64,000 nucleotides of DNA. It comes from Archangium sp. (GTDB lineage Bacteria > Myxococcota > Myxococcia > Myxococcales > Myxococcaceae). Where the stretch lies: positions 1 through 64,000 of the forward strand of contig JAUXRX010000048.1 in the NCBI GenBank assembly GCA_030681645.1. Direction: 5' to 3'. The position numbers and the translations under genes were made by a program. Under the pieces are notes generated by a model. It was given only the letters and a program-made list of their open reading frames with translations, was not told the origin of the DNA and ran no database searches. Shown here piece by piece: positions 1-64,000 of the stretch; positions within the stretch are counted from its first letter, which is position 1, and every line of letters starts with the position of its first letter.

Positions 1-495
1 GCGGCGTGGGGCCCCAGGGGGGCTTCGAGCGGGCGGCGGCCCCCGCCCGGCTGCGCGCGCGCCCTGTGCATTTCAAGTCGGGACTCAGTGCACTCGGGGC
101 CGGCCTCAAGAAGTACCCGTCCGCCCCCAGGGGCTCCCCGAGGTGCGGCGCGCTTGAGCGCGCGCCGCCACGCCCGCGGCCTGCGGGCCGCTCTCGTGCA
201 AGTCGGGGAGTCGCTCACACTGATCACCTCGGAGATCACCAACGCGCGCCGGCTGAGATTCGGGGGTACTCCGGTCCTGGCTCGGGTGGCGATCGCTGCT
301 CATAAGGTCAGCCAGGGCCCTCGTTTCTGCCGGCGACGCTGCTGATCCGCTGGTCGGCGAGAACCGAACAGCAGCAGCTAAGAGAGAAACTTCAGCCGGT
401 GATCGCGCTCGCCTCGGTGGTGGAGCTGATCGCCAACCTCTTCCCTCAAGAGCCCAGGGCACGAGCTCCCTTCCTGCCCGAGCGACGGCGCCGCG
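1..495. other. No recognisable gene; probably degraded sequence
   Basis: Several frames are open on both strands, as expected at this GC content, but none gives a protein I recognise, and no good ribosome binding site precedes any of them. The stretch lies directly upstream of three orphan RHS tips, so it may be the decayed remainder of a larger RHS or mobile region. That is an inference from position only. Confidence 0.4.
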
Positions 496-1302
496 GTGCT
501 GTCCGCCGCGAGCTCCATCGCGCTACGCTTCGCGGCGATGCTCGCGCTCAGCACCAGCTCCACGTCGACCCACGCGCACGCGCGGCCGAAAACTCGCGTC
601 GGGGTTTTCGAGCAGCGCCGTGCACCTCGCGTCAGGGCTCGAGCGGCCGCAAGCCGAGAAGCGCGCTGGGGAAATTCCTGCGAAGTACGACGAAGCACGG
701 CAGGCCTCAGTCAGTACCTCTCTCCGGAGCCGTATCTTCAGAAGCCTTGGTGGGTGAAGTCGGCTGCGGAGCAGGGCGGTTCCGTTGCGACCTATGCCTA
801 CGCTGCGAACAACCCTCTTCGAAATACAGATCCGACGGGCCTCTTCGTCCTCGGCCCTGGCAGTACCTGCGGGAACTGGCCTGCGGCGGTCGCTTTGGCC
901 AAGGAATGGGCGGGCTGCAAGGGGCTGACCGCGAGCACTCCATTGAATTCCTGCCAGAAGGAGGTCCAGGCCCGCGCTGGGTGCGACATCTGCCAGTTCT
1001 TGGCGATCTCAGGGGGGCCGACGATGCACGTCCGCCCGCTGATCAGCCGTGCTCACACGAACGTTGGGAGCTTCTATCCTGCCACGATCGATCACCCGGA
1101 GCCCGACCCCTCCGCAGTCGATTCCGCGCTCTGTTCCGACAGCGGCAAGGTGAACACGCTTGCTTGGGTACTGATCGACGAGGCGACACACTGGTGCTCG
1201 TCGGTGACCGGCAGCAAGGTCCAAGACTGCTACAGCATGAAGGACCCCACTGGCGCAGGCACCGGCGTCGCGCGCTACTGCAAGGACATGGGTGGCAAGT
1301 GA
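496..1302 (+). CDS. Orphan RHS-repeat C-terminal toxin tip
   Basis: From about residue 74 the protein carries the hallmark RHS-associated core end, reading YLSPEP, then YAYAANNPLRNTDPTG at about residues 98-113. A variable C-terminal domain of about 155 residues follows. That is the architecture of polymorphic toxins, in which the core ejects a C-terminal toxin, but the long RHS barrel that should precede it is missing. The first 70 or so residues look like low-complexity read-through, so the true start is unknown and the gene is probably a displaced cassette. The tip is Cys-rich (about eight Cys) and contains I-D-E-A-T-H-W-C near residue 227, which looks like a zincin HEATH motif with the first His replaced by Asp (D228). 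Toxin activity is inferred, not seen. The stop overlaps the start of the next gene. Confidence 0.6.
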   Translation: MLSAASSIALRFAAMLALSTSSTSTHAHARPKTRVGVFEQRRAPRVRARAAASREARWGNSCEVRRSTAGLSQYLSPEPYLQKPWWVKSAAEQGGSVATYAYAANNPLRNTDPTGLFVLGPGSTCGNWPAAVALAKEWAGCKGLTASTPLNSCQKEVQARAGCDICQFLAISGGPTMHVRPLISRAHTNVGSFYPATIDHPEPDPSAVDSALCSDSGKVNTLAWVLIDEATHWCSSVTGSKVQDCYSMKDPTGAGTGVARYCKDMGGK

Positions 1303-1685
1303 ACCGGCGCATCGTGGCCCTTCTCGGTGCCGCCTTCGCGACACTGGTCGCAGGCTACGTGGTCAGCAGCCCCTATTGGACGACCTACTTCGCCGATGAT
1401 GGCGGACCGGTCTTCTGCCGATGTGGTGTCCATCGCCTAGCCGATCGAACCGTCCGCGAGTGCTGGCGGGGGATAGACGAAATCGTCCTCGTTGAGGAGC
1501 GCCTTAACGGCGGGGGGCGACGCACGAGCAACTTCGCACAGGGGATTGAGGTCCGCCGTGAACTGGTCGCATCGAACGGTGACACGCGCGTTCTCCATCG
1601 CCAGTTCGCCGACTGCTGGCTCGAGGGCGCCATCGACGCGGGGGTTACCATCCAAGGCCAGACGGGAATCCCGTGCCCCTTGTGA
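1299..1685 (+). CDS. Putative membrane-anchored immunity protein for the RHS tip
   Basis: A 128-residue protein starts at GTG 1299 inside the stop of the toxin tip (GTGA overlap), which points to translational coupling. The N-terminus has basic residues followed by about 18 hydrophobic residues (IVALLGAAFATLVAGYVV), a membrane anchor or signal. The rest is soluble with four Cys (two of them in FCRC) and would lie in the periplasm if exported. It matches no family I know. Immunity function is inferred only from its place directly behind a polymorphic-toxin tip and its small size. A periplasmic location would suit a toxin acting on the cell envelope. Confidence 0.5.
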   Translation: MNRRIVALLGAAFATLVAGYVVSSPYWTTYFADDGGPVFCRCGVHRLADRTVRECWRGIDEIVLVEERLNGGGRRTSNFAQGIEVRRELVASNGDTRVLHRQFADCWLEGAIDAGVTIQGQTGIPCPL

Positions 1686-2234
1686 CCGGCGTCAGCCGTT
1701 ACCTCTCTCCTGAGCCCATGCTTCGGAAGCCTGGGTTTGCAAGAAACGCAGCACTGATCGGACGGAGTTTCCCCGCATATGGGTACGCCCTGAATAATCC
1801 CGTAGCGTACACTGACAAAACGGGAAGCTCGCTGGCGTTTGCTTCACAACTTGGGACTGCTGCGTATTGCGACTCGGACCTGAGGCGTGTGGTGGCGCCG
1901 CAGCCGCAGGGGCAATCGTCGGCGGCGCAGCGGGCGCGGCCGCGGGCGGCGGGGCAGCGCAATGTTCGGCTGCGCCAAGGCGTCCTCCATTCGATCCGTT
2001 CCCAAACCCGCTGCCTCCACCGGACCCCATGTTTCCACCGGCTTGGCCGGATCCCATCCCCCGCTCGCCGCCGATCACTCCGCCTGAGCACCCGTCGCCG
2101 CGTCAGAACTGCGAGATGATTTGGCTGAGAGTTTTCGACAAGCGATGCGGAGGACTGGCAACGCGGGCATTGCGGCAGCCGAGGCCGACAACGATCCGGC
2201 TTACCTCCAGTGCATCGCGAACCTCCCAAGCTGA
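1682..2234 (+). pseudogene. Second RHS tip, frameshifted
   Basis: A second copy of the RHS core end starts at GTG 1682 inside the stop of the preceding gene: SRYLSPEP, then YGYALNNPVAYTDKTG. The protein-like sequence then jumps frame twice. Near 1870 it passes to a frame reading ACGGAAAAGAIVGGAAGAAA, the usual Ala/Gly linker after an RHS core. After about 2088 it passes to a frame ending NDPAYLQCIANLPS at the TGA at 2232-2234. No single frame covers the gene. The indels could be real decay or assembly errors. Residual similarity to the first tip is limited to the core end, as expected for exchanged toxin tips. Confidence 0.55.
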
Positions 2235-2243
2235 GGCCGACCA

Positions 2244-2561
2244 GTGAGCGATCCCGAGAAAATAAAGTTGCTTGTCCGAAGTGCTGCCACCAGTCCTACC
2301 CCCGAAGCATTCCTGTCGGACCTGACTTCGGCAGCTCGCGCTGCCGCCCCAGGAAGTGTCGTGTTCTCGTCACTCGCCCAGACGGTGCTCTGGATCTGCT
2401 CAACCCGCGGAGTCTTTGATGGGGTCCCCGAAGATGTGTTGATCGACCTCGTCGCCACTACGGATTCCGAGGAGGTGACCGAGCGCCTGCGCCAGTTTGC
2501 TTCGGACAGGGGTCTAGCGGGGCTTGCGGATGCATGCGCTATGCGTGGAAGACCGAAGTGA
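2244..2561 (+). CDS. Putative immunity protein for the second RHS tip
   Basis: The GTG at 2244 opens a 105-residue, largely helical acidic protein with no signal peptide, so it is likely cytoplasmic. It contains an Ala-rich helix near the middle (LTSAARAAAPGSVVF) and ends ACAMRGRPK. The gene sits ten bases after the remnant of the second RHS tip and is immediately followed by a third RHS core fragment, the layout of orphan toxin/immunity cassettes. I do not recognise the fold. It appears intact although its partner toxin is frameshifted, as is common when immunity genes are kept to protect against relatives. Codon third-position GC is lower than in the housekeeping genes further right. Confidence 0.45.
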   Translation: MSDPEKIKLLVRSAATSPTPEAFLSDLTSAARAAAPGSVVFSSLAQTVLWICSTRGVFDGVPEDVLIDLVATTDSEEVTERLRQFASDRGLAGLADACAMRGRPK

Positions 2562-2585
2562 ACGAAGGGTGGTTGAGGCTGAGGT

Positions 2586-2848
2586 AGACCCCAGCCGCTA
2601 CCTCTCCCCCGAGTCTCCTCCAGAATCCCAACTTTGTCCGAGGAATGGCTCGCGGCGGATACGCAACGCCGACATATGCTTATGCGCTGAACAACCCCAT
2701 CAGGTACACGGACCCTGATGGGCGCTTCGTCCCTGCCGCCGCGGCAGCAGCCGCGACAACGGGTGGCGGCATTGGGGCCGGGGCGGCCGCAGGCACGGCC
2801 GGTGGTAGAGGCGGGAATCGGCTTCTTGCTGTGTCTCGCGTCTAAGTG
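2586..2848 (+). pseudogene. Third RHS core end, frameshifted remnant
   Basis: A third RHS core end starts in one frame (DPSRYLSPES) and continues in the next (NPNFVRGMARGG, then YAYALNNPIRYTDPDG at about 2675-2722), so about one base is missing near 2615. An Ala/Gly linker (PAAAAAAATTGGGIGAGAAAG) follows, then the frame is lost again and closes at 2843-2845. No complete toxin domain is visible behind it. This is the most decayed of the three cassettes. Confidence 0.55.
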
Positions 2849-3115
2849 GATCACCTGATCGTCGGTGGCGACAAAGGGCTCCGCCGCCAAGATGAACGAA
2901 GAAGACGAAGTCACGAAGTCAGCCGGTGAGGCAGGCGCAAGGACGTTGCACATCGTGAGGACCGAAGAGCGGAAGGGGCGGCTCAGCTTCCTGCCCATCG
3001 ACGTGCCCGTGGCGGAGGTGCTCCGTGCGCCGGTGGTGCGGAAACCTTCCCGCGAGCACTCAAGGCCCCGCGCGCGCGCGGAGAATCATCAACACTCGCG
3101 CGGAGTTGAGAAGAG
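2849..3115. other. Intergenic tail of the RHS island; nothing recognised
   Basis: A plus-strand frame beginning at the ATG at 2892 (MNEEDEVTKSAGEAG) reads plausibly for about 60 codons but then runs straight through the tRNA gene, so I do not call it. It may be a leftover of the third toxin tip or of its immunity gene. Confidence 0.35.
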
Positions 3116-3187
3116 TGGGCCCACCAGGATTCGAACCTGGAACCAAGCGGTTATGAGCCGCCAGCTCTACCGTTGAGCTATGAGCCC
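3116..3187 (-). tRNA. tRNA with CAU anticodon (Met elongator or Ile2)
   Basis: On the minus strand the sequence folds into a full cloverleaf: 7-bp acceptor stem GGGCTCA/TGGGCCC with two G.U-type pairs, D arm GCTC-AACGGTA-GAGC, anticodon loop CTCATAA (anticodon CAT), 5-base variable loop, and T arm CCAGG-TTCGAAT-CCTGG. The discriminator is A and CCA is not encoded. G1:C72 excludes initiator tRNA. The stretch after the anticodon (CATAACCGCTTGGT) resembles tRNA-Ile2, whose C34 is modified by TilS, but elongator Met cannot be ruled out. It borders the RHS island and could have served as its integration site, although no direct repeat was found. Confidence 0.9.
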
Positions 3188-3235
3188 GTTCGCTTCGCCT
3201 GACGAACGCGGAGCACCCTACCAGACGGACGCCGC

Positions 3236-3853
3236 GTGCCCACCAGAGCCCGAAAGAAGCGCGAGACGTACCACCACGGAGATCTCTCCAACGCGCTCGT
3301 CGCCGCCGCGCTCGAGGTGATCGCGAAGGAAGAGCAGCTCACCCTGCGCGAGGTGAGCCGCCGGGTCGGCGTCAATCACCGCGCCGTGTACCGCCACTTC
3401 GCCGATCTCACCGCGCTCCTCGCCGCCGTGGCAGAGCAGGGGTACCGGCAGCTCCTGGTGGCGCTCGAGGACGCGCTCGCTTCGGCGAAGAAGGCCCCGC
3501 CCGAGAAGCGCATGGAGGCGCTCGCCTGCGCCTACGTCGCCTTCGCCATCGATCACCCCGCGCACTACCGGATCATGTTCGGCCGCCGCCTCAATGAGGA
3601 CGGCCGCTTCAACGTGCTCGAGGACCTCGTGCTCAAGGCCTTCACCATCATCGACACCGAGGTCGCCGCCGGCATCGAGTCGGGCAAGTTCGTCTCCCGC
3701 CCCCGACGCGAGCTGGTGTTCGCGTTCTGGAGCCTCGCGCATGGTTTCGCCAGCTTGACGCTCGTCAGGCGCATCAAGGTGAAGCGGGTGCTCGTCGACC
3801 CCTACGTGCGGCAGATCGTGGCTCCTTTCATCGCGGGGTTGCGGGCGCTCTGA
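3236..3853 (+). CDS. TetR/AcrR-family transcriptional regulator
   Basis: A 205-residue protein. The N-terminus carries the YHHGDL-x-ALV-AAALEV motif that opens one TetR subfamily, followed by the helix-turn-helix (LTLREVSRRVGVNHRAVYRH, residues about 32-51) and the F-A-D-L-TALL that ends the DNA-binding domain. The C-terminal part is a helical ligand-binding/dimerisation domain. Such repressors usually control neighbouring genes in response to a small ligand. The hydrolase gene starts 50 bases downstream on the same strand and is the obvious candidate target. The GTG at 3236 is chosen because the next in-frame starts lie inside the DNA-binding domain. Confidence 0.85.
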   Translation: MPTRARKKRETYHHGDLSNALVAAALEVIAKEEQLTLREVSRRVGVNHRAVYRHFADLTALLAAVAEQGYRQLLVALEDALASAKKAPPEKRMEALACAYVAFAIDHPAHYRIMFGRRLNEDGRFNVLEDLVLKAFTIIDTEVAAGIESGKFVSRPRRELVFAFWSLAHGFASLTLVRRIKVKRVLVDPYVRQIVAPFIAGLRAL

Positions 3854-3904
3854 TCGACTTGAAAAATCAGCTCGTGGTGCTTATGTCTCCAGTGGAGACT
3901 TAAC

Positions 3905-4825
3905 GTGCCTTCCTCCCGCCCTCTCGCCAAAGACGCCGTTCGCCTCACCGCAGACGACGGTTACTGCCTGGTCGGGCACGTCACCGGCGCGGGCAAGCGG
4001 GGCCCGGTGCTGGTGGTCAACGGCGCCACCGGCGTGCGCCAGTGGTACTACGCCCGCTTCGCGTCCTGGGCGGCAGAGCAGGGCGCCACCGTGCTCACCT
4101 GGGACTACCGCGGCATCGGTGAGTCCCGCCCGCATCGCCTCCGCGGCTTCCCCGGCTCCATGCGCGACTGGGGCCACCACGATCTCGAAGGCGTGCTCCG
4201 CTTCGCCAGCAAGGAATGGAGCGGGCGTCCCCTCGTCGCCGTCGGCCACAGCGTCGGCGGCCAGATCCTCGGCCAACCCGCCAGCAACCAGCTCTACTCG
4301 CGCGCCGTCACCGTCGGCAGCCAGTTCGGCTCGTGGCAGCTCTGGCCCGCCCCGCGGAAGTGGGCCTTCGCCGGCCTCTGGTACGGCCTCATGCCCGGCA
4401 TCACCCACACCCTCGGCTACTTCCCCGGCTCGCTCGGCATCGGCGCCGATCTCCCCAAGGAGGTCGCCCTCGAGTGGGCCCGCTGGTGCCGCAGTCCCGG
4501 CTTCTTCCTCGAGCACGGCGTCACCCGCGAGGGCTACGCGCGCCTCTCGATTCCCATGCTCTCGTTCAGCTTCACCGACGACACCTACGCCCCGAAGGCC
4601 GCCGTCGACGCGCTGCACTCGCTCTACGCCCGAGCCCAGGTCGAGCGCAGGCACCTGAGCCCACCAGACGTCGGCGTGAAGGAGGTCGGTCACTTCGGCT
4701 TCTTCAAGGAAGCGTTCCGCGCGACCCTCTGGGAGCAGCTGGGCGAGTTCGTCTTCGGCGCGGCTCCGGTGCGCTACGGTGCGGCCGATGGCGCCCACCC
4801 CGAAAGCCGCGCAGCACACGTTTGA
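3905..4825 (+). CDS. Alpha/beta hydrolase family protein
   Basis: A 306-residue cytoplasmic enzyme of the alpha/beta hydrolase fold (COG4757-like). Visible landmarks are the oxyanion-side VVNGATG near residue 40, the WDYRGIGES stretch near residue 65, and the nucleophile elbow GHSVGG (Ser near residue 117). A late acid (TDDTYAP near residue 226) and a late His (VGHFGFF near residue 262) complete a plausible catalytic triad. The substrate is unknown. The GTG at 3905 gives the usual start for the family. It follows a TetR-type regulator and its 3' end overlaps the next gene by about 40 bases, suggesting coupled expression. Confidence 0.8.
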   Translation: MPSSRPLAKDAVRLTADDGYCLVGHVTGAGKRGPVLVVNGATGVRQWYYARFASWAAEQGATVLTWDYRGIGESRPHRLRGFPGSMRDWGHHDLEGVLRFASKEWSGRPLVAVGHSVGGQILGQPASNQLYSRAVTVGSQFGSWQLWPAPRKWAFAGLWYGLMPGITHTLGYFPGSLGIGADLPKEVALEWARWCRSPGFFLEHGVTREGYARLSIPMLSFSFTDDTYAPKAAVDALHSLYARAQVERRHLSPPDVGVKEVGHFGFFKEAFRATLWEQLGEFVFGAAPVRYGAADGAHPESRAAHV

Positions 4826-5177
4826 GGAGCTGCTCGACGGGGTCGAACCCGCGCTGGTGAAGATCGCCCGTGCCCTTCGCGCGATGATCGTGAAGGTCCA
4901 CCCCGACGCCGTCGAGACCGTGCGCCTCGGCGACCACGCCGCCACCTACGGCGTCGGCCCGAAGAAGATGACCGACGGCTACGCGTACATCATGCCCCTG
5001 CGGGAGTACGTGAACCTCGGGCTCTACCAGGGTGCCCTGCTGAAGGACCCGAAGCGGCTCCTCGAAGGCACCGGCAAGGGCCTGCGCCACGTGAAGATCC
5101 GCTCGCTGCAGGACGCAGTGAATCCCGCGTTGCGCTCGCTGGTCGCCGCGGGGCTGGCCCTTCGTCAGAAGGGGTGA
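4788..5177 (+). CDS. DUF1801/YdhG-like small protein
   Basis: About 129 residues. The conserved core reads LRAMIVKVHPDAVETVRLGD, then YAYIMPLREYVNLGLYQGA and LEGTGKGLRHVKI, the pattern of the YdhG-like DUF1801 family. Members are small and cytoplasmic, related to the frataxin-like YdhG fold; their biochemical role is not settled. An in-frame GTG at 4779 is an alternative start; the ATG at 4788 is preferred. The gene overlaps the end of the hydrolase gene, so the two are probably co-transcribed. Confidence 0.65.
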   Translation: MAPTPKAAQHTFEELLDGVEPALVKIARALRAMIVKVHPDAVETVRLGDHAATYGVGPKKMTDGYAYIMPLREYVNLGLYQGALLKDPKRLLEGTGKGLRHVKIRSLQDAVNPALRSLVAAGLALRQKG

Positions 5178-5219
5178 GCCGACGTTGTGACGAGAAGTAC
5201 GCAGAAGTATGATGAACGT

Positions 5220-5528
5220 ATGACGAACAAGCACCGCCTCTCGGCCTCGGTCGACGCGAGCCTCATTGCCGCGGCGGAGACCGCCATCTCCCGCGGGCGC
5301 GCCCCCAACCTGAGCGCCTGGGTCAACGACGCCCTGCGACTCAAGCTCGAGCACGACCAGAGAATGACCGCGCTCGACGAATTGCTCTCAGCGTACGAGT
5401 CGAAACACGGGCTCATCACCGAGGCTGAGATCGCTGCGGCAAGTCGCTGGGCGCGTGCCCGGGCCGTGGTGGTGCGGGGCGCGCCGCTTCGGCCGCAGGC
5501 CACCCGCAAGCCACGGAAGAGCGCATGA
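5220..5528 (+). CDS. VapB-like antitoxin
   Basis: About 102 residues. The N-terminus (HRLSASVDASLIAAAETAIS, then SAWVNDALRLKLEHD) has the short strand plus two helices of a ribbon-helix-helix DNA-binding domain. A basic, flexible C-terminus that could clamp a toxin follows. Its stop overlaps the next gene (ATGA at 5525-5528), the classical antitoxin-first arrangement. Such antitoxins neutralise their partner and repress their own promoter. An upstream GTG at 5187 is a possible longer start; the ATG at 5220 places the ribbon near the N-terminus as usual. Confidence 0.75.
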   Translation: MTNKHRLSASVDASLIAAAETAISRGRAPNLSAWVNDALRLKLEHDQRMTALDELLSAYESKHGLITEAEIAAASRWARARAVVVRGAPLRPQATRKPRKSA

Positions 5529-5902
5529 CGCTGGTCCTCGATGCGGGCGCCTTCCTGGCGGTCGAGCGCGGCGACCGTCGCGTGATGGCGCTGCTGAAGC
5601 GCGAGCGGCTGGGGGGCCGGGCTCCCCTCTCGCATGGTGCGGTCGTCGGTCAGGTCTGGCGAGGAGGCGCGCGCCAGGCGCAGCTCGCCCGGCTGCTGCG
5701 CGCCACGGAGATCAGCCCCGTCGACCTCGAGCTGGGCCGCAGGGCAGGGGAGTTGCTGGGTCGGGTCCGGGCGAATGACGTCGTGGACGCTGCGGTCGTG
5801 CTCCTCTGCGTTGATGGCGATCAACTGCTCACCTCGGACCCCGGCGATCTGACCTCGCTGGCGGTCGCGGCCGGAATTCACCTCGAGCTCATTCGCGTGT
5901 GA
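5525..5902 (+). CDS. VapC-like PIN-domain toxin
   Basis: A 125-residue PIN-domain protein, the usual VapC length. The first acidic residue lies in LVLDAGAFLAVERGD (Asp6, with Glu14 nearby), a third in NDVVDAAVV (about residues 88-96) and a last in TSDPGDL (about residue 105). These are the positions of the metal-binding acids of PIN ribonucleases. Known VapC toxins cut tRNA or rRNA in the cytoplasm. The gene overlaps its antitoxin by four bases, which supports a functional pair. Target RNA cannot be told from sequence. Confidence 0.85.
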   Translation: MTLVLDAGAFLAVERGDRRVMALLKRERLGGRAPLSHGAVVGQVWRGGARQAQLARLLRATEISPVDLELGRRAGELLGRVRANDVVDAAVVLLCVDGDQLLTSDPGDLTSLAVAAGIHLELIRV

Positions 5903-5930
5903 CGATCGCGCCGCTGGCGCTTCGGAAGAA

Positions 5931-6245
5931 GTGAGCTTCGAGGCGTATGCTCCCCGGGTGACCGATCGCGAGCTGCGGGACGAGATCGAGCGACTGTCGG
6001 CCGAGCTCCGCGCCGCTCGGGACGAGCTGGCGGCGAGCGTCTCCAGCGCCGCGGGTCCCAACCGCGTGAAGGACCTCGGCTCGAAGATCACCGCCGCGAA
6101 GCTCGAGCGCACCGCCCTCCGCGAACAGATCGAGTCCAGCCGGAAGCTGCTGGTCGTGCAGAGAAGAGAGCTCGCAGACCTGAAGTCCCAGCTCGGCTGG
6201 GCGGAACAGCCGGGCGGCCCCGAAGAACCCTGGAACTTCGGTTGA
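5931..6245 (+). CDS. Short coiled-coil protein
   Basis: A 104-residue protein, almost entirely charged helix (RELRDEIERLSAELRAARDE, then KITAAKLERTALREQIESSR), so a coiled coil with no signal or membrane segment. A GTG at 5958 (V-T-D-R-E-L) is a second possible start. Its last codons overlap the next gene (TTGA at 6242-6245), and both proteins share coiled-coil character, so they may form one complex. No family recognised. Confidence 0.6.
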   Translation: MSFEAYAPRVTDRELRDEIERLSAELRAARDELAASVSSAAGPNRVKDLGSKITAAKLERTALREQIESSRKLLVVQRRELADLKSQLGWAEQPGGPEEPWNFG

Positions 6246-6817
6246 GCACCCATGAGCTCGAGCAGCGCCGCGCCGCGCTGGGCGCCGAGCTGCGCCAGGT
6301 GCGCCGGGCGGTCGAGAAGAACCTGCGCGCCGCGGGCGGCCGCCTGGCCCATTCCCTTCAAGCAGAGCTGGACGACCTGCAGAAGCAGGTGGCGGCGTTG
6401 GCGAAGAAGGCCGACGCGCTCTCGGTGCAGGTCGTTCGCTGCACTGACGAACTCAGCGCGCTCAGGCTTCAGATCGCCGCCGCTCAGCTGCTCCCGTCCG
6501 CGCCTCACGTCGTCGACTTTCCCGAGCGCTTCGCCGGTGTCGGGGCCGAGCTCGAGAGCCGCGACAGCTGGCCCGTCGTCGCTCGGGTCTTTGGCGGCGG
6601 GCCCTGTGCGCGCGCAGGCGTGAAGCCCGGCGATCGCCTCGTCGGCATCGACGGCCAGTCCGTGAGGGGAAGGTCGCTGGGCAGCGTCGTCGAGTCGTTG
6701 CGCGGCGAGGTCGACTCCGAGGTGAGCATCGAGCTCGACCGCCGCGGCGAAGTTCAGACCACGGTCATCCAGAGGCAGCAGCTGGCGAAGGTCCCGGACG
6801 GGTACGTGCCCGGGTGA
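6242..6817 (+). CDS. Coiled-coil protein with C-terminal PDZ domain
   Basis: A 191-residue protein from TTG 6242, overlapping the previous stop. Residues 5-80 form a coiled coil (QRRAALGAELRQVRRAVEKN and on). Residues about 95-185 form a PDZ domain with the typical GPCARAGVKPGDRLVGIDGQ loop-strand region and a following VSIELDRRGE strand. There is no signal peptide, so it is probably cytoplasmic and binds a peptide or C-terminal tail. No protease domain is attached. Its 3' end overlaps a convergent gene by about 53 bases. Confidence 0.7.
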   Translation: MSTHELEQRRAALGAELRQVRRAVEKNLRAAGGRLAHSLQAELDDLQKQVAALAKKADALSVQVVRCTDELSALRLQIAAAQLLPSAPHVVDFPERFAGVGAELESRDSWPVVARVFGGGPCARAGVKPGDRLVGIDGQSVRGRSLGSVVESLRGEVDSEVSIELDRRGEVQTTVIQRQQLAKVPDGYVPG

Positions 6818-7139
6818 GCGAGACCCGGCTCCCCGACCGCCCCAGCTTCACGCCCTCCTTCGCGAGCCGCCTCGCCTGCTCAGCCGCCACCTGGGGGGCG
6901 AGCGTCCCGTCGCTGCGCAGCACCCGCCACCAGGGAATGCCCTCGAGCCGGTGGAGCGCCTGCACCACCGCCCGCGCCGCCCCCGGCTTCCCCGCCATCA
7001 ACGCCACCCGCGCGTAGCTCGCCGTCTGCCCGCGCGGAATCGACCGCACGGCGCGCTCGACCGCCGTCAGCCAGGGGGTGAGCGCGCTCCCTCGACTCCG
7101 CTCGGGAGGCACGGGGGGCGTCTTCTTTCTCTTCTTCAT
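6765..7139 (-). CDS. Alkyltransferase-like protein (ATL), MGMT family
   Basis: A 124-residue protein from ATG 7139. The family core is present: VRSIPRGQTASYARVA (about residues 31-46, with R and Y of the DNA-binding helix), then GIPWWRVLRSDGTL at residues 67-80. In true O6-alkylguanine methyltransferases the motif is PCHRV, with Cys accepting the alkyl group. Here both C and H are Trp (W70, W71), so the protein cannot act as a methyltransferase. ATL proteins of this kind bind O6-alkylguanine and hand the lesion to nucleotide-excision repair. The first 20 residues (basic, then ERSRGSA) partly derive from a dispersed repeat element at about 7089-7105. Confidence 0.85.
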   Translation of the reverse strand: MKKRKKTPPVPPERSRGSALTPWLTAVERAVRSIPRGQTASYARVALMAGKPGAARAVVQALHRLEGIPWWRVLRSDGTLAPQVAAEQARRLAKEGVKLGRSGSRVSLTRARTRPGPSPAAASG

Positions 7140-7230
7140 GAAGGAACCGTGAAGCTGTCGTGAGTGGGCCGTGGAGCAGCCGCCTCGACGGCATCGCATC
7201 CTTCCTCCCGTCACCTCAAGGAGGAACACC

Positions 7231-8001
7231 ATGCGCCTCGCCCTCGTCTGCCTCGTCGTCCTCTCCGGCTGCGCCTCGTCCCGCGCCGCCATGCCCACCC
7301 TCGCGCCGTACTCCCTCGCTGCGCTCCCCGCGCAGGCAGCCGTGCTCGAGGACAACCACTTCGCCCGCGACCGCATGGGCGTGGGTGAGCCCGAGCTCAG
7401 GCAGATCCTCGCCGCCCCCGTCTTCCTCGAGGAACACGCCCGCATCGGCGTGCTCCCCGTACGCACCGGGTATGCGCCTGATGACGGCGTGCCCGTCGAA
7501 GCGGCCCCGGCCACGCTCACCGACGCGCTCGACGGCAGCGGCCTGTTCGATCTCGCCTCGGAGATCTCCACCGAGTGGCCCACCACCAGCGGCACCGCCG
7601 GCCTGCGCGAGCTCGCCGCCCGCTACCGCACCGAATACGTGCTGCTCTACCGCCACCGCTTCGCCGACGCGACGCGCGCCAACGGCTTCGCGGCCGGCTT
7701 CGTCACCCTCATCGGCGCGCTCTTCCTGCCCGGCACCACCATCGAGTCAGCCGGCGTGCTCGAGGCCACCCTCTTCGACGTGAAGACCGGAACGATCCTC
7801 TTCACGGTGCACGAGCGGGTGCGGCGCGAGACGATCTCCCCCCCGCCGGGGGTGGAAGGGCAGCTCGCCGTCATGCACCGCGACATGGTCAAAGACGCCG
7901 CGAAGAAGCTCTCGGAACAGGTGCTCTTGCGCTGCCAAAGGCTCGTCACCACTCGGCCCGCAAACGCTGCACCCGTCGCCGAAGTCACTCCCAACTATTG
8001 A
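7231..8001 (+). CDS. Uncharacterised lipoprotein
   Basis: A 256-residue protein. A perfect ribosome binding site AAGGAGG at 7218-7224 lies six bases before ATG 7231, which decides the start. The signal peptide ends in the lipobox LSGC (Cys14), so the protein is lipidated and exported. The body includes a conserved-looking stretch around LAARYRTEYVLLYRHRFADA and ATLFDVKTGTILFTVHERV, similar to lipoproteins that combine several envelope parameters, but I do not recognise a named domain. No clear operon partner; the cytochrome gene starts 43 bases downstream. Confidence 0.75.
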   Translation: MRLALVCLVVLSGCASSRAAMPTLAPYSLAALPAQAAVLEDNHFARDRMGVGEPELRQILAAPVFLEEHARIGVLPVRTGYAPDDGVPVEAAPATLTDALDGSGLFDLASEISTEWPTTSGTAGLRELAARYRTEYVLLYRHRFADATRANGFAAGFVTLIGALFLPGTTIESAGVLEATLFDVKTGTILFTVHERVRRETISPPPGVEGQLAVMHRDMVKDAAKKLSEQVLLRCQRLVTTRPANAAPVAEVTPNY

Positions 8002-8044
8002 GGGGACTTCCGCCAAGGCACACACGCTGCATTCCTTTCGTCGC

Positions 8045-8500
8045 ATGCGCACTCTTCTCCTGCTGGCCGCTCTCGTTGCTGCCCCGGCGTTCGCGCAAGG
8101 CAGCATCTTCCCTGACAAGAACCTGAAGAAAGCCGCGAAGCAGCTCGAGGCGAGCTCCGTGTCGCAGGAGGTGAGGGACTTCCTCAAGCTCAAGATGAAG
8201 GCCCACAGCAAGGAAATGCAGGAGCTCTCTGTCGCCGTCGCCACCGTGCGGCTCATCGACGTGCAGCGCCTCGCGCAGGACATCGCCAACGAGCCCCGCC
8301 TCGACCCGTCCGTGGGGCCCGCGGTGAAGCTGCCCCCGCGCTACTTCGAGCTCCAGGACGAGGGGAAGAAGCGGGCCCAGGCCCTCTCCGAGGCCGCGAA
8401 GGCCAATGAGATGAGCGGGACCCTGGAGAAGTACGGACAGGTCGTGGAGAACTGCATGGCTTGCCATGCAGCGTTCAGGGCGCAGGTGATGGCGAAGTAA
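8045..8500 (+). CDS. Periplasmic c-type cytochrome (cytochrome c' -like)
   Basis: A 151-residue protein with a cleavable signal peptide ([18 protein letters not shown]). A single haem-binding motif C-M-A-C-H lies at the C-terminus (about residues 138-142), preceded by helical sequence. One C-terminal CXXCH on a four-helix-like protein is the layout of cytochromes c'. These bind haem in the periplasm and handle electrons or gases such as NO. No oxidoreductase partner is adjacent. It is convergent with rpoD, separated by a hairpin repeat. Confidence 0.8.
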
Positions 8501-8502
8501 GG

Positions 8503-8542
8503 CCCCTCACCCTGACCCTCTCCCCGCTTCGCAGGGAGAGGG
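8503..8542. terminator. Hairpin repeat between convergent genes (copy 1)
   Basis: Perfect 9-bp arms CCCTCTCCC (8516-8524) and GGGAGAGGG (8534-8542) flank a 9-base loop, three bases after the cytochrome stop and ten before the rpoD stop. A near-identical element lies at 58508-58549, also between two convergent genes. It probably ends transcription from both sides and belongs to a dispersed palindromic repeat family. Confidence 0.7.
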
Positions 8543-8551
8543 AATACGGAG

Positions 8552-10759
<2,208 letters not shown>

Positions 10760-10855
10760 GCGAGGTGGTCTCCGACTGGAGGAAAGCCGTGGGACTGGTG
10801 AACCGGCCGCCCTTAGCTCATTTGCAGGGCTTCATACAATTGAACCGGTGAGACT

Positions 10856-12616
10856 TCATTTTTGTGACAGCAGCTGCCTCTTGAGGTCGAGCAGCGCACC
10901 CCGTTCAGTCAGGAGGTCCCGCGAGTCCTGGGTGAGCTCCGAGGTGCCCCCGAGGGTGTTCGCTGTCTCCCGTGCAATGAACGCCAACCGATCATCGATG
11001 GCGCGCAACTTGAGCCTTTTACACACCGAGGCGAACGCCTGTTCCAGTGAGGTCTCGTCGCTCGGCAACATGTCTCTGCTCTTGGTGAGGGCGGCCTTCG
11101 TCGTCTCCCCCGTCTCGTAGAGCGCGTCCTCCGCGCTCCCCCCGGTCTGAAGAGCAGCCACAAGATGCCGTAATCCCATGTGTTTGAGCTCGTCGCGGAC
11201 GCGGAACTCGTCCTTGGCCAGCAGCCGCTTGTCTTTGAGGATCGCCGCCATCCAGCTCGACTCCAGCTGATCAGGCGCGGGCTCGTCTGGCACCTTCGGG
11301 GCCGGCTTGGGCACGGCCTTCACCGGGGGCGGGGCCTTGCTGCGCAGGGCCGTCTCCAGCTCCGAGGCGGGCAGCCCGAAGGTCTTGGCCATGGCCCCGA
11401 ACAGGGCGCTGCGGGTCAGCCCCACCGGCACCTGGGCGGCGATGGGGCGGAAGCGATCCAGTGCGGCCATCTTTTCTTCGAACTCGGAATCGACCCCACC
11501 CGGAAGGAGGGTCTGGAACAGGTGGGCGCTCAGCGAGCTGGCGTCGCGCACCAGGGCCTGGACGGCGTCGGCCCCTGCCTTTCTGGCGAAGGTGTCGGGG
11601 TCTTCACCTTCGGGCAGCACGGCCACGCGGCAGTTCACGCCACCGGCGAACAGGGCCCCCGCGAGGCGCTCCACCGCCTTGCGGCCGGCCTCGTCACCGT
11701 CGAGCAGCAGCACCAGCTCCTTCGCCTCGAGCCTGTTCAAGAGACTCAGGTGACCCGGCGTGAGCGCCGTCGAGCACAGGGCCACCGCGTTCTTCACGCC
11801 CGCCTGGTGCATGCCGATCGCGTCGAAGTAGCCCTCGCAGAGCACCGCCGACTTCTTCTTGCGGATCTCGTCGCGCGCCTGGTCGGTCGCGTAGAGGATC
11901 TCGGACTTGTTGTAGAGCCGGTTCTCTTTCGAGTTGAGGTACTTGGGCCCGTCATCGCCCTCGAGCAGGCGCCCGCCGAACGCGATGGTGCGGCCCTCGG
12001 GCGAGCGAATGGGAATGATCACCCGCCCGCGGAACATGTCGTAGTAGCCCTCGCCCTTGCTGCGCGGAGAGCACAGCCCGGCCTTCTCTCCGAAGGCGAG
12101 CAGCCCCCGCTCTCTCAACTGATCAGCCAGCTCGGTCCACGCCAGCGGGGCCCAGCCCAGGCCGAACGCCTTGATCAGATCGTCGGTGAGCCCACGGCTG
12201 TGCAGGTAGTCGCGCGCGTGGCGGCCCACCACCGGGTCCCAGAGCCGCTCGGAGAAGTGCGTCGCCGCGAAGTCCGTGGCGTCCTTCACCTGCTGCTTTT
12301 CCTGCATGCCGGGGTCGACCGCGGCCTCGATGTCGACGCCCAGCTCCTTTGCCAGGTCGCGCACCGTGTCGAGGAAGGTCTTCCCCATCAGCCGCTGCAC
12401 GAAGCTGATCGCGTCGCCGCCGGCCTGGCAGCCGAAGCACTTGAAGCGCTTCTCGTCGGGCCAGACGTAGAACGACGGCGACTTCTCCCCGTGAAACGGA
12501 CACAGGCCCTTGTAGCTGCGCCCCGACTTCTTCAGGTCGACCCCATGGCGCTGCACGAGCGCGATCATGTCGACGCGCTCCCGCACTTCCTGGATCTTCG
12601 AGTCGGGGATGAGCAA
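10856..12616 (-). CDS. dnaG: DNA primase DnaG
   Basis: A 586-residue primase that makes RNA primers at the replication fork. The N-terminal zinc-binding domain shows GLCPFHGEKSPSFYV then RFKCFGCQAGGD (Cys-His-Cys-Cys). The catalytic RNA-polymerase domain follows, with the TOPRIM motifs AVLCEGYFDAIGMH and LVLLLDGDEAGRKA (the metal-binding DGD). The C-terminal helicase-binding part is more diverged. The start is a TTG (12614-12616), three bases after the yqeY stop, so the two are probably translationally coupled. The position between rpsU/yqeY and rpoD is the macromolecular-synthesis operon order known from many bacteria. Confidence 0.96.
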   Translation of the reverse strand: MLIPDSKIQEVRERVDMIALVQRHGVDLKKSGRSYKGLCPFHGEKSPSFYVWPDEKRFKCFGCQAGGDAISFVQRLMGKTFLDTVRDLAKELGVDIEAAVDPGMQEKQQVKDATDFAATHFSERLWDPVVGRHARDYLHSRGLTDDLIKAFGLGWAPLAWTELADQLRERGLLAFGEKAGLCSPRSKGEGYYDMFRGRVIIPIRSPEGRTIAFGGRLLEGDDGPKYLNSKENRLYNKSEILYATDQARDEIRKKKSAVLCEGYFDAIGMHQAGVKNAVALCSTALTPGHLSLLNRLEAKELVLLLDGDEAGRKAVERLAGALFAGGVNCRVAVLPEGEDPDTFARKAGADAVQALVRDASSLSAHLFQTLLPGGVDSEFEEKMAALDRFRPIAAQVPVGLTRSALFGAMAKTFGLPASELETALRSKAPPPVKAVPKPAPKVPDEPAPDQLESSWMAAILKDKRLLAKDEFRVRDELKHMGLRHLVAALQTGGSAEDALYETGETTKAALTKSRDMLPSDETSLEQAFASVCKRLKLRAIDDRLAFIARETANTLGGTSELTQDSRDLLTERGALLDLKRQLLSQK

Positions 12617-12619
12617 GTT

Positions 12620-13078
12620 TCAGCCGAGCTTACCGAGCTGCAGCTTCACTTCGTCGCTGATGGCCTTGCCCTCGGCCTGCCCTTTGAGGCGGGGGGTGAC
12701 GATCTTCATCACCGAGCCCAGGTCCTTCATCGACTTCGCGCCCGCCTCGGTGATCGCCTTGCTGATCTCGGCGGAGAGCTGCTCGGCCGAGAGCTGGGTG
12801 GGCAGGTAGACCTGCAGCAGCGCGATCTCCTTCTCTTCCTTGTCGGCCAGATCGACGCGGTTGGCGGCCTTGTACTCGGCGGCGGCGTCGCGGCGCTGCT
12901 TCACCTGGGTGACGATCACCTGGATGATCGCGGGCTCGTCGAGCACCTTGTTGGCGGCCTCGACCTCTTTGTATTTCACCGCGCTCTTGATCGCGCGGAT
13001 CGTGCTGAGCTTCAGCTCGTCCTTCGCGCGCATCGCGTCCTTCAGGTCGGCGTCGAGACGCTCTCGCAGGGTTGCCAT
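12620..13078 (-). CDS. yqeY: GatB/YqeY domain protein
   Basis: About 152 residues of the YqeY family, homologous to the tail domain of the amidotransferase GatB: MATLRERLDADLKDAMRAKD, then KLSTIRAIKSAVKYKEVEA and the C-terminal MKDLGSVMKIVTPRLKGQAE with the GxVMK-type motif. The family is all-helical and cytoplasmic and may touch tRNA; its exact role is unsettled. It often sits between rpsU and dnaG, as here. An ATG 18 codons upstream would start inside the rpsU terminator hairpin, so the ATG at 13078 is preferred. Confidence 0.9.
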   Translation of the reverse strand: MATLRERLDADLKDAMRAKDELKLSTIRAIKSAVKYKEVEAANKVLDEPAIIQVIVTQVKQRRDAAAEYKAANRVDLADKEEKEIALLQVYLPTQLSAEQLSAEISKAITEAGAKSMKDLGSVMKIVTPRLKGQAEGKAISDEVKLQLGKLG

Positions 13079-13108
13079 GGCTTTGGTTCCTTGTCCTTTG
13101 AAACGAAA

Positions 13109-13139
13109 ACGGAGGTTGGCAGTTGATGCCAACCTCCGT
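13109..13139 (-). terminator. Rho-independent terminator/attenuator after rpsU
   Basis: Perfect 13-bp arms at 13109-13121 and 13127-13139 around a five-base loop. On the minus strand the stem is followed by TTTTCGTTT. It lies between rpsU and yqeY and should cut most transcripts after S21 while letting a fraction read into dnaG and rpoD, as the internal terminator does in the E. coli operon. Confidence 0.85.
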
Positions 13140-13161
13140 GTACTCCTGACGACTCAGGCCG

Positions 13162-13356
13162 TCAGTACGACCGGCGGTTCTTCTTCACCGCGCGCTTCTT
13201 GGCTGCGATGGCCTTCTTCTTCTTCTTCACGGAGGGCTTCTCGTAGTGCTCGCGCTTGCGGATCTCGGAAAGGATGCCGGCCTTCTCGGTGGCCTTCTTG
13301 AAACGCTTGAGGGCCCCCTCGATGGACTCGCCGTCCTTCAGTTTGATGGTGGTCAT
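13162..13356 (-). CDS. rpsU: Ribosomal protein S21
   Basis: A 64-residue protein of the 30S subunit: [20 protein letters not shown], then [20 protein letters not shown] and a very basic tail ([20 protein letters not shown]). S21 binds near the anti-Shine-Dalgarno end of 16S rRNA and helps mRNA recruitment. The length and sequence are typical. It is the first gene of the macromolecular-synthesis operon and carries an exceptionally strong ribosome binding site. Confidence 0.97.
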
Positions 13357-13359
13357 GTG

Positions 13360-13369
13360 TCACCTCCTT
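13360..13369 (-). promoter_or_regulatory. Extended Shine-Dalgarno of rpsU
   Basis: On the minus strand AAGGAGGTGA, a ten-base match to the 3' end of 16S rRNA, sits three bases before the S21 ATG. It fixes the start and predicts high expression. Such long pairing is unusual in this window and is notable because S21 itself works at the anti-Shine-Dalgarno. Confidence 0.85.
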
Positions 13370-13443
13370 CCGAGACGTGCTGCTTCACAGGGCCGGGCGT
13401 GTGACACAGGCCCCCGGGCCCACGCAAGCAATCATCTCGACAG

Positions 13444-13526
13444 AAAAGGGGGACAGGCTGCTTTTCCCGTCGCCCGCGTTCTCCCGTTATCGAAGCCCGA
13501 CGGGAAAAGCAGCCTGTCCCCCTTTT
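13444..13526. repeat. 29-bp perfect inverted repeat (REP/MITE-like)
   Basis: Arms at 13444-13472 and 13498-13526 are exact reverse complements over 29 bases, separated by 25 bases. The core reads GGGGGACAGGCTGCTTTTCC. The element lies between rpsU and the FHA gene, just behind the latter's stop. The GGGGACAGGCT core is of the type I recall near REP-associated tyrosine transposases, but no transposase is encoded here. It could also act as a transcription terminator. Confidence 0.85.
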
Positions 13527-13531
13527 TCAGC

Positions 13532-14737
13532 TCATCTCGCGGTGACGCGGAAGACCGTGCTGCCCAGGCGCACCCGGGTGCCCTCGAGCACCTTGCGCTC
13601 GGCGCTCGGAGGCAACATCACGAACGTGCCGGCGCGCGCCGACTTGTCGACGATCTCCAGCGCGGGCCCCGCGGGCCGGAGCTCGGCGTGCAGCAGGGCC
13701 ATCGACTCGTCCTCGGGAAAGCGCACCACCGTGCCTTCACGGCCGATGGTCACCACGCCGCGCAGCACCCAGGTGCGGCCCGGGCGGGCCCCCACCAGCA
13801 CGTGCTCGAGCCGCCACGACGCCGCGGGGCGGGGCGCGCCGTAGGGCCAGGGCGCTTCGGCCGGCGCCGTGTCGAGGGGGCCCAGGTACCGCAGCCGCTG
13901 CAGCCCGGCCGAGAACGAGTCGCCCGGCATCAGCCGCTGCGGCGCGTCGATGGAAAGCCACGTGCCCGACGCGCTGCCGCCATCGGAGATCCACAGCTCG
14001 CCGCCGCGCTGGAAGAACGAGGCGTGCGCCGACGACATGAAGAGATCTTCCTCGACGTCGAGCACGCCCAGCCCCTTGCCGATCAACATCGGCCGCTTGC
14101 TCACGGGGATGCTGGTGCCGGTATGCGGGCCGGTGAGCACCTCGAGTGACCAGCTGCGCGCGAGGGCGGGGTTGGTGGCGGTCGACCGCACGGCCTCGAG
14201 CTGCGGCTGCGTCGACGAGGCGGTGAGGGGCGGCTTCTCCGGCACCACCAGCGAGAGGTGGCGATCGGTGCGCTCCTCGCGCTTCTCCGGCCGCTCAGGC
14301 ACCACCGGCACGCGGATCGTCGGGGGCGAGGGAACGAGCGAGCTCGGCGCAGAGACGAACGGGAGATCAGGCCCCGGCAGGTCGGTGGGCGCCCCGGTGC
14401 CGGGGAAGGTGGTGCGCCGCACCAGGCCCGGCGGTACTTCGCGCTGAAGGGCCGGCAACGGCTCGAGCGGCGTGCTGCCCGTCTCGGAGAGCGGAGGGAT
14501 CTTGAACGTGCCCGGCGGGATCACCGACTGGGTCTCGTGGGGAATCGGCGCCTTCGGAGGCAGCGTGCCCGGGCTGGTGGGGGACCCCGCCGACTTCATC
14601 GCCTGGCGCGCCCGCTCGTGGCTGGGGTCGATCCGCAGCACCTGGGCGAGGAGGTCCTCCGCGCCGGCGCGATCGCCCTGCACCATCAGCCAGATGGCTG
14701 CTTCGACCATCTGGTCGATGGAGCGCGTGCCCGTCAC
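13532..14737 (-). CDS. Protein with TPR-like N-terminus and two FHA domains
   Basis: A 401-residue protein from GTG 14737. Residues 1-50 form a helical hairpin pair ending AEDLLAQVLRIDPSHERARQ, a single TPR-like unit. A Pro-rich linker (about 55-190) follows. Two FHA phosphothreonine-binding folds come next: one around RPMLIGKGLGVLDVEEDL with SSAHASFFQRGGELWISDGG, the second around TIGREGTVVRFPEDESMALL with a late KSARAGTFV loop. The second has the GR and loop residues of a binding-competent FHA better than the first. No membrane segment. FHA proteins read out Ser/Thr kinase signalling, which is abundant in myxobacteria. Confidence 0.75.
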   Translation of the reverse strand: MTGTRSIDQMVEAAIWLMVQGDRAGAEDLLAQVLRIDPSHERARQAMKSAGSPTSPGTLPPKAPIPHETQSVIPPGTFKIPPLSETGSTPLEPLPALQREVPPGLVRRTTFPGTGAPTDLPGPDLPFVSAPSSLVPSPPTIRVPVVPERPEKREERTDRHLSLVVPEKPPLTASSTQPQLEAVRSTATNPALARSWSLEVLTGPHTGTSIPVSKRPMLIGKGLGVLDVEEDLFMSSAHASFFQRGGELWISDGGSASGTWLSIDAPQRLMPGDSFSAGLQRLRYLGPLDTAPAEAPWPYGAPRPAASWRLEHVLVGARPGRTWVLRGVVTIGREGTVVRFPEDESMALLHAELRPAGPALEIVDKSARAGTFVMLPPSAERKVLEGTRVRLGSTVFRVTAR

Positions 14738-14763
14738 GGTGGCGGGGATAGCACACGTCTCCC

Positions 14764-14785
14764 TTCACCCCGAGCCGGTTGATGG
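14764..14785. repeat. Dispersed HPEP-type repeat, copy E
   Basis: TTCACCCCGAGCCGGTTGAT resembles copies at about 7089-7105, 17953-17978, 30369-30394 and 63573-63598. In one plus-strand frame it would read HPEPVDG, the signature of this widespread bacterial repeat. It sits in the gap between the FHA and PHP genes. Confidence 0.55.
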
Positions 14786-14819
14786 AAGCGCCGATCGAGC
14801 TCCACAACCCTGCGAGCGC

Positions 14820-17800
14820 TCAATGCGTGTGAAACACCTCGCCCCAGCGGAGGGCCTGCTCCCCGGGCTCGAGGCGTCGCGGCTCGAGCGGAACGGGAAG
14901 CGGCGCTGGCTGCACCCGGCTGCGCACGCGCGCGAACGGAGGGTGATCGTACCCGTTGCCGTCCGCGTCGATGAGGATGGGGTTGGTGAACGCGAACGGC
15001 GTCGCGAAGGGGCCACCACCCGGGTACGGGTAGAGCACCGGCGCGAGCGACTTCGAGCCGTACACCATCGCCACCAGCCAGTTGTCCGTCGTGGGCGCGG
15101 GGAGGCGGAAGGTGACCACCTTGCGGTAGCGATGGAAGCTCTGCGCGCCGTCGGTGGTGACGAGCTCGCGGTCGCCGGCGGTCAGCGCCACGGCCCGGGT
15201 CGCGCTGATGCTCGCGGCGGGCCAGTTCGAGTTGGTGACGCCCCCACAGGAGACGCGGGTGGTGCGCGCGCGCGGGCTCATCGGGTCGAGGGGACACGCG
15301 CCGTCGTCGGCGGTGGTGTGCAGGTAGAGCTCGACCTTCGTGACGTCGAGGTAGTCGGGCACCTGCACCTCGACCGTGACGCCCAGCTCCCTCGCGTCAG
15401 GCGGGACCGTGCCGCCGATGCCCACCGGCACGGTGACGATCGCCCCCGTGCCGTCGACGCGATACGCGCGCGCGGTCACGAAGGGTCCGTTCGAGGTGAC
15501 CGCCCGCATCGCGTTGAGCCGGGAGCTGAGCACGGTGGGGTCGAGCTGTGCGGGCTCGTCGACGCCCACCTCGACCCAGGTGCGCCAGCCCGTGGCCAGC
15601 AGCCCGTAGTGCGTGTCTGACACGCCCGTGCCCGCCACCAGCAGGCCGCGGGACAGCAGGGTGAACCAGTCGTTGAACTTCCCGCGCGCGAGCGTGGCGC
15701 TGCCGTCGAGGAAGTCGTCGCCCGGGTTGAGCACCTCGAGCGCGTCGAAGTCGGCGCTGATCAGCTTCGTGTCGTCGGCGGTCGCGCCGGGCTGCGGCGT
15801 CATGCGCAGGGTGGCCGGGTCGACGTGCGTGGCGAGCGTGTCGGTGTCGAGCTGCAGCGCGGTGAAGCCGCCCAGCGACCCGCGCGCGTGGTTCACCTGG
15901 ATGGTGCGGGCCCCGAGCCGGCGGCCCTCGGCGAAGATCTCTGCCACGGTGAGCGTGGCGCCTTCGCCGCCCGCCCAGTCGAGCGCGCCGCCGTTGGTGC
16001 GGTTCGCCGGGTCGAGGGTGAGGGGAAAGAGGTTGTAGTGGCCCCATTCCATCGGGCTGACCTCTTCGCCGATCACCGAGGCGAGGTATGGGCCCAGGCC
16101 GCTCTGCGCGATGATCGGCGCGAAGTCGGTGACCACGTCGTGATCGGTGCTGACGATCACGTCGAGCCCGTCGCCTGCGAACGTGAGGGCGCGCTTCGTG
16201 TTGTCGATGATCGAGTCGGGGCTGTTGACCGCGTGCACGTGGAAGTCGGCGCTCATCCACCCCGTGGTGTCGAGCACCCGCGCCAGCACCGCGCTCACCG
16301 TGGCGTCGGCGGTGCGCAGATCGACCGCCTGGCCGGGGATCGCCGGGTACGCGGCCGGGTGCACCGAATATTCCGGGCCGCGGCTGACCAGCACCGCGTA
16401 CTGGCCCGCCGGCACGTCGAAGGTGGCGGTGCCTGACGGGCCGATCCACCCGATGAAGGCGATCTGATCGGGCAGCGGGTCCTTGGTCACGTCGGTGTAG
16501 AGCACGAGCGACTTGTGCGTCACCGCGCACGGGCCGTTGCTGCAGAGCACCGTCACCTTCGCCGGCATCGGGCCGCCGTTGGCCTCGCGCACGGTGACCG
16601 TGAGTCGCCGGGGCGGATCGAGGTCGAGCATCACGGTGGCGGGCGAGGTGGAGAGCGTGACGTTCTGCTTCGCCGACGGGGAGCGGCCCTCGAGCCAGGC
16701 CGACACCTGGTACGGCTTGACCGGCAGCTTCCCGGAGAAGGTGCCGTCGGCCGCCGTGAAGAAGACCGCTCGATCCGTCGCCGACTCGAACACCACGCGC
16801 GCGTTCGGCACCGGGGTCGGGCCCGCGCGGACCGCCCCGCTGAAGTCACCGAGCACCGCGCCGGTCAGGGGGGCGCGGTTCGTCTCGATCAACGTCGAGA
16901 GGGCGCCGAGGTCCTTCGCCACCCAGAAGTCGCGCGCGTGGACTCCGTAGCCGAGCGGGGGAATGCGCAGCTCGCCGAAGCGGGGGGCGACGGTGTCTTC
17001 GACCCAGGAGGCGAGCCCCAGCAACCCGTTCGCGCCCACGATCGTGCCGGTGATGCCCGCCACCGACAACGTCGCGTTCTGCGGCTCGGGGATCAGCGCA
17101 CTGCCCCCGCGGTAGGGGGCATAACCGTAGGCGATGCGGTCGCCCTGGTAGCCAAACCACGACATCTGGTCGAGCGAGAAGCAGACGCCGCCGAAGCCGA
17201 AGCCGTAGGTGCACGCGCGCGGGTTGAAGAACTCGAGCACGTAGCCGGGGTCGGTGAGATCTCCGACGGCCAGCGCGCTGGTCTCGCGGTTGTCGGTGCT
17301 GCAGAAGCCGGTGACGAAGCGCACGCGGTGCTCGCCGGGGTTGAGCACGAAGTAGTTGGTGATGCGCAGCGGCATGGCCACGTAGGGGTCCGCGTAGGGC
17401 ACCCGGCCGAGCGATTCGATCAGCTTGTTGCGAATCGAGAGGTAGTCGTTGGGCGCGTCGACCCCGGAGATCGCGACGATCACCGAGCCGCCGTCGGCGC
17501 CGTCGCTGAGCAGCTCGTATTGATCGGGCTTGAGGGTGCGGCCGAAGTTGTAGAGCAGGCCCACCTCGCCGAACTGATCGTTGCCGGTGCCGGCGCCGGC
17601 GCCGGCGAGATCGGCGTCGATGATCGTGCCGCCATAGGGCAGGGGGCCGAACGCGCGGCCTTCGGCCTGCACCACCACGCGGATCTTCTCGTTCTCGATC
17701 AGGAAGTCGCCGAGCTTCCCGTGGGCGTTGGGTCCGGTGAGCAGTTGGCTGGCCGCGTCGATGCGCCTGCCGCGCGCCGCGCCGCTGCCGGTGATGAAGG

Positions 17801-17996
17801 ACGCCAGCTCGACGTCGCAGCGGCCCGTGGGAAGCCCGGCATCGAAGCCGCCCGCGTCGGCGCCCGCGTCGAGCCCGCCATCACCTTGTGAGCCCCCGTC
17901 GCAGACGCACCCGCCGAGGATCGCCGCCACCAGCACGAGCCAGCACCCAACCCGTTCACCCCGAGCGGAGTCGAGGGGCTTCGTCACACGGAACAC
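14820..17996 (-). CDS. Large lipoprotein with PHP metallo-esterase domain (CehA/McbA-like)
   Basis: About 1058 residues. The signal peptide ends in LGGC, so the protein is lipidated, and a Gly/Asp/Ala-rich spacer (GGLDAGADAGGFDAG) follows, common in myxobacterial lipoproteins. The first half has beta-rich and carboxypeptidase-regulatory-like segments (GTFSGKLPVKPYQVSAWLEG). The middle carries a PHP domain: MSADFHVHAVNSPDS, then VIVSTDHDVVTDF, EEVSPMEWGHYNLFPL and SDTHYG, whose His and Asp residues bind metals. CehA-type enzymes hydrolyse esters; the substrate here is unknown. The start is uncertain (GTG 17996 or 17987) because codons further upstream overlap the neighbouring methyltransferase gene; part of the signal region (PLDSARGERVG) is coded by a repeat. 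Confidence 0.8.
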   Translation of the reverse strand: MFRVTKPLDSARGERVGCWLVLVAAILGGCVCDGGSQGDGGLDAGADAGGFDAGLPTGRCDVELASFITGSGAARGRRIDAASQLLTGPNAHGKLGDFLIENEKIRVVVQAEGRAFGPLPYGGTIIDADLAGAGAGTGNDQFGEVGLLYNFGRTLKPDQYELLSDGADGGSVIVAISGVDAPNDYLSIRNKLIESLGRVPYADPYVAMPLRITNYFVLNPGEHRVRFVTGFCSTDNRETSALAVGDLTDPGYVLEFFNPRACTYGFGFGGVCFSLDQMSWFGYQGDRIAYGYAPYRGGSALIPEPQNATLSVAGITGTIVGANGLLGLASWVEDTVAPRFGELRIPPLGYGVHARDFWVAKDLGALSTLIETNRAPLTGAVLGDFSGAVRAGPTPVPNARVVFESATDRAVFFTAADGTFSGKLPVKPYQVSAWLEGRSPSAKQNVTLSTSPATVMLDLDPPRRLTVTVREANGGPMPAKVTVLCSNGPCAVTHKSLVLYTDVTKDPLPDQIAFIGWIGPSGTATFDVPAGQYAVLVSRGPEYSVHPAAYPAIPGQAVDLRTADATVSAVLARVLDTTGWMSADFHVHAVNSPDSIIDNTKRALTFAGDGLDVIVSTDHDVVTDFAPIIAQSGLGPYLASVIGEEVSPMEWGHYNLFPLTLDPANRTNGGALDWAGGEGATLTVAEIFAEGRRLGARTIQVNHARGSLGGFTALQLDTDTLATHVDPATLRMTPQPGATADDTKLISADFDALEVLNPGDDFLDGSATLARGKFNDWFTLLSRGLLVAGTGVSDTHYGLLATGWRTWVEVGVDEPAQLDPTVLSSRLNAMRAVTSNGPFVTARAYRVDGTGAIVTVPVGIGGTVPPDARELGVTVEVQVPDYLDVTKVELYLHTTADDGACPLDPMSPRARTTRVSCGGVTNSNWPAASISATRAVALTAGDRELVTTDGAQSFHRYRKVVTFRLPAPTTDNWLVAMVYGSKSLAPVLYPYPGGGPFATPFAFTNPILIDADGNGYDHPPFARVRSRVQPAPLPVPLEPRRLEPGEQALRWGEVFHTH
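17953..17978. repeat. Dispersed HPEP-type repeat, copy B, inside a coding region
   Basis: CGTTCACCCCGAGCGGAGTC and the following GAGGGG match the copy at 30369-30394 with two differences. It lies inside the signal-peptide region of the PHP lipoprotein gene, coding PLDSARGERV on the minus strand. Confidence 0.7.
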
Positions 17997-18001
17997 GTTC
18001 G

Positions 18002-18712
18002 TTACATTGTCCGCTTCTTCGCGACCACGCGCCACGCCGCGATCCACAGCGTGGCCTCTTTCTTCGTCAGCCGGCCGCGCACCAGCGACGCGAGCAGGTC
18101 GTCGATCGCGTGCCGATCGTCGCTGTCGGCCCGCAGAAAGCCTGACGCGGCCATGCCCAGCTCCATCGACTCGCGCACCTGCCGCAGCAGGGCGTCATCG
18201 GCGAGCGCGGGCCCGGTGGTGGTGATCACCCCGCGGCGCCCCATGGCCAGCTCGTAGCCGTACACGACCACCGCCTGCGCCAGGTTGAGCGAGGGCTGCT
18301 CGTCGGAAGAGGGAATGAACGAGAGCGCGTGGCACTGCAGCAGGTCCTCGTTGAACATGCCGTTGCGCTCGTCGCCGAACACGAGGGCCCAGGTCTCGTC
18401 GGGGCGATCGCCGACGGTGTCCGAGAGCTCCCGCGGCGTGAGGCGACGGCGGCCCTCGATCTGCCGCATGGTCGTGCCCACCACCCAGCTGCAGTCGGCG
18501 ATCGCCTCGGCGAAGGTGTCGACGCGCCGCACCGACTCGAGCAGCTCGCCCGACTTCACCGCGAGGCGGTTGAGCCCCGGAACCTCGAGCAGGAGCGGGT
18601 TGGGCGAGACCACCACCCAGTCCGAGAGGCCGAAGTTCTTCATCGCGCGGGCGATGGCGCCGAGGTTGTCGGCGTTTCTGGGACGAAGGAAGACGAGGCG
18701 CGGGGGTTTCAC
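18002..18712 (-). CDS. SPOUT-family RNA methyltransferase (TrmJ/TrmH-like)
   Basis: A 236-residue enzyme that methylates RNA ribose with S-adenosylmethionine. Motif 1 is LVFLRPRNADNLGAIARAMK (the NxGxxxRxM substrate loop). Motifs 2 and 3 are WALVFGDERNGMFNEDL and SLNLAQAVVVYGYELAM, which form the trefoil-knot SAM site. The C-terminal extension of about 80 residues (LLRQVRESMELGMAASGFL) matches TrmJ-type proteins that act on position 32 of tRNA. The GTG at 18712 is chosen because the frame upstream runs into the 87-bp tandem repeat and then antisense to the next gene. Confidence 0.88.
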   Translation of the reverse strand: MKPPRLVFLRPRNADNLGAIARAMKNFGLSDWVVVSPNPLLLEVPGLNRLAVKSGELLESVRRVDTFAEAIADCSWVVGTTMRQIEGRRRLTPRELSDTVGDRPDETWALVFGDERNGMFNEDLLQCHALSFIPSSDEQPSLNLAQAVVVYGYELAMGRRGVITTTGPALADDALLRQVRESMELGMAASGFLRADSDDRHAIDDLLASLVRGRLTKKEATLWIAAWRVVAKKRTM

Positions 18713-18954
18713 GGAGCGGAGCCGCCAGCAGCGGAACGCTGCGCGAGACAGACTGGAGCGAAGCGGAAGTCTGGCCGAGGCGAAGCGACCCGGGGAACCG
18801 GAGCGGAGCCGCCAGCAGCGGAACGCTGCGCGAGACAGACTGGAGCGAAGCGGAGGTCTGGCCGAGGCGAAGCGACCCGGGGAACCGGAGCGGAGCCGCC
18901 AGCAGCGGAACGCTGCGCGAGACAGACTGGAGCGAAGCGGAAGTCTGGCCGAGG
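18713..18954. repeat. 87-bp tandem repeat, 2.8 copies
   Basis: Copies start at 18713, 18800 and 18887, each with GGAGCGGAGCCGCCAGCAGC; the third is cut short near 18954. Copies differ by a single base (for example AGGTCTG instead of AAGTCTG in the second). The unit length is a multiple of three and has no stop in some frames on either strand, which artificially extends open frames. Each unit contains AGACTGGAGCGAAGCGGAAGTCT, a short stem-loop. It fills the gap between the divergent methyltransferase and zinc-finger genes, where their promoters should be. Confidence 0.95.
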
Positions 18955-18998
18955 CAGAGGGACCATCAACATGAGCAGGTGTGTTACCTCCTGCGGGC

Positions 18999-19577
18999 GT
19001 GAGTGCCAACGCAAGCTGTGTGGACCATGCCGGCGTCGCGGCGAGCGGCCCGTGTCGGCGCTGCGGTTCCTTTCTGTGCGCGGACTGCCTGGTCGGCGGC
19101 CACTGCGCCGCGTGTGTCAGCCGGGCGGCGCCCCCCGAACCGCGCGCCTTCGGTGGGTGGCTCATCCTCTCGTTGCTCACGCTCTTCAGCCTTCCGCTCC
19201 GCTTCCTCGCCACCGCGCTCAAGTCCGGCGTCGAGCTGCGCAAGGTCGACGACATTCCCGCTTCTTTCGCCCTCGACCCGAGCTGGTACGTGTGGACGGC
19301 GCTCGGCCTGGTGACCGACGCGATCCTGGTGGGCCTGGCGCTCTTCGCGCTGATCGCGTTCCTGAGGAAGCAGAAGGCCACCATCGTGCGGATGCAGTTG
19401 TTCTACGTCGGGGTCTTCTGCGTGAACGTGCTGATGACGATCGGGGAAGCCGTCGAGAGGACCGCGAGCGACCCTCCGGTGAACATGTTCGGAACGGTCT
19501 GGCCGCTGGTCCTCCCGGTGTTGTGGATCAACTACTTCCGCACGTCCGCGCGGGTGAAGCAGACCTTCCTCCGATGA
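18999..19577 (+). CDS. Zinc-finger (B-box-like) protein with DUF2569 membrane domain
   Basis: About 192 residues. The N-terminus has a B-box-like metal site: CVDHAGVAASGPCRRCGSFLCADC then CAAC (Cys/His spacing typical of bacterial B-box fingers). Next is GGWLILSLLTLFSLPLRFLA, the signature of DUF2569, followed by three more hydrophobic helices (about residues 85-110, 128-145, 165-182). It is therefore an inner-membrane protein with a cytoplasmic metal-binding head. The GTG at 18999 or 18981 could be the start. The stop overlaps the next gene (ATGA at 19574-19577), so the two membrane proteins are coupled. Confidence 0.65.
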   Translation: MSANASCVDHAGVAASGPCRRCGSFLCADCLVGGHCAACVSRAAPPEPRAFGGWLILSLLTLFSLPLRFLATALKSGVELRKVDDIPASFALDPSWYVWTALGLVTDAILVGLALFALIAFLRKQKATIVRMQLFYVGVFCVNVLMTIGEAVERTASDPPVNMFGTVWPLVLPVLWINYFRTSARVKQTFLR

Positions 19578-20674
19578 GCACGCTATACGGCGGGGCCGTG
19601 AACACCGCCGCACCGTCGCTCGCCATCATCTCGCCCGTGAAGGACTTCCTGTTCTTCTTCGCCTCGGCCCTGGTGGTGCTCGTCGCCTGGTTCGCGTCGT
19701 CGGTGATGCACGTCGACGGCTACACCATCCTCGCGACGGTGGCGGTGGTGTCGAACGGCCCCCACCTCGTCTCCACGTGGACGCGGGTGTACTTCGACCC
19801 CAAAGCGTGGCGCGCACAGCCCATCGCCACCGTCGGCATTCCGCTGGTCATCTTCACGCTGGTGCTGTTCGCGAACTGGAAGCTCCAGTCGTTCGGCCCG
19901 CGGGTGCTCAACTCGGTCATCCTCTACTGGGCCACGTGGCACTTCGTGGCGCAGAACTGGGGAATCTTGCGGATCTACCAACGCAAGTCGGGCGAGCCGG
20001 TCACCTCGTGGGCGCAGAAGCTCGAGCGGCCGTTGCTGCTGCTCATCGTCCTCTTCTGCATCTCGCACCGGCTCTACACGGGCCCGCGCGTGCTCTTCGG
20101 AGTCGAGGTGTTCTACCCGCCGCTCCCCCGCGCGCTCGTGCTGGGCCTGCTCGCGCCGATCTTCTTCCTGCTGGGCTCGTTGCTCTTCGCCCGGGTTCGC
20201 GAGCGCAGCCAGCCCTGGGCGAAGGCGTCGTGGCTGCGGCTGGCGTTCATCGCCTGCTCGTTCCTCGGCTTCTTCGTGCCGTTTCAGCTCATCACCTCCG
20301 ACGACACTTCGGCCTTCGCGGCGGCCGCCTGCTGGCACGGCTTCCAGTACCTGGGGATGGTGCGCCACTACAACCTGAACGCCTGGAAGGGCGGGGTGAG
20401 CGGCGAGGCGAAGGTGATCTCGTGGCTCTCGCAGCCCGGGTGGACGCGCGGCTTCCTCTACTGGGCGCTGCTCATGTCGCTGGCGGGCGCGGTCTACGTG
20501 GTCGTCTTCGCGCTCTCGCTGGTGACGAGCTGGAATTTCTACACCTGGGCCGGCGTGATCTGGGTGAGCCTCACGCTCTCGCACTACTGGATCGACGGCG
20601 TGATCTGGAAGCTGCGCCGGCCTGAGACGGCGGCCCGCGTCGGCATCGCTGACTCACTCAGCGCGGGAGGTTGA
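19574..20674 (+). CDS. Multi-pass membrane protein with conserved-looking intramembrane His residues
   Basis: A 366-residue protein with about eight or nine hydrophobic helices. His residues sit in or next to the helices: SNGPHLVSTW, YWATWHFVAQNWGI, CISHRLYTGP, CWHGFQYLGMVRHYN and LSHYWIDGVIWKLR. Such a set of His can bind a metal in membrane enzymes (hydroxylases, desaturases, carotenoid oxygenases of the Brp/Blh type), but I do not recognise the family and claim no activity. It is translationally coupled to the zinc-finger/DUF2569 gene upstream and convergent with the barrel gene downstream. Confidence 0.6.
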   Translation: MSTLYGGAVNTAAPSLAIISPVKDFLFFFASALVVLVAWFASSVMHVDGYTILATVAVVSNGPHLVSTWTRVYFDPKAWRAQPIATVGIPLVIFTLVLFANWKLQSFGPRVLNSVILYWATWHFVAQNWGILRIYQRKSGEPVTSWAQKLERPLLLLIVLFCISHRLYTGPRVLFGVEVFYPPLPRALVLGLLAPIFFLLGSLLFARVRERSQPWAKASWLRLAFIACSFLGFFVPFQLITSDDTSAFAAAACWHGFQYLGMVRHYNLNAWKGGVSGEAKVISWLSQPGWTRGFLYWALLMSLAGAVYVVVFALSLVTSWNFYTWAGVIWVSLTLSHYWIDGVIWKLRRPETAARVGIADSLSAGG

Positions 20675-20744
20675 GCGCGACGTACAGCTCGGCGATGAGC
20701 TCCTCGGGGCGATCCTGGAGGGCGCGCCAGCTTCGGGAAGGCAT
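20658..20744 (-). CDS. Possible 28-residue small protein
   Basis: A short frame, MPSRSWRALQDRPEELIAEL and on, starts eight bases after the stop of the barrel gene on the same strand and overlaps the 3' end of the convergent membrane-protein gene. It looks like a short amphipathic helix and could equally be a chance frame or the end of a decayed gene. Reported only because it follows a gene at operon-like spacing. Confidence 0.2.
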   Translation of the reverse strand: MPSRSWRALQDRPEELIAELYVALNLPR

Positions 20745-20752
20745 GGTGGCGC

Positions 20753-21616
20753 TCAAAACGCGAAGCCGAGCCCCGCGTACGGCCCCATGAAGACGTCCCG
20801 GTGCGCGACGCCGTCGACCACGCCCTGATCGTCGAGCAGCTGCGCGCGCCACCCCAGCCGGAAGCCCAGCGCGCCCATGCCCACCACGAGCCCCGCGCGG
20901 CCGTCGAGCTGCCAGAACGGATACACCGACCCGTACATGCTCGCCTCGAACGCGAGCGGCCCCGCGATCCACAGCGTGCCCGAGAACCCCATCGTCGGGC
21001 CCCCCACCACCACGTCGGCCGCGAAGATGACGTCCGCGCCCAGCTCTGCGCGCACCCGCCCGCGGCTGCCGCTGAGGATCGTGTAGCCCGCTCGCGCGCT
21101 CAGCTGCTGCAGCGTGTCCGACCCGTCGCTGCCGTCGTCCGTCGCCAGGCTCAGGTGGTGCGCCGAGATGCTGACCCCGAAGCGCTCACCCTCGACGCCG
21201 GCGTTGAGCCCCAGCGAGTAGCCGCGGTCCTGGTTGGTGAAGTACAGGAACTCGAGGCCCGCCGTGGCGCGCAGCGGCACCGGGGGCCCTTCGTCCGCGG
21301 AGTCGATCAGCTCTGGAGCGGCGTACCCGTAGCCGTACATCGGCACGAAGGCGCCTCCGAAATACCCCAGCGGCTGCGGGCGGAAGAACGGACTGAAGGG
21401 GGGCAGGGCGGACGACGACGCGCTGCTGCTGCTGCTGCTGGACGAGGAGGACGAAGAAGACCCAGGTGAATCCACCGGCACTGCCGCGTGCGTAGTCCGG
21501 GCACCCGAATTTCCACCGCTCGTGGTTCCGCCGCTGCCACCCTTCCCGAAGCGCGCCTCGGCAGTCCCGGCGTGCAGCACCGCGCACAGCACCATCGTCA
21601 CCTGGGAGATCCGCAT
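20753..21616 (-). CDS. Secreted outer-membrane beta-barrel-like protein with poly-Ser linker
   Basis: About 287 residues from ATG 21616. A signal peptide (MRISQVTMVLCAVLHAGTAE) is followed by a Gly-rich segment and a run of 13 Ser, then FRPQPLGYFGGAFVPMYGYG. From about residue 105 the sequence alternates hydrophobic and polar residues in strand-length pieces and ends LGFAF, the aromatic C-terminus of outer-membrane barrels. No enzyme motif. The Ser run is coded by mixed Ser codons. Its start codon overlaps that of the SGNH hydrolase gene on the other strand. Confidence 0.65.
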   Translation of the reverse strand: MRISQVTMVLCAVLHAGTAEARFGKGGSGGTTSGGNSGARTTHAAVPVDSPGSSSSSSSSSSSSSASSSALPPFSPFFRPQPLGYFGGAFVPMYGYGYAAPELIDSADEGPPVPLRATAGLEFLYFTNQDRGYSLGLNAGVEGERFGVSISAHHLSLATDDGSDGSDTLQQLSARAGYTILSGSRGRVRAELGADVIFAADVVVGGPTMGFSGTLWIAGPLAFEASMYGSVYPFWQLDGRAGLVVGMGALGFRLGWRAQLLDDQGVVDGVAHRDVFMGPYAGLGFAF

Positions 21617-22304
21617 GCGCCGCACCTCTCGCCTTCACGATACGCGGTTTCACGCCCTCACACTCGGCCTGGGCCTGCTGCTGTGTGGGTGCAACGCCGA
21701 GGCGGCCGATTCGGGTCCAGGCACCATCCGCTATCTCGCGCTGGGAGACAGCTTCACCATCGGCACCGGCAGCCCGCCCGACCTCTCCTTCCCCTCGCAG
21801 CTCAAGCGGATCCTCCTCAAGCGTGGCGTCGACGTGCGGCTCGAGAACGTCGCGGTCAACGGCTATTCCACGCAGCAACTGATCGATCTCGAGCTCGAGG
21901 CCCTGCCGCGCTTCAAGCCCGACACCGTCACGCTCGCCATCGGCGCCAACGATCTCGTGCGCGGTGACGACGCCGTCGCCTACCGCCGGAACCTGAAGCT
22001 CATCTTCAAGGCGATCGCCAAGGCCCGGGTGAAGCGCACCCTCGTGCTCCCCCAGCCCGATTGGTCGCAGTCACCCGTCGCCGCCGGCTTCGGCGAGCCC
22101 GCCGCCCTGCGAGCGCGCATCGAGGCGTACAACGCCATCCTCAAGGAAGAGGCGACCGCCGCGGGCGCCACCTACCTCGAGCTCTTCCCCCAGTTCGTCG
22201 AGCAGGCGAAGCAGGGCCTGGTCGCCCCCGACGGCCTGCACCCCTCGGCGAAGGCCTACACCGCGTGGGCGGAGTCGCTCGCCGGGAGCTTTCTGGCAAA
22301 GTGA
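21615..22304 (+). CDS. SGNH/GDSL hydrolase lipoprotein
   Basis: A 229-residue lipoprotein: signal peptide ending LLLCGC (lipobox), then the SGNH blocks. Block I is ALGDSFTIGTG (catalytic Ser), the Gly block is ENVAVNGYST, block III is AIGANDLVRG (Asn) and block V is DGLHPSAKAY (Asp and His). All four catalytic-block residues are present, so it should be an active esterase, lipase or deacetylase of the envelope. GGGAG at 21603-21607 precedes ATG 21615. It may be coupled to the glycosylase gene that starts five bases after its stop. Confidence 0.85.
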   Translation: MRRTSRLHDTRFHALTLGLGLLLCGCNAEAADSGPGTIRYLALGDSFTIGTGSPPDLSFPSQLKRILLKRGVDVRLENVAVNGYSTQQLIDLELEALPRFKPDTVTLAIGANDLVRGDDAVAYRRNLKLIFKAIAKARVKRTLVLPQPDWSQSPVAAGFGEPAALRARIEAYNAILKEEATAAGATYLELFPQFVEQAKQGLVAPDGLHPSAKAYTAWAESLAGSFLAK

Positions 22305-22308
22305 AGCC

Positions 22309-23223
22309 GTGCCTGAGTACCCGGACCTCGAGCTCTACCTCTCGGCGCTGACCCCTCGCGTCGTGGGCCAGCCGCTCGAGCGCGTGCGGCTGGGCAGCCC
22401 CTTCGTGCTCCGCAGCGTCGAGCCCCCGCTCAGCGGCACCTTCGGCCGGAAGATCGTCGGCCTGCGCCGCCTGGGAAAGCGCCTCATCTTCGAGCTCGAG
22501 GGCGAGCTCTTCATCGTCGTTCACCTCATGATCGCCGGCCGCCTCCAGTGGAAGGCCGCGGGCGCGAAGCTGCCCGGCCGCGCGGGCCTCGCCGCCTTCG
22601 ACTTCCCCAACGGCACGCTGCTGCTCACCGAGGTCTCCACGAAGAAGCGCGCGTCGATTCACGTGGCGTCGGGCGAGGCCGCCCTGCGCAACTTCGACCG
22701 CGGGGGCCTCGACCCGATGAAGGCCCACGTCGACGACTTCGCCACCCGCGCGCGCCTCGAGAACCACACCCTCAAGCGCACCCTCACCGATCCGCGCCTG
22801 TTCGCCGGCATCGGCAATGCCTATTCAGACGAGATCCTCCACCGCGCGAAGCTCTCGCCGGTGAAGCAGACGAAGACCCTCACCGGCGAAGAGCTCGGCC
22901 GGCTCTACGACGCCACCCGCTCGGTCCTGGCCGAGTGGCTCGAACGCCTGCGCAGCGAGGTCGGCGACGACTGGCCCGAGAAGGTGACCGCCTTCCGCCC
23001 CGAGATGGCCGTGCACGGAAAACACAAACAGCCGTGCCCCGTCTGCGGCTCCCCCGTGCAGCGCATCGTGCACGCCGACAACGAGACCAACTACTGCGCC
23101 CGCTGCCAGACAGGAGGCAAGCTGCTGGCTGATCGCTCGCTCTCCCGCCTGCTCAAGGAAGACTGGCCTTCAACCCTCGAGGAGCTGGAGGAATATGTGG
23201 CCTCACGAGGGAGCGCACAGTAG
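22309..23223 (+). CDS. Formamidopyrimidine-DNA glycosylase/endonuclease VIII family
   Basis: A 304-residue DNA-repair enzyme. The N-terminus is PEYPDLE after the initiator, close to the PELPEVE of MutM with the catalytic N-terminal Pro and Glu kept. Lys57 lies in RRLGKRLIFELEG. The helix-two-turn-helix motif is RLFAGIGNAYSDEILHRAKL. The C-terminal zinc finger is CPVCGSPVQ then TNYCARCQTGG. It removes oxidised bases and nicks the strand. The variant N-terminus (Tyr and Asp in place of Leu and Val) and the long inter-domain segment place it in a side branch of the family, so the exact substrate is open. The GTG at 22309 puts Pro at position 2, as catalysis requires. Confidence 0.9.
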   Translation: MPEYPDLELYLSALTPRVVGQPLERVRLGSPFVLRSVEPPLSGTFGRKIVGLRRLGKRLIFELEGELFIVVHLMIAGRLQWKAAGAKLPGRAGLAAFDFPNGTLLLTEVSTKKRASIHVASGEAALRNFDRGGLDPMKAHVDDFATRARLENHTLKRTLTDPRLFAGIGNAYSDEILHRAKLSPVKQTKTLTGEELGRLYDATRSVLAEWLERLRSEVGDDWPEKVTAFRPEMAVHGKHKQPCPVCGSPVQRIVHADNETNYCARCQTGGKLLADRSLSRLLKEDWPSTLEELEEYVASRGSAQ

Positions 23224-23239
23224 GAAGCTCAGAGAAACC

Positions 23240-24892
23240 ATGGACTTGCAGAAACGTACACGGGCGGCGCTGGTGTTGGCGTTGACCCTCTCCTTCGCCT
23301 CCTCGGCGGCGTGGGCCGAGAAGACCTTGTGGCTGGTTCGCCCGCTCTACCCGGGACAGGAGACGCTCGTCGAACGCACCGAAAAGGCGCTCGACAAGTT
23401 GATGCCCGGCGACGCGCGGAAGGACTCCGTCATCGGCAAGGCTGAGCTGGCCAACACGCTCAAGGCCCAGGTCGTCACCGAGCTGCCCTGCTTCTCTGCC
23501 GACAATCGCTGCGCCGACCCGATCGACCCCTTCGTCGCCAACCTCGGCTTCGAGCGCATCGTGCTCATCCAGGGCGGGCAGGACGAGGCCGGCTTCAAGT
23601 TCCGCGTCGTCGCCTACGAGCCGAAGACCGGCAAGGTGAACCCCGCCACCGCGTCGAACGCCAACCTCGAGAAGGCCCTGCTGGGCGCGCTCGCCAAGGT
23701 CGTGCCGGCCGCCTCGACGCTCGACGTGAAGAGCAACCCCTCGGGCGCCACCGTGTTCGTCGACGACGTGAAGGTCGGCGTCACGCCGCTCAACACCCAG
23801 GTGCTGCCGGGCGAGCGCGTCATTCGCCTCGACTTGAAGCTGCACCAGCCCGTCGAAGAGACGATCGTCATCCCCATTCGGGGGGCCGCCAGCCTCGAGA
23901 AGACGCTCGAGAAGGTCGCTGCGCGCATCGTGATCACCGCGTCCCCTCCGGGCACCGAGATCTTCATCGACGGCGCTGCGGTGGGGAAGGACAAGGTCGA
24001 TCGCGGCATCGTCCCCGGCGAGCACGTCATTCGCCTCACCGCCGAGAAGCACAAGGCCTTCGAGCAGACCATCTCCGTCAAGGCCGACCAGCAGTACTCG
24101 CTCGACAAGACGCTCGAGCCGCTGCCCGGCGCGCTGGTGAAGGACGTCCCTCCCAGGGACGACAAGGTCGCGGTGCTGATCAAGAACAACGATCCGCCGC
24201 CGCCTCCGCCAGCCCCCAAGCCGTCCACGCCGGCCGATCAGATCTACGAGCGGCGCTCGTACTTCCACGCGTCTTTCGAGGTGGCCAACCTCGACGGCAG
24301 CCGGCTCGTGGGCCGCCGCTTCGACACCCGCGGCTTCGGGCGCACCACCTCGTTCATCACGCCCGGCCGCACCCTGGTCGGCGCCAGCGTCGAGTACGGC
24401 ACCTTCGGCAAGTACTTCGGCATCTCGGTCTTCGGCCTCTCGTACCTGACCAACATCGACCCCTGGCGCATGAACGTCGGCTTCACGCCCAACGAGGAGC
24501 GGGAGTCGTCACTGGGCGTGCCCTTCGCGACCTCGCAGGACAGCGTGCGGGCGAACATCTTCGTGCTGCGCGCCCTGCAGCCGCAGGTGCGCCTGGCGGT
24601 GTGGCGCTTCCAGTTCTCCCTGCAGCTGGGCCTCGAGTTCCGCACCGGCCAGATCACCGGCCTCGATCCCGGCCAGGCCACCACGCAGTACAAGGACGGC
24701 TTCGTGCCCCTCGACCTGCTGCTGGCGGGGCGCTTCAACGTGCGCTTCTTCATCGCCGACGGGTTCTTCCTGCACCTGCAGGGCAACTACACCTGGTACC
24801 TCATCGGCGAGCGCGCCACCGACGAGACGGGCACCCTCTTCGCCTCGCCCAACAGCTTCGGCTTCAACGGAGGCGTCGGCTATGGCTTCTGA
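23240..24892 (+). CDS. Exported protein with two PEGA domains and a C-terminal beta-barrel
   Basis: About 550 residues from ATG 23240. A signal peptide ending AAWAE is followed by a soluble N-domain (to about 150) and two PEGA repeats: STLDVKSNPSGATVFVDDVK and RIVITASPPGTEIFIDGAAV, each followed by a LPGERVIRL- or VPGEHVIRL-type strand. A Pro-rich hinge (PPPPPPAPKP, near residue 333) precedes a strand-rich C-terminal domain ending GGVGYGF, an outer-membrane barrel ending. PEGA repeats are surface-layer-like and bind cell-wall or polysaccharide partners. The next gene starts before this one stops (11-base overlap), so the TPR protein is a likely partner. Confidence 0.75.
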   Translation: MDLQKRTRAALVLALTLSFASSAAWAEKTLWLVRPLYPGQETLVERTEKALDKLMPGDARKDSVIGKAELANTLKAQVVTELPCFSADNRCADPIDPFVANLGFERIVLIQGGQDEAGFKFRVVAYEPKTGKVNPATASNANLEKALLGALAKVVPAASTLDVKSNPSGATVFVDDVKVGVTPLNTQVLPGERVIRLDLKLHQPVEETIVIPIRGAASLEKTLEKVAARIVITASPPGTEIFIDGAAVGKDKVDRGIVPGEHVIRLTAEKHKAFEQTISVKADQQYSLDKTLEPLPGALVKDVPPRDDKVAVLIKNNDPPPPPPAPKPSTPADQIYERRSYFHASFEVANLDGSRLVGRRFDTRGFGRTTSFITPGRTLVGASVEYGTFGKYFGISVFGLSYLTNIDPWRMNVGFTPNEERESSLGVPFATSQDSVRANIFVLRALQPQVRLAVWRFQFSLQLGLEFRTGQITGLDPGQATTQYKDGFVPLDLLLAGRFNVRFFIADGFFLHLQGNYTWYLIGERATDETGTLFASPNSFGFNGGVGYGF

Positions 24893-25901
24893 GTTCCGCG
24901 CTGTTTCCTGGGTCGCTCCGCCTCGGCGCATCTTCCGCTTCGCTTCAGCTGCGCTCGCCCTGGTGCTCTTGGCCTCGGTCGCGTTTGCCGATCCGCTCGT
25001 CGGGGCCGGCGTGGGCAACGCCGACACCTTCGTGTCCGAGGGCAGCAAGCTCTTCAACAAGAAGCAGTACGCCAGGGCCGCCGAGCAGTTCCTCAAGGCC
25101 ACCCGCGCCAACCCCGCGCTGCCGCAGACCTACGCGCAGCTCGCCCGCGCCCAGCTGCTCGCGAAGGAACTGCAGCGCGCCTGCTACGCCTACCGGGTGT
25201 ACCTGAAGTCGGTGCCTGACGGCCCCGATCGCAAGAAGGCCGCGGCCGAGAGCGATCAGTGCGAGCGCCAGGTGAAGGGGCTCAAGAAGCCGCCCGAAGA
25301 CCCGACGAAGGGCTTCGTCGACCAGCGCGCGGCGTTCTTCACCGCCCTCGACGCGAAGCTGCTGCTGGGGCCCGGCTCCGCCTCCGACACCCTCAAGGCG
25401 CTGGTGCGCGAGGGCTTCCTGGGGCCCGAGCTGGGTGAAATGGCCCAGAAGCTGGGCGCCGCCGCCACCGCCGAGGCCGAGTCGGTGCACAAGCGCGCGC
25501 TGAGCGGCGAGAAGCTCGGCACCGAGGTGCTCCGCAGCGCCCGGCCGCTCTACCAGGTGGCCCAGGACGCCGGCGCTTCCGCCGCCGACGCGAAGGGCAA
25601 GATGGCCTTCCTCGACGGCCTGGCCGAGCTCAACGAGAAGGCCTGGAAGAAGGCCGAGACCCACTTCGCCGAGGCCGCGAAGCTCGACCCCGAGAACAAG
25701 GAATACGTCTTCTTCAAGGGGCTCGCCCTCGTGCAGGCCGGCGAGCGCGTCGCGGCGCTCAAGGTGCTCGAGGCCGATTTGAAGGACGACCCCCGGACCG
25801 CGGTGTTGCGCGCCGCGCTCGCGCTGGGCGATTCTCCCGTCTCCGGCGCCACCGAGCTCGAGAAGCTCCTCTTCACCACCCGCTACCCGCCGGAGAAGTA
25901 A
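24882..25901 (+). CDS. Periplasmic TPR protein
   Basis: A 339-residue protein. A Trp/Arg-containing leader precedes a hydrophobic stretch ending ASVAFAD, a likely signal peptide. TPR units are visible at GSKLFNKKQYARAAEQFLKA and KAWKKAETHFAEAAKLDPEN, with further degenerate helices between. TPRs are protein-binding scaffolds. It overlaps the PEGA-barrel gene and is followed 11 bases later by the kinase gene, so the three are probably one transcription unit. Confidence 0.7.
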   Translation: MASEFRAVSWVAPPRRIFRFASAALALVLLASVAFADPLVGAGVGNADTFVSEGSKLFNKKQYARAAEQFLKATRANPALPQTYAQLARAQLLAKELQRACYAYRVYLKSVPDGPDRKKAAAESDQCERQVKGLKKPPEDPTKGFVDQRAAFFTALDAKLLLGPGSASDTLKALVREGFLGPELGEMAQKLGAAATAEAESVHKRALSGEKLGTEVLRSARPLYQVAQDAGASAADAKGKMAFLDGLAELNEKAWKKAETHFAEAAKLDPENKEYVFFKGLALVQAGERVAALKVLEADLKDDPRTAVLRAALALGDSPVSGATELEKLLFTTRYPPEK

Positions 25902-25912
25902 GGGCAGGCAAC

Positions 25913-27685
25913 TTGGCCGTCTTCATCTGTCAGGGTTGCGGCGCCGAGCACTCGAGCTGGGGCGGAAAGTGCCCCCAGTGCGGCACGTCCGAGACCATTC
26001 GCCTCGCGCCGGCCACCGATCGAATGGTCGATCGCGTGGTGAAGGGGAAGTTCAAGATCATCCGCAAGCTGGGGCAGGGCGGCATGGGCGCCGTCTACCT
26101 GGCCGAGCAGCTCGGCATCGGCCACCGCGTCGCGCTCAAGTTCCTCAAGTCGGAGTTCTCGTCTGACGCCGAGATCGCCCGCCGCTTCCTCAACGAGGCC
26201 AAGTCGTACGCGCGCGTGGCGCACCCCAACGCCGTCGCGCTGCATGACTTCGGGCAGGACGACGAAGGCAACCTCTTCATCGCCATGGAGTACTGCGAAG
26301 GGGTCGACCTCAAGAAGGTGATCGCCGAGCAGGGCCGGCTGCCGATGATCGAGGCGATCGAGATCGTCCTCCAGGTCGCCGACGTGCTCGCCAACGCGCA
26401 CGAAAAGGGCGTGATCCACCGCGATCTCAAGCCCGAGAACATCATGATCCGCCGCGGCATCCGCGGGGTGCACGCCAAGGTGCTCGACTTCGGCATCGCC
26501 CGGCTGATGGACGCCGGCACCAAGCTCACCGTCGCCGGCGCCATCGCGGGCACGCCCCGCTACATGTCGCCCGAGCAGGTCGAGGGCAAGGAAGTCGACG
26601 CGCGCGCCGACATCTACTCGCTGGGCGTGGTGCTCTTCGAGTCGCTCACCGGCCGCCAGCCCTTCGACGGCACCACCATCTCGGAGATCCTCCGCAAGCA
26701 GGTGACCCAGCCGCTCCCGGCGCTGGCCAGCTTCGCGCCCGATCTCGACTACCCCGATCTCGAGGCGGTGCTCCAGCGCGCGTGCCTCAAGCCCACCGAC
26801 GGCCGCTGGCCCGACATGTTGTCCTTCGCCAGCGCGTTGTCGCAGGCGATCCCCACCCAGGCACACCTCTCGCTGCCGCCGCTGCAGCGCAGCAACACCA
26901 ACGTGCGCGCGGTGGCCACGCCGCTGCCGGGCTCGAACCTCTCGGGCATCGCCACGCCGGGCACCGAGGTCGACGCGGCGTCCACCGATCGCACCCTGAT
27001 GAAGACCGGCGAGGCCTCCGCGGTGGCGCGCAAGCCGTCGCAGCCGCTGGCGCAGACCATCGGCGAACTCGCGCCTCGAGGGGAAATCGGCGAGCTGCAG
27101 CTCGACGGGCGCCCGGGGCACTCGACCCAGATCGGTGACGCGTCGCTCCCGCCCACCGTGCCGAAGTCGAAGGCGCCCCTGTTCGTGGTCGGCGCCGTGG
27201 TGCTCGCGCTGCTCGGTGGCGTCGGCTACCTCGTCACCCGTCCCGATTCGCAGCAGCCGGTGGTGGTGAAGAACGATCCCCCACCCGTGAAGGACCCCGT
27301 GGTCGAGCCGCCCAGGGTCGACCCCGGCGCGGAGGCCCTCAAGCTGCTGCGCGAGCAGGAAGCCCGTTCCCGCGAAGAGAACGCCCGCATGAGCCTGGGC
27401 AAGGGCAAGACCGAGTTCGAGGTGGCCAAGCTCGACGAGGCCGAGACGTACCTCAAGTCGGTCGCGCCGGAGTCCGAGGCCTCGGTCGAGGCGAAGGCCC
27501 TGCTGGAGAAGATCGGCACCATCCGCGAGAAGCTGAAGCTCGCCGGTGGGCTGCGGGCGAAGGGCCAATGCGATCAGGCGCTGCCGTTGTTCAAGGCCGT
27601 GCTCGCGCTCAACTCCCGCGTGAAGGACGCGATCGACGGCGCCGCTGATTGCCGGCGGAGCATGGTCGACCCGACCATGGAATGA
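25913..27685 (+). CDS. Membrane Ser/Thr protein kinase with N-terminal zinc ribbon
   Basis: A 590-residue kinase of the bacterial PknB type. A zinc ribbon opens it (CQGCGAEHSSWGGKCPQCGT). The kinase domain has LGQGGMGAVYLAEQ (P-loop), ALKFLK (ATP Lys), HRDLKPENIM near residue 170, DFGIARL near residue 192 and GTPRYMSPEQ near residue 210, all intact. A Thr/Pro-rich juxtamembrane stretch is followed by one membrane helix (APLFVVGAVVLALLGGVGYL, about 421-440). Outside lies a coiled-coil/TPR-like domain. It would sense a periplasmic cue and phosphorylate cytoplasmic proteins. Start is TTG 25913; the zinc ribbon begins within five codons of it, which supports that choice. Confidence 0.9.
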   Translation: MAVFICQGCGAEHSSWGGKCPQCGTSETIRLAPATDRMVDRVVKGKFKIIRKLGQGGMGAVYLAEQLGIGHRVALKFLKSEFSSDAEIARRFLNEAKSYARVAHPNAVALHDFGQDDEGNLFIAMEYCEGVDLKKVIAEQGRLPMIEAIEIVLQVADVLANAHEKGVIHRDLKPENIMIRRGIRGVHAKVLDFGIARLMDAGTKLTVAGAIAGTPRYMSPEQVEGKEVDARADIYSLGVVLFESLTGRQPFDGTTISEILRKQVTQPLPALASFAPDLDYPDLEAVLQRACLKPTDGRWPDMLSFASALSQAIPTQAHLSLPPLQRSNTNVRAVATPLPGSNLSGIATPGTEVDAASTDRTLMKTGEASAVARKPSQPLAQTIGELAPRGEIGELQLDGRPGHSTQIGDASLPPTVPKSKAPLFVVGAVVLALLGGVGYLVTRPDSQQPVVVKNDPPPVKDPVVEPPRVDPGAEALKLLREQEARSREENARMSLGKGKTEFEVAKLDEAETYLKSVAPESEASVEAKALLEKIGTIREKLKLAGGLRAKGQCDQALPLFKAVLALNSRVKDAIDGAADCRRSMVDPTME

Positions 27686-28629
27686 GCGCGCTCTCTCTTC
27701 AGCGCCGCGCCCCGCTGACCGGCGCGGTCGAGGGCCGGCCCGAGGCGCCGCCCGCCCCCTCGCGCGCCTCCACGTTCCTCGTCGGCTCCTCGTTGCGAAT
27801 GCTCCGCGCGCTGCCCCGCGTGGCCCGGGAGCGCTTTGGCGCCTTCGTCGGTTGGCTCGCCTGGACCCTCCGCATCCGCCGCGCGGTGGCGATCGACAAC
27901 GTGCGCCACGCGTTCCCCGAGCGCGAGCCGGCCGAACACCGCCGCATCGCGCGCGCCGCCTTCAGCTCGATGTCGCGGGCGATGCTCGAGTCGGTCACCT
28001 CCGATCTCCTCACCGACGCCGAGGTCGAGCAGGCCGTCTCGGTGTCCGATTGGAAGGGCCTCGACGTGCTCCTCGCCGAGCGCAAGCCGGTGCTGATCGC
28101 CTCGGCGCACCTCGGCAGCTGGGAGCTCTTCGCCGAGGTGATGGCCCGCCGCGGGCACGTCTTCTCGGCGGTGGTGCGGCCGCTCAGCGGCGCCTTCAAC
28201 CAGTGGTTGATGCGCAGCCGGCAGCGCGCCGGCGTCGAGCTGATCCTCCAGCGGGGCGCCCTCAGGGGCATGCTCAAGGCCCTGCGCCGGGGCCGCGCGG
28301 TGGTGCAGTTGATCGACCAGGCGCTGCCCGGCCCCGAGGCGCTCTGGGTGCCGTTCTTCGGCCGGCCGGCCTCGACCACGCCGGCAATCTCGATGGCCGC
28401 GCTCCGCTCGGGCGCGCCGGTCTACGTGGTCGTCGCCGTGCGCCGCGAAGGCCGGCTCGAGATGCGCGTCGAAGGTCCGGTGCCGCTGCCCGAACGTCCC
28501 ACCCGCCCGGAAGTGCTCGAGGCCCACACCGCCGCGCTCACCGCCATCCTGGAAGAGCAGGTGCGCGCCCAGCCCGAGCAGTGGCTCTGGCTGCACCGCC
28601 GCTGGAAGCGCAGCGGCGCGCCGGGCTGA
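27682..28629 (+). CDS. LpxL/HtrB-type lipid A acyltransferase family protein
   Basis: About 315 residues, overlapping the kinase stop by four bases (ATGA). The acyltransferase motif HLGSWE (H-x4-E) lies near residue 143. The family's VVRPLSGAFNQWL region, LIDQALPG and the terminal EQWLWLHRRWK follow. Such enzymes add a secondary acyl chain to lipid A on the inner membrane or make related acylated lipids. The N-terminal hydrophobic helix (around FGAFVGWLAWTL) anchors it. Its link to the kinase gene is only by position. Confidence 0.85.
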   Translation: MSALSLQRRAPLTGAVEGRPEAPPAPSRASTFLVGSSLRMLRALPRVARERFGAFVGWLAWTLRIRRAVAIDNVRHAFPEREPAEHRRIARAAFSSMSRAMLESVTSDLLTDAEVEQAVSVSDWKGLDVLLAERKPVLIASAHLGSWELFAEVMARRGHVFSAVVRPLSGAFNQWLMRSRQRAGVELILQRGALRGMLKALRRGRAVVQLIDQALPGPEALWVPFFGRPASTTPAISMAALRSGAPVYVVVAVRREGRLEMRVEGPVPLPERPTRPEVLEAHTAALTAILEEQVRAQPEQWLWLHRRWKRSGAPG

Positions 28630-28632
28630 GCC

Positions 28633-30363
28633 GTGACCGTGGGCGCGGAGGTGGCGGTGAGGCGTCTTCGTTGGTCCTTCCCGCTGCTCGTGTTGCTGGC
28701 GTGCGGCGGGGCACCCGAGCGGCCTGACGCCGCCTTCGACGATGCCGGTGCCGACGACGCGGGCGCAGGTGACGCAGGCGCCCTCGATTCGGGCGGCGCC
28801 GATTCAGGTGCGAAGGACCCGCCCGACGCCGGACCGCGGCCCACCCTGGTGTCGCTCGCGCTCGAGGTCGACCTGACGCTGGGGCGCGCGATCAGCACCT
28901 CGTCGTGGTCGTTTCCCGACGGGGGTGACTGCGCGTACCTGAGCGCGCCGCCGCTCGACCGGGTGCGCTGGGGCGCGGCTGATGCCGTGGTGTCGAGGGA
29001 CGGAGGCCTGCTCGTCGCGTGCGGCGCGCCTCAGCAACCGATCGCGGACCTCACCGCCGAAGGGCCGCTCGCGGCCCCGCTGGCTCCCGGCACGGACCAG
29101 GGCTTCGCAGTGCGGCAGGGCCGCGTCGGCCGCTTCACCTCGGTGCTCAGCTGGGTCGAGGGGTGCGGCAGGTTGGTGGCCTGCGACCCCCACCCGGCGC
29201 TGCAGGTGCCGATTCACTTCACCGTGATCCACGCGCCTGATGAGCGCGTGCTCTGCCCCGGCCGGGTGAGCGCTGCGCCCCGCCTGACCACCTGCGCGCC
29301 GCTCGCTCCCACGCCCAGCTACTCGGGCCTGCTGCTCGTGGCTGCGACCTCGTGGCAGAGCGCGCTGCTCGCGCAGACCGACGCCGGGGTGGTGACGCTC
29401 CACGACGCGCCGGGGAGCGCGGTGCGCCAGGCCCTCGACCCGGCCGAGGTCTCCGCGGCCCTCGACTGGTTCACCGCCACGCTCGGGCCGCTGCCGTACG
29501 GGCCCGAGCTCCAGGTGGCGGCGGGGCCGCTCACCTGGCTCGGCTTCGAGGGCCCGGGCCTCATCCTCCTCTCCGAGGAAGCGCCCGACCTGATGCTCCC
29601 GTGGACAGCGGGCACGCTGCACGCCTTCGAGCACGAGCTCGCCCACCAGTGGGCCGGCGACCGCACCACGCTCGTCAGCGCGGCGGACTTCACCGTGAAG
29701 GAGACGCTCGCCGAGTACCTCGTCTTCCGCTTCGAAGAGGATCGCGCTCCGCCTCGCGCCCTCGAGACCCGCGCGTACTGGCGCCGCACCGGCCTGTTCG
29801 CTTCGACCTGGCCGAGGCCGGTGGGCCCGGCGCTGCCGCCGCTGATCGTGCTGGCGGCCGACGGCACCGGCAGCGGCCCGATGGTGCTCCTGCAGCTCGA
29901 GCCGCTCCTGGGCCGCGACGCCGTCCTCCGCGCGGTGCAGGCCGTGTTGCGCGCCCCCGGCGCCATCGGCTGGGACGAGCTCCGCGTCGCGCTGGAGCAG
30001 CAGAGCGGCCAGGCGCTCCGCGGCTATTTCGACGCGTGGGCGTTCGGCTCGGGCGAGCCCGACTGGCCGGTCCTCTCGGCGGCGCTGCGCCAGGACGCCG
30101 CCGGTTGGTTCCTCGAGGTGCGCCAGTCTTCGCCTTCGGGGCGCCGCTACCCCATGCAGGTCGCCCTCGAGGTCGAGCTCTCCTCGGGCGCGCGGGTGCC
30201 GATGCACGCCGACTTTCCGCTCGAGCAAACCCCCGGGCTCGTTCGCGTCGCGCTGCCCGAAGCGCCGGCGGCGTGGACCATCGACCCCGATCGGCGGCTG
30301 CTCTGGTGGCCCGACCAGGCGCCGCTGGTGAGGCCGTGGGCGCCCGCAGGCTTGGTGTTCTGA
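28633..30363 (+). CDS. M1-type zinc metallopeptidase lipoprotein
   Basis: About 576 residues from GTG 28633. A signal peptide ends in the lipobox LLACGG and is followed by an Asp/Ala/Gly-rich spacer (DDAGADDAGAGDAGALDSGG). The M1 zinc site is complete: HELAHQW at residues 334-340 with the third ligand Glu357 exactly 18 residues after the second His (KETLAEYLV). The HEXXH-x18-E layout is that of aminopeptidase N/leukotriene A4 hydrolase-like enzymes. The N-terminal half is beta-rich and diverged and the GxMEN motif is not evident, so substrate choice may differ. It would be anchored to the outer membrane facing the periplasm or outside. Confidence 0.82.
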   Translation: MTVGAEVAVRRLRWSFPLLVLLACGGAPERPDAAFDDAGADDAGAGDAGALDSGGADSGAKDPPDAGPRPTLVSLALEVDLTLGRAISTSSWSFPDGGDCAYLSAPPLDRVRWGAADAVVSRDGGLLVACGAPQQPIADLTAEGPLAAPLAPGTDQGFAVRQGRVGRFTSVLSWVEGCGRLVACDPHPALQVPIHFTVIHAPDERVLCPGRVSAAPRLTTCAPLAPTPSYSGLLLVAATSWQSALLAQTDAGVVTLHDAPGSAVRQALDPAEVSAALDWFTATLGPLPYGPELQVAAGPLTWLGFEGPGLILLSEEAPDLMLPWTAGTLHAFEHELAHQWAGDRTTLVSAADFTVKETLAEYLVFRFEEDRAPPRALETRAYWRRTGLFASTWPRPVGPALPPLIVLAADGTGSGPMVLLQLEPLLGRDAVLRAVQAVLRAPGAIGWDELRVALEQQSGQALRGYFDAWAFGSGEPDWPVLSAALRQDAAGWFLEVRQSSPSGRRYPMQVALEVELSSGARVPMHADFPLEQTPGLVRVALPEAPAAWTIDPDRRLLWWPDQAPLVRPWAPAGLVF

Positions 30364-30368
30364 ATCAC

Positions 30369-30394
30369 CGTTCGCCCCGAGCGGGGTCGAGGGG
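30369..30394. repeat. Dispersed HPEP-type repeat, copy C
   Basis: CGTTCGCCCCGAGCGGGGTC plus GAGGGG lies between the convergent peptidase and barrel genes, four bases before the barrel gene's stop. The CCCCGAGCGGGG-like palindrome can form a short stem. It is the only copy in this window that sits cleanly between genes in convergent orientation. Confidence 0.7.
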
Positions 30395-30397
30395 CGT

Positions 30398-31966
30398 CTA
30401 GATCGCCAGCCGCAGCAGCACGCCGGCCTGGACCAGCGGCGGGTAGCGCAGCGGCCCCAGCGAGGTGCGGATCTGGGCGCCCGCGCCGGGTTGCCCGATC
30501 TCGGCGAGGTTGGCGATGTCGTTGATCGACTGCGCCGAGAGCTTGAAGCGCAGCTGACCGCCGGGCTGCCCGTAGAACACCGAGCCGAACGCCTGCACGC
30601 TCAAGAAGTTGAGCACCCGGAAGATCACGTCGAGGCGGGTGAGCGCGGCGGGGTCGTTGATGATGATGATGTTCGAGAGGGCGACGGTGATCCAATCGAA
30701 CCCGGGGATGCCGGGCGAGGCGAGGGTGATCGCGAGGTTGTGCTTGCCCTGGTACAGCGCCACGCTCTGCATCGGGTCGAGCGTCTTGCCCAGCACCGAG
30801 GGCGCGAAGGTCTGCACCTGGTAGCCGATCGGGCTCTCGTAGCCGACCGGGTTGTAGAAGTACTCCACGCCCACGATCGCGAAGTTCTTGTCGGTGTAGT
30901 TGAACTGAAAGCTCGCGCCTCCCGACACCTGCACCACCACCCGCGGCGAGGCCTTCGAGGTGATGTTGCCGATGTTCGCCAGCAGGTTCTCGTCGGTCAG
31001 GTCCGCCGGGAAGTCGAAGAGCGCGAAGTCCTGCCCGTCGCGGAAGGCGGCCTCGGCGTAGAGGTCGATCGGGCCCACCGCCGAGCTGATGTCGAGCGCG
31101 TAGCGCTGGCGCCGGCCTTCCTGCCACACGCCCGCGATGCCGATCTCCGCGGGGCCGAGCACGAACTCGCCGCGCAGCGCGCCGCCCAGCTGGTTGAGCT
31201 TCAAGCCGGTCGAGCTGACGTCGACGCCATCGAGCAGGCCGTAGGCGTAGAAGTTCCACCCCAGCGATTCGATCGGCACGTGCACCTTCACCGCGTTCAC
31301 GCCCAGGCGCACGTCGAACGGGTTGAGCGCGTCACGCGGCCGGGAATTGAGGAAGTCGGTCGGGTACCAGATGCGCGAGACGCCCCAGCGCACCTTCTGG
31401 CGGCCGATGGTGAGGTACACCTTGCGCGCGATGTCGAAGCGCAGCCAGAGCTGGTCGAGGAACACCGAGGGGTTCGCCCGCGTCGCCGGCGTGAGCCCCA
31501 CGAAGGTGCCCGTCGCCCCGGCCGCGGTGGTGGTGCTGCTCGCGCCGTCGCCCGTCGGGTAGGTCGGGTCGAACTGCAGGCGGCCGTTGACGAACGCGCG
31601 CAGCCGGTCGCTGGGGCGGCCGTCGAGGTAGACGTCGAGGATCATCGGGGCCGAGAACGCGCCCTCGAGGAACTTGCGGCCTTCCTGGAAGTAGCCCTGC
31701 CCGAACATCAGCAGCGAGCCGCCGATCTTGAGCGGGTCCGACACGGCCTCGGCGGTGTCGAACTTCGAGACCACCGGCCCGGCGTTGAGCTGATCACGAT
31801 CGCGATCGACGCCGCCGTCCGAGACCTCTTCGGGCGCGGCCGCCACGCCCGCATCGACGGCGAGCGGGGCGTCGTCGCTGCTGCCGAACATGTCTGCTTC
31901 GTTCGGACGATCCTGCGCCGACGCCAGCGCGGGGATCAGCGCGGCTGCAATCAGGGAGAGGCGCAT
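30398..31966 (-). CDS. Outer-membrane beta-barrel protein (DUF1302-like)
   Basis: A 522-residue protein with signal peptide MRLSLIAAALIPALASAQ. A low-complexity Asp/Ala/Val region follows, then strand-rich sequence throughout (LRFDIARKVYLTIGRQKVRW, GWNFYAYGLLDGVDVSSTGL) that ends VLLRLAI. No plug or TonB box is seen. It closes an operon with a LolA-like periplasmic protein and an ABC exporter, which suggests that it receives or exports whatever the transporter moves. Confidence 0.7.
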   Translation of the reverse strand: MRLSLIAAALIPALASAQDRPNEADMFGSSDDAPLAVDAGVAAAPEEVSDGGVDRDRDQLNAGPVVSKFDTAEAVSDPLKIGGSLLMFGQGYFQEGRKFLEGAFSAPMILDVYLDGRPSDRLRAFVNGRLQFDPTYPTGDGASSTTTAAGATGTFVGLTPATRANPSVFLDQLWLRFDIARKVYLTIGRQKVRWGVSRIWYPTDFLNSRPRDALNPFDVRLGVNAVKVHVPIESLGWNFYAYGLLDGVDVSSTGLKLNQLGGALRGEFVLGPAEIGIAGVWQEGRRQRYALDISSAVGPIDLYAEAAFRDGQDFALFDFPADLTDENLLANIGNITSKASPRVVVQVSGGASFQFNYTDKNFAIVGVEYFYNPVGYESPIGYQVQTFAPSVLGKTLDPMQSVALYQGKHNLAITLASPGIPGFDWITVALSNIIIINDPAALTRLDVIFRVLNFLSVQAFGSVFYGQPGGQLRFKLSAQSINDIANLAEIGQPGAGAQIRTSLGPLRYPPLVQAGVLLRLAI

Positions 31967-31975
31967 GGCGTTCCT

Positions 31976-32749
31976 TCAGCGGCTCTTCGACTCGAGCCAG
32001 GCCTTGGTGAACATGTTCTGATCGAGGTTCGACAGGTCGACCGACTTCATCAGCACCAGCGTCGAGTTCGACTTCTCCACCTCGTCGAAGAAGCGCATCT
32101 CGCCGGGGAACCACACCTCGGACTTCTTCGACTCGGAGAAGAGCTTCTGCCACTTCGGGTAATACGCGGTGCGCATGAGCCGCCCCGAGAGCGCGAACTC
32201 CTGCCGCTTGAGGATGTTGTGGTTCACCTTGTCGATCCACAGCTTCACCACCGGGTAGGCCACGTCGACGCCGTCCTTCACCTTGAGCTCGAGCCTCACC
32301 GTCTCGTACTTGCCCAGCTTCTCTTCGCCTTCGAACTTCGGCTCGAACTCCTCGGCCAGGCGCGACTCGTCGAAGTCACTGCGCCGCGAGTTGGTGCCGC
32401 CGATGCGCTCGCGCTCGGTGGCGCGCTCCCACTTGCCCGTGCCGGGGTCGTAGCTCCACAGGTTCTTGTCGAGGCGCAGGTAGCCCTTGCCCTCTTCGCT
32501 CTTGGGCTTGGTGAAGAGCAGCATCAGCTTGTCGTCGCTGTCGCGCCTGAAGATCATCACCTCGCGCACCACGTCGGCCTTGTCCTTCTCCTTCTGCTCC
32601 ATGTACGCGAGCGCCTTGTAGTCGCCGCCGTTGCGCTGGCGATCGTCGAGCTCGTTGAGGAGCTTGAGCATCTCCTCCTTCGAGAGGTCAGCGGCCAGCG
32701 CCGGCCCGGCCAGCGTGAGGGACAGCACCAACAGGATCGCGTTTCGCAT
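31976..32749 (-). CDS. Outer-membrane lipoprotein-sorting-like protein (LolA-type fold)
   Basis: About 257 residues. The signal peptide is MRNAILLVLSLTLAGPALAA. The family core reads YMEQKEKDKADVVREVMIFR, KGYLRLDKNLWSYDPGTGKW, RSDFDESRLAEEFEP and VAYPVVKLWIDKVNHNILKR, the pattern of the outer-membrane lipoprotein-sorting family related to LolA/LppX. These periplasmic carriers shuttle lipids or lipoproteins. It lies directly behind two FtsX-like permeases, so it probably takes cargo from them. A GTG at 32758 overlaps the permease stop (GTGA) and could start translation three codons earlier; the ATG at 32749 gives a cleaner signal peptide. Confidence 0.82.
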   Translation of the reverse strand: MRNAILLVLSLTLAGPALAADLSKEEMLKLLNELDDRQRNGGDYKALAYMEQKEKDKADVVREVMIFRRDSDDKLMLLFTKPKSEEGKGYLRLDKNLWSYDPGTGKWERATERERIGGTNSRRSDFDESRLAEEFEPKFEGEEKLGKYETVRLELKVKDGVDVAYPVVKLWIDKVNHNILKRQEFALSGRLMRTAYYPKWQKLFSESKKSEVWFPGEMRFFDEVEKSNSTLVLMKSVDLSNLDQNMFTKAWLESKSR

Positions 32750-32754
32750 GGTTG

Positions 32755-34068
32755 TCACCCGACGTGAGACATCGCCGTGATCGGCTTGAGCCGGGCGGCG
32801 AGGAAGGAAGGAATGATCGAGATCAGCGTGATGGCGACGGTGATGAAGCCGACCGAGACCAGCACCCAGAAGAGGGTGGGGGAGATCACCAGCCGCTCGG
32901 AGAAGAAGACGAACTGCCAGCTGGGCGGCAGCGCGATGCGCGCGCGCGTCAACAAGAGCGAGCCGAGCACGCCCAGCAAGCCACCGGCCGCGGTGCTCAT
33001 CACCCCCAGCAGGCTGCCCTCGGCGATGAACATGGCCAGCACCGCGTCGCGCTGCATGCCCACCGCGCGCAGCGTGCCGATCTCCCGGGTGCGCTCACGA
33101 ATGCTGATCCACATCACGTTCATGATCCCCACCGCGATGATCGCCATCAGCACGATGATCACGATGGTCGCCAGCGCGGTGAGCGCGGTGACGATCCACT
33201 GCACGAAGCTGGTCTCTTCTTCCCAGTTGGTGACGTCGAGCTTCTGCCCGGTCCAGTTCTCCCGGTTCACCGAGTCGAACTTGGCGAAGTAGGGCCGGGG
33301 ATCGGGGTCCATCAGCTCGAAGCCCTCGGCCGCCAGCACCTTGCGCAGCCGTTCCTGCACCAGCTTCACCTGGTCGATGTCCTTCAGGTACAGCTGCAGC
33401 GCGCCGGTCGACTCATCGTTCAACTGGTAGAGCTGGCGCAGCCCCTGGTCGTTCATGAAGGTGTTCCAGCTCGAGAGCATGCCGATGTCGGCGGCGATCG
33501 CCACCAGGGTGACGTCGACGGTGTTGCTGGTGCCGCGGAAGGTCGGCGCGACGATGGTCATGGTGTCGCCCACCTTCACGCCCAGCTTCTTCGCCTGCGC
33601 CTCGAAGATCAGCATGGCGTTGGGCTTCGTCAGGTCGTCGAGCGTGCCTTCCTTCACCTGCACCACGCGGCGGAAGCCCGGCTCGTTGGTGATGTCGATG
33701 CCGCCGATGCCCACCTGCTGCGCGCTCGATTCGCTCACCAGCTTCGCCCAGCCGCGCCCGCGCTGGACCACGTAGTCGAGCTCGGGCACCTCGCGGTCGA
33801 TCACCTTGCGGATCTTCTTGTAGTTGGTCACCACCGGCGCGCCCGCGCTCGCCGACGCCTTGTAGAAGCCCGCCACGTTGACGTGCCCGCTCATGAGCGT
33901 GGTCGCCGAGAGCAAGAGGGTGGTGCGAATGCCCACGAAGGCCCCGGTGAGCGTCACCAGCAGCGCCGTCACCCCGGCGATCGCCGCCCCCAGGATGAAG
34001 GTGCGCAGCCGGTGCTGCAGCAGGCTGCGAAAGGCGATCACCCAGAGCATGCGGCTGAAGAGGTTCAT
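32755..34068 (-). CDS. ABC transporter permease (LolC/E, MacB/FtsX family)
   Basis: A 437-residue permease. The first membrane helix (TFILGAAIAGVTALLVTLTG) is followed by a periplasmic domain of about 230 residues (MacB_PCD type). The FtsX domain has three C-terminal helices, including VIIVLMAIIAVGIMNVMWIS and the coupling stretch RTREIGTLRAVGMQ that contacts the ATPase. It partners with the larger permease and the ATPase encoded just upstream. Its start overlaps the preceding stop by four bases, so stoichiometric expression is likely. Confidence 0.88.
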   Translation of the reverse strand: MNLFSRMLWVIAFRSLLQHRLRTFILGAAIAGVTALLVTLTGAFVGIRTTLLLSATTLMSGHVNVAGFYKASASAGAPVVTNYKKIRKVIDREVPELDYVVQRGRGWAKLVSESSAQQVGIGGIDITNEPGFRRVVQVKEGTLDDLTKPNAMLIFEAQAKKLGVKVGDTMTIVAPTFRGTSNTVDVTLVAIAADIGMLSSWNTFMNDQGLRQLYQLNDESTGALQLYLKDIDQVKLVQERLRKVLAAEGFELMDPDPRPYFAKFDSVNRENWTGQKLDVTNWEEETSFVQWIVTALTALATIVIIVLMAIIAVGIMNVMWISIRERTREIGTLRAVGMQRDAVLAMFIAEGSLLGVMSTAAGGLLGVLGSLLLTRARIALPPSWQFVFFSERLVISPTLFWVLVSVGFITVAITLISIIPSFLAARLKPITAMSHVG

Positions 34069-36193
34069 TCGTCCGCCTGCATCGCCCGCAGCGGGCTCAC
34101 GCGCATCGCCATCAGCGCAGGGAGGAGGGTGGACCCGATCGTCACCACCAGGATGATCACCATCGCCACCACCAGCGGCCAGGTCGAGAGCTGCGGAATG
34201 AGCCGCGGCCCCGAGAAGAAGAAGTACATGACGTCGTTGGGCGCCGCGATGCCCCTGGTGGCGATCAGCGCGAGCACGCCCGCGCCCGCGACCATGCCCA
34301 GCCCGCCGAAGATGACGCCGAGCACCAGCGACTCGATCAACACCATCGAGAGGATCATGCCCCGCTGCGCGCCGATGGCCCGCATGGTGCCGAACATCTG
34401 CGTGCGCTGCAGCGTGGCCATCAGCACCGAGAGGTACATGATCAACATCGCGGCGATGAAGATGATGCCGACCGCGACGAAGAGCAGGGCGCGGAACACG
34501 TTGATGATCTGCCCCAGCAGGCCCGAGGCCTTCTGCCAGCTCACCACCTGGATGCCGAGAGCCTGGTCCTTCGCCGCCTGCTGGATCTTCGCGATCGTCT
34601 CGTCGAGCTTGCTGGGGTCCTTGAGCATCACCGCCGCGTGCAGCACCACGCCGTCGTCGAGCTGCTGCTGCGTGTACACGCGGCGAATGAGGTCTTCCTC
34701 GCGCAGCTTGCGGCCCGTGCCCGCCAGCGCCGCGTCGGGGTCGATGATGCCCGGCGTCGCCTCGGCGATCACCTCGTCTGCGCCTTCACCGAACAGCTCG
34801 GCTTCCGCGTTCTCGCGGCTGACCGTCTTCGCCCCGGTGTTGCGCTGGATCTCCTTGAGCTCCTCCGCCTTGTCGCTGGTGAGGTAGCCGAACAGCTCGC
34901 GGAAGCTCATCAGGTCCATCAGGCTGGTCGCGCCGGCCAGCGGCGACTTCTCGAGGCCGGTGAACGCGAACGTGCCGTAGACCTTCACGTTCACGTTCTG
35001 GATGTAGCCCGACTTGGTGAAGGCCTTGATGGTGAGCATGTCGCCGACCTTCACCCGGTAGAGCTGCACCTGCGGCACCAGCAGCTCGTAGAACTGCTGG
35101 TAGCGCTGGTCGAAGTTCTCGTCGGTGGTGTCGAGCAGCTGCGAGAGCAGCCCATCGATGCCCGTCTCCTTCGAGGCGAGCACGCCCTGCAGCGAGGTCA
35201 CCAGGGCCGCCGTCTTGATCCCGTCGAGCTGCAGCACCAGCTCGCGGGTCTGGTGGCGGTTCTCCTTCACGAAGCGCTTGAGCTCGTCGTCGGTGGCGAT
35301 CAGCCGGCCGTTGGCGCGCGCGTCTTTGAGCTTGTCGAGGCGGCGCGCCGTCTTCAGCTTCATCTGGTCTTCGTGCATCAGGTCGGCGATCAGGAAGCCG
35401 CGCTGCCCCTGCGGCACCGGCGAGCCCTTGACGATGCGCATGCGGTCGAACGACTTCTGGAACTTGTCGAGGTCGGTGCCCACGTAGCGCAGGAACACCA
35501 GCGAGGTGTCGGTGACGATCGGCGCGATCCGGTTCTCGAGGAACTCGAGGTTGCCGTAGGGGTCCGTCTCGAAGGCGGCCCAGAACGCCTCTTCTTCGAC
35601 CCGCTTGAGCGCCTCGACGTTGCGCGGCTCGACCGACTTCGCGCTGATCATGTCGGCCATCGCCTTCTCGACGTCGCCGCGGAGCACCTTGATGATCTGC
35701 CGCACGTGCGAGATCTCGCTGGCGATGCGGCGCTCGAGCTCTTCCTTCGGCACGCCCTCGAGCTTCGGGTCGCCGGCCTGGCCGTCGCGGGCCTTGTAGA
35801 GGTTGCGCAGTTTTTCCAGGGTGGCGTCGACGATGTTGCCCGAGGTGATCAGCGCCGCCGAGATGCCCATGGGCACCACGACCTTCACGTTGTCGACCTT
35901 CGAGAGCGCCTCCTGGATCTTCGGGAAGTCGTTGATCGCGGGCAGGTCGGGGAAGTTGCCCATCTGGCCGAACAGGGCCAGCTCGTCCTTCGAGGCCGCC
36001 GAGTAGATCTGCAGGTGCCCCGCGAGGCTGCCCACCACCGAGCGCTGCATCGACTGGTTGAGCGAGTCGAGCATGCCGCCCAGCAGCACGAAGATCAGCG
36101 TGCCGAGGAGGATCAGGCCCCCGATGAGCAGGTTGATGGGGCTGGCGAGCAGGTTGCGGATCGCGATCCGCACCAGCAGGACGACCCGGTCAA

Positions 36194-36197
<4 letters not shown>
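34065..36197 (-). CDS. Large ABC transporter permease (FtsX family, extended)
   Basis: A 710-residue permease, about 300 residues longer than LolC or LolE. The N-terminal helix is LIGGLILLGTLIFVLLGGML, and the C-terminal FtsX part has IIFIAAMLIMYLSVLMATLQ followed by MFGTMRAIGAQRGMILSMVL (coupling helix). Between them lie about 500 periplasmic residues with charged, helix-rich segments (RNLYKARDGQAGDPKLEGVP, DLDKFQKSFDRMRIVKGSPV). The extension suggests a cargo- or partner-binding role beyond that of the short permease. It overlaps the ATPase gene by four bases. Confidence 0.85.
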
Positions 36198-36955
<758 letters not shown>

Positions 36956-37104
36956 GTGCAGCACTGGTATCGCAGCGGGACCGGCCTCGCATGAAGAATG
37001 ATGAAGCGCGCACATTCGTTGATGAAGCGGGGTGATTCCTCTACCGTTCGCCCCGGCTGCTGGGTCGCTCCAGTTCGCCGCCGCAATCCTGGGAGGGTGC
37101 CGGC

Positions 37105-37908
37105 ATGAACGAAGAGCAGATCGCCGAAAAGCTCGCGGAGTTCGAGCCGGAGTGGGCGGGCCGGCCCAACCTCTTCGACAAGCAGATCGCGGCCCGAGAC
37201 GTGAAGACGTTGCTCGCGCGCCTCGACGATCAGCTCCCCGGTGTCCGCGCTGACGCGGCTGAAGCGCTGGGCCGGCTCAAGGAAGGCTCCGCCACCGCGC
37301 GGCTCAAGGCGCTGCTCGCCGATCCCGAACCCGCGGTGCGCCGCGCGGCCGCGGTCGGCCTGGCCTCCCTGGGTGACGAGGGCATCAGCAAGGAGTTCGT
37401 CAAAGCGCTCCTCGACCCCGCCGCGAAGGTCGTGGCCGGCGCCGCCGAGGCGCTGGGCCTCTCGGGCTACAAGCCCGCCGTCCCGTACCTGCTCAAGGCG
37501 TACCGCACCGAACACCCGCGCGTGGCGGCTGCCGTGGCCGTCGCCCTGGGCCGCCTGGGCGATCGCCAGGCCGTGCCGTGGCTGCTGCAGGCGCTCAAGC
37601 AGGGCCTGGCTCCCGTCGAGGCCGCCACCGCGCTGGGTGAGCTGGGCGACGCCAGCGCCACGCGCGGACTGTGCGAGGCGCTGGCCCACGAGTTCCCTCC
37701 GCTTCGATCGGCCGCGGCGCGGTCACTGGGCCAGCTCGCCCGCAGCGGCAACTTCGACTTCATCCTCAAGGACACGGCCGTCAGCTCGCTCCACCGGCTG
37801 CTGGCCGATTCTGATCCACGCGTTCAATTCTGTGCGGCCCTCGGTCTCGCCGGTTTCGGCGATCCGGTCGGCAAGCAGAAACTCCAGCAGCACCTCTCCA
37901 CCCACTGA
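37105..37908 (+). CDS. HEAT-repeat protein at the head of the T3SS locus
   Basis: A 267-residue solenoid of HEAT/PBS-lyase-like repeats: LPGVRADAAEALGRLKEGSA, PEPAVRRAAAVGLASLGDEG, RVAAAVAVALGRLGDRQAVP and similar units to the end (VQFCAALGLAGFGDPV). No signal or membrane segment. HEAT proteins are cytoplasmic binding scaffolds. GGGAGGGTG precedes the ATG at good spacing. It is divergent from the ABC operon and begins the run of plus-strand genes leading into the secretion system, so it may be an accessory part, but nothing in the sequence proves that. Confidence 0.75.
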   Translation: MNEEQIAEKLAEFEPEWAGRPNLFDKQIAARDVKTLLARLDDQLPGVRADAAEALGRLKEGSATARLKALLADPEPAVRRAAAVGLASLGDEGISKEFVKALLDPAAKVVAGAAEALGLSGYKPAVPYLLKAYRTEHPRVAAAVAVALGRLGDRQAVPWLLQALKQGLAPVEAATALGELGDASATRGLCEALAHEFPPLRSAAARSLGQLARSGNFDFILKDTAVSSLHRLLADSDPRVQFCAALGLAGFGDPVGKQKLQQHLSTH

Positions 37909-37919
37909 AGAAAGAGCCC

Positions 37920-38213
37920 ATGGCCACCGCGAAAAAAGAGAAGGCGCAGACCCCCGCAGCCGAGCCCCAGGTCGTCCCCGAGCCCAGCTACCCGGTGATC
38001 GAGGGTTTCGTCGAAAAAGCAACGGCAGCTGACATTTCCGCGATGTTCAAGGACCTCAAGGGCGAGCTCAGCGGCCTCAAGGGCCCCAAGGCCGAACAGG
38101 GAAAGAAGATCGGGAAGGCCATCGAACGCACAGAGGAGCTGTTGTCCTACCTGCTCCAAGTTCGTGAAAAGCTTGAGGCCGACCGCAAGGGCAAGGGCGC
38201 CAAGCGGAAGTAG
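37920..38213 (+). CDS. Small Lys-rich helical protein of the T3SS locus
   Basis: A 97-residue protein, 11 bases behind the HEAT gene. The first 25 residues are Ala/Pro/Lys-rich and likely disordered. The rest is one or two charged helices (MFKDLKGELSGLKGPKAEQG, RTEELLSYLLQVREKLEADR) ending in a basic tail. No family recognised. In size it resembles T3SS needle or small chaperone proteins, but the sequence does not support either call. Confidence 0.55.
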   Translation: MATAKKEKAQTPAAEPQVVPEPSYPVIEGFVEKATAADISAMFKDLKGELSGLKGPKAEQGKKIGKAIERTEELLSYLLQVREKLEADRKGKGAKRK

Positions 38214-38243
38214 GGACCGCTCACGCAACTCGCCTTCTCACCG

Positions 38244-38251
38244 TGCGATAA
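38244..38251 (+). promoter_or_regulatory. Possible sigma-28-type -10 box (TGCGATAA)
   Basis: TGCGATAA differs at two of eight positions from the FliA consensus GCCGATAA. It lies 80 bases upstream of the first needle-like gene. The same octamer recurs at 54269-54276 upstream of the second needle-like gene, and a FliA-like sigma factor is encoded in the locus. No convincing -35 element is seen at 11-base spacing, so this is tentative. Confidence 0.35.
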
Positions 38252-38331
38252 TCGAATCACAGGGCGCCTCCGACAAGGGTCGGGGGAACGGAACCCTGGA
38301 AACTTCCCGCTGTTTCCTCAAGGAGAATCAC

Positions 38332-38874
38332 ATGAGCGTCAACAACATCAACGGTGGCATGCCGAACCGCATCTCGATGAACGTCACGGTCGCCAAGCAG
38401 ACTCAGGGCGCGACCTTCGGCGAGAAGGTCAACGCCGGTCTTCACGCGGCTGGTGGGGCTCTCGCCCAGGGCGCTTCGCTCCTCGGCGGCGCGTTGCCCG
38501 GTGGCGCGGTCATCTCGGCGGCGGTCTCGTCGGTCGGTAACCTCGCGGGCGGCGCCGGTGGCGGCGCTGCTGCGGCCAGCTACGCGGCGACGGGTGTCGT
38601 CGGCTTCTCCGGTGGCGCTGGTGGCGCGGCCGTCGGTGGGACGCCGATCAGCGTCGGTGGCGGCTCGGCTGCCGGCCCGAACCTGACGGCGGGCGCTGGC
38701 ACGAACGGCATGGGCGCGTACAACAACGACATCGCCTCGATGTCGGCGCAGAACTCGCAGATGCTGCAGGTTCAGATGGCGATGCAGCGCGAGAACACGA
38801 TGTTCTCGTCGATCTCGAACGTGCTGAAGACCAAGCACGACACCGCGAAGAACTCGGTCGGCAACATCCGCTGA
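38332..38874 (+). CDS. Gly/Ala-rich protein with T3SS-needle-like C-terminus (1)
   Basis: A 180-residue protein; AAGGAG at 38320-38325 sits six bases before ATG 38332. The middle is almost pure Gly/Ala/Ser (GGALAQGASLLGGALPGGAV and on), with no signal peptide. The last 45 residues are an amphipathic helix ending in D-T-A-K-N-S-V-G-N-I-R. This ending and its spacing match the second Gly-rich protein of the locus (ending S-M-I-Q-N-L-R) and recall the conserved I-I-Q-N-F-R ending of needle subunits such as PrgI. It may be an exported needle or filament protein with a long extension. A TPR gene follows 95 bases later, as a chaperone would. Other options are a secreted effector or a surface coat protein. 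Confidence 0.55.
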   Translation: MSVNNINGGMPNRISMNVTVAKQTQGATFGEKVNAGLHAAGGALAQGASLLGGALPGGAVISAAVSSVGNLAGGAGGGAAAASYAATGVVGFSGGAGGAAVGGTPISVGGGSAAGPNLTAGAGTNGMGAYNNDIASMSAQNSQMLQVQMAMQRENTMFSSISNVLKTKHDTAKNSVGNIR

Positions 38875-38900
38875 GCTTCTGACATAGTCGGTGCAACGCG

Positions 38901-38929
38901 AGGGCGGCCCTGGTGGCCGCCCTTCGTGT
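38901..38929 (+). terminator. Hairpin after the first needle-like gene
   Basis: Arms AGGGCGGCC (38901-38909) and GGCCGCCCT (38914-38922) form a perfect 9-bp stem with a 5-base loop, followed by TCGTGTTATTG. The weak T tract suggests partial termination, leaving the first needle-like transcript more abundant than the genes behind it. Confidence 0.6.
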
Positions 38930-38968
38930 TATTGTGGCCCCACACTCTCGCAAAGGACATTGAGCCCC

Positions 38969-39418
38969 ATGGCGGAAGCGAAGTCGGACATCGTCGGCAG
39001 CCTCGTTCCCATGACCAAGCAGCAGGCGATGCTGATGCTCGAGGCGGCCTACCTGTGGATGGATCTGGGGAAGTTCGACAACGCGCGCGAGCTCCTCGCG
39101 GGTGCGGCGTTGCTGATGCCCAAGAGCGAAGTGCCGCAGATCGCGCTGGGCAGCCTCGAGTTCAACCAGGGCCACTTCGACAAGGCGCTCCAGGTCTTCC
39201 GCCGCGCGCAGCAGCTGGCGCCCCGCGCTTCGCTCCCCCGCGCTCACTGCGGCGAGACGCTGCTGTTCATGGGCAAGGTGAACGAGGCGATGAAGGAACT
39301 CAAGTCGGCGCTCGAGCTCGAGCCCAAGAGCGACGGCGCGAAGTTCGCCGAGGCGCTGATCGCCGCCAAAGAGACCGGCGCTCTTCCCCCCCCAAGCAAG
39401 CAGCCGAAGGCGAAGTAA
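38969..39418 (+). CDS. Small TPR protein, candidate T3SS chaperone
   Basis: A 149-residue cytoplasmic protein. Three TPR units are visible: LMLEAAYLWMDLGKFDNARE, IALGSLEFNQGHFDKALQVF and PRAHCGETLLFMGKVNEAMK. It has the size and layout of the class II and needle chaperones (LcrH/SycD, YscG/SctG) that hold hydrophobic export substrates. It follows the first needle-like gene and precedes the sigma and inner-rod genes, which supports a chaperone role for the needle-like protein. Three further TPR proteins of this kind occur at 53786-56308. Confidence 0.65.
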   Translation: MAEAKSDIVGSLVPMTKQQAMLMLEAAYLWMDLGKFDNARELLAGAALLMPKSEVPQIALGSLEFNQGHFDKALQVFRRAQQLAPRASLPRAHCGETLLFMGKVNEAMKELKSALELEPKSDGAKFAEALIAAKETGALPPPSKQPKAK

Positions 39419-39427
39419 GGAAGCGTC

Positions 39428-39838
39428 ATGTCAGTTCGAGGCGTCGGTCGCGGCGGTAAAGCAGGTGGCGCCAGAGGGGCCTCTGGGGCCGGTGGTGCGT
39501 CGAAAGCCGGCGCAGCCAGCGGCGCCTTCGGAGCCAAGGTCGACAAGGCCGAATCGCTCGTGGGTCCCTCGGGCGCAGCGGGCTCGTCCAACGTCGGCAA
39601 CGTGGGCCCCACCGATCCGGTGACGGCGCAGGCGATGGACCTGGTGCGTCAGCTCCGCAGCGGGCAGCTCAAGAGCCGTGAAGAGGCGACCAAGAAGCTG
39701 GTGGCCGACATCCTCCGCGAGAAGGTGCGGACCCAGTCGAAGAAGCTGACCGACAAGATCTTCGAGCAGCTCAAAGACGATCCACGTCTCAACCAGACCC
39801 TCGAGCGCTTGTGGGACCGCGCCGAGGAACAGGAGTAA
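39428..39838 (+). CDS. Protein with Gly/Ala-rich N-terminus, just ahead of the sigma gene
   Basis: A 136-residue protein. Residues 1-65 are Gly/Ala/Ser-rich (GKAGGARGASGAGGASKAGA). Residues 70-136 form charged helices (LVRQLRSGQLKSREEATKKL, FEQLKDDPRLNQTLERLWDR). It stops six bases before the sigma factor starts. An anti-sigma factor of the FlgM kind would fit in size and position, with a helical sigma-binding C-terminus and an unfolded N-terminus that can be exported, but I see no diagnostic FlgM motif. Alternatively it is another export substrate or chaperone. Confidence 0.5.
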   Translation: MSVRGVGRGGKAGGARGASGAGGASKAGAASGAFGAKVDKAESLVGPSGAAGSSNVGNVGPTDPVTAQAMDLVRQLRSGQLKSREEATKKLVADILREKVRTQSKKLTDKIFEQLKDDPRLNQTLERLWDRAEEQE

Positions 39839-39844
39839 TCGGCC

Positions 39845-40612
39845 GTGGCGCTCGGGGAAACCAAGCCTCAGATCCTCGAGAAGTACGGCCCGTACGTACG
39901 GTCACTCGCGGCCCAGGTGCGCAAGCAGTTCAACTCGCAGTTCGAGATGGACGAGCTGGTGGCGTGGGGCCAGATCGGCCTGCTGGAAGCCGCTGAGCGC
40001 TTCGACGCCCGCGTCGGCGCCAACTTCCTCACTTTTGCCCACTACCGCATCAAGGGCGCCATCTACGACGGCCTGCGGAAGATGGGCGTGCTCAAGGGCG
40101 GGGCAGCAGCATCCGAGCGGGCCAACGCCTACATGACCAACCTGTCGGATCGAGGGGGCAGCGGTGGCTCCCTCGACGACGACGTGCGCGAAATCTCAGG
40201 CGCGGTCACGGGCCTGGCGATGGTCTTCGCCACCAGCCTGGAAGGCACCGAAGGTCTTCAGGTTTCCGACGAACAGCTCCCGGCTGACGAAAAAATCCAG
40301 CTCGAGCAGATGCGCCGCCGGGTGCGGGCCGCCATCGAGAAGCTCCCGGAAAAAGAGCGGAAATTGCTCCAGGGCTACTACTTCCAGAACAAGACGCTGG
40401 AAGAGGCCGGGGCCGAGATCGGCCAGTCGAAGAGCTGGGCCAGCCGCCTGCATGCCCGTGCAGTGGAGACCTTGAAGCAACTCCTCGAAGAAGACGACGA
40501 TAACCAGTCAGACCACAACAGGAGCAATGACCATGGCCGGACCACTGGCAGGAATCTCGGCAGCACAGATCGCCCAGCAGAAGCTCCCCGACCAGGCCGC
40601 ACAGCAGGTTAA
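39845..40612 (+). CDS. FliA/SigD-like alternative sigma factor of the T3SS locus
   Basis: A 255-residue sigma-70 family protein from GTG 39845. Region 2 is FEMDELVAWGQIGLLEAAER then FAHYRIKGAIYDGLRKM, with the RIKGAIYDxLR typical of FliA (sigma-28). Region 3 is short and diverged (REISGAVTGLAMV). Region 4 is KLPEKERKLLQGYYFQNKTL then GQSKSWASRLHARAVETLKQ. The basic VPRS motif found after region 2 in FliA is replaced by a Gly/Ala stretch (LKGGAAASERA), which may change promoter choice. It probably drives late T3SS genes. The last 27 or so codons overlap the inner-rod gene, and that tail (NQSDHNRSNDHGRTTGRN) looks non-functional. Confidence 0.82.
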   Translation: MALGETKPQILEKYGPYVRSLAAQVRKQFNSQFEMDELVAWGQIGLLEAAERFDARVGANFLTFAHYRIKGAIYDGLRKMGVLKGGAAASERANAYMTNLSDRGGSGGSLDDDVREISGAVTGLAMVFATSLEGTEGLQVSDEQLPADEKIQLEQMRRRVRAAIEKLPEKERKLLQGYYFQNKTLEEAGAEIGQSKSWASRLHARAVETLKQLLEEDDDNQSDHNRSNDHGRTTGRNLGSTDRPAEAPRPGRTAG

Positions 40613-41060
40613 CAAGGCCGGTCCGAGCAAGTTCGATCAGAGCATGAAGAGCCAGGGCCCCGAGGCCGCTGGCAAGGTGGGCCACGTTCAGCAGGCCCAA
40701 CAGGTTCAGAAGCTCGATCAGCTCAAGCACGTCGAGCAGCTCCAGAAGACCGACAAGGCGGGCTTCAACAAGCTCGACAAGAACGTCACCGGCAAGGGCA
40801 TGGACCCTGTCGCCCAGAAGACCGAGGTCAGCAAGTCGTCTTCGATGATGTCCTCGATGATGGCCAACCTCGAGAAGGGCCAGGCCCACATCGACAAGCT
40901 CATCAACGGCGGCATCTCGGGCGGCAAGTCGATGTCGAACCAGGAGCTGCTCTCGATGCAGGCCGGCATGTACAAGTACACGCAGGAACTCGACCTCGTC
41001 TCGAAGGTCGTCGAGAAGGCCACCAGCGGCCTCAAGGACACCCTCAAGACCCAGGTCTGA
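40533..41060 (+). CDS. sctI: T3SS inner-rod protein SctI-like (FliE/PrgJ position)
   Basis: About 175 residues. The Shine-Dalgarno AGGAG at 40520-40524 is eight bases from ATG 40533 and only two from ATG 40527, so 40533 is preferred. The N-terminal two thirds are Gln/Lys-rich helices (HVQQAQQVQKLDQLKHVEQL). The end, SNQELLSMQAGMYKYTQELD then LVSKVVEKATSGLKDTLKTQ, matches the conserved C-terminus of SctI rod proteins (Y-x-x-E-L-x-L-V-S-K-V-V-x-K-A-T). SctI is exported and joins the SctR/S/T gate to the needle. The gene begins inside the sigma gene and is followed by a strong terminator. Confidence 0.8.
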   Translation: MAGPLAGISAAQIAQQKLPDQAAQQVNKAGPSKFDQSMKSQGPEAAGKVGHVQQAQQVQKLDQLKHVEQLQKTDKAGFNKLDKNVTGKGMDPVAQKTEVSKSSSMMSSMMANLEKGQAHIDKLINGGISGGKSMSNQELLSMQAGMYKYTQELDLVSKVVEKATSGLKDTLKTQV

Positions 41061-41080
41061 GCGTCAGCAGTCCTCAGTGA

Positions 41081-41117
41081 AAAGGGCGGCTTCCATCGCG
41101 GAGGCCGCCTTTTTTCG
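41081..41117 (+). terminator. Rho-independent terminator after sctI
   Basis: AAAGGGCGGCTTCC and GGAGGCCGCCTTTTTT form a stem with one G.U pair and an eight-base loop, ending in six T then CGTTT. It separates the sigma/rod unit from the basal-body genes. It may attenuate rather than end transcription, since no obvious promoter is seen in the 25 bases before sctJ. Confidence 0.8.
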
Positions 41118-41142
41118 TTTCTTTGGATATGGTCGCGCCCTC

Positions 41143-41934
41143 ATGAGCCGTTTCGTGCGCTCCTCCTCTTTCTTCGGCGTGGTCCTCCTCGCTTCTGCGT
41201 GCTCGGTCAACCTCCAGCATGATCTGACGGAGGACGACGCCAACGACATCTACGTGCTCCTGCAGAAGAAGAGCATCGATGCCTCGAAGCTGAAGGAAGG
41301 CGAAGGCAAAGAGGCCCGCTACGTCATCTCGGTGCCCAAGGCCGACGTGGCCACGGCCGCGCAGCTTCTGCGCGAGCATTCCCTGCCGCGGCCCCAGTCT
41401 GACGGCCTGGCCATCTTCAAGATGACCAAGGGCATGATCCCCACCCAGACCGAAGAGCGCGCGATGTTCATCGAGGCGCTCGGCGGCGAGGTCTCGAACG
41501 CGCTCAACCGGATCCCCGGCGTGCTCGAGGCGCGGACGATCGTGATGATCCCCGAGGTGAACGATCTGACGCAGCCCGAGAAGAAGCCCCTGCCGTCCGC
41601 CTCGGTGCTGATCAAGTACATGGCCGTCGACGGCAAGTCGCCGGTGCCGATGGACGACATCCAGTCCTTCGTCGCCAGCGCCGTGCCCGAGCTGAAGAAG
41701 GAGAACGTCAAGGTGCTGATGACCGAGGCGAAGTTCGTCACCGAGGTGAGCGAAGAGCCGCGGCTCCAGCGCATTCTCGGCGTCAACATCGACAAGGCGA
41801 GCGCCGGCACGTTCAAGGCGATCATCGGCGTGTTCGCGCTGCTCTTCATCGCCATGGCCGGCCTGACCGCGTTCATGGTGGTCCGCAAACCCGCCGCGCG
41901 TCCTGCCCCGCGCGCCAAGACCCAGGAAGGCTGA
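41143..41934 (+). CDS. sctJ: T3SS inner-membrane ring lipoprotein SctJ (FliF/YscJ family)
   Basis: A 263-residue lipoprotein: signal peptide with lipobox LLASAC (Cys20), then the ring-building motif domains. DANDIYVLLQKKSIDASKLK and YVISVPKADVATAAQLLREH form RBM1. The second covers AMFIEALGGEVSNALNRIPG and VLEARTIVMIPE, followed by SASVLIKYM. One membrane helix lies near the C-terminus (AIIGVFALLFIAMAGLTAFM). That is the SctJ layout; flagellar FliF is twice as long and has no lipobox. It builds the MS-ring-like inner ring around the export gate. It opens the main structural run and is followed by the FliG-like gene. Confidence 0.93.
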   Translation: MSRFVRSSSFFGVVLLASACSVNLQHDLTEDDANDIYVLLQKKSIDASKLKEGEGKEARYVISVPKADVATAAQLLREHSLPRPQSDGLAIFKMTKGMIPTQTEERAMFIEALGGEVSNALNRIPGVLEARTIVMIPEVNDLTQPEKKPLPSASVLIKYMAVDGKSPVPMDDIQSFVASAVPELKKENVKVLMTEAKFVTEVSEEPRLQRILGVNIDKASAGTFKAIIGVFALLFIAMAGLTAFMVVRKPAARPAPRAKTQEG

Positions 41935-41969
41935 GCCGCTCCCGGCGGGAGCAGCCCAGGTGGTGAGCC

Positions 41970-43460
41970 GTGGAGCAATTCTTCACGTCGCTTTCCAAGC
42001 GACAGACGATGCTCCTGCTGACGTCTCTGGCCTTCGGTGGCTCTGAGGCCGTCGCGGCCTACGAGCACCTCGACCAGGGTGAAGAAGAGCTGCTCAAGCA
42101 CCGCGCCATGGGCGTGCTCCAGATTCCCCGCGACAAGCGCATTCCGCTGCTCGTGCAGGAGATCAAGCGCCTCGTCACGCAGCGCCGCCGCCAGCTCGCC
42201 AGCGCCGACCCGAAGCGGCTCGCCGTGCTGCTCAAGAAGGAACGTTCGACGGTGGTCGAGGTGGTCTTAGGCGCGCTCGCGTCTGACCTCGCGAACGCGG
42301 TGCGGGCCGAGATGGGCAACCCCGCGCCGGTGAAGCTCCTGCGCGACGTGAAGCCCGAGGTGCTGTCGATCGTGCGCTGGAAGCTCGAAGACGCCCTGCG
42401 CTCGAACGCGCCCCAGGTGGGCAGCTTCCGCTTCACCGATCTCTCGATGATGCAGCAGCGCGAGATCCTCGCGGTGGCCGATCGCATGGGCGCGCGCGTG
42501 CTGGCCACGGCGGTGGCGGGGCTGGGTGACGAAGCGAGAGCGGCCTTCCTCACCGCGCTCCCGCCAGATCAGCGCCAGCTGGCGGCGCGGGCCGCGGAGG
42601 CCGGCGCCTCACGCCGCCTCACCGAGAAAGACGCGAAGCTGGTGCTCGAGATGCACGGCGCGCTCGAGAACCCCTCGCAGGGCATGCGCAGCGCGGGCGT
42701 GCAGCGCATCGTGCGCGCCTGCTACGCGCAGTCTCCCGAGTTCGCGCAGCGCTTCGCCGAGCGGCACCAGGGCGAGATCGGCAAGCTCCTCAACCGCTGG
42801 CTGCGCGAAGAGAAGGGCAAGCCGGTCAAGGGCGACGGCGGGCGCCTCGACATCGTCGAGCAGCTCGAGCGCCTCGCGCAGAAGGGCATCGTCGATCGCC
42901 CGATGCGGCTGCCCCCGCCGATGAAGGCGCCCGCGGCGCCGCCGCCCCCGATGCTCCGGCCTCCTCCGGGCAGCTCGGCACCGTCGGGCCAGGCCTCGAG
43001 GGTGGCGCCCAGCTCTTCACCGTCGAACCCGGCGTCGAGAGTGCTCGTCGCGCCGCCGCAGCGCCGCAACACCGGGTCGTCGGCGCAGGCTGCGCCCCTG
43101 CCGCAGAACGCCGCGCGCCGCCCCGCGCCGTCGTCGGGCCAGCCGCCACGCCGCGACCCGATGGCCGATCGCGAAGCGCGCCGCGCCGGGGCGCAGGGCT
43201 CGGGCGTGGTGCCGAACCTCAAGCCGGGCACGCGGCCCACCGACTCGCAGGTGAGGGCCCAGCGGGTGCTGCGCGATGGCAAGCCGCTCGCGAACGACGC
43301 GCTCGCCACCCAGCCGCCCCAGCGCTCGACCTCGCCGGTGCAGGCGATTCCCCGCCGGAAGGACCCGGCGACGGGCCAGCCGACAGGCAGCACCACCAAC
43401 CCCCACCGTTCTGCGGTGCTCAAGGGACCAGGTCGTGGACCGGCCGGTGGTTCGCGTTAG
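41970..43460 (+). CDS. FliG-like protein with Pro-rich tail, in the SctK position
   Basis: A 496-residue protein from GTG 41970. Residues about 78-113 (ADPKRLAVLLKKERSTVVEV, then LASDLANAVRAEM) match the middle domain of flagellar FliG, with its EHPQ motif degraded to KERS. Residues about 152-215 (FRFTDLSMMQQREILAVADR, then VLATAVAGLGDEARAAFLTA) match the C-terminal FliG domain that contacts the MS ring and stator. A third helical region (220-310) and a Pro/Ser/Arg-rich tail of about 180 residues (APAAPPPPMLRPPPGSSAPS) follow. Flagellar operons place fliG exactly here, between fliF and fliH. Injectisomes normally carry SctK instead. It may link SctJ to SctQ. The call rests on motif pattern and position; an SctK-like protein is the alternative. 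Confidence 0.65.
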   Translation: MEQFFTSLSKRQTMLLLTSLAFGGSEAVAAYEHLDQGEEELLKHRAMGVLQIPRDKRIPLLVQEIKRLVTQRRRQLASADPKRLAVLLKKERSTVVEVVLGALASDLANAVRAEMGNPAPVKLLRDVKPEVLSIVRWKLEDALRSNAPQVGSFRFTDLSMMQQREILAVADRMGARVLATAVAGLGDEARAAFLTALPPDQRQLAARAAEAGASRRLTEKDAKLVLEMHGALENPSQGMRSAGVQRIVRACYAQSPEFAQRFAERHQGEIGKLLNRWLREEKGKPVKGDGGRLDIVEQLERLAQKGIVDRPMRLPPPMKAPAAPPPPMLRPPPGSSAPSGQASRVAPSSSPSNPASRVLVAPPQRRNTGSSAQAAPLPQNAARRPAPSSGQPPRRDPMADREARRAGAQGSGVVPNLKPGTRPTDSQVRAQRVLRDGKPLANDALATQPPQRSTSPVQAIPRRKDPATGQPTGSTTNPHRSAVLKGPGRGPAGGSR

Positions 43461-43471
43461 AGTAGCGGCCG

Positions 43472-44215
43472 ATGGATGACGGGCCGCGCGACGAACGAAG
43501 ACCCCCCACGGGGACCCCACGAGTGATCGGGAAGGTCATCAAAGGGAGTGAGAGTGGCGAGGTGTCGCCGCTGAGCGAGAGGTCTGTCGTCGCCCCCTCG
43601 GGCGCAGGCGGTGGCGGTGGCGCTCCGCGCCGCGGTGTCGTCAACGCCGAGGAGTACGAGGCGAAGACCGCGGGCAAGCAGATCATCGCCGAGGCCCAGG
43701 CGAAGGCCGATGAGATCAAGGCCGAGGCCCTGCGCTTCAAGGAAGAGGTCTTCGCCAAGGCGCGCGACGAGGCCAAGGCCGACGTGCAGGCGCGCGCGGC
43801 CGAAGAGATCGCCCGGGCGAAGATGCAGGCGGGGCAGATCGTCGCCGACAGCGAGAAGCAGGTGCTCGAGCTGGCGCTGAAGGTGGCCGCGAAGATCATC
43901 AGCCGCGACCTCGAGCGCGAGCCCGACGTGCTGCTGGAGATCGTGGCCAACTGCACCGAGGCCGCGCGCAGCTCGAAGGCGATGATCTTCAAGGTGCACC
44001 CCGAAGACGGCAAGCGGCTTCGCGAGAAGGCGCCGCGGCTGATCGAGCTGATCGGGCGGTCGGTGGACATCACCATTCGCGACGACTCCGACATCGAGCG
44101 GGGCGGGTGCGTGATCCAGACCGAGTACGGCACCATCGACGGGCAGATCCGCACGCAGTTCGAGATGTTGCGGAACGTGCTGATGCCGGCCGACGCGAAA
44201 AAAGAAGTGAAGTGA
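43472..44215 (+). CDS. sctL: T3SS ATPase stator SctL (FliH/YscL family)
   Basis: A 247-residue cytoplasmic protein. A disordered N-terminus leads into a long coiled coil (EAQAKADEIKAEALRFKEEV, then ARDEAKADVQARAAEEIARA) and a globular C-terminal domain with VAAKIISRDLEREPDVLLEI and SDIERGGCVIQTEYGTIDGQ, hallmark FliH/SctL stretches. It dimerises, binds the ATPase SctN and links it to the SctQ platform. Its stop overlaps the sctN start. Confidence 0.93.
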   Translation: MDDGPRDERRPPTGTPRVIGKVIKGSESGEVSPLSERSVVAPSGAGGGGGAPRRGVVNAEEYEAKTAGKQIIAEAQAKADEIKAEALRFKEEVFAKARDEAKADVQARAAEEIARAKMQAGQIVADSEKQVLELALKVAAKIISRDLEREPDVLLEIVANCTEAARSSKAMIFKVHPEDGKRLREKAPRLIELIGRSVDITIRDDSDIERGGCVIQTEYGTIDGQIRTQFEMLRNVLMPADAKKEVK

Positions 44216-45540
44216 TGGCCATCGACCTGCGCCGGTACGCTGATCTCCTCAAGAACACCCAGACGGTGCGGGTGCGAGGCCGCGTCACCGAGCTGACGGG
44301 CCTGGTGATCAAGGCCGCCGTGCCCAACGTGCGCATCGGCGAGGTGTGCCTCATTCGCGGCAGCGGTGGCCGGGCCGAGGTGCGCGCCGAGGTGGTGGGC
44401 TTCCAGGGCGACACCGTGATGCTCATGCCCCTGGGCGAGCTCTCGGGCATCGGCCCCGATTCCGAGGTGGTGCCCACCGGGCGGCCGCTGATGATCTGGG
44501 GGGGCGACGGCCTGCTGGGGCGCGTGCTCAACGGGCTGGGCGAGCCGATCGACGGCCGGCCGCTGCCCACCGAGACCATGGTGCCCTGGGCGGTGGACCG
44601 CGACTGTCCCGACCCGTTCAAGCGCCAGCGCATCACCCGCCCGCTCTCGCTGGGGGTGCGCTGCATCGACGGGTTGCTCACCGTGGGAGAAGGCCAGCGC
44701 ATCGGGCTCTTCGCAGGCTCGGGCGTCGGTAAGTCGACCCTGATGGGGCAGATCGCCCGGCAGACGGCGGCCGAGCTGTCGGTCATCGCGCTCATCGGCG
44801 AGCGTGGTCGCGAAGTGCTCGAGTTCATCGAAGACGCGCTGGGCCACGAGGGCATGAAGCGCTCGGTGGTGGTGTGCGCCACCTCGGACCAGCCCGCCCT
44901 GGTGCGCTTGCGCGCCGGCTACGTGGCCACGGCCATCGCCGAGTTCTTCCGCGAGCGCGGCGGCAACGTGCTCTTCATGCTCGACACGGTGACCCGCCTG
45001 GCGCGCGCCCAGCGTGACATCGGCCTGGCCATCGGCGAGCCGCCCGCGCGCCAGGGCTACCCGCCGTCGGTCTTCTCGATGCTGCCGCGCATGATGGAGC
45101 GCACCGGCAACTCGGAGAAGGGCAAGTGCACCGCCATCTACACCTGCCTCGTGGCCGGTGGAGACATGGAAGAGCCCATCGCCGACGAAGTGCGCGGCAT
45201 TCTCGACGGCCACTTCATCTTGAACCGCGCCATCGGAGAGCGGAACCAGTGGCCCGCGATGGACGTGCTGGCCTCGCTGTCCCGCGTGATGAGCCAGATC
45301 GTCAGCAAGGAGCACAAGAAGGCCGGCGGCAAGCTCCGCGAGACGCTGTCGACCTACGAGAAGCAGCGCGACCTGATCCTCCTCGGCGCGTACCAGTACG
45401 GCACCGACCCGCGCACCGACTACGCCATCGACAAGTACGACACGATCATCGCCTTCCTCAAGCAGGACACCCACGAGAACTCGCCCTTCGAAGAGACGGT
45501 GCAGCGCCTGGTGGACATGTTCGCCGACGCCGCCGAGTGA
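44215..45540 (+). CDS. sctN: T3SS ATPase SctN (FliI/YscN family)
   Basis: A 441-residue hexameric ATPase that unfolds and delivers export substrates. Walker A is GLFAGSGVGKSTLMGQ near residue 165, with the LMGQIAR that distinguishes type III ATPases. The catalytic Glu region is ALIGERGREVLEFIED, Walker B is NVLFMLDTVTRLARAQRD, and PPARQGYPPSVFSMLPRMME is the family signature. The N-terminus has the short beta-barrel of the F1-like fold. ATG 44215 overlaps the sctL stop (TGATG). All catalytic residues are intact. Confidence 0.97.
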   Translation: MAIDLRRYADLLKNTQTVRVRGRVTELTGLVIKAAVPNVRIGEVCLIRGSGGRAEVRAEVVGFQGDTVMLMPLGELSGIGPDSEVVPTGRPLMIWGGDGLLGRVLNGLGEPIDGRPLPTETMVPWAVDRDCPDPFKRQRITRPLSLGVRCIDGLLTVGEGQRIGLFAGSGVGKSTLMGQIARQTAAELSVIALIGERGREVLEFIEDALGHEGMKRSVVVCATSDQPALVRLRAGYVATAIAEFFRERGGNVLFMLDTVTRLARAQRDIGLAIGEPPARQGYPPSVFSMLPRMMERTGNSEKGKCTAIYTCLVAGGDMEEPIADEVRGILDGHFILNRAIGERNQWPAMDVLASLSRVMSQIVSKEHKKAGGKLRETLSTYEKQRDLILLGAYQYGTDPRTDYAIDKYDTIIAFLKQDTHENSPFEETVQRLVDMFADAAE

Positions 45541-45585
45541 TGTAGGTGCACCACCCTCGTGAGGCCGGTGTAAGCTGCGGCCGCC

Positions 45586-46086
45586 ATGCCTCCGTATCGA
45601 CTCCAGGTCCTCCTCGACATTCGCACCAAGGCTGAAGACGCAGCCAAGGACGCGTTCGCCGAGGCGCTCAAGGCCGCCGACAAGGAAAAGAAGCAGCTGG
45701 TCAGCATGAACCAGCAGCTCGAGCGCATGAAGGTGGAGCGCAAGGCCAAGGTGCAGGCGTTCCTCCAGGAGATGACCCAGAAGGGCGGGGGCATCAGCGG
45801 CTTCCAGCAGATGGGCCGGTTCGAGCAGCGCCTCAAGGACGAAGAGGCCCAGTTCATGCTCGACATCGAGCGCCAGAAAGAGGTCGTGGTGCAGGCCGAG
45901 AACCTGGTCGAGCAGCGCCGCGCCGAGATGGCCGAGGCCGCCAAGGAGAAGAAGGCCATCGAGAAGAACAAGGAAGCCTGGGCGAAGCAGGTGAAGCAGG
46001 AACGTCAGACGAAGGAAGAGGCGAACCAGGAAGAGATTGGAGCGGTGCTCCACCTCGCCCGGACGCGCCTGGAGAAGAAGTCATGA
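45586..46086 (+). CDS. sctO: T3SS ATPase stalk protein SctO (FliJ family)
   Basis: A 166-residue antiparallel coiled coil. It opens YRLQVLLDIRTKAEDAAKDA, close to the FliJ opening, and stays helical and charged to the end (QVKQERQTKEEANQEEIGAV). FliJ/SctO sits in the pore of the ATPase hexamer and couples it to the export gate protein SctV. The next gene starts four bases before its stop. Confidence 0.88.
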   Translation: MPPYRLQVLLDIRTKAEDAAKDAFAEALKAADKEKKQLVSMNQQLERMKVERKAKVQAFLQEMTQKGGGISGFQQMGRFEQRLKDEEAQFMLDIERQKEVVVQAENLVEQRRAEMAEAAKEKKAIEKNKEAWAKQVKQERQTKEEANQEEIGAVLHLARTRLEKKS

Positions 46087-47090
46087 GCCGAGTCGACGAC
46101 GATCGCGACGCGGCGCGGGTTGCAGCCCGACTCGCCGAAGCGAAACGAACCGAAGAAGGTCAGAAGAGCAAGAAGGCCGCCGAGAACAACGCGTTCTCGA
46201 AGCTGGTGCAGGGCCAGAAGAAGGAAGCCCAGGTCAAGCAGGAGGGCAACCTCGCGCGCAGCGCCATCGCCCAGCTGCTGGAGGCCGCGGAGGCCGGCCA
46301 CGCGGACGAGGCCAAGCACCTCGAGCAGGGGACGCAGGGCACGCAGCAGGAGAGCGCCTTCAAGTCGAAGCTGGGCGCCAAGGGCCAGGAACAGAAGGTT
46401 CAGCAGAACAGCCGGTCCGACGGCAAGCAGATGGAGCAGGTCAAGGAGCAGGGCGGGCAGGAGCTCTCGCAGACCGCCAGCAGCCGCGGCGCCGATCAGG
46501 CGGGCAACGCGAAGGCCGCGCAGGGCCGCAGCGGCGACGCCAAGGTGTCGCGCGAGCGCCTCGAGGAGCGCAAGGAAGCCGGCGAGTCGAGCAGCAGCAG
46601 CGCCACGAGCGGCGCGGCGGGGGCTTCGGCGAAGGGCGAGAAGGGCGACATCAAGGCCGACGCCGACAAGGGCGGCGGCCAGCAGGGCGGAGGGAAGGAC
46701 AAGGACGGGGGCGGCGCCGCCGCGGCGAACCCCGGCTTCCGCTTCAACCCCGCGCTGATGGCGCCGATGTCGGTGGCGAAGGCGAAGGAGGCCTCGGGTT
46801 CCGAGCGGCTGCGCAAGGTGGCCAACGAGCTGGCGCAGAAGATCGTCGAGAACGTGCGCATCGGCACCAACGCCATGGGCAAGACGGAGTTCCAGATCGA
46901 TCTCAAGGGCGACGTGCTCTCGGGCCTCTCGGTGAAGGTCTCGGCGAAGAACGGGAAGATCTCGGCGGTCTTCTCGGGGTCCGACAAGGACGTGCTCAAG
47001 ATGATCGAAGAGCAGGGTGAGGCGCTCAAGGCGGCGCTCGGCGCGCGTGGGCTCACGCTCGAGGACTTCAAGACCGAGGCCCGCGGGTGA
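46083..47090 (+). CDS. sctP: Ruler/substrate-switch protein SctP (FliK-like)
   Basis: A 335-residue protein. The first 220 residues are Gln/Lys/Ser/Gly-rich, low in hydrophobics and probably extended (QGTQGTQQESAFKSKLGAKG and on), as expected of a molecular ruler. The last 95 residues form the globular T3S4 switch domain (GKTEFQIDLKGDVLSGLSVK, then VSAKNGKISAVFSGSDKDVL), the pattern of the FliK C-terminal domain. Through it the protein would contact the SctU C-terminal domain and switch export after the needle reaches length. It overlaps its neighbours on both sides by four bases. Confidence 0.82.
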   Translation: MSRVDDDRDAARVAARLAEAKRTEEGQKSKKAAENNAFSKLVQGQKKEAQVKQEGNLARSAIAQLLEAAEAGHADEAKHLEQGTQGTQQESAFKSKLGAKGQEQKVQQNSRSDGKQMEQVKEQGGQELSQTASSRGADQAGNAKAAQGRSGDAKVSRERLEERKEAGESSSSSATSGAAGASAKGEKGDIKADADKGGGQQGGGKDKDGGGAAAANPGFRFNPALMAPMSVAKAKEASGSERLRKVANELAQKIVENVRIGTNAMGKTEFQIDLKGDVLSGLSVKVSAKNGKISAVFSGSDKDVLKMIEEQGEALKAALGARGLTLEDFKTEARG

Positions 47091-48448
47091 GTTCGAGGAC
47101 CACGGGCAAGTCGCCCGAGACCACGATGATGATCAAGGCGCCCACGTTCGCCAAGTCGGGGCGCGCGTGGAGGCCCTTCGTGTTCAACAACCTCGAGAAG
47201 GTCAGCAAGCGGCACGCGCAGCTGGTCAAGAACCTCGAGTGGATGTTGCCCAACGTGCGCTCGACCGGGGAGGTCTCGAGCTCGGTGCGCAAGCGCCTGC
47301 AGGAGATGCTCGAGGAAGAGGTCTCGCTGCACGCCGACTACGTGCACGTGGTGCCGATGTCGCAGCTGCAGCACTACATCGGCGAGACGACCTTCCTCGC
47401 GGTGCTCGCGCCCCAGCCCAACAAGACGCGCGGCCTGCTCGAGGTCGAGCTGGGCCTGGCCCACCACGCCATCGACATGTTGCTGGGCGGCGCGGGTGAG
47501 ACGGTGGCGCTGCGCCCGCTGACCGACATCGAAGAGGGCGTGATGACCTACGTCATCATCGAGACGCTCAAGGCGCTCTCGCCCTCGCTCGACCCGTCGA
47601 TCCCCAAGCTGCGGATCGAGGGCGTGGTGCGCGGCTTCGAAGAGATCCAGGGCCTCATTCCCGAGACCGAGAACCTGGCGATCGTGCAGCTCAAGGCCGT
47701 GTTCGGCAGCCACACCGGCTACGTGCGCCTGGTGATCCCCGAAGAGGTGCTGGCCACGGCGAACCCGCCGGCCGACGCCGCCGTGCGCCGCGCCCGCCGC
47801 GCCTCTGACGCGCAGGCCCACCTCACGCGCCTGCGCAACGTGAAGACCTGGGTGCGCGCCGAGATCGGCAACGTCGAGATCTCCGCGGCCGAGCTGTCCC
47901 AGCTGCGAGAGCGCGACGTGGTGCTGGTGGACACGCTCAGCGCCCGGCCGGACCAGGGGCAGGGGGGGACGGCGAAGCTCAAGGTGGGCTACGGGCGCGC
48001 CGGCCACCTCGACGCCGAGATCATCGCCGAGGGCGGCCGGTTTCAGGCGAAAGTGACGGGTATCAGCGTGGGGGGGCCTCCGCCTCCCGGCGCGGGGGAA
48101 GATTCGCCCGAAGAGCCCGCGGCCGATGGTGAGGCCGGGGCCGATGAAGACGCTGACGAGTCGACAACACCTGGTGCGGTTCGAGGGAGAAACGACGTGG
48201 AAGATGCCCAGGGCGCCGGTGGCGCCGACCTGATGAACGACATCCCCCTGCAGATCGCGGTCGAGCTGGGCCGCGTGTCGACGACCGCCGAAGAGGTGGT
48301 GGCCCTCAAGGTCGGCCACGTCTTCGACCTGAACCGCGTGGCCGGTGAGCCGCTCGATCTGTCGGTCAACGGCAAGGTGGTGGCGCGGGGTGAGCTCGTC
48401 GAGATCGACGGCAACCTCGGCATCCGGATCCTCTCGCTCGCAGGGTGA
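47087..48448 (+). CDS. sctQ: T3SS sorting-platform/C-ring protein SctQ (FliM/FliN fusion type)
   Basis: A 453-residue protein from GTG 47087. The N-terminal half resembles FliM (NKTRGLLEVELGLAHHAIDM then LLGGAG, and LTDIEEGVMTYVIIETLKAL). A first SpoA domain lies around residues 268-335 (VRAEIGNVEISAAELSQLRE). An acidic linker follows, then a second SpoA domain of FliN type around 383-451 (IPLQIAVELGRVSTTAEEVV, FDLNRVAGEPLDLSVNGKVV). Two SpoA domains in one chain are standard for SctQ. The FliM-like N-terminal part is unusually clear. An internal start giving a free FliN-like piece, as in other SctQ genes, is possible near the linker. Confidence 0.92.
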   Translation: MSSRTTGKSPETTMMIKAPTFAKSGRAWRPFVFNNLEKVSKRHAQLVKNLEWMLPNVRSTGEVSSSVRKRLQEMLEEEVSLHADYVHVVPMSQLQHYIGETTFLAVLAPQPNKTRGLLEVELGLAHHAIDMLLGGAGETVALRPLTDIEEGVMTYVIIETLKALSPSLDPSIPKLRIEGVVRGFEEIQGLIPETENLAIVQLKAVFGSHTGYVRLVIPEEVLATANPPADAAVRRARRASDAQAHLTRLRNVKTWVRAEIGNVEISAAELSQLRERDVVLVDTLSARPDQGQGGTAKLKVGYGRAGHLDAEIIAEGGRFQAKVTGISVGGPPPPGAGEDSPEEPAADGEAGADEDADESTTPGAVRGRNDVEDAQGAGGADLMNDIPLQIAVELGRVSTTAEEVVALKVGHVFDLNRVAGEPLDLSVNGKVVARGELVEIDGNLGIRILSLAG

Positions 48449-48479
48449 CCGCGCGTCACGCGTCGGCTACCGTGCGCCC

Positions 48480-49055
48480 GTGCTTCGGTTGCCGGTCCTC
48501 CTCCTCTTCATCTCCCTGACGTCCGCCCCCGCAGCGCGGGCCGAGGAGCGCCCGCCCGAGCCCACCATCGTGGTGCCGGCGGCCGAGCCCTCGGCGCTTC
48601 CGCGCGACGAAGCAGGCCGGCTCGCGGAGCCCGAGATCCCGAAATCAGAGCCGCCCGACCTGGCCGCTGACGAGTTCAGCCTGGGGTGGACGCTGGTGAG
48701 GACGATGATCGTCCTGGCGATGGTGGTGGCGCTCGCCTACCTGACGCTCAACGTGGGGCTGCGGCGCCTGCTGGGCATTCGCGCGCCGGTGGGCACCTCG
48801 GTGGTGACGGTGCTCGAGCGCGTGGCGCTCGATCAGAAGCGCTCGTTGTTCGTGGTCGAGGCGGGCGGTGAGGTGTTGCTCATCGGCGGCGGCGAGAGCG
48901 CGCTCACCTTGATCACCAAGCTCGATCGGGCGGAGGTCGACAAGCTGAAGGCGTCGACTCCGGCCTCGCCGATTCAGTTGAGCCCCCTGCTGCGCAGGTT
49001 GCTGGGACGCAAGGATGCGCCCCCCACTGCGCCTGACCCTGGACAGACCCCGTGA
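48480..49055 (+). CDS. fliO: FliO-like export-gate assembly protein
   Basis: A 191-residue protein from GTG 48480. A signal peptide (LRLPVLLLFISLTSAPAARA) and a Pro-rich periplasmic stretch precede one membrane helix (TMIVLAMVVALAYLTLNVGL). The cytoplasmic domain has SVVTVLERVALDQKRSLFVV then VLLIGGGESALTLITKL, the core pattern of FliO. FliO helps assemble the FliP/Q/R gate in flagella and is generally absent from injectisomes. Its position directly before sctR repeats the flagellar order fliN-fliO-fliP. The start of sctR overlaps its stop by four bases. Confidence 0.85.
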   Translation: MLRLPVLLLFISLTSAPAARAEERPPEPTIVVPAAEPSALPRDEAGRLAEPEIPKSEPPDLAADEFSLGWTLVRTMIVLAMVVALAYLTLNVGLRRLLGIRAPVGTSVVTVLERVALDQKRSLFVVEAGGEVLLIGGGESALTLITKLDRAEVDKLKASTPASPIQLSPLLRRLLGRKDAPPTAPDPGQTP

Positions 49056-49882
49056 CTGTGACTGAACGTCTCTCGACCCCGATGCGCCTGAAGTTGTGGG
49101 TGTTCTCCGCGGCGTTCCTGCTCACGCCCGCGCTCGCGTTGGCCCAGAAGAAGGGGCGGGGGGCGACGCCTCCGCCGGTCGACGTCGGCGACGTGCCGCT
49201 CTCGGGCGGCGACTCGTTCGCCAACAAGCCGCTGGTGCTGATGATGGCGCTGGCGGCGATGAGCCTGGCGCCCTTCGTGCTGTTGATGGTGACGAGCTTC
49301 GTGAAGATCTCGGTGGTGCTCTCGATCGTGCGCTCGGCGCTGGGCACCCAGCAGATACCCCCCACGCAGGTGATCACCGGGCTGGCGACGATCCTCACCG
49401 TCTACATCATGTCGCCGGTGGGCCAGGCGATGTTCCGGGCAGCCGACGCGACAGGCGTCACCCAGGAAGGGGGGTTGATGAGCGCGAAGACCGTCGACAC
49501 CCTGGTGCAGGCGGCCAACCGGGCCAAGGAGCCCATGCGTGACTTCCTGCTCAAGAAGATCACGCTCAAAGATCGAACGCTCTTCTACTCGCTGGCGCTC
49601 AAGCTGCGAAAACCCGAGGACCGCGTCGGCATCAGCGAGAAGGACTTCCTGGTGCTGGTGCCGTCGTTCGTGGTCTCCGAGCTGAAGGAGGCGTTCCAGA
49701 TCGGGTTCATGTTGTTCCTGCCGTTCCTGGTGATCGACATGGTGGTGGCGAACATCCTGCTCGCGCTGGGCATGCAGATGTTGTCGCCGACGACGATATC
49801 GATGCCCTTCAAGTTATTGCTCTTCGTGCTGGTGGACGGTTGGTACCTGATCGCGAAGGGCCTGGTCATCGGCTACCTCTGA
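49052..49882 (+). CDS. sctR: T3SS export-gate protein SctR (FliP family)
   Basis: About 276 residues from GTG 49052; ATG 49082 is an alternative that would put a FliP-like signal peptide (MRLKLWVFSAAFLLTPALAL) right at the N-terminus. Four membrane helices follow. The signature runs FVLLMVTSFVKISVVLSIVR, then SALGTQQIPPTQVITGLATI and, near the end, PSFVVSELKEAFQIGFMLFL with FLVIDMVVANILLALGM. A cleaved signal is typical of FliP and usually missing in SctR, another flagellum-like feature here. Five copies form the core of the export pore with SctS and SctT. Confidence 0.96.
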   Translation: MTVTERLSTPMRLKLWVFSAAFLLTPALALAQKKGRGATPPPVDVGDVPLSGGDSFANKPLVLMMALAAMSLAPFVLLMVTSFVKISVVLSIVRSALGTQQIPPTQVITGLATILTVYIMSPVGQAMFRAADATGVTQEGGLMSAKTVDTLVQAANRAKEPMRDFLLKKITLKDRTLFYSLALKLRKPEDRVGISEKDFLVLVPSFVVSELKEAFQIGFMLFLPFLVIDMVVANILLALGMQMLSPTTISMPFKLLLFVLVDGWYLIAKGLVIGYL

Positions 49883-49892
49883 GGGAGAGCGC

Positions 49893-50159
49893 ATGCATCA
49901 ACTCACCAACGTCATTCAGCAGGCGCTGATCCTCGTGCTCGTGGTCTCGGGGCCGCCGATCATCCTGTCGTTGATCATCGGCTTCATGGTGTCCGTCTTC
50001 CAGGCGGCCACGCAGATCCAGGAGCAGACGCTCTCGTTCGCCCCCAAGCTGGTGGTGATCTTCGGGGTGCTGGGGCTGGCAGGCCCGTGGATGGGCTCGA
50101 TGCTGCTGCGCTTCACCTTCAACATCTTCGACCGCTTCCCCATGCTGATCGGCCACTGA
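49893..50159 (+). CDS. sctS: T3SS export-gate protein SctS (FliQ family)
   Basis: An 88-residue protein with two membrane helices: LILVLVVSGPPIILSLIIGF and VVIFGVLGLAGPWMGSMLLR, joined by FQAATQIQEQTLSFAPKL, the FliQ/SctS signature. It wraps around the SctR/SctT core and helps seal the pore. Spacing to sctR and sctT is 10 and 4 bases. Confidence 0.95.
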   Translation: MHQLTNVIQQALILVLVVSGPPIILSLIIGFMVSVFQAATQIQEQTLSFAPKLVVIFGVLGLAGPWMGSMLLRFTFNIFDRFPMLIGH

Positions 50160-50163
50160 CGGC

Positions 50164-51003
50164 ATGGGCGCAGCCGAAGCACAGGAACTGGTCGCGGCGC
50201 TGAGGCACGAGCTGGGCATTCAGCTCGACTTCACCCAGATCCTGCTCGCGTTCGCGTTGTTGATGGCGCGGGTGCTGCCGGTGGTGATCCTCACCCCGTT
50301 CCTCGGCGGCGAGACCGTGCCCCAGGAAGTGAAGATGGGCCTGGGCGTGATGATCGGCATGGTGCTCTACCCGGTGCTGATCGCGCAGGTTCGGGAGATC
50401 CCCATCTCGGCGGTGCTGTTCATCGCGTTGATGCTCAAGGAGCTGTTCCTCGGGCTGACGCTCGCCTTCATCGTGGGCATGGTGTTCGACGCGGCGAACT
50501 CGGCAGGCAACCTGATCGACTCGATGTCGGGTACGAACCAGGCGCAGCTGATGGTGCCGCAGATGGGCCAGAACGCGTCGCTGTTCTCGAACCTTCAGCT
50601 GCAGATGACGACGGTGCTCTTCCTCACCCTGGGCGGCCACCACATCGTCTTCCAGGTCTTCGGCGAGAGCCTGACGCAGATCCCCCTCGACCAGTACCCG
50701 CGCTTCAGCCACGGCACCTGGGGCTTCTTCGAGACGATCCTGCGCATCTTCGGCGACATGGTGCGCATCGCGCTGGCGCTGGCGTCGCCGGTGCTGCTGG
50801 CGACCTTCATGGTCGACCTGGCGCTGGGCATGATCAACCGCGTGGCGCCGCAGGTGCAGGTCTTCTTCGTGGCGATGCAGATCAAGCCGGTGGTCACGGT
50901 GCTGATCATGGTCAGCGCCATTCACCTCATCGTCGACCGGCTCATCGGCGAGTACGGCGTGATGCTGCGCTGGCTCAGGCGTGCCTTCGAGCTGCTCTCC
51001 TGA
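50164..51003 (+). CDS. sctT: T3SS export-gate protein SctT (FliR family)
   Basis: A 279-residue protein with about six membrane helices. The family pattern is seen in MARVLPVVILTPFLGGETVP, VKMGLGVMIGMVLYPVLIAQ, LGLTLAFIVGMVFDAANSAG and LIDSMSGTNQAQLMVPQMGQ. SctT is the single-copy partner of SctR in the gate. Length is close to other FliR/SctT proteins and no fusion to SctU is present. Start ATG 50164 lies four bases after the sctS stop. Confidence 0.94.
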   Translation: MGAAEAQELVAALRHELGIQLDFTQILLAFALLMARVLPVVILTPFLGGETVPQEVKMGLGVMIGMVLYPVLIAQVREIPISAVLFIALMLKELFLGLTLAFIVGMVFDAANSAGNLIDSMSGTNQAQLMVPQMGQNASLFSNLQLQMTTVLFLTLGGHHIVFQVFGESLTQIPLDQYPRFSHGTWGFFETILRIFGDMVRIALALASPVLLATFMVDLALGMINRVAPQVQVFFVAMQIKPVVTVLIMVSAIHLIVDRLIGEYGVMLRWLRRAFELLS

Positions 51004-51012
51004 GGAGGCGAC

Positions 51013-52080
51013 GTGTCTGAGGGTGGAGACAAGACAGAGGAACCGTCTCAAAAGAAGATCGACGATGCCCGCAAGCAGGGCAACGTCTGGAAGAGCAAGG
51101 ACCTGTCGGGCGTCTTCGCCATGGCGGTGGCGATGGCGGTGGTGGGGGGCACCTGGAGTTCCTTCGAGACGCGCATCAAGGAGCTGTTCCTCTTCGCGGT
51201 CGATCACATCGCCCACCCCGCAGACCTCGAGCTCGCCACCCGGCAGCTCATGGTGCTCGCGCTGCAGGACCTGCTGCTGACCTGCATCCCCATCGCGTTC
51301 GCCGCGGCGATCGCCGGCGGCCTGATGGAGTTCCTCCAGGTCGGCGCGCTGCTCGCGCTCGACGCGGTGATGCCGAAGTTCGAGAAGCTCAACCCGATCA
51401 GCGGCCTCAAGAACATGATCGGCAAGAAGCAGCTGGTCGAGCTGCTCAAGTCGATGTTCAAGCTCGCCGTCACCGGGTGGGTCGTCTACGGGGTGGTGCA
51501 CGACGCGATGAAGCTGGTGGTGTCCACCATCAACGGTGACGCGGCGATCACCATGATGGTGATGGGCGAGCTGGTGAACCGCATCGTCAAGCGGGTGGTG
51601 ATGCTCTTCGTCGGCTTCGCCATCTTCGACGTCTGGTGGCAGCACAAGAGCTACATGAAGGACCAGATGATGTCGAAGGACGACGTGAAGAAGGAATACA
51701 AGGAATCGGAAGGCGACCCGCACCACAAGGCCAAGCGCAAGGAGCTGGCCCACGAGCTGCTCGAGAGCGCGCAGATGGACTCGGTGAAGGGCGCCGACGT
51801 GATCGTCACCAACCCCGACCACGTGGCGATCGCGCTCAAGTACGACAAGGCGCGCGACGGGGCCCCGCGCATCATCGCCAAGGGCATCGAGCTGAAGGCC
51901 GAGGGCATTCGCCAGCTGGCCCGGCAGTACGACGTGCCGCTGCTGCGCAACGTGCCGCTGGCGCACGCGCTGTTGCGCATCGAGGTGAACCAGGAGGTGC
52001 CCGAGGAGCTCTACGACGCGGTCGCCGAGGTGCTGAACTTCGTCTACCAGCTCAAGACGGGCGCGCCGACGGCTGGTTGA
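51013..52080 (+). CDS. sctU: T3SS switch protein SctU (FlhB/YscU family) with NPDH site
   Basis: A 355-residue protein from GTG 51013. The N-terminus KTEEPSQKKIDDARKQGNVW is typical of FlhB/SctU. Four membrane helices follow, with LKNMIGKKQLVELLKSMFKL between them. The cytoplasmic domain contains the autocleavage site, here N267-P-D-H rather than the usual N-P-T-H, then VAIALKYDKARDGAPRIIAK and EVPEELYDAVAEVLNFVYQL. Cleavage uses the Asn, which is kept. The change at the third position could alter cleavage rate. SctU selects substrate class together with SctP. A free-standing homologue of its C-terminal domain is encoded about 940 bases downstream. Confidence 0.95.
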   Translation: MSEGGDKTEEPSQKKIDDARKQGNVWKSKDLSGVFAMAVAMAVVGGTWSSFETRIKELFLFAVDHIAHPADLELATRQLMVLALQDLLLTCIPIAFAAAIAGGLMEFLQVGALLALDAVMPKFEKLNPISGLKNMIGKKQLVELLKSMFKLAVTGWVVYGVVHDAMKLVVSTINGDAAITMMVMGELVNRIVKRVVMLFVGFAIFDVWWQHKSYMKDQMMSKDDVKKEYKESEGDPHHKAKRKELAHELLESAQMDSVKGADVIVTNPDHVAIALKYDKARDGAPRIIAKGIELKAEGIRQLARQYDVPLLRNVPLAHALLRIEVNQEVPEELYDAVAEVLNFVYQLKTGAPTAG

Positions 52081-52112
52081 CACCCTCGCGGGGCATCGAC
52101 TCAGATGAATCG

Positions 52113-53003
52113 ATGGCTCCTCGGTCGGTGGATTCGGCTCACCTCGACGAGGTGTGTGCCGTGCTTCGCGCGGGAGGCATGCCGCTGCTGAGCGCGCTGG
52201 CCCTGCACGACCGGCTGGAGTCGGGCGAGCTGCGCGGCCTCATCACCCGTTCGGATGACGGCGTGGCCGCCACGGTGGTGAACGAGCGGGGCGCCTGGCG
52301 CCAGTTGGTGGCGGCCCATGGCCCTGAAGCGACGCTGCTCCTGGCGCTGGCCGAGCTGCGGGAGACTTCGGACGCGCTGATCTGGGACGAGGAGGCGCTG
52401 CAGGTGGACGGGGCCCGGCTGGACGAGCTGGGCTACCGGCTGCTGCTGCGCCAGGTCTTCACCCAGGAGCTCTCGCGCGTGCCGCTCGACGAGCCCCAGA
52501 CCGCTGGCCTCGAGATATGCCCATTGGAAGAGCCGGTGCGCGCCGACGCGCGGAGCCTCTTCGCGCGCACCCACGCCATGAGCGTGGAAGGGCTCTACGC
52601 CACGCTGCCAGACCCGCCCACGCTCGAGCGCTGCGGGGCGGCCTTCGACGAGTACCTGGCGGGCGGGCAGGGGAAGGTGGTGCCGGCGGCGTGCGTGGTG
52701 ATTCGCAACGGCCCGCGCGTGGTGGGGGTGATCTGCTGCGCCGCCACCGAGACCTCGGGCACGGGGATCCTCCTTGGCCTGGCGGTGGACCCCTCGGAGC
52801 GCGGCCGGGGGCTCTCGCGGGTGCTGGTGCGGCGTGCGCAGCGCGGGCTCAAGGCCAGCGGCTTCGCGCGCATGCTCTTCCTCACCACCGACCGCAACAC
52901 CCCGGTGCACCGCCTGTTCACCCTCGACGAGATCATCGACACCGAAACCTCGCCGGCTCGCCTGTGGCTGAGGGAGCCGCCGCCGTCGCTTCGGCCGAGG
53001 TAA
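52113..53003 (+). CDS. GNAT-type acetyltransferase-like protein inside the T3SS locus
   Basis: About 296 residues from ATG 52113. The N-terminal 140 residues are helical and unlike known domains (LDEVCAVLRAGGMPLLSALA and on). The C-terminal 150 residues show a GNAT core: CVVIRNGPRVVGVICCAATE, then GILLGLAVDPSERGRGLSRV (the acetyl-CoA loop, here RGRGLS) and LVRRAQRGLKASGFARMLFL. It sits between sctU and the SctU-C paralogue at operon spacing. An acetyltransferase acting on a secretion component or an effector is conceivable. The first helix also resembles the opening of SctU-type regulators, but weakly. Confidence 0.65.
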   Translation: MAPRSVDSAHLDEVCAVLRAGGMPLLSALALHDRLESGELRGLITRSDDGVAATVVNERGAWRQLVAAHGPEATLLLALAELRETSDALIWDEEALQVDGARLDELGYRLLLRQVFTQELSRVPLDEPQTAGLEICPLEEPVRADARSLFARTHAMSVEGLYATLPDPPTLERCGAAFDEYLAGGQGKVVPAACVVIRNGPRVVGVICCAATETSGTGILLGLAVDPSERGRGLSRVLVRRAQRGLKASGFARMLFLTTDRNTPVHRLFTLDEIIDTETSPARLWLREPPPSLRPR

Positions 53004-53016
53004 GAAGGAGATCACC

Positions 53017-53292
53017 ATGGCCGAAGACGCCGACATCGCCATCGCGCTCAAGTACGATCGCGAGAAGGACAACGCCCCGCGGGTGATCGCCAAGGGCATG
53101 CGGCTCAAGGCCGAGAAGATCCGCGAGATCGCCAAGCAGTACGGCGTGCCCTTCATGAAGAACACCACGCTGGCCGGTGCGCTCTACCGCGTCGACGTGG
53201 GGCAGGAAGTGCCCGAGGAGTTGTATGACGCGGTCGCCGAGGTGCTGAACTTCGTGAACGCACTGCAGCAGCAAGCCGGCAACAAGAAGTAA
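53017..53292 (+). CDS. Free-standing SctU/FlhB C-terminal domain paralogue
   Basis: A 91-residue cytoplasmic protein that aligns from its third residue with the part of SctU just after the NPDH site: IAIALKYDREKDNAPRVIAK, then AEKIREIAKQYGVPFMKNTT and QEVPEELYDAVAEVLNFVNA. Identity to SctU is high over the whole length, and QEVPEELYDAVAEVLNF is shared exactly. It lacks the membrane part and the cleavage motif, mimicking the already-cleaved C-terminal fragment. Similar short FlhB-like proteins (FlhX/YlqH) occur in some flagellated bacteria. It may compete with or replace SctU-C in substrate switching. Confidence 0.9.
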   Translation: MAEDADIAIALKYDREKDNAPRVIAKGMRLKAEKIREIAKQYGVPFMKNTTLAGALYRVDVGQEVPEELYDAVAEVLNFVNALQQQAGNKK

Positions 53293-53305
53293 GGAGTGAG
53301 CTGAC

Positions 53306-53785
53306 ATGGCGAAGATTGGACAACCGCAGACGCGCGCGCCGGCCTGGCCCTGGGGTGGGCCGCAAGGCGTTCGCGAGAAGCTCGTCAACAAGGCGCAGCT
53401 CGATCGGAAGAACGTCCGCAAGAAGGGTGACCCGAAGAACCCGGCGCTCGCCTCGACCGCGCTGCTCGATTCCATCGGCCCCGCCAGCTCGGCCGAGGAG
53501 ATCCGGCTGCCGATGCCGCCTTCCCCCGCGGGGCATGACTCCGACGTCGAGGGTTACCTCGATCGCGGGCCGCTCAACACGGTCGCCGAGCGCCTGGCCG
53601 AGGCGAACCAGGAAGCGATGCAGCGGGGCCTGGGCGCGATTCGCGCGCCGGCCGATCGCGTGGAGCGCCTCAAGTCACTGCTGGCGCGCGAGTCGTCGAT
53701 GCTCGAGCTGGTGGGCACGGTGAGCAACGACATGGCCGAGATCGAACGGCGCCGCCGCGAAGAGACCATCGAGGAGGGGTACTAG
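53306..53785 (+). CDS. Uncharacterised hydrophilic protein of the T3SS locus
   Basis: A 159-residue soluble protein. The N-terminus is Trp/Pro/Arg-rich (TRAPAWPWGGPQGVREKLVN) and the C-terminal third is helical (LNTVAERLAEANQEAMQRGL, RESSMLELVGTVSNDMAEIE). No signal or known motif. It lies between the SctU-C paralogue and a TPR chaperone with spacing of 13 and 0 bases. It could be a gatekeeper-like or chaperone-partner protein; sequence alone does not decide. Confidence 0.55.
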   Translation: MAKIGQPQTRAPAWPWGGPQGVREKLVNKAQLDRKNVRKKGDPKNPALASTALLDSIGPASSAEEIRLPMPPSPAGHDSDVEGYLDRGPLNTVAERLAEANQEAMQRGLGAIRAPADRVERLKSLLARESSMLELVGTVSNDMAEIERRRREETIEEGY

Positions 53786-54238
53786 ATGGCCGACGACCCG
53801 GGGCTGGCCCAGCGGCTCCAGAAGTGGGCCGACGGCAAGGCGACCCTCAAGGACGTGCGCGGGTATACGAATGAGGAACTCTACTCAATCGCGCGCACGG
53901 GTTACTACTTCTACTACCAGGGCAAGGTGAACGAGGCGCGCACGGTGTTTCAGGGCCTGTACGCCATCAACCCGATGGACCCGTACTTCGCCAAGGCGCT
54001 GGGCGTGGTGGAGATGGCGGCCGGAAACCCGTCAGGGGCGGTGGCGGCCTACGACGTGGCGCTCAAGATCGCGCCTCAGGACGCCGGGGCCTACCTGGGG
54101 CGGGCCGAGGTGAAGCTGCTGCAGGGTCAGAAGGTGCAGGCGATGGACGATCTGCGCCGGGCCCTGCAGTACTCGAAGCCCGAATCACCTGAAAACACTA
54201 AGGTATCTGCGCTGATCACCGTTCTCTCAAAAAAATAG
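53786..54238 (+). CDS. LcrH/SycD-like TPR chaperone
   Basis: A 150-residue protein with the class II chaperone pattern: YTNEELYSIARTGYYFYYQG, then KVNEARTVFQGLYAINPMDP and YFAKALGVVEMAAGNPSGAV, close to the 'LYslAfnqYqsGkyeeA...VFqaL...D' pattern of LcrH/SycD. Three TPRs form a groove for unfolded export substrates. The gene begins immediately after the previous stop and lies 99 bases before the second needle-like gene, so that protein is its likely client. Such chaperones can also act as regulators. Confidence 0.78.
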   Translation: MADDPGLAQRLQKWADGKATLKDVRGYTNEELYSIARTGYYFYYQGKVNEARTVFQGLYAINPMDPYFAKALGVVEMAAGNPSGAVAAYDVALKIAPQDAGAYLGRAEVKLLQGQKVQAMDDLRRALQYSKPESPENTKVSALITVLSKK

Positions 54239-54268
54239 AAATCATCAGGAAACTGCTGGGCCCCAGAC

Positions 54269-54276
54269 TGCGATAA
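54269..54276 (+). promoter_or_regulatory. Possible sigma-28-type -10 box with flanking direct repeats
   Basis: TGCGATAA, identical to the box at 38244-38251, lies 61 bases before ATG 54338 in a locally AT-richer leader. It sits between two copies of AACTGCTGGG (54251-54260 and 54283-54292), spaced 32 bases, about three helical turns, which could bind a regulator. No clear -35 is present. Confidence 0.4.
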
Positions 54277-54337
54277 CTTTGCAACTGCTGGGGAATAACT
54301 CTCCGGCTCAACCAACAAACGAAAGAAGAGGCTCATC

Positions 54338-55006
54338 ATGGGTGGTGCTCTTAAGTCCATCGGCGGCGCAATCGGTGGCGTGATCAAGCAGGTTGCTCCC
54401 TCGATCCTGAAGGCCGTCGCTCCTGCCGCCACGGGTCTCCTCAAGAAGCTGACCGACGGGTTCGTCAACACCGGCGCCAACTTCCTCAAGACCGCGCTCG
54501 GTGCCCTTCCCCTGCCCTCACCCCTCAAGGCTCTGGGCGAGAAGCTCCTCGGCAAGGGCGCTGAGATGCTCAAGCAGTTCGCGGGTGGCGGCATCGACAA
54601 GCTCATCCAGGGTCTCGGCGACCTCGTGATGAAGCGCCTCGCTCCGGGCGCCGGCCAGGTTGCTCTGCCGGGCATGAACACCGCGCCCCGCCAGGACGGC
54701 ATCGCGAACAACCCGCCCCCCGCGCCGGGCACGGGTTCCTCGTCCGCTCCTGCTACGGGCTCCTCGTCGGCTCCTGCGACCGGCTCCAGCTCGGGCGCTT
54801 CGGGCGCCAGCGGTGGTGCGAACCTCCCGCCCAAGCCGCTGTCCGGTGAGGACGCGAAGGACGTGAGCAAGCAGAACGCCTACAACGAGCAGATGTTCAA
54901 CTACCAGCAGGCGATGTCGAACATGAACAAGTTCTGGGAGATGATGTCGACCGTGCAGAAGTCGCACGACCAGACCCGCTCCTCGATGATCCAGAACCTC
55001 CGCTAA
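54338..55006 (+). CDS. Gly/Ser-rich protein with T3SS-needle-like C-terminus (2)
   Basis: A 222-residue protein with AAGAAGAGG upstream of ATG 54338. The N-terminal half is hydrophobic/amphipathic (GGALKSIGGAIGGVIKQVAP, GALPLPSPLKALGEKLLGKG). The middle has repeated Ser/Ala/Thr/Gly units (SSSAPATGSS twice). The last 50 residues form a helix ending SSMIQNLR. Aligned without gaps over the final 34 residues, about 10 match my recollection of PrgI and about 10 match the other Gly-rich protein of the locus. It is flanked by TPR chaperone genes and followed by a strong terminator, as expected for a highly expressed export substrate. A translocator or other secreted protein is the main alternative. 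Confidence 0.6.
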   Translation: MGGALKSIGGAIGGVIKQVAPSILKAVAPAATGLLKKLTDGFVNTGANFLKTALGALPLPSPLKALGEKLLGKGAEMLKQFAGGGIDKLIQGLGDLVMKRLAPGAGQVALPGMNTAPRQDGIANNPPPAPGTGSSSAPATGSSSAPATGSSSGASGASGGANLPPKPLSGEDAKDVSKQNAYNEQMFNYQQAMSNMNKFWEMMSTVQKSHDQTRSSMIQNLR

Positions 55007-55031
55007 GCACCGCGCAGGTCGAAGCTTCACA

Positions 55032-55066
55032 GGCTGGGAACCTTCGGGTTCCCGGCCTTTTTTTTT
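55032..55066 (+). terminator. Strong Rho-independent terminator
   Basis: GGCTGGGAACC (55032-55042), loop TTCG, GGTTCCCGGCC (55047-55057), then nine T (55058-55066). It is the clearest intrinsic terminator in the window. It makes the second needle-like gene the last gene of a short unit beginning near the box at 54269. Confidence 0.95.
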
Positions 55067-55138
55067 GATGCCTCACGCCGACAGCTGTGGTGCAGTCCAC
55101 GCGCTTCGAATTCGAAATCACTCAGGGGAGACAGCACG

Positions 55139-55738
55139 ATGAGCGAGAAGAAGAAAGACGAGTCCGTCCCTACCGCCAGCGCAATCCCTGGCATCGAAGT
55201 GGTCAAGGAGGCGACTCCGAACTGGGAGAAGCTGCTCTACACCCCTGAGCGCAAGGCTGCGTTCCAGAAGGGGGAGATGAACCTCCGCGATTACCACGCG
55301 ATCAGCGGCCCCGAGATGCTGCAGATGGCCCTCATCGGCTTCCGCCTGTACGAGCAGGGCAAGTACAGCGAGGCGAAGACGATCTTCTCCGGCCTCATCT
55401 CTCTCGAGCCGACCGAGTCGTACTACCACACGGCCCTGGGCGCGGTTTTCCTCGCGGAAGAGGATCTCGAGATGGCGCGCGGCTACTTCGACGTGGCGAT
55501 CGCGTTGAACCCGAAGGAGGTCGCGCCGTACGTGAACCGCGGTGAGGTGAACCTGCGCGACGGCAAGATCCTCGAGGCCGCCGAAGACTTCGCCAAGGCG
55601 GTCGAGCTCGATCCCAAGTTCGAAGATCCGCTCACCCAGCGCGCCCGCGTGCTCGCCGCCGCCGCCCTCGAGATGATCGAGAGCGCGACGAAGGACGACA
55701 AGAAGGAAGAGCCGAAGAAGGACGCCAAGAAGAAGTAG
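55139..55738 (+). CDS. TPR protein, candidate T3SS chaperone
   Basis: A 199-residue cytoplasmic protein. The N-terminal 60 residues (IPGIEVVKEATPNWEKLLYT) precede TPRs at PEMLQMALIGFRLYEQGKYS, YYHTALGAVFLAEEDLEMAR and APYVNRGEVNLRDGKILEAA, in the same register as the SycD-like protein at 53786. The tail is Lys/Glu-rich. The leader holds a 12-bp palindrome, TTCGAATTCGAA at 55105-55116, that could be an operator. Extended relative to class II chaperones; client unknown. Confidence 0.65.
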   Translation: MSEKKKDESVPTASAIPGIEVVKEATPNWEKLLYTPERKAAFQKGEMNLRDYHAISGPEMLQMALIGFRLYEQGKYSEAKTIFSGLISLEPTESYYHTALGAVFLAEEDLEMARGYFDVAIALNPKEVAPYVNRGEVNLRDGKILEAAEDFAKAVELDPKFEDPLTQRARVLAAAALEMIESATKDDKKEEPKKDAKKK

Positions 55739-55741
55739 TCG

Positions 55742-56308
55742 ATGGCGCGCTCACCCGGCTCGAAACCCGTCGAAATCGTTTACTACCCGAAGAAGGCGCG
55801 TGGGCCTGTGCCCAGGCGCCTTCAGACGGTGGAGACGCTGGTGACGGAAGAGGTGGTCGAGCCGCCCGCAGATCGCAGGCCCTCCCGCAAGGGCCGCAAG
55901 ACGTTGACCGACGAGACGGTCGATCCCACCGAGCAGGCGTTCGCCGATCTCACCCGCCTGGGCCACGAGGCCTTCGAAGCGGGGAGGGCGGAGGAAGCGC
56001 GGATCGTCTTCGAGTCGCTGGTGGCGCTGGGCCGCAGAGATCCATTCGCCCACACCATGCTCGGCACCATCCTCCTGGGCGCGCAGGCGCTCGACAAGGC
56101 GCTGGAGCAGTTCGAGGCCGCGCTGGAGATCGATCCTGACGATCTCGCGGCGCTGGTCTACCGCGGAGAGATCCGCCTCTCGCGGCGGAAGGTGAGCCGG
56201 GCGATGGAAGACCTGGAGCGGGCGATCAAGCTGGGGGCTTCCACCGACCCGTTCGTGGCCCGCGCCAGGAAATTGCTGGCCCTGGCGCGCGGCAATCGGC
56301 CGGCGTGA
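55742..56308 (+). CDS. TPR protein, candidate T3SS chaperone
   Basis: A 188-residue protein three bases behind the previous TPR gene. An Arg/Pro-rich N-terminus (residues 1-65) precedes TPRs at DLTRLGHEAFEAGRAEEARI, FAHTMLGTILLGAQALDKAL and ALVYRGEIRLSRRKVSRAME. The TPR part aligns with the other three TPR proteins of the locus, implying duplication within it. The basic N-terminus may bind nucleic acid or an acidic partner. No signal peptide. Confidence 0.65.
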   Translation: MARSPGSKPVEIVYYPKKARGPVPRRLQTVETLVTEEVVEPPADRRPSRKGRKTLTDETVDPTEQAFADLTRLGHEAFEAGRAEEARIVFESLVALGRRDPFAHTMLGTILLGAQALDKALEQFEAALEIDPDDLAALVYRGEIRLSRRKVSRAMEDLERAIKLGASTDPFVARARKLLALARGNRPA

Positions 56309-56358
56309 AGGCCCTTCCGCTCCGCTCAGCACAGGGTTTGGGCTAGCCTCCCCGCCTC

Positions 56359-58506
56359 ATGGCTATGGCGCTTGCCGCAGGCAAAGGCAAAGGTTTCATC
56401 AACAAGTACTCGGACATCGTCCTCGCCATCGTGGTGATGGCGATCATCGGGATGTTGATCGTCCCGTTGCCGACGTTCCTGTTGGACATCCTCCTCACCA
56501 TCAACATCAGCCTGTCGGTCATCATCCTGCTGATGTCGCTCTACATTCCCGGAGCGCTCCAGTTCAGCGTGTTTCCCACGCTGCTGCTGATCACCACGAT
56601 GTACCGGTTGGCGCTGACCGTCTCGACGACACGACTCATCTTGTCGGTCGGCGACGCAGGCGAGGTCGTCTACGCGTTCGGTAACTTCGTCGCGCGCGGC
56701 AACTTCGTGGTCGGTGGCATCGTCTTCGTCATCCTCGTGATCGTGAACTTCATCGTGATCGCCAAGGGCTCGGAGCGCGTCGCCGAGGTGGCCGCCCGCT
56801 TCACCCTCGACGCCATGCCCGGCAAGCAGATGTCGATCGACGCCGACCTGCGCGCCGGGTCGATCGAGATGGAAGACGGCAAGCGCAAGCGCCGTGACCT
56901 CGAGCGTGAGTCGCAGCTGTTCGGCGCCATGGACGGCGCCATGAAGTTCGTCAAAGGCGACGCCATCGCCGGCATCATCATCACGGTGGTGAACATCGTC
57001 GGCGGTCTGGCCATCGGCGTGGCGCAGAAGGGCATGTCGGTCGGCGAGGCGGCCAAGAAGTACGCGCTGCTGACCATCGGTGACGGCCTGGTCGGAATGA
57101 TCCCCGCCATCCTCATCTCCACCGCGGCCGGCATCATCGTGACGCGCGTCGGTGGCGAAGAAGAGGGCGCCCACCTCGGCAAGGACATCAGCTCGCAGCT
57201 GATCGCCTACCCGCGCGCCATCGGCATCGCCGGCGGCATGTTGTTGGTGCTCGGCCTGGTGCCCGGCCTGCCCAAGGTGCCGTTCCTCCTGCTGGGCTCC
57301 GCCGCGGCCGGCGGTGCCTACATGATGTTGAAGCGGCAGAAGAAGATCGACAACGGCGAGCTGACGGAAGACGGCACGCCGCCCGGTGAAGAGGGCGAGG
57401 ACCAGAAGGCCGCGGCCACCGAGCCCGCGCCCAAGGAGCCGATCAACCCCGACTCCGAGCTCTTCATCCCCGTCGTCACGCCCATCGTGCTCGAGGTGTC
57501 CGACGCGCTGGTGCCCTTCGTCGACTCGCGGCAGGACGGCGGCAAGTTCCTCTTCGAGCTGGTGCCGTTCATGCGCGACGGCCTGTTCGTCGAGCTCGGG
57601 GTGCGGTTCCCCGGCGTGCGCGCCCGTGGAAACCCGGGCCTGCCGCCCGGCGCGTACCAGATTCAGATCAACGAAGTGCCGGTGGTCACCGGCCAGGCGA
57701 CGCTGGGCCACATTCTGGTCAACGACACGGTCGACCGGCTGCGCCTGATGAACATCGAGGGCTTCGACGCGATCAACCCGGCGACGCGGCAGCCCGCGGC
57801 GTGGGTGCCCGAGCAGAACAAGGACATGCTCGAGGCGGCCGGGCTCACCACCTGGGACGTGCCGGGCTACATGATCCTCCACGTGGCGTCGGTGCTGCGC
57901 CGTCACGCCCGCGAGTTCGTCGGCGTGCAGGAAGTGCAGACGATGCTCGATCAGCTCGAGAAGGCCTTCCCGGCGATCGTGAAGGAGGTGGTGCCGAAGG
58001 TGGTCACGGTGCTCAAGCTCACCGACATCCTCGGGCGCCTGGTGGAAGAAGAGATCTCGATTCGCGACCTGCGCGGCATTCTGCAGGCGCTTGCGGAGCA
58101 GGGGCAGATGGAAGCCGACAGCGTGATGCTCACCGAGCACGTGCGCAGCTCGCTCAAGCGCTACGTCTCGCACAAGTACGCGCGCGGCACGAACACCCTG
58201 GTGGTGTACCTGCTCGACCCGCAGATCGAAGACGCCATTCGCAGCTCGATCAAGCGCACCTCGGCCGGCACGCACCTCGCGCTCGAGCCCGACATCGCGC
58301 AGGAGATCGTGCAGGCGGTGAAGAACGAGTGTGGCCACCTGCCGCCCACCGCGCAGCGACCGGTGATCCTCACCTCGATGGACATTCGGCGCTACGTGCG
58401 CAAGCTGCTCGAGTACGAGTTCAACCCGCCGTTCTCGGTGGTGAGCTACCAGGAGCTGTCGCCCGAGCTGAACATTCAGCCGGTCGCGCGCATCAGCACC
58501 CGGTAG
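56359..58506 (+). CDS. sctV: T3SS major export-gate protein SctV (FlhA/YscV family)
   Basis: A 715-residue protein. Seven or eight membrane helices fill the first 330 residues, with LLTINISLSVIILLMSLYIP, TLLLITTMYRLALTVSTTRL and the FHIPEP-family loop RFTLDAMPGKQMSIDADLRA. A charged linker (GTPPGEEGEDQKAAATEPAP) precedes the cytoplasmic domain that forms the nonameric ring (DALVPFVDSRQDGGKFLFEL, LGRLVEEEISIRDLRGILQA, VSHKYARGTNTLVVYLLD). It receives chaperone-substrate complexes. Here it is the last gene of the locus, after the chaperones, rather than next to sctU. Confidence 0.97.
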   Translation: MAMALAAGKGKGFINKYSDIVLAIVVMAIIGMLIVPLPTFLLDILLTINISLSVIILLMSLYIPGALQFSVFPTLLLITTMYRLALTVSTTRLILSVGDAGEVVYAFGNFVARGNFVVGGIVFVILVIVNFIVIAKGSERVAEVAARFTLDAMPGKQMSIDADLRAGSIEMEDGKRKRRDLERESQLFGAMDGAMKFVKGDAIAGIIITVVNIVGGLAIGVAQKGMSVGEAAKKYALLTIGDGLVGMIPAILISTAAGIIVTRVGGEEEGAHLGKDISSQLIAYPRAIGIAGGMLLVLGLVPGLPKVPFLLLGSAAAGGAYMMLKRQKKIDNGELTEDGTPPGEEGEDQKAAATEPAPKEPINPDSELFIPVVTPIVLEVSDALVPFVDSRQDGGKFLFELVPFMRDGLFVELGVRFPGVRARGNPGLPPGAYQIQINEVPVVTGQATLGHILVNDTVDRLRLMNIEGFDAINPATRQPAAWVPEQNKDMLEAAGLTTWDVPGYMILHVASVLRRHAREFVGVQEVQTMLDQLEKAFPAIVKEVVPKVVTVLKLTDILGRLVEEEISIRDLRGILQALAEQGQMEADSVMLTEHVRSSLKRYVSHKYARGTNTLVVYLLDPQIEDAIRSSIKRTSAGTHLALEPDIAQEIVQAVKNECGHLPPTAQRPVILTSMDIRRYVRKLLEYEFNPPFSVVSYQELSPELNIQPVARISTR

Positions 58507-58507
58507 A

Positions 58508-58549
58508 GCCCCTCACCCCAACCCTCTCCCCGCTGTCGCAGGGAGAGGG
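58508..58549. terminator. Hairpin repeat between convergent genes (copy 2)
   Basis: CCCTCTCCC (58522-58530) and GGGAGAGGG (58541-58549) form a 9-bp stem with a 10-base loop, preceded by AGCCCCTCACCCC. It is the same element as at 8503-8542 and again lies directly after a stop codon between convergent genes (sctV and the FHA gene). Confidence 0.7.
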
Positions 58550-58558
58550 AGCACAGGG

Positions 58559-59641
58559 TCAGGCGCCTGCGACGAGCAGGATGATGAGCACCAGGCCCAT
58601 GAGCACCATCACCGCGCCGATGCCCAGCGCGACCAGGTGCTGCTTGTTGCTGAAGTCGATGAGCCTGCGCGGGCCCTCGTCGGCTTCCTGCTCTTCCTGG
58701 GGCTGCTCTTCGTCCTGGGGGGCCTCGCCGTCTTCGGGCGGGGCGTCGTCTTCGGTCTTCTGCGACTCGTCGGCGGGCGGCTCTTCGGCGGGCGCCTCGG
58801 ACGACGGGGGCTCGGGCGCGGGCTCTTCTTCTTCCTGCTTCACCTCGACCGAGGGCGGGTTCTCTTCCTCGGCCTTGACGCTGAGCGTGCCCTCGTCGTC
58901 GTCCTGGCTCGAGGACATGACGACGGGATCCTCGCGGACCTCGGAGGGGTCGATGAAGAGCAGCCGCACGCCGCCGATCTCGAGCTCGTCGCGGTCCTTG
59001 ATGGTGGCCTTGCGGGTGCGCTTCTTGTTGAGCTTGATGCCGTTGCGGCTGCCGAGATCTTCGACGTGCGTGCCCGACCAGTCGCGGCGCACCTTGACGT
59101 GCTTGCGTGAGACGAGGTCGTCGTTGAGCACGATGTCGGCGTCGGCGGCGTCGCGGCCGAAGATGTATTCCTGGGCGTCGGCGATCTCGATGCGGGTGCC
59201 TTCGGTCGCCCCGTTCATCACCCGGAAGTAGGCGTTCTCCCCGCCGGCGGCGAGGCCCTTCATCACGTCCTTGACGACCTTGCGGGAAAGGAAGCTGGTC
59301 TTGCCCGAGACGTCTTCGGTGCTGGTCTCGGCCACGCGATCGAAGGTCACGTCGAACTGGGCGATGGCGATGACGTCGCCGTTGCGCAGCAGGCGCTTCT
59401 CGCCCTTGGGCAGCTTCTGGCCGTTGACCGAGGTGCCGAAGCTCGAGCCGAGATCTTCGAGGAAGAAGAGGGTGCCGTCGCGCGAGATGCGGGCGTGGTT
59501 GCGCGAGACGGCCTGCTGGGCGAGCACGACCTGGCAGGTCTGATCACGCCCGAAGGTGATGATCTCCTCGTCGAGCAGCACCGTCTTTGTCTGATCGGCA
59601 CCGCTCCCGCTCTTCATTTTGACCGTGAGTCGGACTCCCAT
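58559..59641 (-). CDS. Two-FHA-domain protein with C-terminal membrane anchor
   Basis: About 360 residues from ATG 59641. FHA1 has FGRDQTCQVVLAQQAVSRNH and FLEDLGSSFGTSVNGQKLPK. FHA2 has FGRDAADADIVLNDDLVSRK and HVEDLGSRNGIKLNKKRTRK. Both keep the GR, S-x-x-H/K and N-G residues of phosphothreonine binding. A long acidic/Pro linker (about 230-325) leads to one membrane helix at the very end (LGIGAVMVLMGLVLIILLVA). The protein is thus tail-anchored with its FHA domains in the cytoplasm. SctD of injectisomes is also an FHA-plus-helix protein but has a periplasmic domain, which is missing here. Convergent with sctV; a role with the T3SS is possible, not shown. Confidence 0.78.
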   Translation of the reverse strand: MGVRLTVKMKSGSGADQTKTVLLDEEIITFGRDQTCQVVLAQQAVSRNHARISRDGTLFFLEDLGSSFGTSVNGQKLPKGEKRLLRNGDVIAIAQFDVTFDRVAETSTEDVSGKTSFLSRKVVKDVMKGLAAGGENAYFRVMNGATEGTRIEIADAQEYIFGRDAADADIVLNDDLVSRKHVKVRRDWSGTHVEDLGSRNGIKLNKKRTRKATIKDRDELEIGGVRLLFIDPSEVREDPVVMSSSQDDDEGTLSVKAEEENPPSVEVKQEEEEPAPEPPSSEAPAEEPPADESQKTEDDAPPEDGEAPQDEEQPQEEQEADEGPRRLIDFSNKQHLVALGIGAVMVLMGLVLIILLVAGA

Positions 59642-59654
59642 TGAGCGCTTGGCT

Positions 59655-60722
59655 TCAGTCGCTGACGTACTGCTTGCAGGTGGCGACCTGGTTCGAGAAC
59701 TCGGTCTCACTGGCGAACTTGAGGAAGTTCTTGCACGCGACCGACGCGTTCTTCTCGTCGCTCCGGTTCTTGAAGAGCTCGTAGAGCCCGTAGTGGCACA
59801 GCGCGTACTTGGGGTCGTACTTGAGGCAGCGCTTGTAGGCGCGCTCTTCGTCGTTCACGAGGCCCTTCTCCCGCGCCTGAATGGCGACGGAGTACTCGCC
59901 TTCGGGCGTCTTGGTGCCGGCGGCGCGCGCCTTGACGTCGTCGAGGGCCTTGTCCTGCAGCTTGCACTTCCTCTCGGCCACGATGATGTTGTTGCGGCAC
60001 TGGGCGAAGTTCTCGTCGGTCTCGATGCAGCTCGAGAACGTGTCCTTCGCTTCGCAGGGCTTGCCGGCTTCCATGAAGGCGTTGCCCAGCACCAGCCAGG
60101 CGGCGGTGAACTTCGGGTCGAGCTGGGTGGCCTTGGTGAGGGTCTCGATGGCCGTCTCGTTCTCGCCTTCTTCCACGGCGATCTGCCCGAGTTGGGCCCA
60201 GGCGTCGGCGAGGTCGGGCCTGACGTGGAGCAGGGTGCGCAGTTCCTTCTTCGCCTTGTCGGGCTGGTTGAGGGCCTTGAAGGCGAGGGCCAGGTTGTAG
60301 CGGGCCTCGAGGTAGTCGGGGTTCACCCGCAGGGCGCGCTGGAAGTTGTCGTGGGCTTTTCCGAAGCCCTGTTCCTTCATGTAGAGGTTGCCGAGGTTGT
60401 TGTAGGCCTGCGCCTGGTCCTGGTTCAGGCGGAGCGCCTTGATCAGGTACTCCTTGGCCTTGGCGTCCTGCCCGCGGTTGAAGGCGATGACCCCCTTGTT
60501 GACCCAGAGGTCGGCGTACTGGGGGGAGAACTGGATGCCGAGATCGCACTGATCCTCAGCGGCCTGGAGGTTTCCCATGGTGATGTACTGAGCGCAGAGT
60601 TCATTGCACTCGAGCGCGCGGGGGTGTGGGGCGGGCACGGACATGCAGCCCGCGGCCATCAAACCCACGGCAAGGGCCAGGCGAAGTCGATTCACGGGCT
60701 TGAGTGTAGAGAACGGGGGCAT
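59655..60722 (-). CDS. TPR-repeat lipoprotein
   Basis: About 355 residues. The signal peptide carries the lipobox AAGC (LAVGLMAAGCMSVP), so it is an envelope lipoprotein. At least six TPRs follow (AYNNLGNLYMKEQGFGKAHD, LEARYNLALAFKALNQPDKA, AWAQLGQIAVEEGENETAIE), then a Cys-containing C-terminal region. In myxobacteria such TPR lipoproteins often serve as pilotins or assembly scaffolds. Start is ATG 60722 or GTG 60695; neither has a clear ribosome binding site. It lies 13 bases downstream of the start of the FHA gene, on the same strand, and reads towards it. Confidence 0.72.
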   Translation of the reverse strand: MPPFSTLKPVNRLRLALAVGLMAAGCMSVPAPHPRALECNELCAQYITMGNLQAAEDQCDLGIQFSPQYADLWVNKGVIAFNRGQDAKAKEYLIKALRLNQDQAQAYNNLGNLYMKEQGFGKAHDNFQRALRVNPDYLEARYNLALAFKALNQPDKAKKELRTLLHVRPDLADAWAQLGQIAVEEGENETAIETLTKATQLDPKFTAAWLVLGNAFMEAGKPCEAKDTFSSCIETDENFAQCRNNIIVAERKCKLQDKALDDVKARAAGTKTPEGEYSVAIQAREKGLVNDEERAYKRCLKYDPKYALCHYGLYELFKNRSDEKNASVACKNFLKFASETEFSNQVATCKQYVSD

Positions 60723-60780
60723 CGGTCGCAATGACGCCGAACAACGAAACGCGGCTGATTTCCCGATGTTGGGAGGTACG

Positions 60781-61359
60781 ATGCCCCGCCATATGGCCAA
60801 GAAGCTCTCGACGTGGGTGCTGGTGTTCGGTCTTCTCGGAGCGACGGAGGCACTCGCGTCAGCGAGCTTCGCCAACCGGAACCTCGGGCTGGGCGTGAGC
60901 GGGTTCGGGATCGTCGGTGATTCCACGTCGGTGGGCATCGACTGGGGCGTGCCGATCACGCTCGAAGGCGGCTTCTACATCGAGAGCGGCTTCGAGGTGT
61001 TCCTGCGGATTCCGCTCATGTTCGCGTACCAGAAGTTCGGAGTCACGGCGAGCGACGGGCCGGGCATCGTGATCGCCTCGGGTGGGCAGTTCGGCCTCAA
61101 GTACATGTTCCTGGAGGAGTCGATTCGGCCGTACGCCACCGTTCACGTCGCCGGGCTCTATTTCATTCGCGACGAAAAGCTGAACAACGGGCGGCTCAAC
61201 AACTTCTTCGCGGGGCCGGGCATCGGCACGGGCATCGACTTCTTCGTGGGCGAGAGCGTGTCGATCGGCGCGCGGGCCTACGTCGACATGTACGTGACGC
61301 TCAACAAGCCGGTGAGCTTCGCCATCGGCGCGGGCGCGGGCGCCACCACGTACTTCTGA
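60781..61359 (+). CDS. Small outer-membrane beta-barrel protein
   Basis: A 192-residue protein. GGAGGT five bases before ATG 60781 fixes the start. A signal peptide ends near ATEALASAS. The mature part alternates strands (GIDWGVPITLEGGFYIESGF, FGLKYMFLEESIRPYATVHV) and ends AGATTYF with the terminal aromatic of OmpA/OmpW-like barrels. No catalytic motif. Transcribed divergently from the TPR lipoprotein. Confidence 0.7.
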   Translation: MPRHMAKKLSTWVLVFGLLGATEALASASFANRNLGLGVSGFGIVGDSTSVGIDWGVPITLEGGFYIESGFEVFLRIPLMFAYQKFGVTASDGPGIVIASGGQFGLKYMFLEESIRPYATVHVAGLYFIRDEKLNNGRLNNFFAGPGIGTGIDFFVGESVSIGARAYVDMYVTLNKPVSFAIGAGAGATTYF

Positions 61360-61374
61360 GCTGACGAAGTCGAG

Positions 61375-62241
61375 TCACCGCTGGAGGAAGCGGAGGGGCG
61401 GCGGGGCGGCCTTGCGCTTCTGCGCGTTCTTCGCGGCGAGCGCGGCGGTCACCAGCAGCACCAGCTTCTCGTCGGACAGGTGACCGGGCTTGGTGAAGCC
61501 CAGGTCTTCCTCGAGGCGGCGGGCGAGGGTGGCGAAGAGGTTGAGGCGGGCTTCCATGCCCAGCTCTTCGCGGCGCAGCGCGGCTGAGAACAACACCGTC
61601 TCTTCTTCGGCCGAGAGCTTCGCCACGCGGGCGCGGAAGTCGGGGTCGGCGAGCAGCGAGGTGTCGCCGTCGGGGCGCTCGAGCTGGGCGGGGATCTTGA
61701 GGCGCCGCTCGCGCACCACGATGGTGCCGGCGAGCAGATCTCCGACGCGCTGCTGGGTGCCCGAGAACAACGCGGCGACACCTCCCACCAGGTAGAAGAT
61801 CGGGAGCTTGTCGAGCGGCCTGACCAGGTTGCGCAACAGCGACTGGTAGACGCCGACGCGCACGCCGGTGTCCTGGATCACGCGCAGCCCCATCATCTTC
61901 TTGCCCACGGTCTGGCCGCTCCAGGCGGTCTCGAGCAGGACCATGTAGCCCCAGTCGATCAGGAACCAGATGACGAACTGGGCGGCGACCCCCAGGCCGA
62001 AGAGCGACTCGCCCACGCCGGCGCCTCCGACGGCGGCGCCGCCGGCGGAGACCAGCAGGGAGATCAGCAACACCACGATGAAGAGCACGTAGGTGATGAT
62101 CAGGCTCAGCACGGTGTCGACGAGGAGCGCGAGGAAGCGGCTCATCAACCCGGCGAGCACGAAGTTGAACTCGACGTACTCGGGCGTGAGCACCGTGTGG
62201 GTGCCGTCGAGTCTCACGGGTGCATCGATGGCCGTCGACAT
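61375..62241 (-). CDS. RDD-family membrane protein
   Basis: A 288-residue inner-membrane protein. The RDD signature appears as AGLMSRFLALLVDTVLSLII (Arg and Asp in helix 1) and GQTVGKKMMGLRVIQDTG, with three to four helices in the first 170 residues. The C-terminal 120 residues are soluble and charged (RVAKLSAEEETVLFSAALRR). RDD proteins may exchange ions; function is mostly unknown. It is divergent from the SpoIIM-like gene, a pairing seen often in Myxococcota and actinobacteria near MoxR/DUF58 genes. Confidence 0.85.
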   Translation of the reverse strand: MSTAIDAPVRLDGTHTVLTPEYVEFNFVLAGLMSRFLALLVDTVLSLIITYVLFIVVLLISLLVSAGGAAVGGAGVGESLFGLGVAAQFVIWFLIDWGYMVLLETAWSGQTVGKKMMGLRVIQDTGVRVGVYQSLLRNLVRPLDKLPIFYLVGGVAALFSGTQQRVGDLLAGTIVVRERRLKIPAQLERPDGDTSLLADPDFRARVAKLSAEEETVLFSAALRREELGMEARLNLFATLARRLEEDLGFTKPGHLSDEKLVLLVTAALAAKNAQKRKAAPPPLRFLQR

Positions 62242-62270
62242 GGCGGCGATCAGTCTAGACTGCTCTTCCC

Positions 62271-63272
62271 ATGGAACTGGCGGAGTTCGTCGAGCAGCGT
62301 CGGCCGAAGTGGAGTTCGCTCGAGCGGCTGCTCGACACGGCCGAGCGCGACGGGCTCAACAAGCTCTCGCTCGACGACGCGCGCACGCTCTCGCGGCTGT
62401 ACCGCTCGACCTCGTCGGATCTGCTCTGGGTGCGAGCGCGAGCGGGGGCGGCCGACGTCAGCGGCTACCTCAACGATCTGGTGGGGCGGGCGTACGCGCT
62501 GACCTACCCGGGCAAACGCGTGCGCATGGGCGAGGTGGGGCGCTTTCTGACGATGGGCTTTCCCGACGTGATGGCGCGCGAGTGGCGCATGTTCGTCGCG
62601 GCGTTCCTCTTGTTCTGGGCGGGCTTCGGCTTCGGGTGGATCGGCATGATGTTCGACCCCGACGCGGCGCCGTACCTGGTGCCGGAGCAGCACCTCAAGC
62701 TCGACCCTGAGAAGCGAGCCGTCGACGAGGCGAAGAACAAGGGCGCGGGGGCGGGCGATCAGGCGGTGTTCACGAGCTTCCTCTTCACCCACAACATCCA
62801 GGTGGCGTTCCTCGCGTTCGCGCTGGGGCTCACCGCCGGACTGGGGACGGCGATCCTCATGTTCCTGAACGGGGTGATGCTGGGCTCGCTCGCGTGGGTC
62901 TACACCTCGAAGGGCATGGCCGGATGGTTCTGGGCGTGGATCCTCCCGCACGGGATCCCTGAGATCTCGGCGATCGTGATCGCCGGCGCTGCGGGCTTCG
63001 TGCTCGCGCGCGCCCTGGTCGCGCCGAAGGGGCTGTCGCGGCGCGCCGCGCTCAAGCGGGAAGGCCGGACGGCGCTGCAGCTGCTGCTGGGCACGCTCGC
63101 GCTCTTCGTGCTGGCCGGGTTCATCGAGGGGACGATCTCCCAGATCCACCCGCCGCGGCTCTCGGTCGCGTTCAAGGTGTCGTTCGCGTTGATCGTCGGC
63201 AGCGGCGTGTACGCCTACCTGTGGTCGGGCGCGGCGCGGAAGCTGCTCAGCGAATCCGACCCAGCACGTTGA
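62271..63272 (+). CDS. SpoIIM-like (stage II sporulation protein M family) membrane protein
   Basis: A 333-residue protein. The N-terminal 90 residues are helical (WSSLERLLDTAERDGLNKLS, LSRLYRSTSSDLLWVRARAG). Five or six membrane helices follow, including FTSFLFTHNIQVAFLAFALG, GTAILMFLNGVMLGSLAWVY and WILPHGIPEISAIVIAGAAG, the SpoIIM/DUF95 signature with HGIPE. In sporulating Bacillus SpoIIM helps septal peptidoglycan removal; in other phyla the family travels with RDD and DUF58 genes. Its 3' end overlaps the convergent zinc-ribbon gene by 26 bases. Confidence 0.87.
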   Translation: MELAEFVEQRRPKWSSLERLLDTAERDGLNKLSLDDARTLSRLYRSTSSDLLWVRARAGAADVSGYLNDLVGRAYALTYPGKRVRMGEVGRFLTMGFPDVMAREWRMFVAAFLLFWAGFGFGWIGMMFDPDAAPYLVPEQHLKLDPEKRAVDEAKNKGAGAGDQAVFTSFLFTHNIQVAFLAFALGLTAGLGTAILMFLNGVMLGSLAWVYTSKGMAGWFWAWILPHGIPEISAIVIAGAAGFVLARALVAPKGLSRRAALKREGRTALQLLLGTLALFVLAGFIEGTISQIHPPRLSVAFKVSFALIVGSGVYAYLWSGAARKLLSESDPAR

Positions 63273-63741
63273 AGATCAGGCTCGCGATGGTGAGCAGCAG
63301 GCTGCTGGCGCCGAGGATGATGCCCACCAGGGCGAACTCCTTGCCCTTCTGCTGGCCGTTGGTCGCGTTGATCTGATTCTGGGCGATCACCCCGGTGATG
63401 ATGGCACCCAGCGACGCGAACGGGACGCAGCAGAGAATGCCCAGCACCATCGAGACGATGGCCAGGGTGTTCGTCTGTCCACTGGCGAGGCCTGAGCCGC
63501 TGCCGAAGCCCGACGGCGGAGGGCCGACGTAGCCGGTGGGGAAGGGCGAGTTGGCGGCCGGCGGCCCGGTGACCCCTCGACTCGGCTCGGGGCGAACGGG
63601 GGGCGGGGAGACGACCTGCGGCTGGGGCGCGACGCCGCCTTCTCGTGGCACCTCGAAGCTGGCCGTGCACGCCTTGCAGGTGAGCCGGCCGCCCGGCATG
63701 CCATCGTTCCCGGTGCCGCAGTTCGGACAGAAGACCTTCAT
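63247..63741 (-). CDS. Zinc-ribbon protein with DUF4190 membrane domain
   Basis: A 164-residue protein from ATG 63741. The N-terminal zinc ribbon is VFCPNCGTGNDGMPGGRLTC then KAC. A Pro-rich linker (PPPVRPEPSRGVTGPPA, part of it coded by a dispersed repeat) leads to two membrane helices: AIVSMVLGILCCVPFASLGA and FALVGIILGASSLLLTIASL, the DUF4190 pattern. It would sit in the inner membrane with its metal-binding head in the cytoplasm. Function unknown. Confidence 0.75.
   Translation of the reverse strand: MKVFCPNCGTGNDGMPGGRLTCKACTASFEVPREGGVAPQPQVVSPPPVRPEPSRGVTGPPAANSPFPTGYVGPPPSGFGSGSGLASGQTNTLAIVSMVLGILCCVPFASLGAIITGVIAQNQINATNGQQKGKEFALVGIILGASSLLLTIASLIFNVLGRIR
63573..63598. repeat. Dispersed HPEP-type repeat, copy D, inside a coding region
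   Basis: CCCCTCGACTCGGCTCGGGG plus CGAACG is the reverse complement of the copy at 30369-30394 with two changes. It codes RPEPSRGVTG on the minus strand in the linker of the zinc-ribbon/DUF4190 protein. Confidence 0.7.
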
Positions 63742-63861
63742 GGCTTGCTCCCTGTTGTCCCGCGCGCCCGAGTTGATCACCGTTCTGGCGCCGGCGCGCG
63801 TCATTTCCACCGGGTCGCGCGCGCCCCGGCTTCAGAGCGGCATCAGCTCAGCCGAGGCGTG

Positions 63862-64000
63862 TCAGAGGGTGCCCCGGGCTTTGATCTCGAGGTACTGGTT
63901 CACCGCGGCCAATGAGAGCTGGTTGGCGTCGACGTCCACCACCGTCACGCCGTCCCGCCCGACCTTCCGCTTCATCGCTTCACGCTCGAGCAGCAGTTCG
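63862..64000 (-). CDS. 3' end of a DUF58-like protein (partial)
   Basis: The minus strand from the window edge to TGA at 63862-63864 encodes 45 residues: VTVVDVDANQLSLAAVNQYL preceded by ELLLEREAMKRKVGRDG, ending EIKARGTL. This closely resembles the C-terminus of DUF58 proteins (VNQYLEIKARG), which accompany MoxR ATPases and SpoIIM/RDD genes. The start lies beyond the window. Confidence 0.65.
   Translation of the reverse strand, partial: ELLLEREAMKRKVGRDGVTVVDVDANQLSLAAVNQYLEIKARGTL

Follow-up and report, generated by a model that had tools for sequence, protein, structure and literature searches.

A FliG homologue encoded between sctJ and sctL in non-flagellar type III secretion loci of Myxococcota

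Introduction

Which protein joins the inner-membrane ring to the sorting platform in the non-flagellar type III secretion system (NF-T3SS) of myxobacteria, predatory soil bacteria whose machine is related to pathogen injectisomes, and what does its identity say about how injectisomes arose from flagella? The flagellum to injectisome transition is among the classic problems in molecular evolution. Abby and Rocha (2012) gave the Myxo systems a basal position in the NF-T3SS tree, recorded them as lacking FliG among others, and considered that any conserved flagellar protein would have been detected (PMC3459982). In the accepted account, the most basal injectisome-type group was already without FliG, and the origin of SctK is not given. 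A 2023 review of the parts of the Myxococcus xanthus T3SS* lists neither FliG nor SctK (PMC10433427). FliO in Myxococcota non-flagellar systems was reported in 2025, with FliG unmentioned (PMC12403147), and no published report of FliG in Myxo-type systems was found among the open-access papers searched; automated annotation may well have given the gene its Pfam FliG name in individual genomes. The T3SS* is required for prey lysis and acts alongside the Kil pilus in M. xanthus (PMC12075869). Here we describe a FliG-like gene in an NF-T3SS locus of Archangium sp., carried on a stretch of 64,000 nucleotides that we refer to as the window.

Locus organization and gene order

The NF-T3SS locus spans about 39.8-59.7 kb of the window, which is contig 56 of a genome of 10.2 Mb. 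Its genes follow the order sigma factor, SctI-like, SctJ, FliG-like, SctL, SctN, SctO, SctP, SctQ, FliO-like, SctR, SctS, SctT, SctU. TPR and other proteins, SctV, and an opposite-strand SctD-type protein composed of two FHA domains and a membrane helix are encoded 3' of SctU. SctJ, SctL, SctN, SctQ, SctR and SctU were assigned with NCBIfam and Pfam profiles, and SctS, SctT and SctV by sequence and by matches across loci. The genes discussed below are as follows.

41077..41934, + strand: SctJ (FliF counterpart), short cytoplasmic tail (NCBIfam, Pfam)
41970..43460, + strand: FliG-like gene of the non-flagellar T3SS locus (Pfam FliG_C, hhalign, PDB profile matches)
43472..44215, + strand: SctL (FliH counterpart; NCBIfam, Pfam)
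44212..45540, + strand: SctN ATPase (FliI counterpart)
45586..46086, + strand: SctO (FliJ counterpart, YscO-like)
46083..47090, + strand: SctP with FliK-like C-terminus (Flg_hook 28.3 bits, slightly short of the cut-off of 29.8)
47087..48448, + strand: SctQ, FliM-middle and FliN-type domains, GGAG motif at 47486-47497 (Pfam FliM, FliMN_C)
48345..49055, + strand: FliO-like gene (Pfam FliO 38.5 bits, over cut-off)
49052..52080, + strand: SctR, SctS, SctT and SctU (FliP, FliQ, FliR and FlhB counterparts), a conserved four-gene block
58559..59710, - strand: SctD-like protein with a pair of FHA domains and a single membrane helix at the C terminus, lacking a periplasmic domain

Flagellar operons run fliF-G-H-I-J-K, M/N-O-P-Q-R, flhB. 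The order at this locus is the same, fliFGHIJK-MNOPQR-flhB, and the FliG-like gene lies between the FliF and FliH counterparts as fliG does, in agreement with the first-pass annotation, which had placed it in the fliG position. This is also the position, between sctJ and sctL, that SctK occupies in other injectisomes. The order from the sigma factor through SctI, SctJ, FliG, SctL, SctN, SctO, SctP, SctQ, FliO and SctR-S-T-U was kept in several genera and in other families (L149, L150). The sigma-factor gene (39845-40612) lies just 5' of SctI, an arrangement conserved across loci, and may be the locus's own regulator.

The locus contains the part set of the Myxo-type NF-T3SS, namely SctJ, L, N, Q, R, S, T, U and V with an FHA-type SctD. 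By gene content it encodes the same kind of machine as the Myxo-type systems and the needleless T3SS* of M. xanthus (PMC3459982, PMC12075869, PMC10433427), with which it shares the SctD built of FHA domains and a membrane helix. The published part lists of those systems name neither FliG nor SctK, whereas a FliG is present here.

Homology to FliG

The open reading frame at 41970..43460 (+) encodes 496 aa from a GTG start, which is supported because conservation runs from residue 1 onward. Pfam FliG_C matched the protein in two stretches (36 bits, cut-off 23.3; E 9.3e-9), and no SctK family appeared among its Pfam matches up to E 10. When residues 74-222 were compared with the flagellar FliG of the same phylum by hhalign, the probability was 96.8% (E 2.6e-10), rising to 97.5% (E 7.3e-12) with distant members added. 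The middle domain scored 48-57 and the C domain 43, against 10-11 (SD 2-3) for column-shuffled controls, and the middle domain alone reached a probability of 96-97%. Control profiles for 12 other families of the locus and for SctK scored 8-23 against the same profile, compared to 77 for FliG. In a search of all PDB sequences with an 18-member family profile, FliG accounted for matches 1-14 of 15 (best E 6e-14) and SctK gave no match. At E<=0.01, FliG_C was found in 15/18 diverse members and FliG_M in 14/18.

Fold comparisons gave the same result. The model of the whole globular part was poor (pLDDT 60.7); its first 12 Foldseek matches, with weak E-values (0.03 and above), and its first 15 VIA-align rows were FliG. 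The middle domain superposed on 3usw with a VIA-align Z of 8.6 and an rmsd of 2.2 over 72 residues. Residues 148-315 gave a good model (pLDDT 85.6, pTM 0.81), for which the best 12 VIA-align rows were FliG entries (Z 5.2-6.8) and the next row had Z 2.9. These Z values are insufficient alone and decisive jointly with the sequence evidence. MgtE_N, another candidate identity, was rejected: it was weaker than FliG throughout, and the transporter domain is absent.

The protein scored far below the cut-offs of the full-length NCBIfam fliG models (16.7 vs 550 bits and 12.2 vs 226.7 bits) and is therefore a homologue rather than a flagellar FliG. The first-pass annotation had read two segments as FliG middle and C-terminal patterns and had favored FliG over SctK; the profile searches and the fold rankings, in which FliG chains came first, bear out both points. 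Neither of the two outcomes it had named as refuting, a strong SctK match with FliG absent or a lack of the FliG fold, was observed. These results indicated that the product of 41970-43460 is almost certainly a FliG homologue.

Distribution and origin

The FliG-like gene was present in 112 of 195 Myxococcota genomes, including 90 of the 96 Myxococcaceae, three of them genomes of 2.1-2.7 Mb. Beyond this family it was found in two genomes from other families of the order and in 20 distant ones from 13 further families, the distant members sharing 24-38% identity. SctJ was encoded beside it in 17/20 distant loci fetched; the loci in which SctJ was not seen are L154, cut off at its start by the contig end, and the pair L153 and L162, from two genomes of one genus. 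Myxo-type SctN was identified at 61-68% identity in 10 of 12 distant genomes checked, with a fragment in an eleventh. The gene was absent from six of the 96 Myxococcaceae genomes; SctN was retained in the three of these that were checked, and the gene is therefore not universal. Small Myxococcaceae genomes (2.1-2.7 Mb: L074, L057) keep the gene, and the whole operon was seen in L074.

Other loci were recorded as well. Open reading frames of ~495-562 aa with a clear C-terminal FliG_C (54-80 bits; L068-L071) lie outside T3SS loci. They were set aside on that ground, together with the long FliG_C-bearing reading frames of L072, L073 and L076 and the reading frames of 440-460 aa in L062-L065. Short SctL-SctN (SctO) loci occur in several Myxococcales genomes (L113-L118), some preceded by a sigma factor, and neither SctJ nor a FliG-like gene was seen near them.

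Many Myxococcota carry a separate flagellar FliG as well. In the genome described here, contig 54 (L011) contains a flagellar-type cluster that encodes a FliG (129.8 bits) and a FliI of its own, and several relatives have such a cluster too. The presence of a separate flagellar FliG in the same genome argues that the FliG-like gene of the T3SS has a role of its own.

Gene order and the published tree suggest that this FliG was probably retained from before the flagellum and the injectisome parted. Alternatively, a flagellar FliG could have been recruited into the locus later, and the flagellar FliG of several of these genomes would have provided a donor. Such recruitment is unlikely, as it is the whole operon that follows the fliFGHIJK-MNOPQR-flhB order, including FliO and a FliM-like SctQ. 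In addition, the gene occurs in ~16 Myxococcota families, mostly beside SctJ, so that any recruitment would have to date back roughly to the origin of the phylum.

Domain architecture and torque residues

The domains of the FliG-like protein were assigned as follows (all + strand).

42198..42410, residues 77-147: FliG middle domain (D3 / ARM_M, FliM-binding), EHPQ motif = E91-R-S-T (profiles, fold)
42426..42650, residues 153-227: torque domain of FliG (D5) with the F-x-F motif retained and the torque charges lost (Pfam, hhalign, model)
42651..42842, residues ~228-291: three-helix insert within the torque domain (model alignment)
42843..42905, residues 292-312: final torque-domain helix (profile alignment, model)
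41970..42197, residues 1-76: N-terminal domain, helical, occupying the place of FliG D1/D2 (FliF-binding), FliG_N likeness marginal
42906..43457, residues 313-496: tail rich in Pro, Ala, Arg and Ser, basic and probably disordered (composition)

The torque domain contains ~65 extra residues ahead of its last helix (91 aligned residues over a 160-residue model span). A second FliG_C copy at 217-312 (probability 59%) was considered and set aside: residues 153-312 of the model align a single time to FliG 234-327, which favors one torque domain interrupted by an insert and separates the two readings in part. ARM_C (D4) is missing just before the torque domain, where ~48 template residues (FliG alignment columns 202-249) were skipped in profile alignments, and no ARM_C likeness was detected elsewhere in the protein when profiles were compared with shuffled controls. 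Residues 235-280, considered by eye as a relocated ARM_C, scored at the null level. D3 and D4 intercalate between adjacent C-ring subunits through domain swaps (PMC11087270), and a FliG ring would be hard to build without D4.

The N-terminal domain scored 13-15 against the FliG_N profile (null 11+-2), and a FliG_N match was obtained in one distant member, L155 (E 0.012 at residues 23-60). By sequence, the domain is at best marginally recognizable as FliG_N, which counts against the adaptor reading proposed below. The tail is 184 aa long (P37 A26 R23 S20 G16; 28 basic and 7 acidic residues), close to the Pro/Ser/Arg-rich tail of about 180 residues described at first pass. Its length varies within the Myxococcaceae, and in distant members, whose complete reading frames are ~330-400 aa, it is short or absent.

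Torque charges were scored at the positions of E. coli K264, R281, D288, D289 and R297 in 28 close orthologues. The K264 position was Ala in all 28, R281 was Asp in 24/28, D288 was Arg or Lys in 27-28/28 depending on the alignment, and D289 was Ala in 22-23/28; at R297, Arg or Lys was found in 24/28. Inspection of the torque-helix charges, as the first-pass annotation had suggested, thus showed four of the five to be lost or reversed across almost the whole set of 28 close orthologues, and the charges were absent from distant members too. In true FliG, the stator grips the torque helix, which is negatively charged (PMC11087270). The first-pass annotation had also called the EHPQ motif degraded; it reads ERST here and mostly E-x-P-R in distant members, and its Glu was invariant in 45/45 sequences with a residue at that site.

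The partner of the middle domain was similarly conserved. SctQ matched Pfam FliM over cut-off (46-53 bits) and FliMN_C at this locus and at distant loci. The FliM GGxG motif was found in 10 of 12 close SctQ orthologues and in SctQ of L149, L150 and L155, reading 'AIDRLLGGAGDTGRILRPLTEIE' in L150. Neither a FliM domain nor GGxG was found in rhizobial SctQ (n=2). With the FliM domain and GGxG in SctQ and the Glu retained in the FliG-like protein, both halves of the FliG-FliM interface have been kept together. In L155 (1079-2636, - strand), SctQ is encoded as two reading frames, one FliM-like with a partial C-terminal FliMN domain and the other resembling FliN, an arrangement seen in flagella; an assembly frameshift may account for the split.

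A working rotor subunit, with an ion-driven stator turning the platform, would be compatible with the retained torque-domain fold and with the R297-position charge. It is very improbable nonetheless: the charges at R281 and at the acidic pair have been lost or inverted, K264 is Ala in every close orthologue, ARM_C is missing, and motA/motB were not recognized among the genes read around the locus. As the torque-making residues are gone, the protein has probably survived only as a scaffold.

Comparison with SctK

SctK, YscK, MxiK, OrgA and NolU share with the FliG-like protein the gene position and the proposed role of adaptor from the inner-membrane ring to SctQ, and differ in that no sequence similarity was detected when rhizobial SctK was compared. 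The SctK set comprised seven rhizobial sequences from a single group plus two of different types. Compared with the FliG-like family, rhizobial SctK scored at background as a profile or as single sequences (13-21, probability 0.1-1.3%; FliG 77-88), a weak test for SctK likeness because SctK is very divergent. SctK was also missing from the PDB sequence and fold matches, although absence from a fold list is no proof. That the protein is an unusual SctK, with a merely general helical-repeat likeness to FliG, is suggested by the sctJ-sctL position (as in L112, L122-L124 and L128) and by a review that marks SctK as 'FliG (?)' (PMC4045390), and is highly improbable given those scores and the lack of SctK among PDB or Pfam matches.

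Proposed role

The protein is most likely a torque-dead adaptor in the SctK position, linking the inner-membrane ring to the FliM/FliN-like SctQ. The first-pass annotation had proposed a rotor protein kept as a structural adaptor, and the loss of torque charges, the retained Glu, and the FliM domain and GGxG of SctQ fit that proposal. The middle domain (D3, with the E91 patch) would probably dock on the FliM-like middle domain of SctQ through its GGxG region. The N-terminal domain would probably anchor on the inner-membrane ring, by way of the SctJ tail, the FHA domains of the SctD-like protein, or both; the SctJ tail is ~20 residues long and unlike the FliG-binding tail of FliF, a point against the proposed anchoring. 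So placed, the FliG-like protein would hold the sorting platform (SctQ-SctL-SctN) beneath the export gate, the role of SctK elsewhere, and the torque domain would be retained as a structural part with no motor function. Because the protein lacks both ARM_C, which links neighboring subunits, and the torque charges, no turning FliG ring is expected, and separate pods seem likelier. More speculatively, the Ser/Thr-containing tail might serve as a phosphorylation-dependent tether to FHA domains.

Discussion

The protein described here shares with flagellar FliG (PF14842/PF14841/PF01706) the middle and torque domains, in sequence and in fold alike, the F-x-F motif and the EHPQ Glu. Unlike flagellar FliG, it lacks ARM_C and the torque charges, carries an insert in D5 and a long basic tail, has an N-domain of marginal FliG_N likeness, and belongs to a non-flagellar system whose host genomes may encode a flagellum as well. 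Bergeron (2016) described a FliF-FliG fusion in Chlamydia, along with the FHA-only SctD of Myxococcus (PMC4768692). The Chlamydia fusion likewise involves the FliG middle domain in a non-flagellated bacterium with an injectisome; it differs in being fused to FliF and limited to the middle domain, and its link to the injectisome is unproven. In contrast, the FliG-like gene is separate, encodes a torque domain and lies inside a T3SS operon.

There is perhaps an even chance that the ancestral injectisome had FliG and a full FliM-type SctQ, that Myxococcota keep the intermediate, and that in secretin-bearing injectisomes SctK later replaced FliG or diverged from it extremely. If so, the myxobacterial platform would be a surviving transitional form, midway from the C-ring to the six-pod sorting platform. 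A conserved FliG together with a FliM-like SctQ in the basal group changes the inferred order of losses, and the FliG-like protein gives the SctK position a homologous precursor. The part list of the M. xanthus T3SS* would gain an unrecognized component, and the transition from C-ring to pods becomes testable in a tractable predator, M. xanthus.
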